Part shown: piece by piece, positions 1 to 64,000 of the stretch | Position numbering within the stretch: position 1 is the first letter of the stretch | Layout of the letters: each line of letters starts with the position of its first letter | Assembly: GCF_964355755.1 (NCBI RefSeq) | Contig: NC_092672.1 | Location: 1,364,001-1,428,000, forward strand | Length of the DNA: 64,000 nt | From: Antedon mediterranea | Taxonomy: Eukaryota; Echinodermata; Crinoidea; Comatulida; Antedonidae | Reading direction: 5' to 3' | Notes under the pieces: generated by a model | Databases searched by the model: none | What the model was told of the DNA's origin: nothing | What the model saw: the letters and a program-made list of their open reading frames with translations, nothing else | Position numbers and translations under genes: made by a program

Positions 1-3000
1 CGATGAAGATGACGTTGTATATGATTATTAACTATCAGTGAATTCATTCCCAATAATAAACAACTTCGAATGGACGATGATTATTTTGACATACTGTTCA
101 GTTCAACTATCTCAATTCTAATTTTCCTATAGAAGTTCGTTCGTTCTCAGGAAAATATTTACAATTAAGTTAAATCCTTCGAATATACTAAAAACATATC
201 TTGGTTAATCCTGAGTCTAACGTCCTATTGATCTGTTTGTCAAAATGTGTACACCTCTTTCTCTTTCTTAATCTCAAGGACATCTGTTCTAAGTTTGAAT
301 CACAACAATTGTATTTACAACTAAGAAAAAACCGATATGGCTTTTATTCAATTACCGTATCTTCATTTTGTCATTTTTGTTTTCCTTCTCGTGTTGCTTC
401 CAGCAACGGCTAATTGGCGTCTGTCGTAATAAAGGCTGAAGAATAAAAACTGGTGAGAGGTAAACTCATCCAATTTCATTAATAATTGAACTTTTGATTT
501 CTATAAATTTTTCAGACATTAAATGAACCGTATAATCATTAGCATAGGTAATTCTTTAAATGTCGTTTTTTAGAGTTTTTATTGTAATTATTTCAGGCCG
601 CTGGCGTTTAAAATTTGTTGTCAGAGTACGAACGAACGGAGTCCATTCGCGACAACTCATGGCAACTCATTTAGCAATTTTGATTTAAGTTAAAATTCAT
701 ATCCGCACTTTTTTCTATTATAAACATTAAGAAAATGTTTACACCCAGACTGCCCTTATTTACTCCCGTTTTCGTAGATTATTCTATAAATCTATTGTGG
801 AGATCTTTTACCCGAGTTCTCTTCCTCTCTTCTCGGGCTCTTATATAAGGCAAATACATTTTAACCGTACACCTTTTTTTCTGATTATGTTGTTTTTAAA
901 ATTGGTAGAGAAACGGGTCCGTTATAGCCCCATCATTGTTATGAAGGTTTTTAAATGTGAGATTTAGTCGATCACACTTGAAATTTATTTTTACATATTT
1001 AGGCAAAAAATGGTACCAATTACGGTATAGAAATCTACAGAAAACTAAAGAATACGAATCTGTATTGAACAATATTTATCAAAATAAAAAAATCACGTGT
1101 TTTTGTCACATAGAGTTTGATAGTGTGGACAGAGCTTTAGAGCGTCGATAACAACAACGTCATCCATTAATAAATATAATATTTTTTTAACAAATATTAA
1201 AATAAAAGACGTAAGAAATAAAACAGTAAAATTGTATGAAGTAAATTATTTATTATTTTCAACGTTTTATTGACATAGATAAGCTAATGTAATAAATACT
1301 ATTACAAATATATAACATATAATTATCAACATTTCATTACGAGTTAAGTACAGACTTGATAGTCACTGAATATGCTTAAATGTACCGCCACTCAAACGTA
1401 CAAGTGTTTATTTTAATTATTGAGAACTAAGAAATGTTTAATACCAAATCATTCCACCACCGTCATATAGGTTTATAAATGATATAAGCGAGATACAGAG
1501 TTCAGTTTTTTTTTATATTAAAACTAAATTATTTATAAAATGTTGTTTAAGCTATATATTTAGTGTTGTTGACAGTGCTGCTGTCAATGAACAAAACAAA
1601 CTTGTGTTTTGCAATCATAGCTATACGATATACTCGCGTGTACCTTTCGAGTGAATGTTGAATTCACTTTCATACATTAAAATACGGACTATCGCGAGTA
1701 ACATAAATACTACACGCGTGTCGAATGGCGAAATAAAGTGATGTGTTTTACCTTTAAAGGTTTGAATACAGACTGTTAGCGATGACTAGGTGGACAGATG
1801 AGTAATGTCAACAAGATATGTACCTAACTTTACGGCTCTGTCTTAATATGAGTATCCGGTTTTCCTATCACGGAACCTTTCCGTAAATACAGCGTAATTT
1901 AGATAACTGTAAACATATCATCGGCCATAAATCTAGTTTTCAGTTTTATGAGCGTAAACACACTTCCTATAAATATTACTAGGTCAGTGCAAAAGTTCAT
2001 CTTACTGTTGAATTTATAAAGTACATCCAGAACCTTTTAATTATCGCCTTTATTGCTGAAATAGCGCCACCAACGTGTCCGCGTATCTTGCGCCGCGTGC
2101 GCGTACAACGACCCTGGTTTAAAAAGAAAAAAACGACAAACCAACGTATTTATTATTAATTCAGATTTAAACCCTTTCAACAAGATCATAATTTTATCAT
2201 TCAAAACAATTGAAAATTGTCAATACAAAGTTCTGTTAATGTTAAACTGCGCTGTTTTAAACAAAATATTCACAGGCCTAAAGTAGTTTTCCACCAAGTA
2301 TTTTAACAAAGAAACATCTGCTCAGATTTATTAGACATTTGCAATTTATGACATCATCAACACAACAGTTTCCAAGAACTTTTGCAACCTGTCGAAAAAA
2401 AATAACAAGAGTTATTAAGAAACAATTAAAAACGACATGTCAGGTTTTAAGTTATCTTACTTAATCTCCAAAATTGCTTTAGCGCGTGTTGTTGGCGCGC
2501 ACATTGATGGCGCCAATAACTGGCGACGCGCAGTTTCAGCAGACTATTTTGAAACAACTACGCAAAAACGTGATTAAGTGCACAATGCAGCACGATTTTT
2601 TGTTTGAATTTCAATTTGATAGTCAAATTGCCACTTTCTTTCAGCAGTGAAACTGATCTTTAAGCACAGTTACTTACTACTCTGTGAAATTTCTTACACA
2701 ATGGCTTAATTATCACGCCGATATTAAGTCCATTTAAAAATCACTTTAGGCACACAATACATTAAAGTGTACTCATTTTAAATACAAGATTATCGCGTTA
2801 AAACATACGTGAAGTGGATGCAATGAGCAGTTGATGTGTCAAGCACAATAACGAGTGTAACTTAACGTAATTAATTTATGTAGTTTATAAACACATTGGC
2901 GTAAAGTAAATTGTCTCTTACGTCGACATCAATAGGTGATACATACAGATAATAGGTGGCTACATTTCAAGTTGTTGTTATACAAAAGATCACGTGTCAA

Positions 3001-4583
3001 ATAAGAAACAATTGACGCACGAGTTGAAAACAATTACTTGATGAACAAAAAGCTTTTGCGCGCATGCGTTAACTTGTTGTTTTCTTGGAGCGAATAACAA
3101 ACTTCTAATTCTAACTTTACGAACAAAACTAGGATAGGATTTCTCTACAACAAGAGCCCAATTAATAAACTTTCTTCTAGGAATAGAAATTTTGTAACAT
3201 AATCGGTATTTCGATCAACAAAATAAGTTGTATAATAGGCCTACATTTCATAAAAGCCTAAAAGCAATGAATCGAATTAAACAAAAGACCAACTTGAGGG
3301 TTTTTTATGTTTGATTATCAAAATTCAAAATTATTAATCATAGTAATATATAATACATCATATTTACAGGTTATAATAAGTCACGTGCTGTCTTAAATTG
3401 TAAGATGTATCCATCATTTTGATAAAAAGCAGAAATCATAAAACGCCAGAGGGCCGAGTGCGACGTGATCGCAAGAAAAGCAGATATGATCTACGTCACA
3501 AATTATACTAGGCTTCATCGGTCAGTGCGTATGATGGTAACACTGTCCACAACAATTTTAAAAAAATGGTTTCAATTTATTTCGAAAAAAACTTGCATAG
3601 AATGTGCAGAAAAATGTAGCTCTCATGACGTACTTTGGTTACAATGTGTACTGTAAGTAAATATTAAGAAACAAAGACTTTTATTTGGCATACTTCGAAT
3701 TAAAATAAATGTTTATGTTACGTGACAGTTGGCCTATATATACAAAGAAGTCCGAAGAGATTGATAAAAACCTTTGGTGAAGAATTACATAAAACATAAC
3801 ACGCAAACGTGGACAAACTCAAGAACAGATTATTTGTATTAGCGGTTCTAACTCATATCCACAAGTATTTATTTCAATATTTTGTTTGTGTTGAATGTAA
3901 AATTAAATTATTGATTTAAATTCAATTCATAATTGATTAAGTAATCTGATAAAATAATCTATTCTAAAGTAGCCATATTTTCATCAAATCCTTTGCCACA
4001 TTCATCAGTCGAAAAAAATAATATCTAAGAACGAAGAATTATCTTCTCTCTTCACTTTTATACACATAAGTTACTAGTGTAATTAAGAATAGAGGAGTTC
4101 TACTATGTTCTAGACAGCGGATACGTAACCAACTAAAGCTACAGCGAGTAATTTCTTAGTAAATTGTAATTTTACTCTTTTCTGTATCACGAAAGAGTGG
4201 AATTCTACAGAAAACTCTTGAAAATGTCACTCTTTTCTACATCAAGAAAAAGTTGTAATTTATTTTTTTGGATCGAATTAAAAGGAAGAATGAAATTACA
4301 ATTTCACTCACGGAAGAGTAAAATTGTATTGAAAGTTCAGTCTGTATCAAGATTGTATTTCAACTTTTACATGCACCTAAAAGAGTGAAACTTGTAATTT
4401 CACTCAAAGGAAGAGTGAAAGTGTATTGAAACTTCACTTGTATTTTAACTCTTACATCAACCAAGAAGATTGAAACGTTGAACGATTGCACTCTTGAAGG
4501 AAGAGTGAAATAGTGTATTAGGAAGAGTGACACAGTGTATTTCACTCAAGGAAGAGTGGAATTACGCTTGTGCTTATATTTAC
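1..4583. other. Non-coding stretch, no gene recognised
   Basis: AT-rich DNA with only short ORFs that resemble chance frames. Because the candidate peptide-precursor gene on the minus strand ends its second exon at 4584 with an open splice donor, this stretch should contain its next intron and possibly its mature-peptide exon. I scanned the minus strand for an exon of matching phase with paired cysteines or an amidation site and found none I could support. A degenerate tandem repeat built on the words GGAAGAGTG and AATTTCACTC fills about 4195-4560. Confidence 0.5.
4195..4560. repeat. Degenerate tandem repeat (GAAGAGTGAAA / TTTCACTC)
   Basis: The words 'ggaagagtg', 'gaagagtgaaa' and 'aatttcactc' recur about every 40-60 bases with alternating strand sense, suggesting a decayed minisatellite with internal dyads. 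It ends just before the second exon of the candidate peptide precursor on the other strand. Confidence 0.5.
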
Positions 4584-7500
4584 CTTTTCTTGTCCGTGAT
4601 TGAAATCTATCTTCAGAGTTGTTACCGGTTGCTCCTCGTGATAACAAATATTCCAAGAGGTAACGGTCGTCTGAGGCGGGTAGTGCTGGGTTTAATCCAT
4701 CGTTTGAAAGTCCCCCTCCTACTCCATTTGGTGCAATGGTATCATCATATCTTTGAAATAGTTCTAACATAGCACGTGATGCCTGAAAGATACAATTAAA
4801 TCAACCTAATTCATTTTCAATCGCGGTGCTCACAAATCTGTTTTGTGTGCACAATAATTATAAATACGGTAGGCTATACGGTATAAATATTTTTTGGGCT
4901 TTATTAACACGTAAGTCTCCCTATACCGGTATCTGTGAGTATTTTGGGTAAATAGTAAAAGTAAGATTGGTAGTCGAGTTCAATCTTAATTTAACCTTTC
5001 AACGAGTGAAAATAATTGTATTATTTAGGTTATTGCTTACAATATTGTACAAAACATTTATTAGAGCTATTTGTTGTTTTATTTTATGAAAGACAAGTGC
5101 TAACAAATGTACGAAATAATTATTTAAAAACTTTAGTAGAGTTTAGGTTACCGACCGTTAACTAATTCAACTATCTTCACCAGGTTTTACGTAAAACGAG
5201 ACTGTTAGGCGGTTTAATCAAAATTTGTAACACTAAATGTGTAACATCGGGATTCTGTATAACCTATTACAAATCATTGTTGGTAATTTAAGGCGCCAGT
5301 ATTGTTAAAGAAATCACGGAGTATAGTAACAACTAAAATTAAGAGATTTCCTTAATCTATACCTTTTAAGTATATTAGTTATGAGGCGCGAAATAAAACA
5401 ACTTTACAAAAGGGTTAATAATGATAATTATGATGTTATTTGATGTAGTTTTCAGAGAAAAACATTTTAGAAGTATAAAAAATGTTTTAATACATAAAAT
5501 ATTGCCTCGAAGTTGTGTATTTCGCTTCTATTTCAAACTCTAACTTGACGGATAACTATAAGAATTGATTGAAACGAATCGCCCTAGGCCTAGAATGTTT
5601 CTGATGAGACCGGGCCACTATCACTCCAGTTGTATCAACATTCGGTGCTGTACATTAGTGCTTATAACTGTCTGCTGAGCTTCTTGATTGTTTTAGTTGA
5701 AACTTCGTGCTTATCACCTGATCATGATTGATTAAGAGATATTTACAACAGCTTAACAACTGTAAAACTTCTCAACTCGAACGTAATCGGGACAGTGTTT
5801 TTCATTAATTCTCTATCTTATGAATGCCATCGTTATGTGTTTTCTTAGATTACAACAGACAGAGCTATAGATTGAGTCAATTTCGTGTTACACTAATGTC
5901 AGTATGACTATACTTTCATTTTTATAGAGATGTTCGAGACGTCGAATCCATGTTATAATGCTACTGTAGGATATATAAACATACTACTGTATATTACAGT
6001 AGGTCAACGGACGTTAAATGCTTCTTTTGACCGTTAACTGAAAAAAAAATCGTTCATATGCCTATACAGTGTATATATCTATATAAATACCAACCGGATC
6101 CGGTTTGTCGTTTGGACGTATACAGTAGTCTACCTATACCGTAACTGTTATACGATATCGGGTTGATAGAAAGCAATATAAACATTTTGTTGTAACATTT
6201 ATTTAAAAAAGGCATTCTATCAATTTAGATTTGCTTGATTTAAACATTTACCTCAGATAGAGAAAAGTTAAAACGTAATTGTAAGAGGTGGGCATTTGGA
6301 CTTTATTTACTGCGCTTGGAACTCTGATGTTACATCCAATAAAAGATTACATCACAACACGTAAAAGCAGGAACAAGTAGGTAACAATCAAATAATATGC
6401 GACTGATCTGAAACTAACTACTAGCATTAAGTTGCTTGCTTCAGCCTCTACAACATTGGCGACTTTGAGGTTTAATATAAATTGCAAATATCAATTTCAG
6501 TTAGAATTATAATGAACAAAGACAATACTAAGTCATTTATTAATAAGCTGTACACGTCTTTCATTGATGTACCACTGACTTAATTTCTTCTTCAAAGGAT
6601 TTTTGAAAACTTGCGCATATTATCTTGTCGCTATGAATCACTTCAATACTTATTTATAATTACTATTTATTCACATTTTGTGTTTTTAAATGAAAACCGT
6701 CAATTGTATGTTTACATTATACATGTTTAATTGTTTAAAACGTGGTCTTTTGCCCTTTGTGATCTTGTAAATAGTGCATAGCCGAATACACCTTAGCAGT
6801 TGCTGATAATTTAAAAGAGTTGCTTATATATTTATGATTCCTTTTTATAATTTTCCTTTTATAAGGCCAGTTTCAATCGGTTCCATTCTAATCCACAGCC
6901 TGTAACTTAGTACACTTAAACTTGTTCAGTCTCAGAAAACGCGGTTTGAATCCGATGTTATTATTAGTTGGTCACATTATTTGTTTTCCTTTTTTTCAAC
7001 AAACACTCAAATCGCTCTGATCTTTACGAGAATAATAATAATAATAACGCGACTTTTATACAACGCTAACTTCTAACTAGTATAAATTACAATTAACATT
7101 TCATTTGCAACAAAAAATAACTTAAGTTTAGTTCACACGTCAAAGTCACTGTCGGTCATTGATTGGTTTACGCGTATACAAACAAGAAATACAAGAAATA
7201 CTAAAATTAGAAGGTTTGAAATGTTATCGATTAAAATACAGTGTGAAGGCTAATTCAGTTTATTTACATGCCTATCAAGGAAACAACGCGCGCGTACTCA
7301 TTCAGAACATAAATTGTACGCGCATGTCTAAGCATAACGTGTACTTGTAATGTAAAATCATTAAAGAAACAACGCGCGCGAACTCTTCATAACAGAAATT
7401 GTACGCACATGTCAAAACACAACGTGTAGTTGTAATGTAACTGACAAACGTTAGACTACTCGATAAGTTCGTAGGCATATTTACGGACTAAAAGCAATTG

Positions 7501-8889
7501 AACCTAGTTATCAACGGGCAATTATAATAGCATCAAATCAGCGTAAGTGTTGTTTTGAGGTGTGCATAAATCATTCTAAGATGATTTCATTCAATCATGT
7601 TAAAAGCAAAACATTTTTGTTTCGTTACTGTTTATTACAATTATTTCAAAAAACACTTTAACAACCCGAAGACATTTACTTAATCTGTTAATTGTTATCT
7701 TCCAAATGCTTTCTAGAAATCGCATTGATGCATAAACATCTAATATTAATCATTTCTACAATTTTTTATCGGGTCTATTTTACAGCTAAAGGCTGTTCAA
7801 ACTAGACGCAATTGCGATTGTGCGTCTTTTAATGTGCGCGCCGAGCGTAAAGCATGAAACCTAGTGAAGACGAATGCGTTTTAGAAAATATTTCTTTATC
7901 CACTATTTGTGGTACAGAAAATGTTAAGAGCAAAGTTGGTTGTACCGTTACTATTTTGTTACTCGTCTTTATGACCTCTTTTCACATACAAATGTTGTTT
8001 ATTGATATACTTAGTTGTGTCATTTAACATATTGTGTTTTACAGGTTCACTTACAGTATTTTACGATAGTATGTATTGTAAAACATTTTAATTTATTTTT
8101 CTATTTAAGCATGTGCTTAAACCTTCAGACACAGGCAAGACATTGGTTGAATAATAATAATCACGTTTTAGGTTTTAATTTTGTGAATTGAATTTTTTAT
8201 TTCAATTTAGAAAATAGGCCTAGTGCATTATAAAATAAATCCAAACGAAATGAATTTAAGAAACAATTTTTTATGGCTTTTTCAACTTAGAATAGAGCTA
8301 TCTTACGTGAATGTGACAGCCAGGTATTACTGAAAAAAACAAGCCATACAATTTTAGAAACAATGCTTACCGTATACGGTAAATTAAGGCTATTAGTGTG
8401 TACAGAATATATACTGAAAACAATATCATCCAACTGCGTGTTTACATTGGAATTGAGTATTAAAGTCGCAGAGCTAGCACTAATTTTATATTTTTTTTTT
8501 TAAATCTAAATAAATGTACGATTTGGCCCCTAGCAACGGTGGTCTCATGAAGATCACGTGGTAAGCACCAATCTTTACAATACAACTGCTGTGAGTGTAT
8601 AATGTTACACATCTTAATGTTTCATCTGAAAGACGAGTGTTACCTGAATGTTAAATAAATTGATATAACCATTCTGTGTGAAGATTAAAGCACGTGAACC
8701 GAATGCGGGGTAACATTTTAAATTTTACAAATTTATATTTGATTTATAAAATACGAAATTGATATAAATCACATAATTCCAACTTACATTTGTTTCATCT
8801 GTACTTCGTCTTCGTCTGAGACTTGCTGAGCTAATTATTGAAAAACAACCGACAAAAATGAAAATAGCGAAGACGGCAGATTTTGCCAT
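4584..8889 (-). CDS. Candidate secreted peptide (neuropeptide-type) precursor, exons 1-2, 3' part not found
   Basis: Two minus-strand coding exons join in phase. Exon 1 is 8889-8788 (34 aa): Met, then a hydrophobic signal-peptide-like core (AVFAIFIFVGCFSII), a small-residue cleavage region (SSAS), and an RRRR cluster; it ends at the donor AAT|GTAAGT. Exon 2 is 4782-4584, after the acceptor 'gtatctttcag', phase 0. It encodes 66 residues with no cysteine, including ELFQRYDD and DRYLLEYLLSRG, and ends ...SRTRK at the donor AAAAG|GTAAAT in phase 1. If the donor is not used, the frame stops about ten codons later. An intron of about 4 kb separates the exons. The layout (signal peptide, acidic pro-region, basic site at an exon end) is that of a peptide-hormone precursor with the mature peptide on a later exon. 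The RYLLEYLL helix recalls the pro-regions of somatostatin- and calcitonin-type precursors, but I cannot assign a family. Alternative: chance exons. Confidence 0.45.
7279..7441. repeat. Tandem duplication, two 86-bp copies
   Basis: Two successive copies begin GAAACAACGCGCGCG (7280 and 7366). Both contain AAATTGTACGC.CATGTC and end in AACGTGTA.TTGTAATGTAA. The repeat is CpG-rich against an AT-rich background. It lies in the large intron of the candidate peptide precursor. Confidence 0.75.
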
Positions 8890-9017
8890 ACTATAAAATT
8901 CGAAACTGGACACTGTGTTCAACCAAAGATGACGGGATACAAGCAATAACGTTTTCCTCGTGCAATAGTCTGTTCGTGCTCTATGTTCGATTGATGAAAT
9001 GAAAGTTTCAAACGACG

Positions 9018-9103
9018 TTTTATACGCGCCAGTGCCGTAAATTAAAAAACCACGTTGCAACAGTTAAAACCTCAAGTTTTTCCGCATGCATTTAATGACG
9101 TCA
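9018..9103 (-). promoter_or_regulatory. TATA box and palindromic CRE upstream of the peptide precursor
   Basis: On the minus strand a TATAAAA box (9024-9018) lies in a GC-rich setting (GGCGCGTATAAAACG), 129 bases upstream of the exon 1 ATG, so transcription would start near 8990. A perfect cAMP-response element, TGACGTCA, lies at 9096-9103, about 72 bases upstream of the TATA box. CRE plus TATA at this spacing is typical of peptide-hormone genes such as somatostatin. That is established for vertebrate genes and inferred here. Confidence 0.5.
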
Positions 9104-9559
9104 CTTCCGGTTGTTGTATCATCAATCATCACCCCTCTGCTAAATTATCACTTTTTTATGTCTTCATAAAATGTTTTTGTTTATAGTAAAAATGTTAGAG
9201 TTTACAAAATGATTCTTTCGTCACAGTTAATGATTTTGCAATTAATAGTGTTGAAAGTAAATGAGTATTTGCGTGGATTTGCATGGATTGGGATAATCAA
9301 CGCTTTCGTAATAAGTTGAGTTGTTAGATCGGTTGATAGTTCGTTGACATTGCAATCTATATCCTTTATGTCTGCTCAATTTTCTGCAAAAATAAATTAA
9401 AAGATTTTAAAAGTATCATTTATTTTAATGAAACTATTATATACTATTATAAATAAGCCTAATGTTTTGATTGGCGAAAAATATAAAAACACAAACTAAT
9501 TTCAACATATTTTTTTATCTAACTCGATAATATCCTGCAGGAGGCCCACTCTTTTTAGG

Positions 9560-9626
9560 GATCTACCAACGTGTAGTCCGTAAGAACATTACTGATCTAC
9601 CAACGTGTAGTCCGTAAGAACATTAC
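9560..9626. repeat. Perfect tandem duplication, 2 x 34 bp
   Basis: Two adjacent copies of a 34-base unit beginning GATCTACCAACGTGTAGTCC and ending in AACATTAC. The copies differ only at the junction, so the duplication looks recent. Confidence 0.9.
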
Positions 9627-9869
9627 ATTTCATAGTAATTAAGTATATTGCAATTAATTTCTTACCAGTTATATGGCGCCTGACAGTTAGACACTTGTTT
9701 CCACACGTACGCCATTCATCTCACGAGGCAAACAGAAAAGATACAAGTAAACAAGTAAATTCATAACCGAAAAAAGGAAATTTCGTAAACAAAGACTGCT
9801 TCTTAAATACTAAACATGAAACTGTGCAATAATGCCCGAGACCTCAACTCCGTCAAAAGGTTCTGCTTC

Positions 9870-10330
9870 AACTCTGTTTTTTTTAAATCTTTTTCTGGAT
9901 ATATTCTTTCGTTTTACATTTTTAAGCTACACTTCCTTAATTTTATATCTCTGTTACTTCTGCATTTTTTTTTTCTTTTTTTTGTTTATTTTTTTTATCT
10001 TATTTTTCTTCATCTTCTGCCTTTACTTTTTAAATTATCTTCCATGTTTTTCTTCTTTTTGCCATTTTTATTCCAGTTAATTCCTCTTCTATTTCCTTTA
10101 ATTTCTATTCTTTTATGTTTTTTCTTCTTACTTTCCATCTTCTGACTTTTTCTTTTCTTTTTAATTTATCTTCTACTTTTTCCTCTTTGTCATATTTCAT
10201 CTAGCTTCCTGTTACTTCCTTTCCAATTCTTTTCTTATTATTTTATTTCTTCTTTTCCATCTTCATATGTATCTTTTTTTTTATTTCTATTTGTGTTTTT
10301 ATTTTTCTTCTTAAATACTTTTTAGATAGT
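9870..10330. repeat. Pyrimidine-rich (T/C) strand-asymmetric tract
   Basis: About 460 bases in which the plus strand is almost entirely T and C, with few purines. Two overlapping ORFs rich in Phe and Leu cross it in different frames, which is a composition artefact rather than coding evidence. Confidence 0.8.
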
Positions 10331-12569
10331 GAAATAAATTATGTGATCCTTAAAATTACTGTTTACAAAATTCAACAAAGTTAAAAGAAATACCCTCATC
10401 GTCTGTTATAAGTTTCTGGGTTTCTAGGTAATTTTAGAGGTTTATATATCATTATTGCTAATAAAATACTGGAGGGTAACATTAGCATCATAAAGGAAAA
10501 AAAGCGACAAAATTAAAATACAGATCTAACCAATATACCTGACATTTTCTAAAATTTCGGCACATTCCATTTATCTTTCTTTTGGATTGGAAATTTTATG
10601 ATCGTAAAAGTACAAATATAGCCCCAAAAAATGTTTCAAAATTATTTTGATTGACCAAATACACAGGTTCTGAACAACAATACAGACTAATGATTTGATT
10701 ATAGAAAAGTTCCATTTTTATGGATGATGTAAAGTAGGACTATCAGCGCCGGTTTTTTTTTTACTACATTAGAAGATCTGGCCTTAGGAAAAACGTTAAA
10801 TATCAGATTGGAAAATGATCTAAGTATATTGCAACGTGCTTGTAAGGTTATACGATATTATTGTTACAACGTGATTTATAGCCGAGGATATACCATCTCT
10901 ACTAGTCGTGTATTTTAGAAAAAGTCCTCTTCTTAGCTTCGTTATCAGACTCATTAAACCTTTACAGAATAAAGCAATCGGATATGGCACGCAAAGATCG
11001 TCATTAGTTCTCTCATTTATCATGAGTAATCATGAACGAATACACGTTTTCTTCACGATAGTTTTAATAGGTTTGCTTTCACTAACAAACGCATTGTATT
11101 GTTGCTCTAAGTTGTACGTTAAAATGCATTCCATTGTTCTGCTTATTAAACTATACTGTGTTACAGGTATTTTCTAATCAGCGGTTTGATACTATAACGT
11201 GCTTTATAATTACAAGGTTTTGTCTTCAAAGCTAAAGATAAATTATATACCGTACGTCATAAAATGCTTCACTTAGATTATTATCATTAATCAAATGAAT
11301 TTTTAAAAAAAGGTAAAAAGTGAACAAGGGGTACAATGTATAAGAGGCCAAAGAAGCCGATATGCAGCCACCTTTATGGCACTAACGTGACGTAATAATT
11401 TGTTATCGTCGGTGACGGCACTAAGAAAAGAGACAACACATTGACGTTGATAATTCTGATCAATCCGTACAAGTTATTCTTCATTGAAAATCATTTATTA
11501 TGTAGGTCTAGTGTAATTGTATATAGTACATGGGAAATATTACACTAGACACAATGTTGAACTATCTAGTTAATTTGGAAGAGAGCGATTCTCGCTGTGT
11601 CTTCACCAATTACTTACATATAGTCTGCATCAGACGGCAGTGTCTTCACTCCAGTCGATGTTAAACTTTTAGTCCTAGATACGTCACATCTCACAACGTT
11701 TTGTCTAAAATAAGCTCTATAAATAAATGTATTTGTTACACACAAAAAATAGATTAATACTGCTTAATTTACTTTAAAATAGAACGTAATCAGATCGATT
11801 TTAATAATGCGTGATAGGACATCCATCTTTTCTTGTCTAGTTTGTTGTTGTACACACTTTGATCTGTTAAATAATTACTTAGATACTTTACGCTATTTTC
11901 TGAAGTTCTTAGAAATAGAAGCTATTTTGATTATTGGCACTATATCTGTAATGTGCATGACTACTTTTTTTTGGCGACGAATAATGTTTTTGATCGAGGG
12001 AAGTGTGGCTGTTTGTAGGTATCAACCGATTTTGGAATGTTGGGTTTCATATTATTATTGTACACCAAAAATCAACAGATTTCGCTCAAACCGCGTTTTG
12101 TGGTGTGCATGCACCATGACTTCCAAACACGTCAGTAAAACCAAATCAAGAGGAATTTCTCGGCGGTGAGAAACATGCTGTTGACAGTGTTTCACAGTCC
12201 GGGTTTAGGCCTACAATAATGATTATCAGATAGGCCTCGATATATACAACGATAGAATAGTGATTCATTGGTTGGTTCTCATTTATAAATTTAAAAAATA
12301 CACTATAATAAGGTATACTTCAATCTTCTATTGTCTAACTAGAACTTGTGTTACATGATATAACATTTCAGTTGAAACATTTCTATGCGTAGCTTGTAAC
12401 TTAAAACAAACCGTTTACAAAGTATAATGGAAAATAATGTTGAAGAGCATCTCAATTATTGGCCTAATGTATTGTATAGCCTTACAATAAAATCAATTAA
12501 ACGTTTACAAACAATTAATTTGGCGGTAAACATGATATTATGTGGTTTAAATTACAAGTTATTCTAAGT

Positions 12570-12724
12570 TAGTCTACACTACACTATATCAAACTTCATG
12601 TGACAAGAAAATGTGATGTGCCCATATGTACACGATGATATCATATTGGGCATAATCTCTAACATATTTAGGCACATCACACTTGTTTGTCTAACTAATT
12701 TAATAGTGTGTAGACATAGCTTTA
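12570..12724. mobile_element. Palindromic MITE-like element, copy 1
   Basis: About 155 bases with inverted ends: AGTCTACACTACACTAT on the left, and ATAGTGTGTAGACATAGCT on the right. Internal inverted motifs are GTGATGTGCCCATAT and GGCACATCACAC. The same ends and interior recur at 59580-59745, and in part at 38690-38770 and 54945-55036. No coding capacity. The superfamily is not assigned because the target duplication is unclear. Confidence 0.6.
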
Positions 12725-14296
12725 TTAAAATTATTAAACGTTGCCGGTCTATCATTAGGGTGCGATCATGAGTGCTGCAGCGAAGTTCATATGCCGACGC
12801 CGCCGCAGGGACAATGATGCTTTTCAGTAAATGTACTTAGTCTTATAAATGGTTCGGACTGAGCAAGAACATTATCAAACTAAATCTAACTATGTTATCA
12901 TGAAGTAGAAGTCATTTTTTTTACCTTAACATAACATTAAAAATGTAACCATATAAGGAAGATTGAAATACAACTTGTCTCATTCGCGCAAAATGTTAAA
13001 ACAGACAAAAAGCTATTTAGGATACCATAATTTGAACGCGCGTGTTATTGTGGTGTCACTGAATGTTATCAATATATATTTTAGTTAGCATATACAACAA
13101 ACAGTTATTTGGTGTGAAACGTTACATTTCCAGTCGAGTATTCAAACAGATTAAAGCTGCTTTCTTGCAACTGTCGCAAAATGAAAGTAATTCTTTCAAT
13201 ATTGAAATACAGTTGGTCAGCGTAGGACCGACAGACTAAGATGAATAGAACATCTAAAAAAATGGATTAAAAACCAATGACTGTTATTGATTGTCACTTT
13301 AACTGTAATTTATATAATGAATAATGGCTAGTGGTTCGTCATTGACATCAATAGATACACAAGTTTAATGCACGCGTACAAGTGTTGATAATCCTATTGG
13401 TATAAGTATGGTAAAACGTAGAAAACATTATATATATTTTAATATTGTGTTGAAATCTAAATTTATGACAAATAAAAATAAGTACAGTATACGTAGAAAA
13501 CATTGTGTACATACTTCGCATAAGTTGTGTATGTCTTTGCGTCAATGATGTACCGGTATAATTTAATAAAAAAGATTTGTTCAAACTAGACGTTTGGCCA
13601 ATCACAACCGACGGACATACTAACATTTGCTTCTAATTGGTCAAATTATTTTTCGCGTTGCGCGTTCCTCCTAGATGGAACCAACCATTACTATCTATTG
13701 ACGCTGTAAACAATTTTATAAAAGTTGTGATTAGTTTCAAACTGTTTATGTTTACAAAAGCTAAGTTTATTACTAAATTTTTTTGTTTTTAATAATTAAT
13801 TTAAATTCAAGAAATCAAATCCTTTTGAAATTTTTAATAAAGTCTGTTTCAAGCCCAATTTTATGGGAAAACAATCAACATGTTAACATCCTTAAGTAGA
13901 CTTAGTCATTGTTCTTTATTACATCTTTCCGAGTAATAACCGTGCAAATATTGTACAAGTTAGCACACGCACTCACGTTAAACTCATGTTAAACATGACA
14001 CTAACTATAACAGAATGACCACTTAAGCATTCAAACTGTCCTATCACATACATGGACAATAGTCGGTATGTTCTGGACATGCCTTAAAACATCATTAAAT
14101 TCTTCAGACGACTAACAAGATGATATAAATAATCCTATAGAAAATTCAGACATATTGTCCACAAATACTGCGCAATAACATCAATCATTTCAATATTGGA
14201 AACTGCAGTAGCTTCTCTAATTGACGACAACGCGTTGTATTTTATTTGTTTCGTCACTTTTATCTGTCTGAATGTGTTACGTTGCAGGGTGATTGA

Positions 14297-14362
14297 ACAT
14301 GACTCGACCTACAGACAACATGACTCGACCTACGGACAACATGACTCGACCTACAGACAACA
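14297..14362. repeat. 21-bp minisatellite, three copies
   Basis: Three consecutive copies of a 21-base unit, ACATGACTCGACCTACAGACA, with one substitution (A to G) in the second. Because 21 is a multiple of 3, the array stays open as a repeated heptapeptide on both strands. I do not read it as coding. Confidence 0.9.
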
Positions 14363-16867
14363 TTTCGCAACAATGATTCCTTTGTTGGATATCGAAATCT
14401 GACTTGATCGACAATTGAAATGTGGCTCCTTGTCCATTTTTGTAGGAACTACTGTATGTAGAAATTTGGTTCATTCGTAACTAAACACACACGGGAATGG
14501 TTCGGTTGGATAAAAATTGTTAATCGGAAAGAAATTAATAATATTTCGGCAAATATTGTTCGCTCCTTGTTTCTTACTTTCACCGTCAAAGTGGCCAAAA
14601 TAACTAACTTTCGATGTGGAATTAACTAAAGCATAACTTAAAGTAAAGTAAGCTTAATCCCTCACAGAGTACGTCGTATTTTTTTTTAGAAAAACCAGAA
14701 AGAAAATGTTTATAGAATCTACTGGTCCAGCATGGTTCCGGTGGTCCGCCGCAGACAAATCGAACATGAATGTTTCGTTTTCACATAGACGCGTGAAAAT
14801 GAAACATTCGATTTCATTTTCCGGCGCCGAACAGGCGTGCAAAACCCTTAGTTCAGAGAAAGACGAGTAACCTTTGTACATGTATCATGAAAGGAATACT
14901 TCATATAAATTACAACATTCCATATAACACTATTACGATTTAATTATGTATACATCACCGCGTAATAAAGAGACAAGCGTTTGTTGTCAAATATCTAAAG
15001 GGTACCACTTTCTACAATTGTCACGTTTTATTTAGCTTTTTTTTTTTTTTTTGTATCTCCATAAGTGAAAAGATAATTGATATGTTATTGTTGAAGGCCT
15101 ACATACTTGATATAACGTTAAGTCATTACATGGGCATCAATTATTATGAGACCCATTAAGAATCATGGGTTTTATCTGACTGGCTGTGAATCGTTTATGC
15201 AGCAGCAATTTCAATTACATATTTTCCCCCAGAAATGTCTCTTCATGAAACCAAACCTTGTTTTTATATGATTTTAATGGATTCAGTGCATTCGTCAATA
15301 AATAATAATCTAGGTCTCTCACGCAATCTTCAAAGTACAACTAGCATAAAAGAAGATAGTACATTAACTTTATTAACTAACACATGACCGACAAAAACAG
15401 ATATTAATCTCCATAAAAATGTGAATCTAGATTGTGACGTAACATCTAGAATTTGTGACGACACTTTTCCATTTTTGCTGTTTCTTTATAATGATTGGTT
15501 CTCATAAGATGCAACGCAAGAACGTTCTACGCAAGAGATTTGACCAATCACAAGCGACAGTTTGAATGATCCGTCGCCTGTGATTAGTCACAATACTTCG
15601 GCTTACATCCTTGCGTACGTTATAGTGTAAACCAATGGGAAAACAGCAGCGCGTACGGTAATTCTCAAAAATCGTGTTTTTGTTTTTAACAACTATGAGA
15701 GAACCCGAATTATAATATTGTGAATAGGCCTTTAATTATTTGTAGCTTTATTCTTTATATCTGAAGTTTGGTGGTTTTTGGAAAAATGTATAAATTCTAA
15801 CGGTTTCAATTTTATCCTAATTAATTGTGTGATAATATTTAATAAATGCATAAAGTATTCTGTTTTTAATAAATTTTATTTTCTTATCGGTAAAACATTT
15901 CTGTATAACAGACACACATATGGGATAGGCCGAATATGTTTTTATGATGAATTGTTATTTAGGCCTACTAAACAATTTCTAGTATCATTAAGGAGAGGAT
16001 AAAATCAGTAACTAATGAAAGTTATTCTATATAAGGAAATTGTGTATCTAAATTTGGTGAGGTGATTGGGCTTACAGTAAGGTGTTGGCGGCCGCATCTG
16101 CCCGCGCTCTCCACCTCCTCTGTGAATCCATCATAATCTTAATGGCACAATACATACGCTCCTTCCATAAAAGGTTGCACCAACACATACATTTTGTTTA
16201 TATTTTTCTATAACAACAACATCGACAACCAAGAGCTTGTGTATCACTCTCTAATACAAATTGATCCAATGATCGACAAATCTCACGGATTTTCAATACA
16301 CTCAATTCACACCATTTCATTATTAATTTGCCGTCGTTTATGGACGCGCTCTAACCCTACAAAAGATGTAATACCACGTGTATACGGCGGTGCCTTTTAT
16401 GTCTTTTCGTATGACAATTACCTGTAAATAGACGAGGAAAAGTGCGTTAAGTGGTGAACGCTCCTAAAATGTAAGATAGATACACATAGGATGATTTAAG
16501 AGAGGCATCCAAGGACACTATACGCGTAAACCAATGATAACGGTTACCACGAATAAAGGTGAATTGTTTTGATGATGATCCAAAAAATCTTCATCTACTC
16601 CCCGCGAATGCTGCGTCTAGTTCTTACGCTTAGTAAATTGTTGCGTAATAAAACAATTACATTCTAGCTATACCCTCAACAACAACCTAATCAGTTTACG
16701 TAAATAAAAAGAAACAATGCAAGTACTCCATTGTGTGTGTATTAAACGTGTACCACTGAACGTCTACATGTAAATGTATCATGACGTCATTGAAGATGAC
16801 GTCATATATTATTCTATTACAATTATTTATATTTTGGGTTCTATAGTTTTCAGTATTCAATTTTTGT

Positions 16868-17130
16868 GTATCATTATTTCCAAAAAAATTGAATTATTAT
16901 TTATATAAACGAAGTGTAAAAACTCCCTCATTCGCGCATACAATAATTCGGATTTGGATGTGGGTCCTCTATGGATAACGGACCTTATGGTGTAGTATTG
17001 ACGTTCGTACTCATAATTCTGCTATCATACTTCACATCTTATCCTTTGTGTATCATTATTTAAAAAAAAATTGAATTATTATTTATATAAACGAAGTGTA
17101 AAAACTCCCTCATTCGCGCATACAATAATT
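16868..17130. repeat. 182-bp direct repeat units flanking the element array (empty site)
   Basis: A unit beginning CGGATTTGGATGTGGGTCC and ending CGCGCATACAATAATT occupies 16949-17130. The end of a preceding copy lies at about 16868-16948, and a third copy starts at 28283 after the 11-kb array. At 16948/16949 the junction AATT|CGG is uninterrupted. At 17130 and 28283 the same junction is split by the array. The intact junction therefore serves as a paralogous empty site defining the insertion. Confidence 0.85.
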
Positions 17131-17188
17131 AGGTTATATGCATTATCATGCATATAACCTCTTGATTCTGTCAAAATCTTTATTTATT
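17131..17188 (+). mobile_element. Family B 5' terminus fragment
   Basis: Palindrome with 13-base arms (AGGTTATATGCAT and its complement, 17131-17160), followed by a CTCTTGATTCTGTCAAAATC-type segment and a short TTTA run. The same sequence heads unit B1 at 25359. Here it is cut off within the TTTA run by a family A 5' palindrome. Confidence 0.7.
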
Positions 17189-17272
17189 GGTTATCCGCCT
17201 CAAGCGGATAACCTTTGTTATTGTAGTGTTTCTTTTTTTTTTTTATTGGTTATCCGCCTCAAGCGGATAAGC
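17189..17272 (+). mobile_element. Two stacked family A 5' palindromes
   Basis: GGTTATCCGC-ctcaa-GCGGATAACC at 17189-17213 and a near copy at 17248-17272. Each is followed by CTTGTTATTGTAGTGTT and a T run. Only the second leads into an element body. Stacked 5' ends without bodies suggest repeated insertion at, or aborted copying from, the 5' end. Confidence 0.7.
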
Positions 17273-17402
17273 TCTTGTTATTGTAGTGTTACTTTTTTTT
17301 TTTTTTTTTATTATTCTTCTTTCTTTCTTAGATTTTGTGCACACGTTTTCTCTTCAACGTGTTAACATAACATGTTGTAACTTGGTCAACATTTAGACAT
17401 TT

Positions 17403-18290
17403 GAATGAATGAATGTTGTATAGTAAAATATGCAGATGACACAGTCATCACTGGATACATTACTGGCAATGATGAAACAAGCTATAGACAACTAGGATGT
17501 GATTTTTATCACTGGTGCTGCAATAACAACCTGAAACTAAACATAAAGAAAACAAAAGAAATGCAAATTGATTTTAGGAAAATTAAAGAACCCTTAGAAC
17601 CTCTGATTATAAATGAAAATGAGATTGAAGTAGTAAATGAGTACAAATATCTGGGTTGTATAATTGACAATAAGCTAAATTGGATAAATAATGTAAATAA
17701 AGCCACATGCAAAGCCAACCAAAGGATGTTTATTTTAAGAAAAATGAAGTACCTACAAATTGACAAAACTATACTTAAATTGTTTTATAACTCTGTAATT
17801 CTCAGTGTAATACTTTTTTGTAATGTTTGTTTTTATGGTAATACAATGCAAAAAGATAAAATTAAACTTAATCGAATAGGAAATAGAGCAATTAGACTAG
17901 TAGGAGAGCACTTACCTGATGTTGAATCCTTGTATAAAGAAAATGTGTTAAAAAAAGTAAAAAGTATCATTGATGATGAAACACATCCTCTTCACAAACA
18001 ATTTGCTCTCATGAATTCTGGCATAAGACTACGTGCACTTAATACCAAAACAAAACGGTTTAGGTGCTCGTTTGTACCTAATGCTATACACTTATATAAC
18101 TCCAGAGTACAAAGGTAAAATGTAACCGATAATTTTTATCTAATTTTAACAATTTTTAGCCTCTTAACTTTTTGTGTGTGTTCTTGTAAATTGTATTTTA
18201 TATTTTTGTATTTTGCCAGTTTTCAAATCACATTTCTGTTTTTTAAATGGACAATAAAGTATATATGACTATGACTATGACTATGACTTT
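17403..18290 (+). mobile_element. 5'-truncated LINE (non-LTR retrotransposon)
   Basis: The insert begins inside the reverse-transcriptase gene and ends in an (ATGACT)n tail at about 18265-18288, typical of target-primed insertion. Host sequence resumes as TTTAACTGAAGATG, matching the other family A copies. Any target duplication is no more than 2-4 T-rich bases and cannot be set by eye. It is younger than the family A unit that hosts it. Confidence 0.85.
17405..18118 (+). pseudogene. LINE reverse transcriptase, C-terminal fragment
   Basis: A 237-residue open frame. Near its start it has VKYADDTVITG, the catalytic YADD box of reverse transcriptase (domain C). It continues with a LNIKKTKEM motif, then NEYKYLGCIIDNKLNW, then the thumb-like region with LRKMKYL and LKLFYNSVILSVI. 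The order and spacing are those of jockey/CR1/L2-like non-LTR elements; I cannot place the clade. Fingers, upstream palm and endonuclease are missing, so it is a dead fragment although its own frame is intact. The Met at 17405 is not a natural start. Confidence 0.85.
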
Positions 18291-19520
18291 AACTGAAGAT
18301 GTTCAGCCAAGCTTTTGGACGCTGTCAGATCCGCGTAGCGTAAGTCACGCGCGATTTTCTGAAAATCTTAAATCGGTCATAACTTCGAAACCGATAAATA
18401 TTTTTTAACGGAATTTTGTCCACGTTTTCTTCACATCAATGGCTAACTTTTGGAATGTTTAACACATTTTTGGAGACTAGAAAGTTTTCGCGTAAATTGC
18501 GTTTGAAATATTTTACTCTTCTTATTTTGTGCACGCTGTTTCTCTTCAACGTGTACACATAATATGTTGTAACTTGTTCAGCATTTAGACATTTTACTGA
18601 AGTTGTCCAGCCAAGCTTTTTGACGATGTCAGAGCCGCGTAGCGTAAGTTACGCATGATTTTCTGAAAATCTTAAATCGGTTATAACTTCGAAACAATTG
18701 AATATTTTTTAACGTCATTTTTAGCCACGTTTGCTTCACATCAATAGTTAACTTTTTTAACGCTACCGCAATTTGTAACATTAGAAAGTGCGCGCGTAAA
18801 CGGCGTTTGAAATTTTAAAATGCTTCAAATCAATTTCTGATTAAATTAGAGCACGATTCAGGTCATTTTAAGCGTTTAAAAAATTGCCACTGGTGCGCAC
18901 ATTTTTACGCGCGCACGGCGCAGGGAACACGTATGAGCATTTCTTTTACACGAGTTGTGTTTTTAAATCTTCGGTTAACAATTTAACGTTATTTTATTCA
19001 CTTTTCAACTTGAAATGGCGTTCTACGAGCACGTTAAACATGACAGGTTGCGCACAAAAACGTCAACAAATTGTGAAAATGTTCCAAAATATGTATACTT
19101 TTAAAAATGAAACAGTTCATCAGAATGCAAGGTTACCCTCATTTTTTATTTTAATTTCTTGCAGTGTATTAATCATAGCTCTGATTTATTATAGTCTTGA
19201 ATGTTAAAAAGTGTTTGATGGCTACATTATTTGCATATTAAATGTAATTTTTGAAATAATTATCATCAAACAAGCATAAACATATTCAAAGAGTAAAACA
19301 ATAAACATAACGTTTATTTTTTTTCTTTACATGTTAATATATAAAACTTGAAAGTATGCACTTTCATAATATGTCACTGTTTAAAATTTGTGAAGATTTC
19401 ATCATAGTAAAAATTATGATTTAAGTTGATTATGTAATAATCAACTTGCATCGAGTGGGTTCACGACATACCAAATGAACGAGGACTCTTTCTTCGGATT
19501 TTCTTCAGCAGGTGCTCATA

Positions 19521-19590
19521 TGGCTGGATGTGTAGTGCACCCGACTTTGGTATCAGAGGTACCGGGTTCGAATCCCATAATGGGAAAACA
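19521..19590 (+). ncRNA. tRNA-like segment in unit A1
   Basis: Box A-like TGGCTGGATGTGTAGTG, an anticodon-arm-like CGACTTTGGTATCAGA, then box B GGGTTCGAATCCC. The order and spacing follow a tRNA, closest in wording to tRNA-Arg, but stems do not fold cleanly and there is no acceptor stem. I read it as a tRNA-derived pol III promoter module, not a functional tRNA. Confidence 0.5.
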
Positions 19591-19756
19591 ATTAATTAAA
19601 AGGATTTATTTGGTTATTACACTGAAAGGGCAGTTTTAATTTTGAATAGGCTACTATTTGGAAAAATCACAACTGAAAAGTACTTGAATGCGCAAGATAC
19701 GTTTTGTTGCTGGCGGATAACCAAACTCGTCCTCAAGTGACGAGTTTAAGTTCTAG

Positions 19757-19899
19757 TTGGTTATCCGCCTCAAGCGGATAAGCCCTTGGAATTGTAGTGT
19801 TTCTTTTTGGTTATCCGCACTTGGCGGATAACCCCTTGTTATTGTCAGGATCTTTTTGGTTATCCGCACTTGGCGGATAACCCCTTGTTATTGTCAGGA

Positions 19900-19940
<41 letters not shown>

Positions 19941-21084
19941 CTTTATTCTTCTTTCTTTCCACGAATTTTGTTCGCAGCGTATCTCTAATTCTAGCCAACA
20001 TATAATTCTATAACTTTGTTATAAGATTTGCCTGGATCTGTAGATGTGCATGACATTTTTTTTTTCGAATTTTGAGACGCGCAGCGTAAGTTACGCGCAA
20101 TTATATGAATTTCAATGATTGATCATAGATTAAAAACTAAAAGTCATTTTGTATTGAAACTCTGTGAAAATTTAAGTCATATCATGCGCAAACTTTCTAT
20201 GGATTAAAAATGGCATGTTTCACATAAAGTTAAGCGCGCACGCGCGTTTAAAATTTCAAAATGCGTAAAATTAATTTCTAATCAACTTTCTACGCGTTTC
20301 AGGTCATTTTGAACATTTCAAAAATTCCCACGCGTGCGCAATTTTTTTACGCGCGCGTGCGCACTTAGCGCAAAAACATAAATTTTTTGCTTGATTTTTG
20401 TTTTTTCAGCCTTTTCTAGTAAATTTACCAATTTTCAATCAATTTCGACTTAAAATCACGTCATACGAGCACGTAGAATTGAACAATTTGCGCGCGTTTT
20501 TTATGAAAAAGTTCAAAAATTTGTCAAAATTATGCCTTTTTTAAAACAGTCATAGATTCTAAACTCCGTGGGGAACTTCTTTAAAATTTCAGATTCCGGA
20601 AGTAGATGAGTTGTGGATAACAAATCATGCATCGATATGGCTAACCGGACATTGTGACGTCATCGTATGGCCACTCGAATATAAAATATAGGATTTTTCT
20701 CTCTTTCGCATAGCTCATCACATTTAATAGAGCGCATCTCCACTTATCCGTATTCCATTTCTCACCATTTTGTTATATTGTCTAGGCCAATCAATTATCT
20801 TTCGCATAATCTACCATTTTTTAAATTGTGATGACGTCATCATGTTCAAATGCGTCAATAACTTTGGTCACTTATTTTCACCTATTCTGCACTGTATGTA
20901 GTACGTATACAGTATATAGTGTATACCGTACACACTTAGACGCGACACAAAATAGAGGGCTCACTAACATTTTTTTAATGGCATAATCGTTTTTCTGCGC
21001 GCAATATTCTAACTTAGGTGTCATGCGCGTGGGTTTTGCGAGGCGGATAACCTAACTCGTCCGTAGTGACGAGTTCAAATCTAG
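19757..21084 (+). mobile_element. Family C unit C1 with three stacked 5' palindromes
   Basis: The unit starts with 5' palindromes at 19759-19783, 19809-19833 and 19858-19882, the last two with the variant loop acttg, then a run of 39 T (19902-19940). The body (TTCGCAGCGTATCTCTAATTC ..., GACGCGCAGCGTAAG) differs from family A but keeps the shared core (CAAAAATTCCCACGCGTGCG, ATACGAGCACGTAGAATTG). It ends with GCGGATAACC, the hairpin AACTCGTC/GACGAGTT and CTAG at 21081-21084. No tRNA-like segment was found in this family. Confidence 0.65.
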
Positions 21085-22230
21085 TTCTATGTTCTTCTTT
21101 CTTTCCACGATTTTTGTTCGCAGCGTATCTCTAATTCTGGCCACCATATGATTGTATAACTTTGTCAAAAGGTTGCTCTGTAGCTGTAGATGTGCAAGAA
21201 ACTTCTTTTTTTAAATTTTAAGTCGCGCAGCGTAAGTTACGCGCGATTTTATGAATTTCAATGATTGATCATAGATTAAAAACGAAAAGTCATTTTCTAT
21301 TGAAACTTGGTGAAAATTTAAGTCATATCATGCGCAAACTTTCTATGGATTAAAAATGGCATGTTTTACAAAAAGTTACGCGCGCACGCGCGTTTAAAAT
21401 TTCAAAATGCGAAAAATCAATTTCTAATCAACTTTCTACGCGTTTCATGTCATTTTGAGCATTTCAAAAATTCCCACGCGTGCGCAATTTTTTTACGCGC
21501 ACGTGCGCACGTAGCGCAAAAACATCATTTTTTTGCTTGATTTTTGTTTTTCCTGTCTTTTTTAGAAAATTTACCAACTTTCAAACAATTTCGACTTAAA
21601 ATCACGTCATACGAGCACGTAGAATTAAACAATTTACGCTCATTTTTGATGAAAAAGTTCAAAAATTTGTCAAAATTATACATTTTTTAAAACAGTCATA
21701 GATTGTAAACTACGAGGTAAACTTTTTTTAAATTACACATTCTGGAAGTTGATGAGATGTAGATATCGAATCATGCATTGATATGGCTAACCGGACATTG
21801 TGACGTCATCGTATGGCCACTCGAATATGAAATATAGGATTTTTGACTCTTTCGTCATAGCTTGTCACATTTAACAAAGCGCATCTCCACTTATCCGTAT
21901 TCCATTTCCCCAATTTTGTTATATTGTCTAATTCAATCAATTATCTTTCGCATAATCTACCATTTTTAAAATTGTGATGACGTCATCATGTCCAAAATCG
22001 TCAATAACTTTGGTCCCTTATTTTCACTTATTCTGCACTGTATGTAGTACGTATACAGAATATAGTGTATATACCGTATATACTTTGACGTGACGCAAAA
22101 TTGAGAGCACACTAACATTATTTCAATGGCGTAATCGTATTTCTGCGCGCAGTATTCTAACGTATGACGTGCACGTGGCATTTGCGCTGCGGATAACCTA
22201 ACTCGTCCGTAGTGACGAGTTCAAATCTAG
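21085..22230 (+). mobile_element. Family C unit C2
   Basis: A second copy of the family C body directly after the CTAG of C1, without a 5' palindrome, ending at CTAG 22227-22230. It aligns with C1 over its length with scattered substitutions, including the paired phrases CTAACCGGACATTGTGACG and TACGAGCACGTAGAATT. Confidence 0.65.
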
Positions 22231-23796
22231 TTTTTTATTATTATTCTTTCTTTCCGCCACTTTTTGTACGCGACGTTTCTCTGCAACGTGTTAACATAAC
22301 ATGTTGTAACTTGGTAAACATTTAGAAATTTAACTGAAGATGTGCAGCCAAGCTTTTGGACGCTGTCAGATCCGCGTAGCGTAAGTTACGCGCAATTTTC
22401 TGAAAATCTTAAATTGATCATAACTTCGAAACCGATAAATATTTTTTAACGTAACTTGCAGCCACGTTTTCTTCACATCAATGGCTAACTTTTTCAATCT
22501 TTAGCACATTTTTGGAGACTAGAAAGTTTGCGCGTAAATTGCGTTTGAAATTTTAAAATGCTCCAAATTTGTACACGCTGTTTCTCTGCAACGCGTGAAC
22601 ATAACATGTTGTAACTTGGTCAACATATAGACATTTAACTGAAGATGTGCAGCCAAGCTTTTGGACGCTGTATGATGCGCTTATCGTAAGTTACGCGTGA
22701 TTTTCTGAAAATCTTAAATTGAACATAACTTTGAAACAGATAAATATTTTTTAACGTAACTTTCAGCTACGTTTGCTTTACATTAATTGTTAACTTTTTT
22801 ATCCCTACCGAATTTTGTAACATTAGAAAGTGCGTGCGTAAACGGCGTTTGAAATTTTAAAACGCTTCAAATCAATTTCTGATTAAATTAGAGCACGTTT
22901 CAAGTCATTTTAAGGGTTTAAAAATTGCCACTGGTGCGCACTTTTTTACGCGCGCACGTCGCAGGGAACGCGTATGAGCTTTTCTTTTACATAAATTGTG
23001 TTTTTCAAACTTAGGTTAACAATTTTACGTTATTTTATTCACTTTTCAACTTGAAATGGCGTTCTACGAGCACGTTAAACATGACTGGTTGCGCACGAAA
23101 AAGTCAACAAATTGTGAAAATGTTGCAAAATATGTCTACTTTTAAAAGTGATACAGTTCATCAGAATGCAAGGTTACCCCCATTTTTTATTTTATTTTAT
23201 TACAGTCTATGAATTGTAGGTCTGATTTATTATAGTGTTGAATGTTAAAATGTGTTTGATTGCTACATTATTTGCATATTAAATATAATTTTCGAAATTT
23301 TTATCATCAAACAAACAATAACATATTCAAAGAGCAAAACAATAAACATAACGTTTATCTTTTTTCTTTACATGTTGATATATAAAACTTGAAAGTATGC
23401 ACTTTGCTAATATGTCAGTGTTTAAAATTTGTGAAGATTTCATCATAGTAAAAATTATGATTTAGTTTGATAAGTAATAATCTGTTTGCATCGAGTGGTT
23501 CACGACATACCGAATGAACGAGTAAACTTTCGTCGGATTTTCTTCAGCAGGTGCGCATATGGCTCGATGTGTAGTGCCACCGACTTTGGTATCAGAGGTA
23601 CCGGGATCGAGTCCCGTCACGGGAAAACAATTTAGTAAAAGGATTTATTTGGTTGTTACACTGAAAAGGCAGTTTTAATTTCGAATAGGCTACTTTTTGG
23701 AAAAGCCATAACTGAAAAGTACTTGAATGCGCACAAGATACGTTTTGTTGCGGGCGGATAACCAAACTCGTCCTAAAGTGACGAGTTCAGATCTAG
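22231..23796 (+). mobile_element. Family A unit A2
   Basis: It starts at TTATTATTATTCTTTC and carries two copies of the roughly 300-base module, the conserved core, a tRNA-like segment at 23560-23632, then GCGGATAACC, the 3' hairpin and CTAG at 23793-23796. No 5' palindrome separates it from the preceding unit. Confidence 0.65.
23560..23632 (+). ncRNA. tRNA-like segment in unit A2
   Basis: TGGCTCGATGTGTAGTGCC (box A-like), CGACTTTGGTATCAGAGG, then GGGATCGAGTCCCGTCACGG (box B-like). Box B keeps the GATCGAGTCCC pattern and could pair as a T arm. Same interpretation as in A1. Confidence 0.5.
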
Positions 23797-25356
23797 TTAT
23801 TCTTCTTTCTTTCCGCCACTTTTGTTCGCGACGTTTCTCTTCAACGTGTTAACATAACATGTTGTAACTTGGTCAACATTTAGACATTTAACTGAAGTTG
23901 TGCAGCCAAGCTTTTGGACGCTGTCAGATACGCGTAGCGTAAGTTACGCGCGATTTTCTGAAAATCTTAAATCGGTCATAACTTCAAAACCGATAAATAT
24001 TTTTTAACGAAGTTTTCAGCCACGTTTTCTTCACATCAATGGCTAACTTTTTCGATCTCTACCAAATTTTTTGAGACTAGAAAATTTTCGCGTAAATTGC
24101 GTTTGAAATTTCAAAATTCTCCAAATTTGTACACGCTGTTTCTCTGCAACGCGTTAACATAACATGTTGTAACTTGGTCAACATTTTGACATCTAACTGA
24201 AATTGTGCAGCCAAGCTTTTGGACGCTGTCAGAGGCGCGTATCGTAAGTTACGCGCGATTTTCTGAAAATCTTAAATTGATCATAACTTTGAAACAGATA
24301 AATATTTTTTAACGTAATTTTCAGCCACGTTTGCTTCACATCAATTGTTAACTTTTTTAACCCTAACGAATTTTGTAACATTTGAAAGTGCGCGCGTAAA
24401 CGACGTTTGAAATTTAAAAATGCTTGAAATTAATTTCTGATTAAATTAGAGCACGATTCAGGTCATTTTAAGCGTTTAAAAAATTGCCACTGGTGCGCAC
24501 ATTTTTACGCGCGCACGGCGCAGGAAACGCGTATGAGCATTTCTTTTACACGATTTATGTTTTTAAATCTTTGGTTAACAATTTTACGTTATTTTATTCA
24601 CTATTCAACTTGAAATGGCGTTCTACGAGCACGTTAAACATGACTGGTTGCGCAGAAAAACGTCAAAAAATTGTGAAAATGTTGCAAAATATGTCTACTT
24701 TTAAAAAAGATACAGTTCATCAGAATGCAAGGTTACCCCTATTTTTTATTTTTATTTCTTGCAGTTTATGAATCATAGATCTGATTTATAATAATTTTTA
24801 ATGTTAAAACGTGTTTGCTGGCTACACTATTTGCATATTAAATATAATTTTGGAAATTGTTATCATCAAACAAACGATAACATTTTCAAAGAGCAAAACA
24901 ATAGACATAACTGTTATATTTTTTCTTCACATGTTAATATATAAAACTTGAAAGTATGCTCTTTCATAATATGTCACTGTTTAAAATTTATGAAGATTTC
25001 ATCATAGTAAAAATTATGATTTAGTTCGATATGTAATAATCAACTTGCATCGAGGGAGTTCACGACATACCGAACGAACGAGTAATCTTTCTTCGGATTA
25101 TCTGCGGCAGGTGCTCATATGACTCGATGTGTAGTGCAACCGACTTTGGTATCAGAGGTACCGGGTTCGAGTCCCGTCACGGGAAAACAATTAAATATAA
25201 GGATTTATTTGGTTGTTACACTGAAAAGGCAGTTTTAATTTCGAATAGGCTACTTTTTTGGAAAAGCCAAAAACTGAAAAGTACTTGAATGCTCAAGATA
25301 TGTTTTGTTGCGGGCGGATAACCAAACTCGTCCTCAAGTGACGAGTTCAGATCTAG
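23797..25356 (+). mobile_element. Family A unit A3
   Basis: It starts TTATTCTTCTTTCTTTCCGC directly after the CTAG of A2. Two modules, conserved core, tRNA-like segment at 25120-25190, GCGGATAACC, hairpin, CTAG at 25353-25356. The closest relative in the window is A2. Confidence 0.65.
25120..25190 (+). ncRNA. tRNA-like segment in unit A3
   Basis: TGACTCGATGTGTAGTGCA (box A changed at one base), CGACTTTGGTATCAGAGG, then GGGTTCGAGTCCCGTCACGG (consensus box B). It is the best preserved B box of the five tRNA-like segments. Confidence 0.5.
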
Positions 25357-25406
25357 TTAGGTTATATGCATGATATGCATATAACCTCTTGATTCTGTCA
25401 AAATCT

Positions 25407-25457
<51 letters not shown>

Positions 25458-26866
25458 TTCTTTCCTTAGCACTATTTGTCCGTCAATTATCTTGGCATCG
25501 GTTTTATCTATCTAAGTCAATTTTTCAGAGTATATTCCTTATGGCCAGGAATCGATGTGGTTATGTTTTCACGGTGCGCAATCAAAAATTACGCGGTCTA
25601 CGCGCGACTTAACGAAATCACGTTTGTAATCATATCTTCACAAACATGAATCACTTTTAAACAAAATTTGGTACTCATAAATTTCAGGTCATATTTCATC
25701 ATATGGCAATACAATTACGTGCGTAGCGCATATAACGCATGCGTACGCGCGCTTAAAATGTTGAAAATTGTCAGAATTTATTTTCGATGAAATTAGAGTA
25801 CGTTTCAGGCAATTTTAGGCGTTTAAAAAATTGCCATGAGTGCGCAGATTTTTGCACGCGCACTGCGCGTTATACGTTAATGCGCACTCTTTTTGTCCGA
25901 TTTCGGTTGTACAACCTTTCTTTAATAATATCATCATATTTTATTCACTTTTCAACGCGTAATTGCCTTATACGAGCACGTCAAAAGTGACAGGCTACGC
26001 ACGTGTAAGTTAACAAAATGGTGAAAATATGCTAAATTTTAAAATTAATATAGATCGTCAGAATGCTCGGGAACACATATTTTTTATTTAATTTTCTTGA
26101 AGTGTATGTATCTTATGTATGATTTATTATTAAACTAAGGGAACAAAAGTTGATTAAGCCATAATTAATTGCATATTAAATTAAAAAAAATTCATTTCGA
26201 CAATCAAACAAATTATGACATTTTCTTAGGCCAAAATAACAAACTTAACATTAACTTTCTTCCTTCAAAAGTTCATATATTAAAGTTAAAAGTATATAGT
26301 TTGACAGTGCATCATTTTTGTACATTTTTAGAGATGTCATCATAGTAAAAAATTATAATTCATTGCGGTATGTAATAATCTATCTGCACCAAAGTGGTTA
26401 CTGCATAGTAAATACACGGAGGAATTTTTCTACAATTTTTAGTCAGTTGTGTATGGCTCGGTGGTGTGTGCTCGTGTCTATGGCACTCAAGGTACCGAGA
26501 TCGAGTCTCACCTTGGGAAACGAAATAAATTTTTTTTTTTATTATCCGTATTGTTTGTTCAAATTTATTTCTTAGTGTATATATTATACACATGATTTAT
26601 AATGAAATCTAGATAAAAAATAACTTATGTCTTTATTATTATGTAACAGCAAATGTGGTTTATGACATTATACGCAGAGGGATCTTTGATCGGATTGTGA
26701 TACCGGCTATTGTATTCGCGTTAGCAAGGTCCTATCATATATTATATATTATTTAAAGAATCTGAGAAAATCAATGAATCAAAATATCTTTTAAAAATAA
26801 ATTATCTTTATTTTAATTATCAATGCATATAACCTATAATTCGTCATAGTGACGAATTAAATCTAG
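25357..26866 (+). mobile_element. Family B unit B1
   Basis: 5' palindrome with ATGCAT-containing arms at 25359-25387, then a (TTTA)n microsatellite to about 25460. The body has the shared core in divergent form (TTTAAAAAATTGCCATGAGTG, ATACGAGCACGTCAAAAGTG) and a tRNA-like segment at 26453-26520. It ends with ATGCATATAACC, the hairpin AATTCGTC/GACGAATT and CTAG at 26863-26866. Confidence 0.7.
26453..26520 (+). ncRNA. tRNA-like segment in unit B1
   Basis: Box A-like TGGCTCGGTGGTGTGTGC, box B-like GAGATCGAGTCTC and a terminal CACCTTGGG. Divergent from the family A version yet in the same place within the element. Confidence 0.45.
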
Positions 26867-28280
26867 TTTATTTATTCTTTCCTTAGCACTATTTTGTCCG
26901 TGAATTATCTTGATATCAGTTTCATCTATCTAAGTCAATTTTTCAGAGTATATTCCTTATGGCCAGGAATCGATGTGGTTATATTTTCACGATGCGTAAT
27001 CAAAAATTACGCGGTCTACGCGCGATTTTACGAAATCACGTTTGTAATCATATCTTCACAAGCATGAATCACAATTAAACAAAATTTGGTACTCATAAAT
27101 TTCAGGTCATATTTCATCATATGGCAATACAATTACGTGCGTAGCGCATATAACGCTTGCGTACGCGCGCTTAAAATGTTCAAAATTGTCAAAATTTATT
27201 TTCGATGAAATTAGAGTACGTTTCAGGCAATTTTAAGCGTTTAAAAAATTGCCATGAGTGCGCAGATTTTTGCACGCGCACTGCGCGTTATACGTTAATG
27301 CGCACTCTTTTTGTCCGATTTCGGTTGTACAACCTTTCTTTAATAATATCATCATATTTTATTCACTTTTCAACGCGTAATTGCCTTATACGAGCACGTC
27401 AAAAGTGACAGGCTACGCACGTGTAAGTTAACAAAATGGTGAAAATATGCTAAATTTTAAAATTAATATAGATCGTCAGAATGCTCGGGAACACATATTT
27501 TTTATTTCATTTTCTTGAAGTGTATGTATCTTATGTATGATTTATTATTAAACTAAGGGAACAAAAGTTGATTAAGCCATAATTAATTGCATATTAAATT
27601 AAAAAAAATTCATTTCGACAATCAAACAAATTATGACATTTTCTTAGGCCAAAATAACAAACTTAACATTAACTTTCTTCCTTCAAAAGTTCATATATTA
27701 AAGTTAAAAGTATATAGTTTGACAGTGCATCATTTTTGTACATTTTTAGAGATGTCATCATAGTAAAAAATTATAATTCATTGCGGTATGTAATAATCTA
27801 TCTGCACCAAAGTGGTTACTGCATAGTAAATACACGGAGGAATTTTTCTACAATTTTTAGACAGTTGTGTATGGCTCGGTGGTGTGTGCTCGTGTCTATG
27901 GCACTCAAGGTACCGAGATCGAGTCTCACCTTGGGAAACGAAATAAGATTTTCTTTTTATTATCCGTATTGTTTGTTCAAATTTATTTCTTAGTGTATAT
28001 ATTATACACATGATTTATAATGAAATCTAGATAAAAAATAACTTATGTCTTTATTATTATGTAACAGCAAATGTGGTTTATGACATTATACGCAGAGGGA
28101 TCTTTGATCGGATTGTGATACCGGCTATTGTATTCGCGTTAGCAAGGTCCTATCATATATTATAAATAATTAAAGAATCTGAGAAAATCAATGAATCAAA
28201 ATATCTTTTAAAAATCAATTATCTTTATTAAAATCAATGCATATAACCTATAATTCGTCATAGTGACGAATTAAATCTAG
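26867..28280 (+). mobile_element. Family B unit B2, near-identical tandem copy of B1
   Basis: It starts in the TTTA microsatellite (TTTATTTATTCTTTCC) with no 5' palindrome. It then repeats the B1 body almost base for base: I saw only scattered differences, such as a TTTTTTTTTT run shortened near 27950. It ends at CTAG 28277-28280, directly abutting the interrupted 182-bp repeat. Confidence 0.75.
27871..27938 (+). ncRNA. tRNA-like segment in unit B2
   Basis: Identical in wording to the B1 segment: TGGCTCGGTGGTGTGTGC followed by GAGATCGAGTCTC. Confidence 0.45.
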
Positions 28281-28282
28281 TT

Positions 28283-28482
28283 CGGATTTGGATGTGGGTC
28301 CTCTATGGATAACGGACCTTATGGTGAAGTATTGACGTTCGTACTCATAATTCTGCTATCATACTTCACATCTTATCCTTTGTGTATCATTATTTCATAA
28401 AAATTGAATTATTATTTATTAGAAATTAAATTATTATATAAACGAAGTGTTTGTAAAAACGCCCTCATTCGCGCATACAACG
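28283..28482. repeat. Third 182-bp-type unit, right flank of the array
   Basis: It starts CGGATTTGGATGTGGGTCC like 16949 and carries the same text to CATTCGCGCATACAA, with an inserted ATTAGAAATTAAATTATT-like segment in the AT-rich centre. Confidence 0.8.
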
Positions 28483-31400
28483 AAGTTGCCTTGGTGCAAA
28501 TTAAAGTGGTGAAGAGTTTGATGCTTCAATAAGATATACATTTTGGCACACATGGCGTTTCGTACGTATACATTGTTGAGAGAATCACCACTAGCTTTTC
28601 AGACAAAATTTGATTATAAAAGACAAAAAGTAGAGACTTGGTCTAGAGTAACACAAGTATCTACGTCGTGACATTCATTTTAAATTAATAAAAGCTGTTA
28701 ATTGAAAAGTGTGTATAATATTAATCTAAAGCAAAAATTGTTATCATTGAGTAGGTCTATTAATTTATTATGGATCGGTATTTTAAACACTTTTGTTTAG
28801 AATAGCCCATTAAAAACTTCACCCATTTTACCGTATGATTTAAAACCACACTTAAAAATCAATGATATCATCATAGTTTGATGGAGAAACACTCACGCTA
28901 CGATGTTATAGCATGAATTGTGTTTTCTTTTACACAATTATTTTAAACAAATTATATTACGAAACAGATTCCTTTTATTATCCAATATAATGGAAATTAC
29001 AGTGCTCATATCTTGGCTTGCATTAAATTAATATAAAAGAAAAAAAAGAACTAACAAATATCTTCACGAACAGATTTAAAACCTATATTCGTGATCTTGT
29101 TGTGGATAGTATAACGATCGTGCTCTTAAAATGCATTTTATTTTATCTTGAAACATGCGAGGGTACCGTACGCTAAGAACTAACTTTGATTTATCATCCA
29201 ATTTACTGACGTTAAAATGCGAAAAATACAATATAGAATCGCTCATATCATAAATGAAAATACAATACGGTTAATGAATATTAACAGATATTTAAAAATA
29301 ACCAGACTATCATCAGTGTTTGTAAATTACCTTTTGAAATTGTAAAGAAAAGAGACGGTAGGTCCCGTGATGACGGTGACTGCATCATCTAGATTTTTCA
29401 TGTGAAAATTAACGGCTAACATTTTATTATCGATTGTTTTTATTATTGTACTTTATATAACGAATTTTATAAACAATCAGTTAATTCTTTTTATCATTTA
29501 GCATGAGGCAATTTGATCAATTTTTACCACCCACCTCAATTCCCCAGCACAGATCGTCATATTTTATATTAATAATTATATTTAAAGGATCTTTTTGCCT
29601 CGTCTGTTCCTCTCGCTACGGCATATATTATTATTAAGAAATATAAAAAAATAAGCATTTTTGTTGAGCATTTGCAGGCTATTGTGTTTTTTTTGTGCTG
29701 TTTTTTTTTTTGCTCGCTCGTTTTTGGTCAAGTTGCAAAATAACTCTGTTATAATACAGATCAATATCACAAATCCCGAACATCATTTTCATCATGTTTT
29801 CATTTTCATCATGTTTTCATTTTCATCATGTTTTCATTTTCATCATGTTTTCTTTTCATCTTGTTTTCTTTTCTCACATTGACTCATAAATCGTCAAGGT
29901 CATAAAGGGTTGGCACCACACCATCAAACTGCTTTCTTTTGCAGTAGGTCTTAATTTCATCGTCTTCCACTGGTTAAATTGAATCGAGTAAGAAATTGCT
30001 CAAAAGATAACAAATAAGAACATTAAACAATTTTAATGCACGGCTTGCCGCTTTCAAAACACGTTTGTTTGTCTCGATACAGCATTTAGTAAAATCATAA
30101 ATAGATAACAATATTATTTAATTATCCACGGTGTCGACACAAGATAGGCTATAATATTTTACTCCACATGGTCAGCACCAATACGATTAGTAATGAAATT
30201 ATTATATAATCATTCGTAAACTTTTGACCTCCAGAACAGTTCGCACGTACGTTAGCTGCTTTGAGATGAATACGATATAAAACTTTGACGATTCAGAGTT
30301 ATACCGCCCTCTATTTATTTATTTATTTGGAATTACACCTTTAGATCGGTGGCACACTTAGCACAACAAAGGTGCATCCTTCACAATAACAATATAAAAT
30401 ATAAAAATTAACAGAAAAGTAAAAAGGCAAAAACAACTATCCCCCCCTATCCTATTCCCCCCCCCCCCCCATCCAAATTTACATCGATACATACAGTAGA
30501 TCATTACTTTACACAAGTGAATACAAAAAAAAAATATAGTAAAAGTGTATTAAAAAAAATCAACAGATAAACACAGCTTATTACGAAAACCCATCAACCC
30601 CCTCACCCCCCCCCCCCTTTTTTTTTTTTCAATTTACTTATTTATAGCAATGTAGATAAATAAACCGACTAATAAAGTCGGTACATTTTTTTCACGCTGC
30701 TGCTCTAGCCGCCCGCTACGTCTTCTCAAGAGATGATTCATTTATTAGATGAAATCAAGCATAGTACCGTACTAGACACTGACATTTTTGCGAAAATGCA
30801 TACTCGACTACAATAGGTACCAGCTGCTGGACCCAAAAAACGTCTGGGAAGTCTAACGGTTGAACGACAAATTTCAAAGCATTTCTGGTTGTATAGTCCC
30901 ATGACATTAATACTGTAATTCGCTCTGTCAGCAGATAATCATTGAATTATTCTCAAAAACAGTCCATGAAAGTTTTTGTTTGTAATAGGATACTTAAGTA
31001 TCTAGGCGTGATGAAGTGACCCCCAGACTTGACCTTAGCAATAAAATAAACTAAATTGAGTCTGTGTTTCATATCAAAGTTATTCACTTCTGTAACAAAA
31101 TTCACATTATAAAAAGAGAGACTAAAGAAACTTTTAATTATAACTCAAAAACCATTGTCTAACAGACAATTGAAGTATTTTTTGCTTTAAATTATATTTT
31201 TTTAGGTAAAATAATTATTATATGACAATAAAATGACACATTCAAAAACAAATTTTAAATAAAAAATATTTTTCAGAAGGCCCGTCAGAAGGACAATATA
31301 TCTTTAAAACTGTTACGTCAATATAAGCGAGCAGCGTTTTTTGTAAGAAATATTTCTTGAATTTGCCATTTTGTCACATAATAGATCGACTACTTGACCA

Positions 31401-31900
31401 AATTTTTTTTTTTTAATTTCTCATTTTTTGTGAACAAGACATTACTTTAAATACTTTCTTTTTACGCTTTATTTTATTTCATATAAGGGCTATATTTATT
31501 TATTAACATAAATATTGTATCTTTTATTTATTTTGCTGCTGAAACTGAATTAATTCTCAATTTATTATAAATGAATGCAATTTTAACCAATTTAAGGTCC
31601 CGCGGAAGAAGTACCACAGTACGAGATGACGGTTGGTGGAAATCCCCAAACAATGATGTCATGATCTATTTTTAACCTTTGTATCTTTTTTGACGATCGA
31701 TTATTGTGTGTAGATCCGGTATATAGTCTTCCGCGCAAATAGTATGACCTTAAAATTCACTTATAAAGCATGAAATAATAATCTACTATGTGCCATAATC
31801 TATAGCGTATAAATAAGAGTAATATTCACAGTTTTAAACTTAGTTATATTTTAACGTAAGTTACGTTATTATTTAATTTGGTACTACATTTTTGCTGTGT
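28483..31900. other. Intergenic stretch, low-complexity
   Basis: No coding exon recognised. It contains an 18-bp tandem repeat (about 29781-29878, CATGTTTTCATTTTCAT), a (TTTA)n run at about 30314 next to TTGGAATTACACC that could be the tail of an inverted retroelement, and two poly-C tracts (about 30451-30470 and 30606-30617). A weak inverted pair, AAGGTC...GCGGAAGA, at about 31595-31755 may be a decayed MITE. The promoter of the GABARAP gene should lie near the right end: TACGTCAC at about 31946 and GACGGCCATTTTAAG just downstream are plausible CRE-like and YY1-like sites. Confidence 0.45.
29781..29878. repeat. 18-bp minisatellite (TTTTCATTTTCATCATG)
   Basis: Five or so imperfect copies of a unit with CATCATGTTTTCATTTT. 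It crosses two small chance ORFs on opposite strands. Confidence 0.85.
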
Positions 31901-32048
31901 GTGCTGTGTGTGTGAGAGCAATAGGGAGCCTGCAGGAGGAAACTACGTCACAAACACAAATAGGAGGTAAACAGAAGACGGCCATTTTAAGCTGAAATTG
32001 ACAATAAGATCGTCATTAGGTTGTTGTGAAATTTATAGACAGATTTGA

Positions 32049-39183
<7,135 letters not shown>

Positions 39184-40569
39184 TGGGATATTATAATAAC
39201 TATTATAGACATTTTTTTGGCAAAAGCTTCTATGTAAATTTGTGTACAGAAAATTTTGCTCAACCTAAAGATTTTATTAGCAAATGTTGGATATGTAGCA
39301 TAATAATAATAATATTGGAATTGCATTGGAAGATATAGGAAATATTCTGTGATTTACAATACTGTATAAAAAAAGTCATCTAAAATATAGATTGATTATT
39401 CTAGTGAGTATTGTTTCTTTCATGTTTCCTATCAGAGATTTGTAGTGATCCAGTGCATACCAACAGTGGTATCTCTTTTCATTACACATCCTATTTACAA
39501 ATAATATCTTGCAAAATGAATGTTACCAAATTGGGGTTCCACTAATTATGTGAAATAATTGTAGAAAGTGCTGGTATTTAACAAAAGATAAGTATGTTAC
39601 TGTAGTTATAGCCAGAGTACTTTTTATGTTCAGAAAGCAGTATCTGTAAATTACTAATTATTTTTCCAACTCTATAACAACATTTTCATTTCATTTATGA
39701 TAACGTATGTTTAGTTTTAGACAGAAAACTTATGTTTAGAAATCTAAAGAGAATAAATTAAATTATTACTAATTGTTTTTCCAACTCAAAAATAAACAAA
39801 ATTTTCATTAAAATTAAATTTTCTTTTTGTACAAGAAATCAAAACATTTATTTCCTACAGTACATTGTATTATAAGTTAATAAATTGTATTGTTAATTGA
39901 AATGTACACCTGGGATATAACATGCCTTAACACAGGCTACAGGTAAGTATTGTTTCCAATTACTATAGTATTGTACTCGTAAATAGGTTATATACTTTAA
40001 TTTTATTAATCATTATTTTCTTTGGTTTAACATCCCTGTTTTCATGGGTCTATTCTGTATCAAAGCATGTTACAACTTATTTAATGTTTTCTATAAAAAA
40101 ACCACAAATTATTTACAGTAATGTTCTATAAAACCACAAATTATAAAATATATTGCATTTTATAAATTTCATTTTTTGGTACTGAAAAAATGTTCTTTCT
40201 TTAGTGTTGTAATTGACAACAGCAGATTTAATAAAATATTACTACAGGAAATCAAACTGGTTGATTTCTAAAATATTATTATTATAATTCTAAAAAACGC
40301 CATTTTATCAGAATAATTCTATAAAATTGCAGTATACCGTATACAAACCAATTAATCTAATGATGAATTGGGTCAAATATGCATAACGCTCGCTTTTCAA
40401 TTGAGTACTAATTTTTTCATCTACTAGTTTATTTGTTGTTAATTGCATTTAATCTATTGATTTATAAACTATTTAAATGTATTATATAATGTTTTAGTTT
40501 TATTAAATCAAGTTAAAAGTACAAAATGAACTCTGTTATTTGGTGTGTATATTGTGTCCATGATGAAGA
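39184..40569. other. GABARAP 3' UTR and intergenic DNA
   Basis: After the stop codon the first clear poly(A) signal is AATAAA at 39752, with further AATAAA words at about 39788 and 39881, so the 3' UTR is probably 0.6-0.7 kb. Nothing else recognised. Confidence 0.4.
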
Positions 40570-41666
40570 TTATAAAAAAGAATGAAAATGATATAAAATG
40601 TTGGCAAAAATGGATAAATAAACCATGTTGTGCATTCCGTAGGCCATGTTGGGAACAAGCGACACATTGCCGTAGCCACAGGAATTATAGTGATGTGGTG
40701 TCGCAATAATAAAGGTAACAATCTCTGTGCTGATTAAAGAATTCTCAAAGGCTTCTGTCAAAAAATGGTCCGGTTGAAACCTTACCAACCATACTATGTG
40801 GCTATGGCCCTGAAACATGTGATATATATAATAAAAAAATTAATCTATAACTCTGACAGAGTGTTCTAGATGGCATATGACAAATAAATGCTGATTTAAA
40901 ATAAGCGGGCCTTCGAGTCGTTAATGAAGACTTGTCTGACCATTCTAACATACAAGGGGCAGTTGGTTTTATGTTCAAACATAAAATAAAACCGTCTTGA
41001 TTATGAATTCCAGACAGACTGGACTTGAAACAATATACTATGGCTCAGAAAAATAACTGTACAACAGTTACGACAATATACTGGTATGATTTAGTGTTAA
41101 TGGTATATTATCTAAAACAATGGGTATACAATTAAATTGGAAGTCAAATCAAAGTAAAAAGAAGAACTTTAGTATCATTGTCATAGTCATGAAAACAAAA
41201 GCTAAATACACTAAAATTAAATGTACACAAAAATTGATTCAAGATCATGAAAATTAACCATACCAGGGTGTAAAGATTTCCATATTGCGTTCAGCCAGTG
41301 GGTGATCCCGCCCGGATTTAAAAAAAAAAAACTTCCTATCGTACTTTGCTTTGCAATTTGTTTAATTAATAGTGCGACCGAATTGTTGAGCATTCAACAT
41401 TTATTTAGGCCTAATTATAATTAGCATAACAATTTCCACTAACGCCAGTTTTCATCAATCCTATGGAACATTACAATGATCATACATTACCACACACACA
41501 TGAACTGGCATACAATCATTAAGTACTGTACGTCTAATGGCATCCAGGTACCTTATATTCTGATTGCTAGGCCCCCCCACCCCCCAACAATACAGCAAAT
41601 GAGCGAGGCCTAGGGTTATCAACATACCTTTGTTTCTGCTCTCTGGAAGTAATACAAGGTCTTCAT
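40570..41666 (-). CDS. Candidate small two-exon gene, function unknown
   Basis: Exon A (41666-41628) reads MKTLYYFQRAETK up to a good donor, AAAG|GTATGT. Exon B (40809-40570) follows the acceptor 'catgtttcag' in phase 0 and stays open for 79 codons (GHSHIVWLVRFQPDHFL...) to a TAA. A CCAAT box lies on the minus strand at about 41842. I recognise no family. An internal GTAAGG early in exon B could be an alternative donor. It may instead be part of a non-coding RNA or a chance pairing; splice phase and frame length in AT-rich DNA are the only support. Confidence 0.25.
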
Positions 41667-41869
41667 ATTGCAATCAGGTCACTTATAATTCCACAAAAAA
41701 ATGATTTTCCTCAACGAATCAAGTACATATGTCCAGTCAAATCGTCCGAACGTCGCTAGTTCTCTCCATGCACATGATTTTGTTTTGCATACACCTGCTG
41801 TCGTACGTCTGCGACACAACGTTGATAAACTGTGCTCTGATTGGTTGAATCTTTCTAAATTCAACAGAC

Positions 41870-44276
41870 ACGATTAAAACTTTAAAAGAAATAATAAATA
41901 TTACAACTTGATTTTCTAGAAATTTAGATTTTATTACAAAATACATTTATTAAGCACACATCACAATTACATCTAAAGTAGAATATTTTCTATATCTCTT
42001 TAAGAAAAAGAGCTTCCAAGAACAAATTTTGGTGTGCAATGGGTGTAATACTCTTAAACATGACCCTCGCTGGACTTTAATTTAATCAAATAAACCATTC
42101 AGAACCAGCTAAATTGTCCACAACAAGTTAAATATGAACGGGTTAAATAAATGAACCCCAAATTTCTTCCTACACATTTAATATAATATAACTCTACTGT
42201 CTTTCCTGCATTGACACACTGATGACAAACTGGACACTGAAAATGGTTCCATCTATCACAATTTTAACCACGATATTTTCAAGATTCACTCATACTTAAA
42301 GCAATATTTGTATACAAATCATAGAAAAATTACAAATTCAGCAATAAATCGTTTCCAATATACAAATAAATATTTAAAAAAATGTATTTTGCATAACAAG
42401 CACATACGTACATTTGTTCATACACATTTTCTATATCTACCTTTTTGTAAAACAAATTGAGTTTAAAAATTGCGGCCAATTCATTGAATATTGTTTTGCT
42501 TTAAAGATATACAATTATTACATTACACATGTACATTGTTTGCATAATTTGTCAATAACATCTAAATGATCTTTTATCATCAAATTAGTAATTGATCATA
42601 TCAAATGTAAAAAAATGTATAATTTTTGATATTTTTACTGTTTTTCATTCTTTTACTTTTAAAGGTCCTTTGTGACACCAATTACGGGGAAACTTAGAGG
42701 TCCTTTGGGACACCAATTACGGGGAAACTTTGGTGAAATTAACAAGGCAAAAAGCACTACGGCCAACTTCTTTTCAGAAGACACTCCCATTAATTTTTAT
42801 TGTACAGTATTTCTAGATTACATTTATTTTATTATTATTATTTAATCATCAAACTAGAATACATTTTAATTTATGATACATTTTACTTAAACACTAAACA
42901 CTCTGTTTTTGTTAAATTCTATTATAAATATTTAAAAAATACTAAGAAAAACCCTGTATGCATACATTCAAAATACTACAAAAAACCCTGTATGCATACA
43001 TACACTGGGGTACACACAATAATATTTGACACTTTTTAAATAAAAACTTATATAAAATAAATTCTTGGTGGAAATAACAGTTTCACAAAGGGGCAATATT
43101 TAATTTAAGAAAGTGTAGCTAACGACAACTAAAATGTGACATGGTTGCATATTGAAATTGCATCATAATACCATACAATATAAATAAAGGGCAGGACAGG
43201 TTACATTTGTGTATAAAATAATAAAAATAATAAAAATATAAAAATGCATCACAAATTGTATTACATATATAAATACCAATAGCTAAATATTAATAGTAGT
43301 TTAGTGTTTTTCTTTTCAAGGTGTTGCTTTTACACATTAATGCCAAACATAACATAACATTATAAATTCAATAAAGTTTTTTCTGATATCTGTTTCTGGA
43401 CGGACTAACAACGCTTATCAAAATCAAGGCAATATTATATTGTCGCTGGACGGAAAGAAATATACCAACTGTACTGACTGTAAATCTAACTGTATTAATT
43501 ATTATCATATTAATTTATATCTGGACGGATACAAAATATTGGCACACAGTAGGTACTCTACTCATAGTACTTGATTACAACATAATATAATAAATTTATT
43601 TTTACTTAGTCAACGTTGTCTTATGTAACCTCTTTCTTGGAAACTCCAGTTGACCATAAATATTACCCTTTTCAATCTTTCAGCAGGATATTACCTCACG
43701 CAATATATTAATACACAAATACAATAGATCTAAATAAAGAAACAATATATACAACATTTTGAGATATTAAAACAGTTATTCATATAAAGACCTCAAAAGT
43801 CTTCTTCGTACAAACACTTTTTTACCAATTGTAACAAAACACAGTGCAGAATGTCTGTGTGGTAATCAAGGCCATCTAACAACAGGATGCTGAGCTCCGG
43901 AGATCAAGGGGTTTATCTGTGGTTGCGACTTGGTCAGTCCCATGCCCTTTGCAGACACTGCTCACCACGGAGCATATGTACATTGTACAGTTCTGTTGGT
44001 ATTTTTCGCAGCCAGATAAGCATCTGCTTCGAGAATTTTCCCCTTTTCTTTGTTTAAATTAATTTTGTAATTATAAATGTTAATTTTGTCATTTATTTAT
44101 CTACTTTATTTACAAAGAAAATAAAAGAAGTTGTCATTGTCATTGATCAAAGGACTGTTACAAGTTCCTATCTTAGCAAAGCAAGCTCAATGTCCTGTTG
44201 TTAGATGGCCTTAAGTCTAATACTTTCTCCTAATAAACTTAGTATGTAATGACTGGTAATAGATCTCAGTACAAAT
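41870..44276. other. Intergenic stretch / 3' UTR of the coiled-coil gene
   Basis: No coding exon recognised. The minus-strand coiled-coil gene ends at 44277, so its 3' UTR occupies the right part; TTTATT words at about 44092 and 44107 are AATAAA on that strand and may be poly(A) signals. The short duplication TTTGYGACACCAATTACGGGG is at about 42667-42730. A duplicated phrase AAAAACCCTGTATGCATACA is at about 42948-43000. Otherwise AT-rich. Confidence 0.4.
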
Positions 44277-47200
44277 TTACGATTCAGAGTCAACCTCAGT
44301 GCTCTCGTTGTCCAGCGTTCTTCCAGTGCTGGAAAGATTACGGGCATTGTTCACGTAGCCGTTGATGTGTGGAGAATACACAGCAGACCCCGGTGAACGT
44401 ACCGTGAGCAGACCTTCAGGCCGATGGCTAGACAGGTCTAATGATGGTGCGTAGCTAAGAATAAAATAAAATAAATTATGTTTCAAAACAACTGACAAAA
44501 CAAAATAAATCCACTAAAACTGACAATAAAACATCGGAAGAGATTGTCTAGAGAAAAAGAGAGATACAGCAATACTACTATTTGTGGTAAAAAAATAAAC
44601 ACAGAGTGTCTAAAAAAACTTAAGAATATGATAACCCTAATAATACCTCATGGAGTTTCCGAGTCCACTGCTTAATGACCCTTTTGGCGCTCCATAGCTA
44701 AATGATGACATCGGGTGAGTTATTGGCAAACTGCCTGGCAAAACTGCTTTGTTAATCTCCTACAAGAAAATAATGAATTGATGCAAAATTAGGTAAAATA
44801 GTTATACTACATCCATATTTAGTTCTGGGAAGACTAAAGTTTCTATTCAATTAATCAAATAAATTTGAATTTCATAAAATTAAACATAAGGTTATGTACA
44901 GAATGTCATCAACAGAAATGAAAAAGGGAGCTTAATTAAATTAAGCAGAGCAGTAAGTAATAAAATGTAAATAATAATAAAACAGGAATAACAACAATAA
45001 AAAAACAATAATGTAAATGATTTTATGAAAATGCTAAAGATTAGGAAAAAATTCATATAACTGTACATACTTCTTTCTGTTTTTCCAAGCGATATTCCCT
45101 GACTAGCTTTTCGAGTGCGATACGTTGTTTGCTCAACACATCCACTCTTTCTTGAAGCACTCCGTTCTCATACTCCAAGAACTTTAAACGATACTCCATT
45201 GTTGCTAGGTTACGAGATTGGTCTCTTGTTAACTCTTCATTTTCACTAAATCTATGAAAACATTTTCAATGTTTTATTTTTAACATCGTAACAACTTTTG
45301 TTAAAAAAATATTCTTTATTTCAAGCCAACAGTGTAAAACACCAATAACAGGTTGAAAATAAAATAACTATAAATAAAAGCCAATATAAATATATACAAA
45401 AATGTAAAATTTGTTAACGAGTTTGATGTAATTTTTATTAAATGTTTAACATTTTGTCTCTAGAAAACAAATTTCATATATTTACTGTACATTAGCGTTT
45501 TAACATGACAAAATAAAATGAATCTGAATTTGTAATGTGTTTGTGTAGATGCGTCCTATCTAATACCGGTAAATAATTACAGAATGTTATTAAGTTTATG
45601 CAATTTATATTAGATTGCAAGATCTCACTTATTACATGACAATACATTTGTGCTATAGCTACACAATATGCAAGTATATCATACTTAGCAAGGAGTTCCC
45701 TATGCTCTGACAGCAACTGTTTGTGATTGGTGTCCATGTTGTTCTTCCATTGCTGTTCATGTTGCAATTCTCGTTTGGCATTCGTTAGTTCCTCTTGTAA
45801 CTTGTTCAAACTCTCAGTCAAAATCAATTTGTGTCTTGTAAAAATCTCTCTAATAAAAGTATTAAAAAAAACAATAATTGTATATAGTATTTAAATCCAA
45901 AGAGAATAACTATTATGTGGAATTAAAATGGCATATTCAACAACAACAATTATTTTGAGAGAGACATACAATATATCTTTAATTAAATACTATTATTTAT
46001 ATATATTTCAGTTGCATTTCAGTAAACTCTTTTGCTTTAAACACTAAGTTCAACCTCAATATTTGTAGTTGTTTGTGTCATTCAATGACTTAGTGTGAAT
46101 CTGTCTTTAATAATATTCCTTAAGCTACTGAACATAAGTGACCTGGGCAATAATAAAGAAACAATGATATTTACAAATTCAATGTACAATAATAAGAGTA
46201 TAGAACAGTTTCTAATAATCAACTTTACCTCGCTGCTTGTAATTTGCTCCTGTGGTGGCGCTTTTGATCGTCATACTTGTGCATCTGTAGTTGCAGTTTC
46301 TCCGTCGTTTGGAACACCTCCATCTGCAGCCTATCAACCTGGTTTCTTAAGCTTGACAGTTGGTCTGACAGCACTTGCTTATTTTTCTCAGATACACTTT
46401 GCTGGAAAAATCATAAAAACACTGTTACGTATTGATGTGAACTGCTGGTGACAGATTATTACGTTCATAGTTGAAATTACTAAAACTGTGGCACCAAATA
46501 TGGTGAATTGATGTACAACAATGAACACACAAAATAAATTTAACTAAATATTGGGAGAAAAAAAGTAGAGGAGGAGAAACTGACCATTTCACTAATGGAT
46601 TTATTTTGGTCCTCAATTGTATGAAGTTTGTTCTGTGTTTCAAGGTATTTGTGTTTCAGTTCTGAGTTATTGTGGTGAAGCTGATCTTCTTTGTTGCGGA
46701 AGAAATCCAACTGACTTTTGAGCTCTTCAATATGCTGATTTTGTAACGACCTGATAATAAATAAAATACAAGAAATGAATTATAATTATAATTTAAAGAT
46801 ATCAATTTTCTATATTTCTAAAGTTTTTGAAAACAACTAAATAAAGTTATATATAGCTATATAAAATATATACGTTGAGTGTTTCATTGAGGATGATGAT
46901 CCAAACATAAATATACACATATATACATATATAAACACATCAGGCAATGAACATTATTTCTAAACCGCCCGATGATATACTGAAATTTAATTAATTAATT
47001 TGAAACGATAAAGATGAGGAAATCTGTGAGAATGAGAAAAAGTCGCCCCAACCGAGACTCGAACTCGGACCGCCTGCTTGATATGCAGATGTCCTAACCA
47101 TTAGACCACTGGGGCTTTCATGGTATTGTTCAAACTCGATTGGATAGCGACTCTTTAACATTCTCGGCGTGGTACGGCGGAACAGCACTAGTCCTCAGTT

Positions 47201-50200
47201 GTACATATATACATATATACATACATATACTGTATACATATACATATATATATACATATATACATACATTTTTTTAGAATACATAAATAACACACATTTT
47301 TTATTAATAATAAATATAAACTTATCTTGCGGAATGAACAACTGTAACCTAGATCTAGTCTTACAAGGATCTGAACATACATTTAGTTTCTAAATTGTTT
47401 AAAATAGAAGTGGGACACTTCTTATTAAGGAGGGGAGGTGTAACCCCAGAAGTTAAGGTCACGCTATAGTTCATAGAGAGAACCTCGTGGGTTGAAGAGG
47501 TGAGATAAATCATGGCGATGTAAAGTGTATAATAACCCAATAGAGGATTAAATTTAAAGAGCTGGATGTTGAGATTGTTTATTGACTACTGTTACACTAC
47601 CACTAATTACGATCACAGGTTACAATATTAATAACAAACCTTTGAATTCTATCCTCTTGTATTTGTGATTTATATTTGAGTATTTCTTCTCTACAGTTCT
47701 GTACCTCTATACGTGTTGCTTCGTAATCCTTCAACTGTTGCTCCGCTGTTTGAAGCTTAAGTGACATGTCATCGACTTCCTGCTGTAACTCTGGAATCTA
47801 TCAATTCATTTGCTTGTTAATGAATATTCATCAGTTTTTTTAATATGGATAATAATAATAATAATAATAATAAATAACATTTATAAAGCGCAAGAGACAA
47901 AGGTTTCAAAGCGCTGTGTTTTCCAAGATCAGTGCAAGTAGTAGCGTGCGATTATGCTTCTCTGAAGAGATGAGTTTTGAGTTTAGTTTTAAATGTGATA
48001 ACAGATTTTGATGAGCGTATTTCGAGTGGTAGAGTGTTCCAGAGTTTTGGGGCTGCGACAGCGAAAGCACGATAATATTCAAGTTTGTATGAAATTATGA
48101 ACATTATTATATCTGTAAGTTGTCAAAACGTCCCTATTAAGCAAGCTTCCCACTACTGACACAACACAAGGAGGTAGATGCAACAAGTGAGTTGACCAAT
48201 GTTTACAAACCTCCCTATTAAGCAAGCTTCCTACTACTGACACAACACAAGGAGGTAGATGCAACAAGTGAGTTGACCAATGTTTACAAACCTCCCTATT
48301 AAGCAAGCTTCCTACTACTGACACAACACAAGGAGGTAGATGCAACAAGTGAGTTGACCAATGTCTACAAACCTCCCTATTAAGCAAGCTTCCTACTACT
48401 GACACAACACAAGGAGGTAGATGCAACAAGTGAGTTGACCAATGTCTACAAACCTCCCTATTAAGCAAGCTTCCTACTACTGACACAACACAAGGAGGTA
48501 GATGCAACAAGTGAGTTGACCAATGTCTACAAACCTCCCTATTAAGCAAGCTTCCCACTACTGACACAACACAAGGAGGTAGATGCAACAAGTGAGTTGA
48601 CCAATGTCTACAAACCTCCCTAAGCAAGCTTCCCACTACTGACACAACACAAGGAGGTAGATGCAACAAGTAAGTTGACCAATGTCTACAAACCTCCCTA
48701 AGCAAGCTTCCCACTACTGACACAACACAAGGAGGTAGATGCAACAAGTGAGTTGACCAATGTCTACAAACCTCCCTATTAAGCAAGCTTCCTACTACTG
48801 ACACAACACAAGGAGGTAGATGCAACAAGTGAGTTGACCAATGTCTACAAACCTCCCTATTAAGCAAGCTTCCCACTACTGACACAACACAAGGAGGTAG
48901 ATGCAACAAGTGAGTTGACCAATGTCTACAAACCTCCCTATTAAGCAAGCTTCCCACTACTGACACAACACAAGGAGGTAGATGCAACAAGTGAGTTGAC
49001 CAATGTCTACAAACCTCCCTATTAAGCAAGCTTCCCACTACTGACACAACACAAGGAGGTAGATGCAACAAGTGAGTTGACCAATGTCTACAAACCTCCC
49101 TAAGCAAGCTTCCCACTACTGACACAACACAAGGAGGTAGATGCAACAAGTAAGTTGACCAATGTCTACAAACCTCCCTAAGCAAGCTTCCCACTACTGA
49201 CACAACACAAGGAGGTAGATGCAACAAGTGAGTTGACCAATGTCTACAAACCTCCCTATTAAGCAAGCTTCCTACTACTGACACAACACAAGGAGGTAGA
49301 TGCAACAAGTAAGTTGACCAATGTTTACAGTATAAATGTTCATTTCAACAAATTTGGCATTATTGGTTGATATTACAGTGGCAGATCCAGGATTTTGAAA
49401 TAGAGAGGCCCAGGGCCTAAAAATGGTGATTGAAGGGCTGAGCTTAATTTGGTGTCCTAGTATCAGCAGCCCTCTTGGATCCGCCCCTGTATTAGGTATA
49501 AGGGAAGTACAACATGTTAGCAGTCGATGGCTAAGTTACAACATTTGACCGGGGGTTTGGAAAAAAAGCTGAAATATGGATTGGCTGGAAGTCCTATCTA
49601 TATCATTATCTGACATACCCGTCTCTCAGCAGATTGTGCTCTGTGTTGAACTTTACCAAGAGCGGTCGATGACACGTTGACCTCTGCTTTGTGACGTTCA
49701 AATTCAGAATCCCTTAGACGAATTGTGTTATTTTGCTGTTTATGTTTAAAGATTAAAGTACAGAATTATCATTTGAATTGAATTGAATTTGTTATATATT
49801 ATTTTTATTATTATATACTGGGTAACCTTTTCAGTCAAAGAATGTACACCGGGGTAACCCACACTCGTCTTGAAAGATGTACTAGGTTCTTTAAAGAACA
49901 TGAGCTAGATATGTACACTGGACCTACAGTTTATAGTACTTACCACCAGATTTTTTTTCTGCTCCATTAATTAGATTTTAACTCGGCTAAATAATTGCTT
50001 TATACTATAAGGACTATAAACCATAGGTTCAGTGTACACAGTAATATTAATTAATAATAACCTGTGTGTACTTTAAAGACCCAGTTCATTATTCGAAAAA
50101 GAGTAGACGGGTCATTCCATCTCAGATCACCCAATGAGTTAAACCCTACCTCTTCCAATTTTGATGAAATTTGGTATATGGGTGATTCATAGCAATTAAA

Positions 50201-53200
50201 GCCAAAATTTCAAATTTTAACTTTATTGGACCAACGGTTTTCGAGATATCGCAATTTCAATTTTCGGTTTTTACGCAAAAAAGGGCGCGTCCGCCACGTT
50301 TCAAAGAGCTGTATCTCGGGAACTATAGGTTCGATTTTAAAAGCAAAGGTATTTTTGTAAAGGGGAGACCATAAGGAATCTAAATATACTAATTGTGTGT
50401 GTTTTATGTTAATTTTAAGTTGAATAAAACTTTGACATATATTTTGACCTTGAAATTGACCCCGTGGAACACGCCCGTTTTGTTGGTGACTATCATGAAA
50501 AATGTAGCCCTACGTGTCAACTACAACATATACAAAAATTGGAGGGGTTTTTTTCTTTGTTTCCATGAAATTACAATTTGAAGTTGACATACCTCTTCCT
50601 TTTAGTGTATTTTTGGTGTCTGTCCATGCATTACTTCAATGTCAATTTGATGTATTCCAAAATTAATTTTATTTACAAACTAAATATTATTATAATGTTA
50701 CAATTGTCTATGTCTGGCCTTTACTCCTTGTCATCTGGACAATTCAAACAGTATTTAGAAATGTTGTGGCGATCATTTTGGGAAATACTGTAATTCCTAG
50801 TCGAAGAGGATTTTATAAACGGAGAGGATTTTATAAACGGAGAGGCTATAATACAATGTACATTTGATTCAGGAATCCAACAACAGTCTTCTTTGGACGG
50901 CCAATAAAAGGTTTTCGCTGACCCATGAGGATGCATAAATTTAATTTGAAAATCCCCAAACTCTTCTGAGAGTGAGACATCCACCACCAAACCAATCCAT
51001 GGGACACCATCATAACTACAGCACACAAAATTCTGAAGTCTAATAATGGTGGGTTGTGTATCAGCAACAATTTCATTTTCATCACTGAAAGATTCTTGAA
51101 TCACTACCACATCCGGAGGGTTTATCTGGGTACTAAGTTTGTAGACCTGCATCTGTGCCAGAGAAACGGGAACAAAGCGATGATATTGTAATGTACCCTT
51201 GATGGTCTGGGCGAGGTTGAATCTCGGCTTTATTTCTTTTTCTACAGTAGATACCTCATCTATTCCCACATGAAAAAAGTTGATGCCTGGAATGTCCATA
51301 TGAGCGAGTCATATGGCCGAGCGGTTAAGGCAGGGGCGCCGTTTACCGTACCTAAAAGACAACAACATCGGCAAGGGTTCGAGGCCGACTCGCTCCTCTC
51401 TTCAAGTCTTCTCGGATAAGGACTATAAACCATAGTCCAGTGTACACAGTTATAACATGTGTGTACTTTAAAGGACCCAGTTCATTATTCGAAAAAGAGT
51501 AGGGGGTTACCCCGGTGAACTGGTTCACACAATAGCCCCTGTATCAGGGGGATTACCACCTATCTGATAGGACAGTGACTAATTCACTATTGATAATCCT
51601 TGGCCACATTGCCTAAAGACATAAAATAGAAATAAAAAATTACACAGTAGTCGAACATACTGAGAGATGTGATAATATGACATTCAGTCAAACGCTGTAA
51701 GCTTCTCTTAGTGACAAGCCTCTTAACTGTTCCACCTATGCCATCACACGCACTCTTGCCATGTGATGTAGCGAAAAAATTCCACTCGGCGTCTAAACCA
51801 AAATCTTCCTGGTAGTGGCAAAGGTTAATAAAGTAATATTTGTTTTTGTATTGGCCGCCACATCCATCTGTGAAATAATGAACTTTTTTCATGGTTGGTA
51901 GTTTTGTTTTTATATAGGGGATGACAACCTTTAAAAAGGCATATACAGTAACTGTTGTATGTTCTCTGCAATCACTTATTATGCATATGTTAATGTGCAT
52001 AATAACATAGTAAGGACACTAAACTATGTGTCAAAATTGATTTGAAAAGTATGTGAGTTACCCAGTATTTCTCATATCAAAATACATCTACTGTTTAAGT
52101 GGGCCTGATGAGAAAGCGTAACAATAAGACACCTTAACAGTTAGTGTTCACACTGTGTATAAGTATAACAACACCAAAAATACACTAAAAGGAAGAGGTA
52201 TGTCAACTTCAAATTGTAATTTCATGGAAACAAAGAAAAAAACCCCTCCAATTTTTTTATATGTTGTAGTTGACACGTAGGGCTACATTTTTCGTGATAG
52301 TCACCAACAAATCGGGCGTGTTCCACGGGGTCAATTTCAAGGTCAAAATATATGTCAAAGTTTTATTCAACTTAAAATTAACATAAAACAAACACAATTA
52401 GTATATTTAGGTTCCTTATGGTCTCCCCTTTACAAAAATACCTTTGTTTTTAAAATCGAACCTATAGTTCCCGAGATACAGCTCTTTGAAACGTGGCGGC
52501 CGCGCGCTTTTTTGCGTAAAAACCGAAAATTGAAATTGCGATATCTCGAAAACCGTTGGTCCGATAAAGTTAAAATTTGAAATGTTGGCTTTAATTGCTA
52601 TGAATCACCCATATACCAAATTTCATCAAAATTGGAAGAGGTAGGGTTTAAAATTCCATTTTTTTTGGGTGAACTGAGATGGAATGACCCAGACAAGAGG
52701 GTTACCCCGGTGAACTGGTTCACACAATAGCTCCTGTATCAGGGGGATTACCACCCTATCTGATAGGAGAGTGATTATTGGTAATCCTTGGCCACATTGA
52801 AATAAAATAAAATAATAAATTTCTGACAATTTTACTCAATTGTATGTTACTTACTCGTTCTATTTCTGTCTCCAACTCCTGCCTTGCTGCTTCACTGTTT
52901 GTTAACTTCTCTAGAAGATCTTTCATCTGATTCCATAACTAAGAGGAAACAAAACACAAAAAACAAATAATAGTTATCCATGGCTACTAGATACTGCTAA
53001 GTAACCAGCTTGAATTCTCCTAGGCTACAAATGACACAAAGAAACTTGATTATTAAGTTCCTTGGGTTCTAATATAACTTTTGAAAGAACAGTTATAAAC
53101 ACAAATCTAGACAGCTAATTAAAACAATACTTTACAATGGTTGTGAGCTGACTGTATTTTACAGTGAATATGGATTATGACATGCTGCCCTCTGCTGCCC

Positions 53201-56200
53201 TCAATGGCACAGGTTTAATACAATTATTAACCACTCAGAATGACTTGTTTGTCAAGTAAAGTAAAATAGAATCTGATTGGTTAAAGGTATGCCACCTACT
53301 TGGTTTGTCACACATCTTTGAATACTAATGACAAACACAATGCATTATTATTAATCCCCTTTTTAAATTTACCAGCTAAAAATATTTATCAATCAACAAG
53401 AGGATATAAGATCTTAAAACAATCGATATCAGATTGTGAAATTTCAAACAAAGCAGGAGGGGATATAAAGATATGAAAACCTGAAAAAAAAAGGATAACG
53501 GATCTGAAAATCTCAAAACAGAGGCTTTAAAATGTGAAATGTCTGCTTTTTTCCTGTTATTCAGTTTTATGTCATTATTTTTCTTTTTTCTGTTTAGAGA
53601 CAAGTTCTTTTACTTCTATTCCCGATCCCTGAAACAGCTCCTATTATCATTACCATTTAACATACTGTAAATGTATGCTTGTTTTTTTTTGTGAACTGTT
53701 TAAAAAAAAGTGAATGAATAATGAAAAACTTTACCTTGGTCATTTCTTCTTCCAATACTTTGTTTCGTCCTTCCACGTCGTTTCGCAGCCTGATCTCATC
53801 TTCAAGTCTGCTGTCACCGGTATTTGTGACGCTACAAAGTCGAGTGTTCTCTTTTCGCAGTTGACTTACTTCCTACAAGACCATTAATGTTTTGTTATCA
53901 CAAAATGTTCAGGGTGAAAATAGGTACTGTTAATTCAAGTTAACCTTATTTAACCACCGAGGCTCAGATCAAATCATGGTTGGTTTTCCTTGGGCCGTGC
54001 ACATATAAAATACAATTTCAACCATGTTTAACCATATTATGTATTTATTTATTTATTCAAATTTATTTTACAAGGGTAGCTCCAACAGTTTTCTAAATTT
54101 GTATTGATATTTTAGAAATATGATGTTAATGACGTAATTATGTAAACTCACTTCATTTTTCTCTGAAATAGTTTCTTGTAAATCTTTTGTTTTTCGATCG
54201 GCACGGTCCAGCTGCCACTTCAATTCGTTGTTCTCACGACCAAATTTCTCACGTTCAGAAATCATTTCACGTTGTACACGAACAATCTCAACATCCATGT
54301 TGGTCTAAAAGGTAAACGAAAATGTATTTTACATGTTCTCTACTAAAATCTGCACGACTCAGATTAGACCTCTCAAAAATTTGCCTTCTCAAATGCAAAT
54401 AAACCACAGAGAAAATCCTGATGATCGGTAAAATGACTATTTATCATGCAAGACCTACTAGATGACTATTAACCTCATGCAGATAGTATTAAGCATATGC
54501 AGATAGTATTAAGCATATGCAGATAGTATAAGCATATGCAGATAGTATTAAGCATATGCAGATAGTATTAAGCATATGCAGATAGCATAATTGAATGCTA
54601 TACTTTCATTGTTCCTCCAGTAGACTAAATGATAAGGAGGTTTTTATATCAAGAATCCAAGTTTTTGGACAATATTTCTGTTCTCTTTCAACATAATAAT
54701 ACAGTATAGGATTGTTAATATTAAATGATACCATTAAGTTAGTCATACAGAATGTATTAATATTATCAAATAATACTTTAAACACTATTGATGAATGATG
54801 AATGATAAATAATATATAATATAAAAAAATAAGTTTGTTTGCTGCCCATTTCTCAACCAAAATATGTTTTATCTTAAATATCAATAGTGCTCTAATTTTA
54901 AGATAAATAACAAAATCGCAGGGACTTCTCTCAAACAGTTGTTTTTCATATGTGATGTGCCCATATATGGACATGAAGACATGATATCACTACCATATTT
55001 GGGTATATAACTACCATATTTTGGCACACACTTTTTTAGTGCATGTAAACACTGCCAGAAAACAAAAGACTGGTAATAGCCTGAATTATAAAAATTAAAA
55101 TGATATGAAGTGCATGGTTTTTCCATTTTTTAACATTCAATAAATGTTCATGAAATGGATTGTGAGTTGATGAAATGATATTAAATGGTACGGTGTAGAC
55201 ACACAGAATCAAAGTTTGATTGAAATTGATGCACATACCAGTTTACATTCAAGTTCTTCAATATCTCTCTTGAAATTGAAATAAGATGCCTTTTGTCAAG
55301 TTGTATATTTATGACATAATTTTTGTGAATTTATTTTTTATTTATACTGAGTAACCTCTTCAGTCAATTCAAAGTCACCGGGGTAACCCTCTACCCATCT
55401 CGTAAGTAGTGCTAGGTGCTTTAAAGTGCACATGAGCTAGATGTGTACACTGGACCTACGGTTTAAAGTCCTTATCGGAGAAGACTCATTCTACCACCAG
55501 AATCACAAAGCGAGTGAGCCTAAAACCCACGCTCTTCATCTTACAATTACTTTATTATTACAATTAAAAACAAATTAATATCAACATTACCTGTCCTTGG
55601 CTAGAGATATCGTGGTTCCTTGAAACTTCCAATGACTTCTGATTGATTTCCTCTTTCAATTTCTTCACTGATCCTTCAGATAGTTTCAGTTTTTCTTTAA
55701 GGAAGGCAATCTCAGAAGTCAAATCTGACAAGAAAAGGATAATGATACTTTTGTTTGTTTTATCTTTATACTGGCTGACCTCTTTAGTCAAAGACTGATC
55801 TCCCAGAGGGCCCAGTTGGTGATCAGTGGCTGTGATGTACTAATACACCGGGGTAACCCCCTACTCGTCTCGAAAGATGTACTCGGTTCTTTAAAGTGCA
55901 CATGAGCTAGATGGGTACACTGGACCTACGGTTTATAATCCTTATCCAAGAAGACTTGTTCTACCACCAGAACCATGGAGTGAGTGAGCCTCAAACCCCT
56001 GTCGATGTTATGGCTACGTGATTACGGTTCCACTGTCTTAACCGCTCGGCCACTCACTCACTACTGTAATATTAGTTACGGACTTTTTTACTTTTCTGAA
56101 TGTAGTTTCAATGTCAAAATGTTTACGTTAATTGTGTAACAGTTCTTTTGAAAACATGTTGTATATTATTACTATACTGAATGTTAATCTGAAAATTAAC

Positions 56201-59200
56201 CAGTAAATAAAATGGTTAGCATTAACATAAGGGTGAAGGTGAGTCCCGTGTTCTCTGAACGTAGGGGAATGAGCTGTTAGGAGCTCATTGTACTAAGCAT
56301 CGGCATTATGTGGTAGGGTGGCCAGTTCCTTTCCACGCCGCCTTTTTTCTCCCTAGTATTTTCAACCAGGTACTCATTTTACAGCTGAGTGGACTGGGAG
56401 TTGTCGGGCATTGAACCCGGGTCTATCTGTATGACAGTCAAGTGTCCTAACATACTGTAATAAAATAATCATTTTGAATAAAGCATTTCACATTACAAAT
56501 TAATTAAGTCTGTATCCAACTTACCAGTTATTTTAGTCCTGTCTAACTGCAGGTCATCAGATAACTGAGTATTGCGTCTCTTACTAGAATCCAACTACAA
56601 AATACAAACACGCAAAATGTGATTTAATTACCAGAAATGAAAATCTAAAAATGCAAATTAATAGATTATCAATTCAATGGAGTATAACAGATTCTGAATG
56701 GTTTGTGAGGAACACCTGATAACTCTAGTACAAATCAATAAGAAGTCTTGTGTGCGAATAGATGTAAGCAGAGTTGATAATAACACAGACCACGTTGATC
56801 AACACTTTCAAATAAATAATATTTCTTGCATCAAGAGAGAGTGCAGTAGATGAACTTTCAATAAAAGCAGATAAGTAAGTTGACCTTTGAACGTTCTATT
56901 AGCTAGATTACAGTAATCTATTAGGTGATGTATTTTACATCAGTGGAATTAATGATAAACTATAATATGCGAACAGGTGGAGCATTCTCCATTTCCGAAA
57001 CACATTGTTGACCATTTCTTTCTCTGTTTTTGCACTTTTCTGCACAGTTGATGCTTGTCTATGGCGCTGGTGACAATTATTACTATCTTTTAACATACAA
57101 CTATAAGTTGCATATTATATTAACAATACTTTATCTTTATAAACTAAAATATTCTACAATAATAATAAAGCAAATGCAGTACAAAAGTACATTTTTTCCA
57201 ACACAAACTCCATAAATATATTTGTGACAATTCCACCACGTTTGGCAAAAAGCCTCAATAGAACAACAACTAGACTATTAACAACAAACCTTGCTATTCT
57301 CATAAAATATTTTGGCACACACTTCAAATGTATGTAACTTCCTTTCTACTACAAAAAGTTCATCCTTCAACGATAAAAATATTTAGCACCGTCCTTTTCA
57401 ATCCCAGTTTAATAAACTTACAGATCAACTTCATATTTATTCAATCTTCCCACACCAATCATACAAGACCGATTGTAACTCTGACAAAAAAATATCAATT
57501 CTTTTCATTTTTGGTTACGTCAATTTACAAAAGGGACAAAAAGAATTGACACTTTTACAAGTTAGGGACCTGGAAAGAATTGTTGCTAGGGGTTACTATA
57601 CACAAGCGGATGGAGTAGAAATTAGTGAAGCGTAACATAGAAGATTTCAATTATGAATTGAAATCATGACCAAAATCAAACCATAGAAGTTAGAACTCGA
57701 CTACCTTTAAAAGAATAACAACTTGAAAACAAAATTCCTCTGTAAACTCAATTGTGAGCAGAACTCGACTACCTTTAAAAGAATAACAATTTGGAAACAA
57801 AATTCCTCCGTAAACTCAATTGTGAGCAGGGAACACAAGGTATCCAGGAAAATATTGAATCATAATCCAAACACAAACATGAAATGCAAACAAAAAAATG
57901 ACCATCAAATGACCATTGACCATCAAATGACCATCATGATTTTATTTCTTCTTGATAAAACTTAAATGACAGGTCACTGTAGTAAGTAAGAACGGGAAAT
58001 AAATTTATCTTGTAGGTTGGTTGGTCACATTATTATCCCTTGAGTGGTCTCTTTAGTTAGAAAAAAGTAGATTTAAATTGTAAAATTTAAAATTCTTAAC
58101 CTTATTCATGTTTCAAATAGACAGTGAAAATGACATTGAAATACACTGCACTAATCGAGGCCATGATCACTTTTTAATGCGGATTATTAAAATAAGTTGA
58201 TTTTGAGAGGTTCTTATTTAAAGCATTTGTATGGTAAATCATACTGACCTTCGATGTTAAGACCTATTGAAAAAAATGGTGTTACAATTGTCAACTTGAT
58301 GGGATGGCAAGGATGCTATTACCATGGCAACCACCTGCTCTACTCCATGAGTAGATCCTTCAATTTTGTTAATGAATAATCCCTTTTAATAATTTGTATC
58401 ACTGTCTTAAAAGATGCACTTTGAAACAGAATGACGAGTTGCAAGCACTTAGCATCCAAACAATGGCATGTATGTATATTTTACTATTCAATATTCATTT
58501 ATTTTTTGTTATCTGTAGCCATTGTAATGGTACCAAATGCACAGTAAATGTTTGTTTAATATAATATATAAATTAATGTTTTATAATCAATGTGTTTTCC
58601 TTATTTTAATGTATTTTTATTAAGTCTTGATGCACATAGATACAACATGACTAGTCGCAGTCACAAGTACTCCGTATCCAAACAATGGCATGTATGTATA
58701 TTTTACTATTCAATATTCATTCTTTGTTATCTATAGCTATTGTAACGGTACCAAATGTAAAGTAAATGTTTGTTTAATATAATATATATGTGTGTTTTTC
58801 TCCTTAGTGTATTCTTAAAGTCTTCTTTGATACTGTACAATAATATCTTAAACATCTTTATAATTAGCATAAAAGTTCATCTGTGTATGGTTGAACCGAG
58901 GTTGAAGTGTACAAATTGAAACAGAAATGTGAGGTATGTAAAATTGTGTGTTGATATCATCAGTTAAAAAATATGATATTTAAAACATTTTAAGGGTGAA
59001 ACCAGGAAGATATATTTTGGATATTAGGCACTAGTGATGACAAATCTGTATAAGTAAGTATGATAAACTATTGTTACAACATTCACAGGCATCGTTGTGT
59101 TTTCATTCACAATTATTTTACAAAAAAAATCTTTTTTTTTTCATTAACTATTAATTTTAGATAAGCCAATACTGATCCAAACACTATAATTAAGTGCAAT

Positions 59201-62200
59201 TATTTATTTTGTATTAACCTACGTCAATAGGAATTAAAAAGAAATTCTGCTTTCTTTTGACCAAATCTTTTGGCAAGACATAGACAGCTGCAATGCACCT
59301 TCTTTAATCGCTTTCCGGATTCAACTTTTCAAGTAATCAACTACTAAGGCTAGGGATACCTATAATTACGTATCTAAATATGTATATTATTATTTGATTT
59401 TTAAAGTAAACATAGATGGTAAATTAATGGAGCAAGTAAAATTACTAAATGATAATTGATTTTACATCTTTAGAAATTCTGATAACAATGTTTCCTGGCG
59501 ATTCAAACAACTTTAACAACGTATTCCTTCTTGATATACTATCTATCTGTCATGTTTTTATAGGCTCTGTGAGTTACTAAAGCTCAGTCTAAACTATCAA
59601 ACTTTATGTGACAAAAAAATGTGATGTGCCCATATATGGACATGATGATGTCATATCATTACCATATTTGGGTCACTGACATACTTTGGCACATCACACT
59701 TTTCTTGTCAAACTAGTTTGATAGTGTAGATAGCTTTAAATATAAAACAGTTTAATTAAACAAAACAATCTGGATTAATAGAAGGATGAAAATAATCAAA
59801 CAAATGAACTGAAGACAACATACAGGTGAGGTAAAGTAAGGTAGATCTTGATGTGCACAAATTAGTTTGGTATTCTTTCCCAACATGGTGATACTTAATG
59901 TTGGTGATACTTAATGTTGGATTTTCTTAGCGACTCATGCATTGGGTAAGTAGTAGTATAAAATTGTTTTGATAGTTTTGAGGGTCTCAAATTATCACCT
60001 TCGGCTGGATAGACTACCCTCATACAAATAAAACAATCCATAGTATTTTTTGTTTATTTATATGATACAAGAAAGGAAACAAAGATTTATTCATGTTTTT
60101 AAAGATTTTTTACTATTAAAACATTTTTTTTAGTTAAACAATAAAAGCTTTAAGATGATTAAGACAATATTTTCTAAAAATAATCTCTATTGGAAATAAA
60201 AAATACTAGTTGTGTGAATACTAATATAAAACTAAAACTAATTCCGTCGGAAAAATTTAAAAACATAAATTTGGTGAGCTGTAGGCCTACCTGTTCTTGC
60301 AAGTCTTTCTTGTCTAGAAGCAGTTTATCAGCTTCACCGACCAGCATGTTAGCCTGTTGATCCTTCGTAATCATAGTCTGTAATTCTCGGGCTAGAACGT
60401 CACGATCTTTCTTCAAATCATCAATCAGTTTCTCCAGCTCTTGGTTGATACGTTTGTTTCGCGACTCTGAGTCCTCCATTAACGCTTTCTCTCGCGCCAT
60501 CTGTTCGCGTAGTTGACGGTTTTCAGTCTGACTCGTTGAAAGCTCCTAACAAACGAACATGATAATTTAAAGCATAAAACACACATATAAATATTAATGA
60601 GTTATTTTTAGTACAAATTATTACTGCTAAAAAAAATGCATTTTGTTCCAATATTTCAGATGGATATATTAAACCAAAGATAGATGGCGCTGTTCAATAT
60701 AACCTAGAAAGCTGGACCTGAAACGCATTCTGAAACTACCGATTATTATTATATAATTGTTATTGGGTAGGCCTATTACTTTAACCATTGAGAAATAAGT
60801 TTGTATACTTACTTCTTTAAACCCTCAAGGGCCCTTATATAACCTTTTTATTTCACTTTATTGGTTCATAAAAAGAAATACCTATATTTTTCATTTTTAG
60901 TTTTAGTTTTTCTTCACAAACAAGTTTAAAACTGCAACTCACAGGATACGCATAACATTAGTAAGGTCAGAAGTCAGGTCAGGTTTGTTAAGCTGCATAT
61001 GCATGCCATTAATATTGTTTAAACATAAAATTATTATTATTTATTAATTCAATTATTCACAACCATTGAACCTTATTGTAAAATGTATTAATTCAATTTG
61101 TTAATAAACTTAAGTTTTAATTTCCAAAAACCATTTATTATAGTGCGTAATCCACCTTGTCTTCATTGTACCAGGCTGTTGAAATTACATTTCCCTAGAG
61201 TATCATTAAAATCAACAATATACAGACACTGACAAGGACAGCTCCTTTACAATATGGATACATACAGCAAAGTGTAGGATTGTGTAGGTATGTCATTGTT
61301 CTTACATAGCTTGCTGTGTAATATTTAATGTATTCCATGCATCTTATGTACTCCTACCACCAATTAAGACACCTCTTAAAAACCATCTAAGCAACTACTC
61401 TATCTTACACCCCTGGCCTGACCCACAGAAAATCAGATTTTCAGAAAGAAATTTCAAGTTACGTTTAGAAAGTAATGGTATTGGGTGAGTTGACTGTTAG
61501 TTATACAAAGATGAAGCACCAATCATTACACAGGTGACCTTCGCACATGCAAATGATGCAAGACCTTAAATACAAGTCTGTTGTCAAAATATACCCTTTA
61601 CCTCTAAATTACCAACAAAAATAATTCCATGAAAGGTAATACATGCAGGATTGAAAAACGTACATGCAAATCAACCCACAATGTTAAACCATTTCACCAC
61701 AGCAGGTATTAAATGGAAGTAGATTATCTGACTTGTGTTACCTCATGTATTTCATTCTGCATTTTCGTGAAGTCTGTACGACCTGTGGACGTGTCCTCAC
61801 GTGCAGACTCAAGGTCAGCACGTAGGTCATCCAACTAATTAATGAAGGAATATAAACGAAATAAAAACAAACCTGATCATAAACTTAAAAACGGAAAATG
61901 TTAATTGAAAATTATTATAGTGAAATTGTAAAAAAAAATGTTCATGAAAGGATTTCTTAATTTCTAGGAGGCAAGTTTTTCATTAGTTAGTATCTGCTTT
62001 ATTTTGTTATTTTAAGAATGTTTTTTTCCGCTCACCTTTTTGGCCAGTTCTCGCTCCCTCTCTTCACTTTCCCTTAGTCTTCGCCGCCATTCCTGTTCAC
62101 TCGCTGATCCTCGGTTGTCTAGCTCTTTCGCTCTTTTCTTTTCCCTCTCTAGCAGGTCGAGGGCGCTCTTGTGTTCCATTATCACCTTTTGGTTTTCCTC

Positions 62201-63221
62201 TTTCAGACGCTGTAGCTCATTCTGTTGCTTTTCTACAAGGTCTCTTTCAGTTTTTGTCTTGTTTTCCTGCAGAAAGGTTTATAAGTAGTTTAATACATGG
62301 TAAGTTTCACATCTATAACTTTACATAAAAAATGTTTTAAAAATGTAGTAGAACATAACAATTTTAACAGATTTTGTATTCGTTTTTTTTTTTTGCAAAA
62401 TAAACTAAACAAAAGTTTTGTTCTACTTTATACTGGGTAACTACATCTGGATCTGGATGAATACTGACGAAGGACCACATGGGTATATGCGCCAGGGGGT
62501 GCGTCTCTCGGTGTGCAAACCTCATACTTAACTGAATTTGTTTTATTTATTTATTTTTTTTTTATTTATTAACTTCACAAAACTGACTAAACAATGACGA
62601 AAAAACAAACAAACCAACATCAGTTCTCACAGAGCGTAGTTCAACATATACAGTGCTTTTAATAATATAATAAATGTTATTAAACAAAATAATATTCTTC
62701 TTACCATTTGACTTGTTAAATTATGTTCTTTTCCTTTTAAACTTTCAATATCCTTCTCCATGTATTCTAGTTTCAGTTCTAAGGCTTTCTTATCGTCTTT
62801 CACAGTCTTACTTGTTTCCTGCAATTTATTAAAGATGATTTAAAACGGTAATATTATATTTGCACATTTTTAAAAAACCATATAGTGACAGGGTCACTAT
62901 ATTCAATGATTGTTAAAGCACTAAACGGCAGTATTTCAAGTCAAGGGAGGTTTTCCCAGATCAGGTTCCCTGCAGAGGCAGATGAGAGGTGTTGAGAGTG
63001 TAAATTTTATTTACCAAAATTTAGGATGCCAGGTTTTCCTGTCCCCTACATTTTTTTTTTTACAAACGCAATCCCTATTTCTATTTTATTGTCATTTTTA
63101 CCTCAAGTTTATTAAGTTGTTTTTTGTTTTTGTCAATCAAAGCTCTAAGTTTGATGATAGTGGCTTCATGACTGCTTCTTTTCTTTTTCTCATCATCCAA
63201 GGATGTCTGCAGCTCACGAAT
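44277..63221 (-). CDS. Large coiled-coil protein, C-terminal ~890 residues (gene continues right)
   Basis: Exons in transcript order: 63221-63102, 62818-62705, 62266-62036, 61834-61742, 60545-60291, 56594-56525, 55724-55591, 55268-55239, 54304-54152, 53872-53735, 52938-52855, 49735-49619, 47797-47640, 46750-46585, 46401-46229, 45849-45685, 45251-45071, 44759-44647, 44454-44277 (stop TAA). Every junction has AG/GT sites and phases match. The protein is nearly continuous coiled coil rich in E, K, Q, R and L (for example ELEKLIDDLKKDRDVLAREL, EIAFLKEKLKLSEGSVKKL, NGVLQERVDVLSKQRIALEK). After KLVREYRLEKQKE the coil gives way to a Ser/Gly/Pro-rich tail of about 95 residues ending NESTEVDSES. This pattern suits a centrosomal, ciliary or cytoskeletal scaffold, but I recognise no named family. 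Introns hold a tRNA, a minisatellite and nested transposons. A 15-nt microexon at 58263-58249 would also keep the frame. Confidence 0.85.
47044..47115 (-). tRNA. tRNA-like gene, anticodon ATC (Asp by code)
   Basis: The minus strand folds as a full cloverleaf. Acceptor GCCCCAG pairs with TTGGGGC; the D arm is GTCTAATGGTTAGGAC. The anticodon stem TCTGC/GCAGG has the loop ATATCAA, so the anticodon is ATC. The T arm is CCGAG-TTCGAGT-CTCGG. Box A and box B are intact, and TTTTT follows eight bases later on the same strand (47041-47037) as a pol III terminator. The body resembles tRNA-Glu more than standard tRNA-Asp, and ATC is an unusual anticodon, so it may be a drifted tRNA-Glu or a young tRNA-derived copy. 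It lies in an intron, same strand as the host gene. Confidence 0.75.
47200..47275. repeat. ATAC/ATAT microsatellite
   Basis: Alternating ACATATAT and ACATAC words, purine-pyrimidine alternating, next to the tRNA gene within the same intron. Confidence 0.8.
47865..48085. repeat. (AAT)n and a probable dispersed repeat
   Basis: An (AAT)n run, then ACATTTATAAAGCGCAAGAG, then GTTCCAGAGTTTTGGGGCTG and CGACAGCGAAAGCACGATAA. The latter phrases recall a repeat I have seen in other marine invertebrate genomes, where a TTTATAAAGCGC start is followed by a frame with VFQSFGAA. No second copy is in this window, so the call is weak. Confidence 0.35.
48124..49329. repeat. 81/78-bp minisatellite, 15 units, with 480-bp higher-order repeat
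   Basis: Fifteen units of 81 bases (CTCCCTATTAAGCAAGCTTC ... GAGTTGACCAATGTCTACAA) or 78 bases (CCCTAAGC, lacking ATT). Two adjacent 78-base units recur with the same variant GTAAGTTGACC at about 48670 and 49150, exactly 480 bases apart (4 x 81 + 2 x 78), so six units form a higher-order block present twice. All unit lengths are multiples of three, leaving a 409-codon frame on the minus strand of repeated LLHLPPCVVSVVGSLLNREV peptides. I read this as an intronic satellite, not a protein gene: its start codon is a repeat-internal variant and it lies between coding exons at 47797 and 49619. Confidence 0.9.
49812..49945 (-). mobile_element. tRNA-derived SINE, partial inverted copy
   Basis: It reads ACTGGGTAACC, then ACACCGGGGTAACCC, CTTTAAAGAACATGAGCTAG and GTACACTGGACCTACAG: the complement of the central part of the SINE seen at 51303-51612. 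The tRNA head is missing. Confidence 0.7.
50721..51299 (-). pseudogene. Transposase-like protein, C-terminal half, cut off by a SINE
   Basis: An open frame of 192 codons. After 51299 it reads MDIPGINFFHVGIDEV, then RFVPVSLAQMQVYKL, FVCCSYDGVPWIGLVVDV, QIKFMHPHGSAKTFYWP and CCWIPESNVHCI, ending at a TAA near 50721. The pattern (CSYDG.WW, FMHPHGP...F.WP, .CWIP) matches the C-terminal region of the same uncharacterised invertebrate family as the ORF at 51587-52000. The Met lies at the SINE border, so it is not the original start. A 19-base unit (GGATTTTATAAACGGAGAG) is duplicated in tandem at about 50809-50846, giving SPFIKSSPFIKSS in the protein. Confidence 0.6.
51303..51640 (+). mobile_element. 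tRNA-derived SINE, full-length copy inside the DNA transposon
   Basis: The head is tRNA-like: GAGCGAGTCATATGGCCGAG, CGGTTAAGGC (box A region of a Leu/Ser-type tRNA), then AGGGTTCGAGGCC (box B) and GACTCGCTCC closing the acceptor. The body has CGGATAAGGACTATAAACC, GTACTTTAAAGGACCCAG, GGGGGTTACCCCGGTGAAC and TATCAGGGGGATTACC. It ends CCTTGGCCACATTG (51612) plus an A-rich tail to about 51640. It splits the transposase-like frame. Confidence 0.8.
51641..52000 (-). pseudogene. Transposase-like protein, catalytic-region fragment
   Basis: The minus-strand frame reads ISDCREHTTVTVYAFLK, then KVHYFTDGCGGQYKNKYYF, INLCHYQEDFGLDAEWNFFA, TSHGKSACDGIGGTVKRL and TECHIITSLSMFDYC, where SINE-flanking sequence takes over. 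FTDG..QYKNK and SHGK..CDGIGG are the strongest conserved blocks; invariant Asp, His and Asp suggest a metal-binding nuclease core. I know similar proteins as repeated uncharacterised genes in cnidarians and arthropods. The N-terminus is absent: about 170 bases upstream the right inverted repeat begins. Confidence 0.65.
54477..54590. repeat. 20/21-bp minisatellite (GCATATGCAGATAGTATTAA)
   Basis: Five to six copies of GCATATGCAGATAGTATTAA, one of them lacking a T, in an intron of the coiled-coil gene. Confidence 0.9.
54945..55036. mobile_element. MITE-like family, partial copy 3
   Basis: TGTGATGTGCCCATATATGG, GACATGATATCACTACCATA and TTTGGCACACACTTTTTTAG match the interior of the palindromic family; the outer ends are missing. 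Confidence 0.55.
55345..55530 (-). mobile_element. tRNA-derived SINE, inverted copy
   Basis: The complement of the SINE body: ACTGAGTAACCTCTTCAGTC, CACCGGGGTAACCC, TTTAAAGTGCACATGAGCTA, then GGTTTAAAGTCCTTATCGGA and GAGTGAGCCTAAAACCCACG. The tRNA head is incomplete. Confidence 0.7.
55768..56070 (-). mobile_element. tRNA-derived SINE, near full-length inverted copy
   Basis: It starts ACTGGCTGACCTCTTTAGTC and passes ACACCGGGGTAACCCCC and GCACATGAGCTAGATGGG. It ends with the complement of the tRNA head: GAGTGAGCCTCAAACCC (box B) and TTAACCGCTCGGCCACTCAC (box A). It carries an extra 50-base segment with AGGGCCCAGTTGGTGATCAG compared with the neighbouring copy. Confidence 0.75.
56220..56462 (-). 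mobile_element. Second type of tRNA-related SINE, inverted
   Basis: On the minus strand, GTTAGGACACTTGACTGTC and GACCCGGGTTCAATGCCCGA read as box A-like and box B, followed by AGTCCACTCAGCTGTAAAATG and GTACCTGGTTGAAAATACTA. The latter phrase is common in SINE-like repeats of several animal phyla. Only one copy is present here. Confidence 0.5.
57691..57829. repeat. Tandem duplication, two ~69-bp copies
   Basis: Two copies of AGAACTCGACTACCTTTAAA ... GTAAACTCAATTGTGAGCAG with about three substitutions, in the intron that would hold the microexon. Confidence 0.9.
58249..58263 (-). CDS. Possible 15-nt microexon of the coiled-coil gene
   Basis: The minus strand reads CCATTTTTTTCAATAG | GTCTTAACATCGAAG | GTCAGT: a strong pyrimidine tract and AG acceptor, 15 bases (VLTSK), and a GTCAGT donor identical to the donor used at the exon ending at 46585. 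Flanking exons (60545-60291 and 56594-56525) meet in phase 0, so inclusion or skipping keeps the frame. Splice consensus is the only evidence. Confidence 0.3.
58455..58795. repeat. Direct repeat, two ~110-bp copies 214 bp apart
   Basis: ATCCAAACAATGGCATGTAT ... TTACTATTCAATATTCATT ... GGTACCAAATG..AGTAAATG occurs at about 58470 and again at about 58675, with an internal deletion in the second copy. Confidence 0.85.
59580..59745. mobile_element. Palindromic MITE-like element, copy 4 (full)
   Basis: Ends TAAAGCTCAGTCTAAACTATC and the complement GATAGTGTAGATAGCTTTA. The interior has TGTGATGTGCCCATATATGG and GGCACATCACACTTTTCTTG. It is the best-preserved copy in the window, in an intron of the coiled-coil gene. 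The target duplication could not be separated from the TA-rich ends. Confidence 0.65.
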
Positions 63222-64000
63222 CTATAATGAGATAATAGTTCATGATAAATGGAAGGAAGCAATTTAAATTTGTGTAGATATCAAGAAATTTATCAAGAGC
63301 ATATATGCAATGGCGTAACGGTTATGAGCGCTAACTGGCTCAACCCAGGGGCCCCCAAAGCATGAGCAGTCCAATGCAACTATCCAGTGTTGAAGGAGTG
63401 CTAAACCCGGGGCCTTTGCCGTGTGCATTAAGCCACTGCGTACGGGTGGACACATTGATGTTGACTGATTTATACACACACTACAATAATGACTACAATT
63501 ACAAATCATTTTGTGGGTGTCTGAATCTACTTCTACTGAGGTAGATTATTTAATAATGTTTCCTATACAGTATCTAAGATTTACATCTACGGAAAAAAAA
63601 TGAATAATTCAGTATGTAAAATATCACCATCCCTTAGGGGTGAAGCATGTGTAGAATGTCAAAAGAATGCTAATTTGGTATTATAATATAACACATTGTA
63701 TCTCAAATTAAATAGCCTTTTAGCAAGTCATCACAGGAAAAAAATACCTTCCAAATTTACAATAATGAATAAGCAAAAACTTTAACAACCTTTCTCAAAA
63801 TTCAACTCAAACTTCTTTTAACAACTTTTTTTTTATTGAGATCACCATTTTAATGACTACTAATATTAAAAGAAGGGTGAGTTATGAATGACTTTAGTTT
63901 CCATGGTAACTAAAAACATATTGATACTAAAACTTGTGATCACACAAACAATTATTAATTGCTATAGTAACAATACAGTTGAATAATATGTGCACTCAAG
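63222..64000. other. Intron of the coiled-coil gene running off the window
   Basis: Upstream of the exon at 63221 no further exon with acceptable splice sites was found before the window edge, so the 5' part lies outside. A segment at about 63310-63460 (TGGCGTAACGGTTATGAGCG ... GCTAAACCCGGGGCC) has a box A-like start but no convincing box B. Confidence 0.45.

Follow-up and report, generated by a model that had tools for sequence, protein, structure and literature searches.

A nested array of putative non-autonomous Helentrons in the crinoid Antedon mediterranea

Organization of the array

How did seven related transposable elements come to occupy one site in such a way that their 5′ ends are piled up ahead of their 3′ ends? 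The array in question spans positions 17131-28280 of the window, which is the whole 64,000-nucleotide stretch of Antedon mediterranea DNA that was analysed. An earlier note on this DNA, made from the sequence alone, had counted seven units of three families and proposed that they accumulated end to end. Both counts agree with ours, and the palindrome, returned arm, second hairpin and CTAG that the note had described are present. In each unit, a head formed by a 5′ palindrome and a T-rich tract are followed by a body that carries the returned palindrome arm, the hairpin and a terminal CTAG. The tract behind the 5′ repeat is (TTTA)n in family 3 and poly-T in families 1 and 2. The order of the parts is three heads, a body, three heads, four bodies, a head and two bodies. 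As argued below, this array is very probably a stack of non-autonomous Helentrons that was built by repeated self-insertion.

All parts of the array listed here are on the forward strand. The outermost unit, o, begins with a P3a palindromic head and the left part of its (TTTA)n tract (17131-17188). Its guest, unit a, begins with a P1 head and the left part of a T tract (17189-17247). Within a lies unit b (17248-19756), which has no Helentron guests and includes a P1 head, a tract and a B1 body ending in CTAG. This B1 body carries a 5′-truncated LINE (17408-18287) with a reverse-transcriptase ORF (17405-18118) and a TATGAC tail. A second guest of a, unit c, is represented by a P1 head and left tract (19759-19808) and is itself host to unit d, of which a P2 head and left tract come first (19809-19857). 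Inside d is the uninterrupted unit e (19858-21084), with a P2 head, T tract, B2 body and CTAG. The right tracts and bodies of the split units then follow, each ending in CTAG, with B2 of d (21085-22230), B1 of c (22231-23796) and B1 of a (23797-25356). A second guest of o, the uninterrupted unit f (25359-26866), has a P3b head, a 54-bp (TTTA)n tract and a B3 body with CTAG. Finally, the right tract and B3 body of o (26867-28280) end in CTAG and are followed by TT|CGG.

Other units therefore stand between head and body in four of the seven units (o, a, c and d). The order constitutes a balanced typed bracket word of 7 heads and 7 bodies, which is found in a fraction of 0.0006 of 2,000,000 random orders; this value weakens to 0.0048 on the fixed head/body skeleton and to 0.10 if innermost neighbours must match too.

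Removal of guests restores the host units

When the six guests are cut out with one TT each, unit o becomes exactly 1,470 bp long and is 99.32-99.73% identical to seven solitary copies, with gap-free alignments at 99.73% to two of them (L004 and L009). Cutting out o as well brings back the empty site AATT^CGG. The restored host units a and c measure 1,617 and 1,614 bp, compared with 1,616-1,618 bp in six contiguous P1-B1 units, and restored d is 15 bp shorter than the single contiguous P2-B2 unit compared. Thus, in three of the four separated pairs (o, a and c), head and body together come within 3 bp of the native length.

The window units are nested, and end-to-end accumulation as first proposed is not supported, since later guests split head from body and the first head plus the last body make an exact solitary unit. 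A series of arrivals one after another at a T-rich hotspot would fit the two guests (19759 and 25359) that follow immediately on the CTAG TT of a guest already present, as well as the use of TT as a general target. However, such a series predicts the order head-body, head-body rather than heads piled ahead of bodies, and it does not provide for units that are split by others and yet rejoin to native length. We consider it extremely unlikely.

Insertion site and outer borders

The junction AATT|CGG is unbroken at 16948/16949 and is divided by the array, with AATT|AGGTT at 17130/17131 on the left and CTAG|TT|CGG at 28280/28283 on the right, just as the earlier note had it. The host DNA (16863-17130) is a local repeat of about 182 bp, present as a partial copy (16863-16948) and a full copy (16949-17130), and the junction between these is the empty-site paralogue. 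The 182-bp repeat has three matches (both of 2 candidates scored), all within the window, namely 16950-17131 itself, the 86-bp partial copy ending at 16948, and 28284-28480 at 86%. Because the repeat is local to the window, the intact site that adjoins the array is supported by one partial and one full copy. The filled site exceeds the empty one by two T, and a TT duplication and element-borne T look alike, so the absence of duplication claimed in the note is indistinguishable here from a TT duplication.

The outer borders are those of a perfect Helentron insertion. This is what would be expected if the 11-kb array had been built elsewhere and had then moved here as a single composite bounded by the outermost head and tail, and similar head orders (P3 P1 P1 B1) do occur at other loci. 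Against this stands the B1-LINE junction, which is found here alone among the best 40 matches, the other 39 of which cover the LINE part alone at 99-100%. Likewise, the junction of B1 tail, P1 and P2 is in none of the other 39 main matches among the best 40, and short pieces spanning tail and head are 68-88% identical, as expected for other units. One locus (C4:65k) has a similar word, but its head and body subtypes differ. On the best 40 matches of each search, transfer as a composite is improbable, and the nesting would still have occurred at the donor.

Unit termini and an autonomous partner

Across the genome, two tail patterns were counted 1,226 and 1,410 times, versus 0 and 1 for the reversed pattern, and two head patterns 557 and 914 times, versus 0 and 0. 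These head and tail patterns are beyond chance. The 3′ CTAG is compatible with the CTRR motif of canonical Helitrons.

Independent copies run from the palindrome to CTAG, and each of the 21 outer sites examined is flanked by T on either side. To the left, the last bases are ATT at 18 of these sites and TTT at 3, whereas the right flank begins with TT at 18 and with TA at 3, leaving a single T on the 3′ side in those three. The expectation that TT is the target is thereby borne out. A search with the outer tail used a query that reached one base past TT, wherein 37 of the 40 listed matches end in TT and 3 (window included) end one base later, which makes it weak evidence for the 3′ border; the independent copy ends and the 21 outer sites are better evidence.

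There is an autonomous Helentron copy of about 21 kb on C7, which has P2 heads, B2 positions 1-1106 and an antisense frame of 3,093 codons. Domains detected in this frame are Helitron_like_N (2.3e-36), PIF1 (1.1e-28) and OTU (6.6e-11), and the C-terminal 198 amino acids of the same frame, which also bears Rep and PIF1, contain Exo_endo_phos (7.2e-12). The 3′ end of the element was not found within about 6 kb past the frame. The first tail downstream turned up farther on, and there the last 42 bases of B2 are identical and B2 1004-1137 is matched at 80%. In this one copy, the tail is probably the autonomous element's own 3′ end. An autonomous copy with Rep, helicase and endonuclease domains thus has the heads of the array and its last 42 bases.

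The copy ends, the T flanks and the common termini of the autonomous copy support the assignment of the array units as non-autonomous Helentrons of the HINE/DINE-1 type, which upholds the identity first suggested. The traits of a canonical Helitron (Helitron1; 5′ TC, insertion between A and T) do not apply to these units, whose first bases are AGGTT or GGTT and whose target is TT. Nor do those of DDE cut-and-paste elements, which have terminal inverted repeats and regular longer target duplications; here, the empty site in the window gains TT only. We also considered a box-B-like GGTTCGAATCC in the bodies, which we took to be a tRNA-like stretch. This candidate was dropped, since ARAGORN found no tRNA and the only Rfam match, which lay elsewhere in B2, fell far short of the gathering score.

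Pairing of heads and bodies in other arrays

B3 arrays were located by a search with the outermost unit's tail, and 20 of 40 listed matches were read, those near earlier array matches being omitted. Further arrays were picked from tail, head and array searches, with pattern places taken from the first 100 listed. A variant with one extra base accounts for 44 of 100 listed family-3-type tails, and units of that variant were left out. Arrays were called complete if at least 170 bp of flank on each side held no further recognised head or tail. The last body is incomplete in the sequence read for C5:19.6M, C10:15.8M and C10:12.27M. The arrays C1:2.889M and C1:9.004M might be taken for one transposed composite, but both flanks are alike at 99.7%; they represent one duplicated stretch and were therefore counted once.

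There are three dimers with the order P3 P3 B3 B3. In the pairing that was compared, the first head plus the second body give 1,469, 1,470 and 1,474 bp with 99.66-99.93% identity to solitary units. Both heads are of one subtype in the dimer at C5:18.48M.

The tract lengths provide a second measure. In contiguous units, the tract behind head subtype a is 18 or 22 in 14 of 15 cases and 27 in the other, and behind subtype b it is 30 in five of seven cases and 46 and 54 in the remaining two. When heads and bodies are paired as brackets and 2 is subtracted per guest, 12 of 15 host units show rejoined tracts of 18 or 22 behind subtype a or of 30 behind subtype b. This fit was reached in 70 of 200,000 trials that permuted head subtypes and in 2,422 of 200,000 that permuted right tracts, figures to be read with the facts that tract lengths were entered by hand, that the usual lengths were fixed after the data had been seen, and that units within one array are not independent. 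No contiguous reference exists for the outer head subtype of C4:65k, and this array was therefore omitted; the tract split there sums to 30. The stack with six heads at C2:12.73M has five split units, and every one of them fits, including that with the lone subtype-a head. The three split units of the four-deep stack at C5:19.6M rejoin to 14, a length absent from contiguous units.

Eight mixed-family arrays were read for typed pairing, with tokens assigned by hand and without the right-hand half of C3:12.46M or the diverged pair P3-B3 that closes C1:12.352M. Paired as brackets, 38 of 41 pairs agree in type and 3 do not; paired as a queue, 20 of 41 agree. Innermost neighbours, which would agree under any model, make up 18 of the 41. 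Among the non-innermost pairs, 20 of 23 match type, compared with a null mean of 12.4, and 20 of 20,000 shuffles reach this number.

Some runs are deep, such as 8 consecutive P2 heads, or 6 P3 heads and then 7 B3 bodies. Exact balance is found in 6 of 13 independent complete arrays and the remainder are off by one or two, which led us to reject strict balance as a universal rule. Three unbalanced arrays are P3 B3 B3 between flanks of non-element DNA, and therefore one head is missing. Two spare heads each are present at C1:2.889M and C1:10.41M (BLAST). Head loss through slippage or bypass of the terminator may have caused such arrays.

Tandem amplification in place, by rolling-circle bypass of the 3′ terminator or by unequal exchange between copies, would account for the P3 B3 B3 and P3 P3 B3 arrays and for the uniform 6/10 tracts at C5:19.6M, a four-deep B3 stack. 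Moreover, terminator bypass is the published account of Helitron clusters (PMC4067079), and plant arrays in which many 5′ ends go with a single 3′ end have been attributed to circle amplification (PMC12628747). However, amplification leaves unexplained why three families stand in bracket order in the window, why types pair in mirror fashion and why tract sums follow head subtype, and we judge it highly unlikely as the origin of the array.

A model of repeated self-insertion

Perhaps autonomous Helentrons of about 21 kb supply the machinery in trans, and this machinery would join the element at TT, mostly ATT. An endonuclease may choose the TT, and transposition is presumably of the rolling-circle (peel-and-paste) kind. 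A unit's own (TTTA)n tract has such a site every four bases, and newcomers very probably landed there, between the head and the body of the older unit. The alternative landing place is the TT behind the CTAG of an earlier guest. At every landing, the host head stays on the left and the host body on the right, and the result is a last-in, first-out bracket order wherein the outermost unit is the earliest.

A more tentative reading, which we hold to be possible but somewhat doubtful, is that DINE/HINE elements carry a landing pad of their own in the tract that regularly follows their head. This tract would draw later copies to a place where host and guest both stay whole, and the family would be stored in growing stacks that spare genes, with the order of each stack being a record of insertion. 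HINE clusters of other animals might then be nests and not rolling-circle products. Clusters and multi-headed Helentron arrays are usually blamed on missed termination; self-insertion would explain their formation down to the base, and it suggests a possible function for the HINE microsatellite. Each array could be read as an ordered insertion record, whereas pipelines that expect head-body pairs would take such loci for truncated copies or satellites.

Relation to known elements

The units resemble HINE/DINE-1 elements (Thomas et al. 2014, PMC4067079) in having a 5′ palindromic repeat that returns near the 3′ end, a 3′ hairpin, a microsatellite and a TT/poly-T target. The autonomous partner, with Rep, PIF1 helicase and a C-terminal endonuclease, is likewise shared, and the antisense ORF recalls the Drosophila ananassae example in that paper. 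Its clusters are put down to bypass, and nesting into the element's own microsatellite is not described in the parts of the paper available to us, whereas the units here are nested.

Self-insertion of such elements is already published, and the depth and order seen here are new. According to the available portions of the report on FoHeli, a Helitron2 of Fusarium (PMC5148889), self-insertion was proposed there, with a non-autonomous copy nested in an autonomous one, several 5′ termini with one 3′ terminus, and a reversed ORF orientation. That example is one nested case with heads in excess, in contrast to the many deep, often balanced, multi-family stacks here, which also feature a fixed landing tract and base-level host restoration.

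Excerpts on the oyster element Cg_HINE (PMC7492417) indicate a HINE with a microsatellite in the left flank and a T-rich target, and parts of elements inside other elements are reported at oyster loci (PMC7492417, PMC12628747). As far as these excerpts go, the oyster loci mostly hold short monomers repeated within one element and are described as 'shuffled' by several processes (PMC12628747), whereas here whole units nest in bracket order. Plant centromeric Helitron arrays, as summarized in sections of that review (PMC12628747), also have many 5′ ends but differ in their single 3′ end and circle amplification. Drosophila transposon dimers, mentioned in the same sections, arise through insertion-site preference, a likeness to the present case. 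Finally, lepidopteran Helitron-like elements at (GAAA)n and Hel-2 (PMC4344730) share a tetranucleotide repeat behind the 5′ repeat and insertion into microsatellites; nesting into their own repeat is not described in the part of that source available to us.

Order of insertion and family divergence

A chronology based on family divergence failed. Unit o, the outermost, falls in the B3 cluster with the least variation (34 of 50 bodies, on average 0.4% from the consensus), and guests can be of more diverged lineages. Thus, nesting order is not family age, and several lineages must have been active together.

Structure of the window array

The array at 17131-28280 consists of seven non-autonomous Helentron-type units, in which guests occupy the T-rich tracts of older hosts. 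As the earlier note had claimed, the AATT|CGG junction of the flanking repeat is intact at 16948/16949 and is opened at 17130/28283 by the array. The filled site carries one additional TT. The palindrome, returning arm, hairpin and CTAG that the note described are likewise present. Each unit consists of a 5' palindrome (the head), a T-rich tract and a body, at whose end the palindrome arm recurs ahead of a hairpin and CTAG. The 182-bp flanking repeat is a local one, known from a partial copy, a full copy and a third copy at 86%. The head palindrome begins AGGTTATATGCAT in family 3 and GGTTATCCGC in families 1 and 2.

When the heads and bodies of families 1 to 3 are written as P1-P3 and B1-B3, the order in the window is P3 P1 P1 B1 P1 P2 P2 B2 B2 B1 B1 P3 B3 B3. 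Read as typed brackets, this order closes perfectly: P3( P1( P1(B1) P1( P2( P2(B2) B2) B1) B1) P3(B3) B3). The first B1 of the array contains a 5'-truncated LINE (17408-18287) with a reverse transcriptase remnant and a TATGAC tail, and about 10 bp of B1 is duplicated on either side of it. Among the matches listed, 39 other genomic rows match the LINE part alone, at 99-100% identity, and thus the insertion looks private and recent and this LINE appears to have been recently active.

Restored host units

Hosts were restored on paper by removing each guest along with one TT. The outermost unit (P3-B3) becomes 1,470 bp long and is 99.32-99.73% identical to seven solitary copies, aligning gap-free at 99.73% with L004 and L009. 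Removal of this unit itself recovers the empty site. The two restored P1-B1 hosts measure 1,617 and 1,614 bp, compared with 1,616-1,618 bp in six contiguous units (89-91% identity), and the restored P2-B2 host measures 1,193 bp versus 1,208 bp in the single contiguous unit compared. Three dimers elsewhere yield 1,469, 1,470 and 1,474 bp at 99.66-99.93%, as computed for the pairing of first head with second body only.

When the window's heads and bodies are shuffled, a fraction of 0.0006 of the orders form a typed balanced word, rising to 0.0048 with the head/body skeleton held fixed and to 0.10 when innermost neighbours are also forced to match. Therefore, the window typing by itself is only suggestive, and the weight is carried by the restored units. 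Across eight mixed arrays, head and body agree in type in 38 of 41 pairs when paired last-in-first-out (as brackets), versus 20 of 41 when paired first-in-first-out. Innermost neighbours make up 18 of these pairs; among the remaining 23, 20 match type (null mean 12.4), a figure reached by 20 of 20,000 shuffles.

Tract lengths and target site

The contiguous (TTTA)n tract is 18 or 22 bp after 14 of the 15 subtype a family 3 heads read (27 in one), and 30 bp after five of seven subtype b heads (46 and 54 in the other two), a sample that leaves out two further heads without a readable tract. For 12 of the 15 host units, the tract rejoined under bracket pairing, as left plus right part minus 2 per guest, measures 18 or 22 (subtype a) or 30 (subtype b). 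Twelve fits were reached by permuted head subtypes in 70 of 200,000 trials and by permuted right tracts in 2,422 of 200,000, with length classes chosen post hoc on data already seen and with host units non-independent within one array. The C2:12.73M stack contains five split units, and every one fits, including a lone subtype a head among subtype b heads; the three misfits, 14 each, all come from the array at C5:19.6M.

At outer sites, the left flank ends in ATT (18/21) or TTT (3/21) and the right flank begins with TT (18/21) or TA (3/21). ATT recurs every four bases in the (TTTA)n tract, and every left and right part of the split family 3 tracts read equals 2 modulo 4, as expected from insertion in one fixed phase. 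The cluster that includes the outer body of the window array is the most homogeneous one; its members, 34 of 50 bodies, differ from their consensus by 0.4% on average. The inner of the two B2 guests (19858-21084) has relatives at 99%. These values fit recent movement of several lineages; nesting level is not datable from family age.

Earlier reports describe the structure, TT target and microsatellite of HINEs (PMC4067079) and, in Fusarium, proposed self-insertion, multiple 5' ends and a single example of nesting (PMC5148889), and a review covers oyster elements within others, plant arrays, and dimers from site preference (PMC12628747). No description of recursive nesting into an element's own head-body tract was found in the literature searched, whose coverage mostly excluded subscription papers, and this negative is no proof of absence.

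Genome-wide distribution

In the 354-Mb assembly (18 contigs), where the window occupies C3:1364001-1428000, there are 1,226 exact matches to the family 3 tail pattern and 1,410 to that of families 1 and 2 (reversed controls, 0 and 1). Two head patterns have 557 and 914 matches (controls, 0 and 0), and heads are under-counted because exact matches alone are counted. Of the 100 family 3-type tails among the matches listed, 44 are a tail variant that is one base longer and falls outside the units read. This variant, mostly GTGACGAATTAAATTCTAG, is often solitary on C1 with known heads absent nearby, among the matches listed, and is perhaps a further family. Excluding it, 84 of 141 tails in the first 23 Mb of C1 lie in clusters of at least three heads or tails, under a 25-kb gap limit that may join neighbouring clusters. 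Among the arrays examined, two stacks go deepest. One opens a 69-kb array at C1:14.50M, read in part, with eight consecutive P2 heads; the count for this array is 14 heads and 15 tails, and it encloses three Rep domains. The other is the C2:12.73M stack, where six P3 heads precede seven B3 bodies.

Six of 13 independent complete arrays are balanced in heads/bodies (window 7/7, C4:65k 4/4, C1:21.65M 5/5 and three 2/2); at C1:21.65M, a 3.2-kb stretch separates the third head from the next recognised body. Bodies outnumber heads by one in four arrays (7/8 in one, 1/2 in the others), and the remaining three have surplus heads, two of them with two spare. Neighbouring family 3 heads form direct repeats of nearly identical sequence, mostly spaced by 54-75 bp, and so slippage between them could delete one. 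Terminator bypass would also leave a stack unbalanced, as would the kind of excision proposed for Fusarium (PMC5148889), which runs from an outer head as far as the first tail. One stretch including its flanks occurs twice on C1 at 99.7% (2888800-2892900 and 9004000-9007950), as either a segmental duplication or an assembly duplicate.

Autonomous relatives

Helitron_like_N occurs at 87 places in the genome, and in 39 cases the match falls in an open frame 2,800 or more codons long. A copy on the minus strand of C7 is probably a full-length Rep/helicase relative with matching termini, of the kind that the earlier note had named as support. Three P2 heads come first, and next are 1,106 bp of B2 sequence; the frame, which is antisense, has 3,093 codons and encodes OTU, Rep, PIF1 and Exo_endo_phos domains. 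At 21.0 kb from the innermost head lies the first tail beyond the frame, which shares the final 42 bases of B2. B2 units in identical orientation flank the copy. The N-terminal region of the encoded protein matches Herpes_teg_N (1.1e-08) besides OTU. Between the frame and the 3' tail there is a tandem array of about ten copies of ~344 bp (C7:12078500-12085499). A second autonomous copy, at C1:24.45M, starts with P3 P3 P1 P1 and then B1; its 3' end was searched for downstream and not found.

Other features

A tRNA-like stretch with the box-B-like motif GGTTCGAATCC or variants is found in B1 and B3 bodies (19500-19590, 23560-23630, 25110-25190, 26450-26520 and 27870-27940), and neither ARAGORN nor Rfam called it. 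An 81-bp minisatellite of 15 copies (48126-49329) forms a repetitive open frame of 409 aa on the minus strand.
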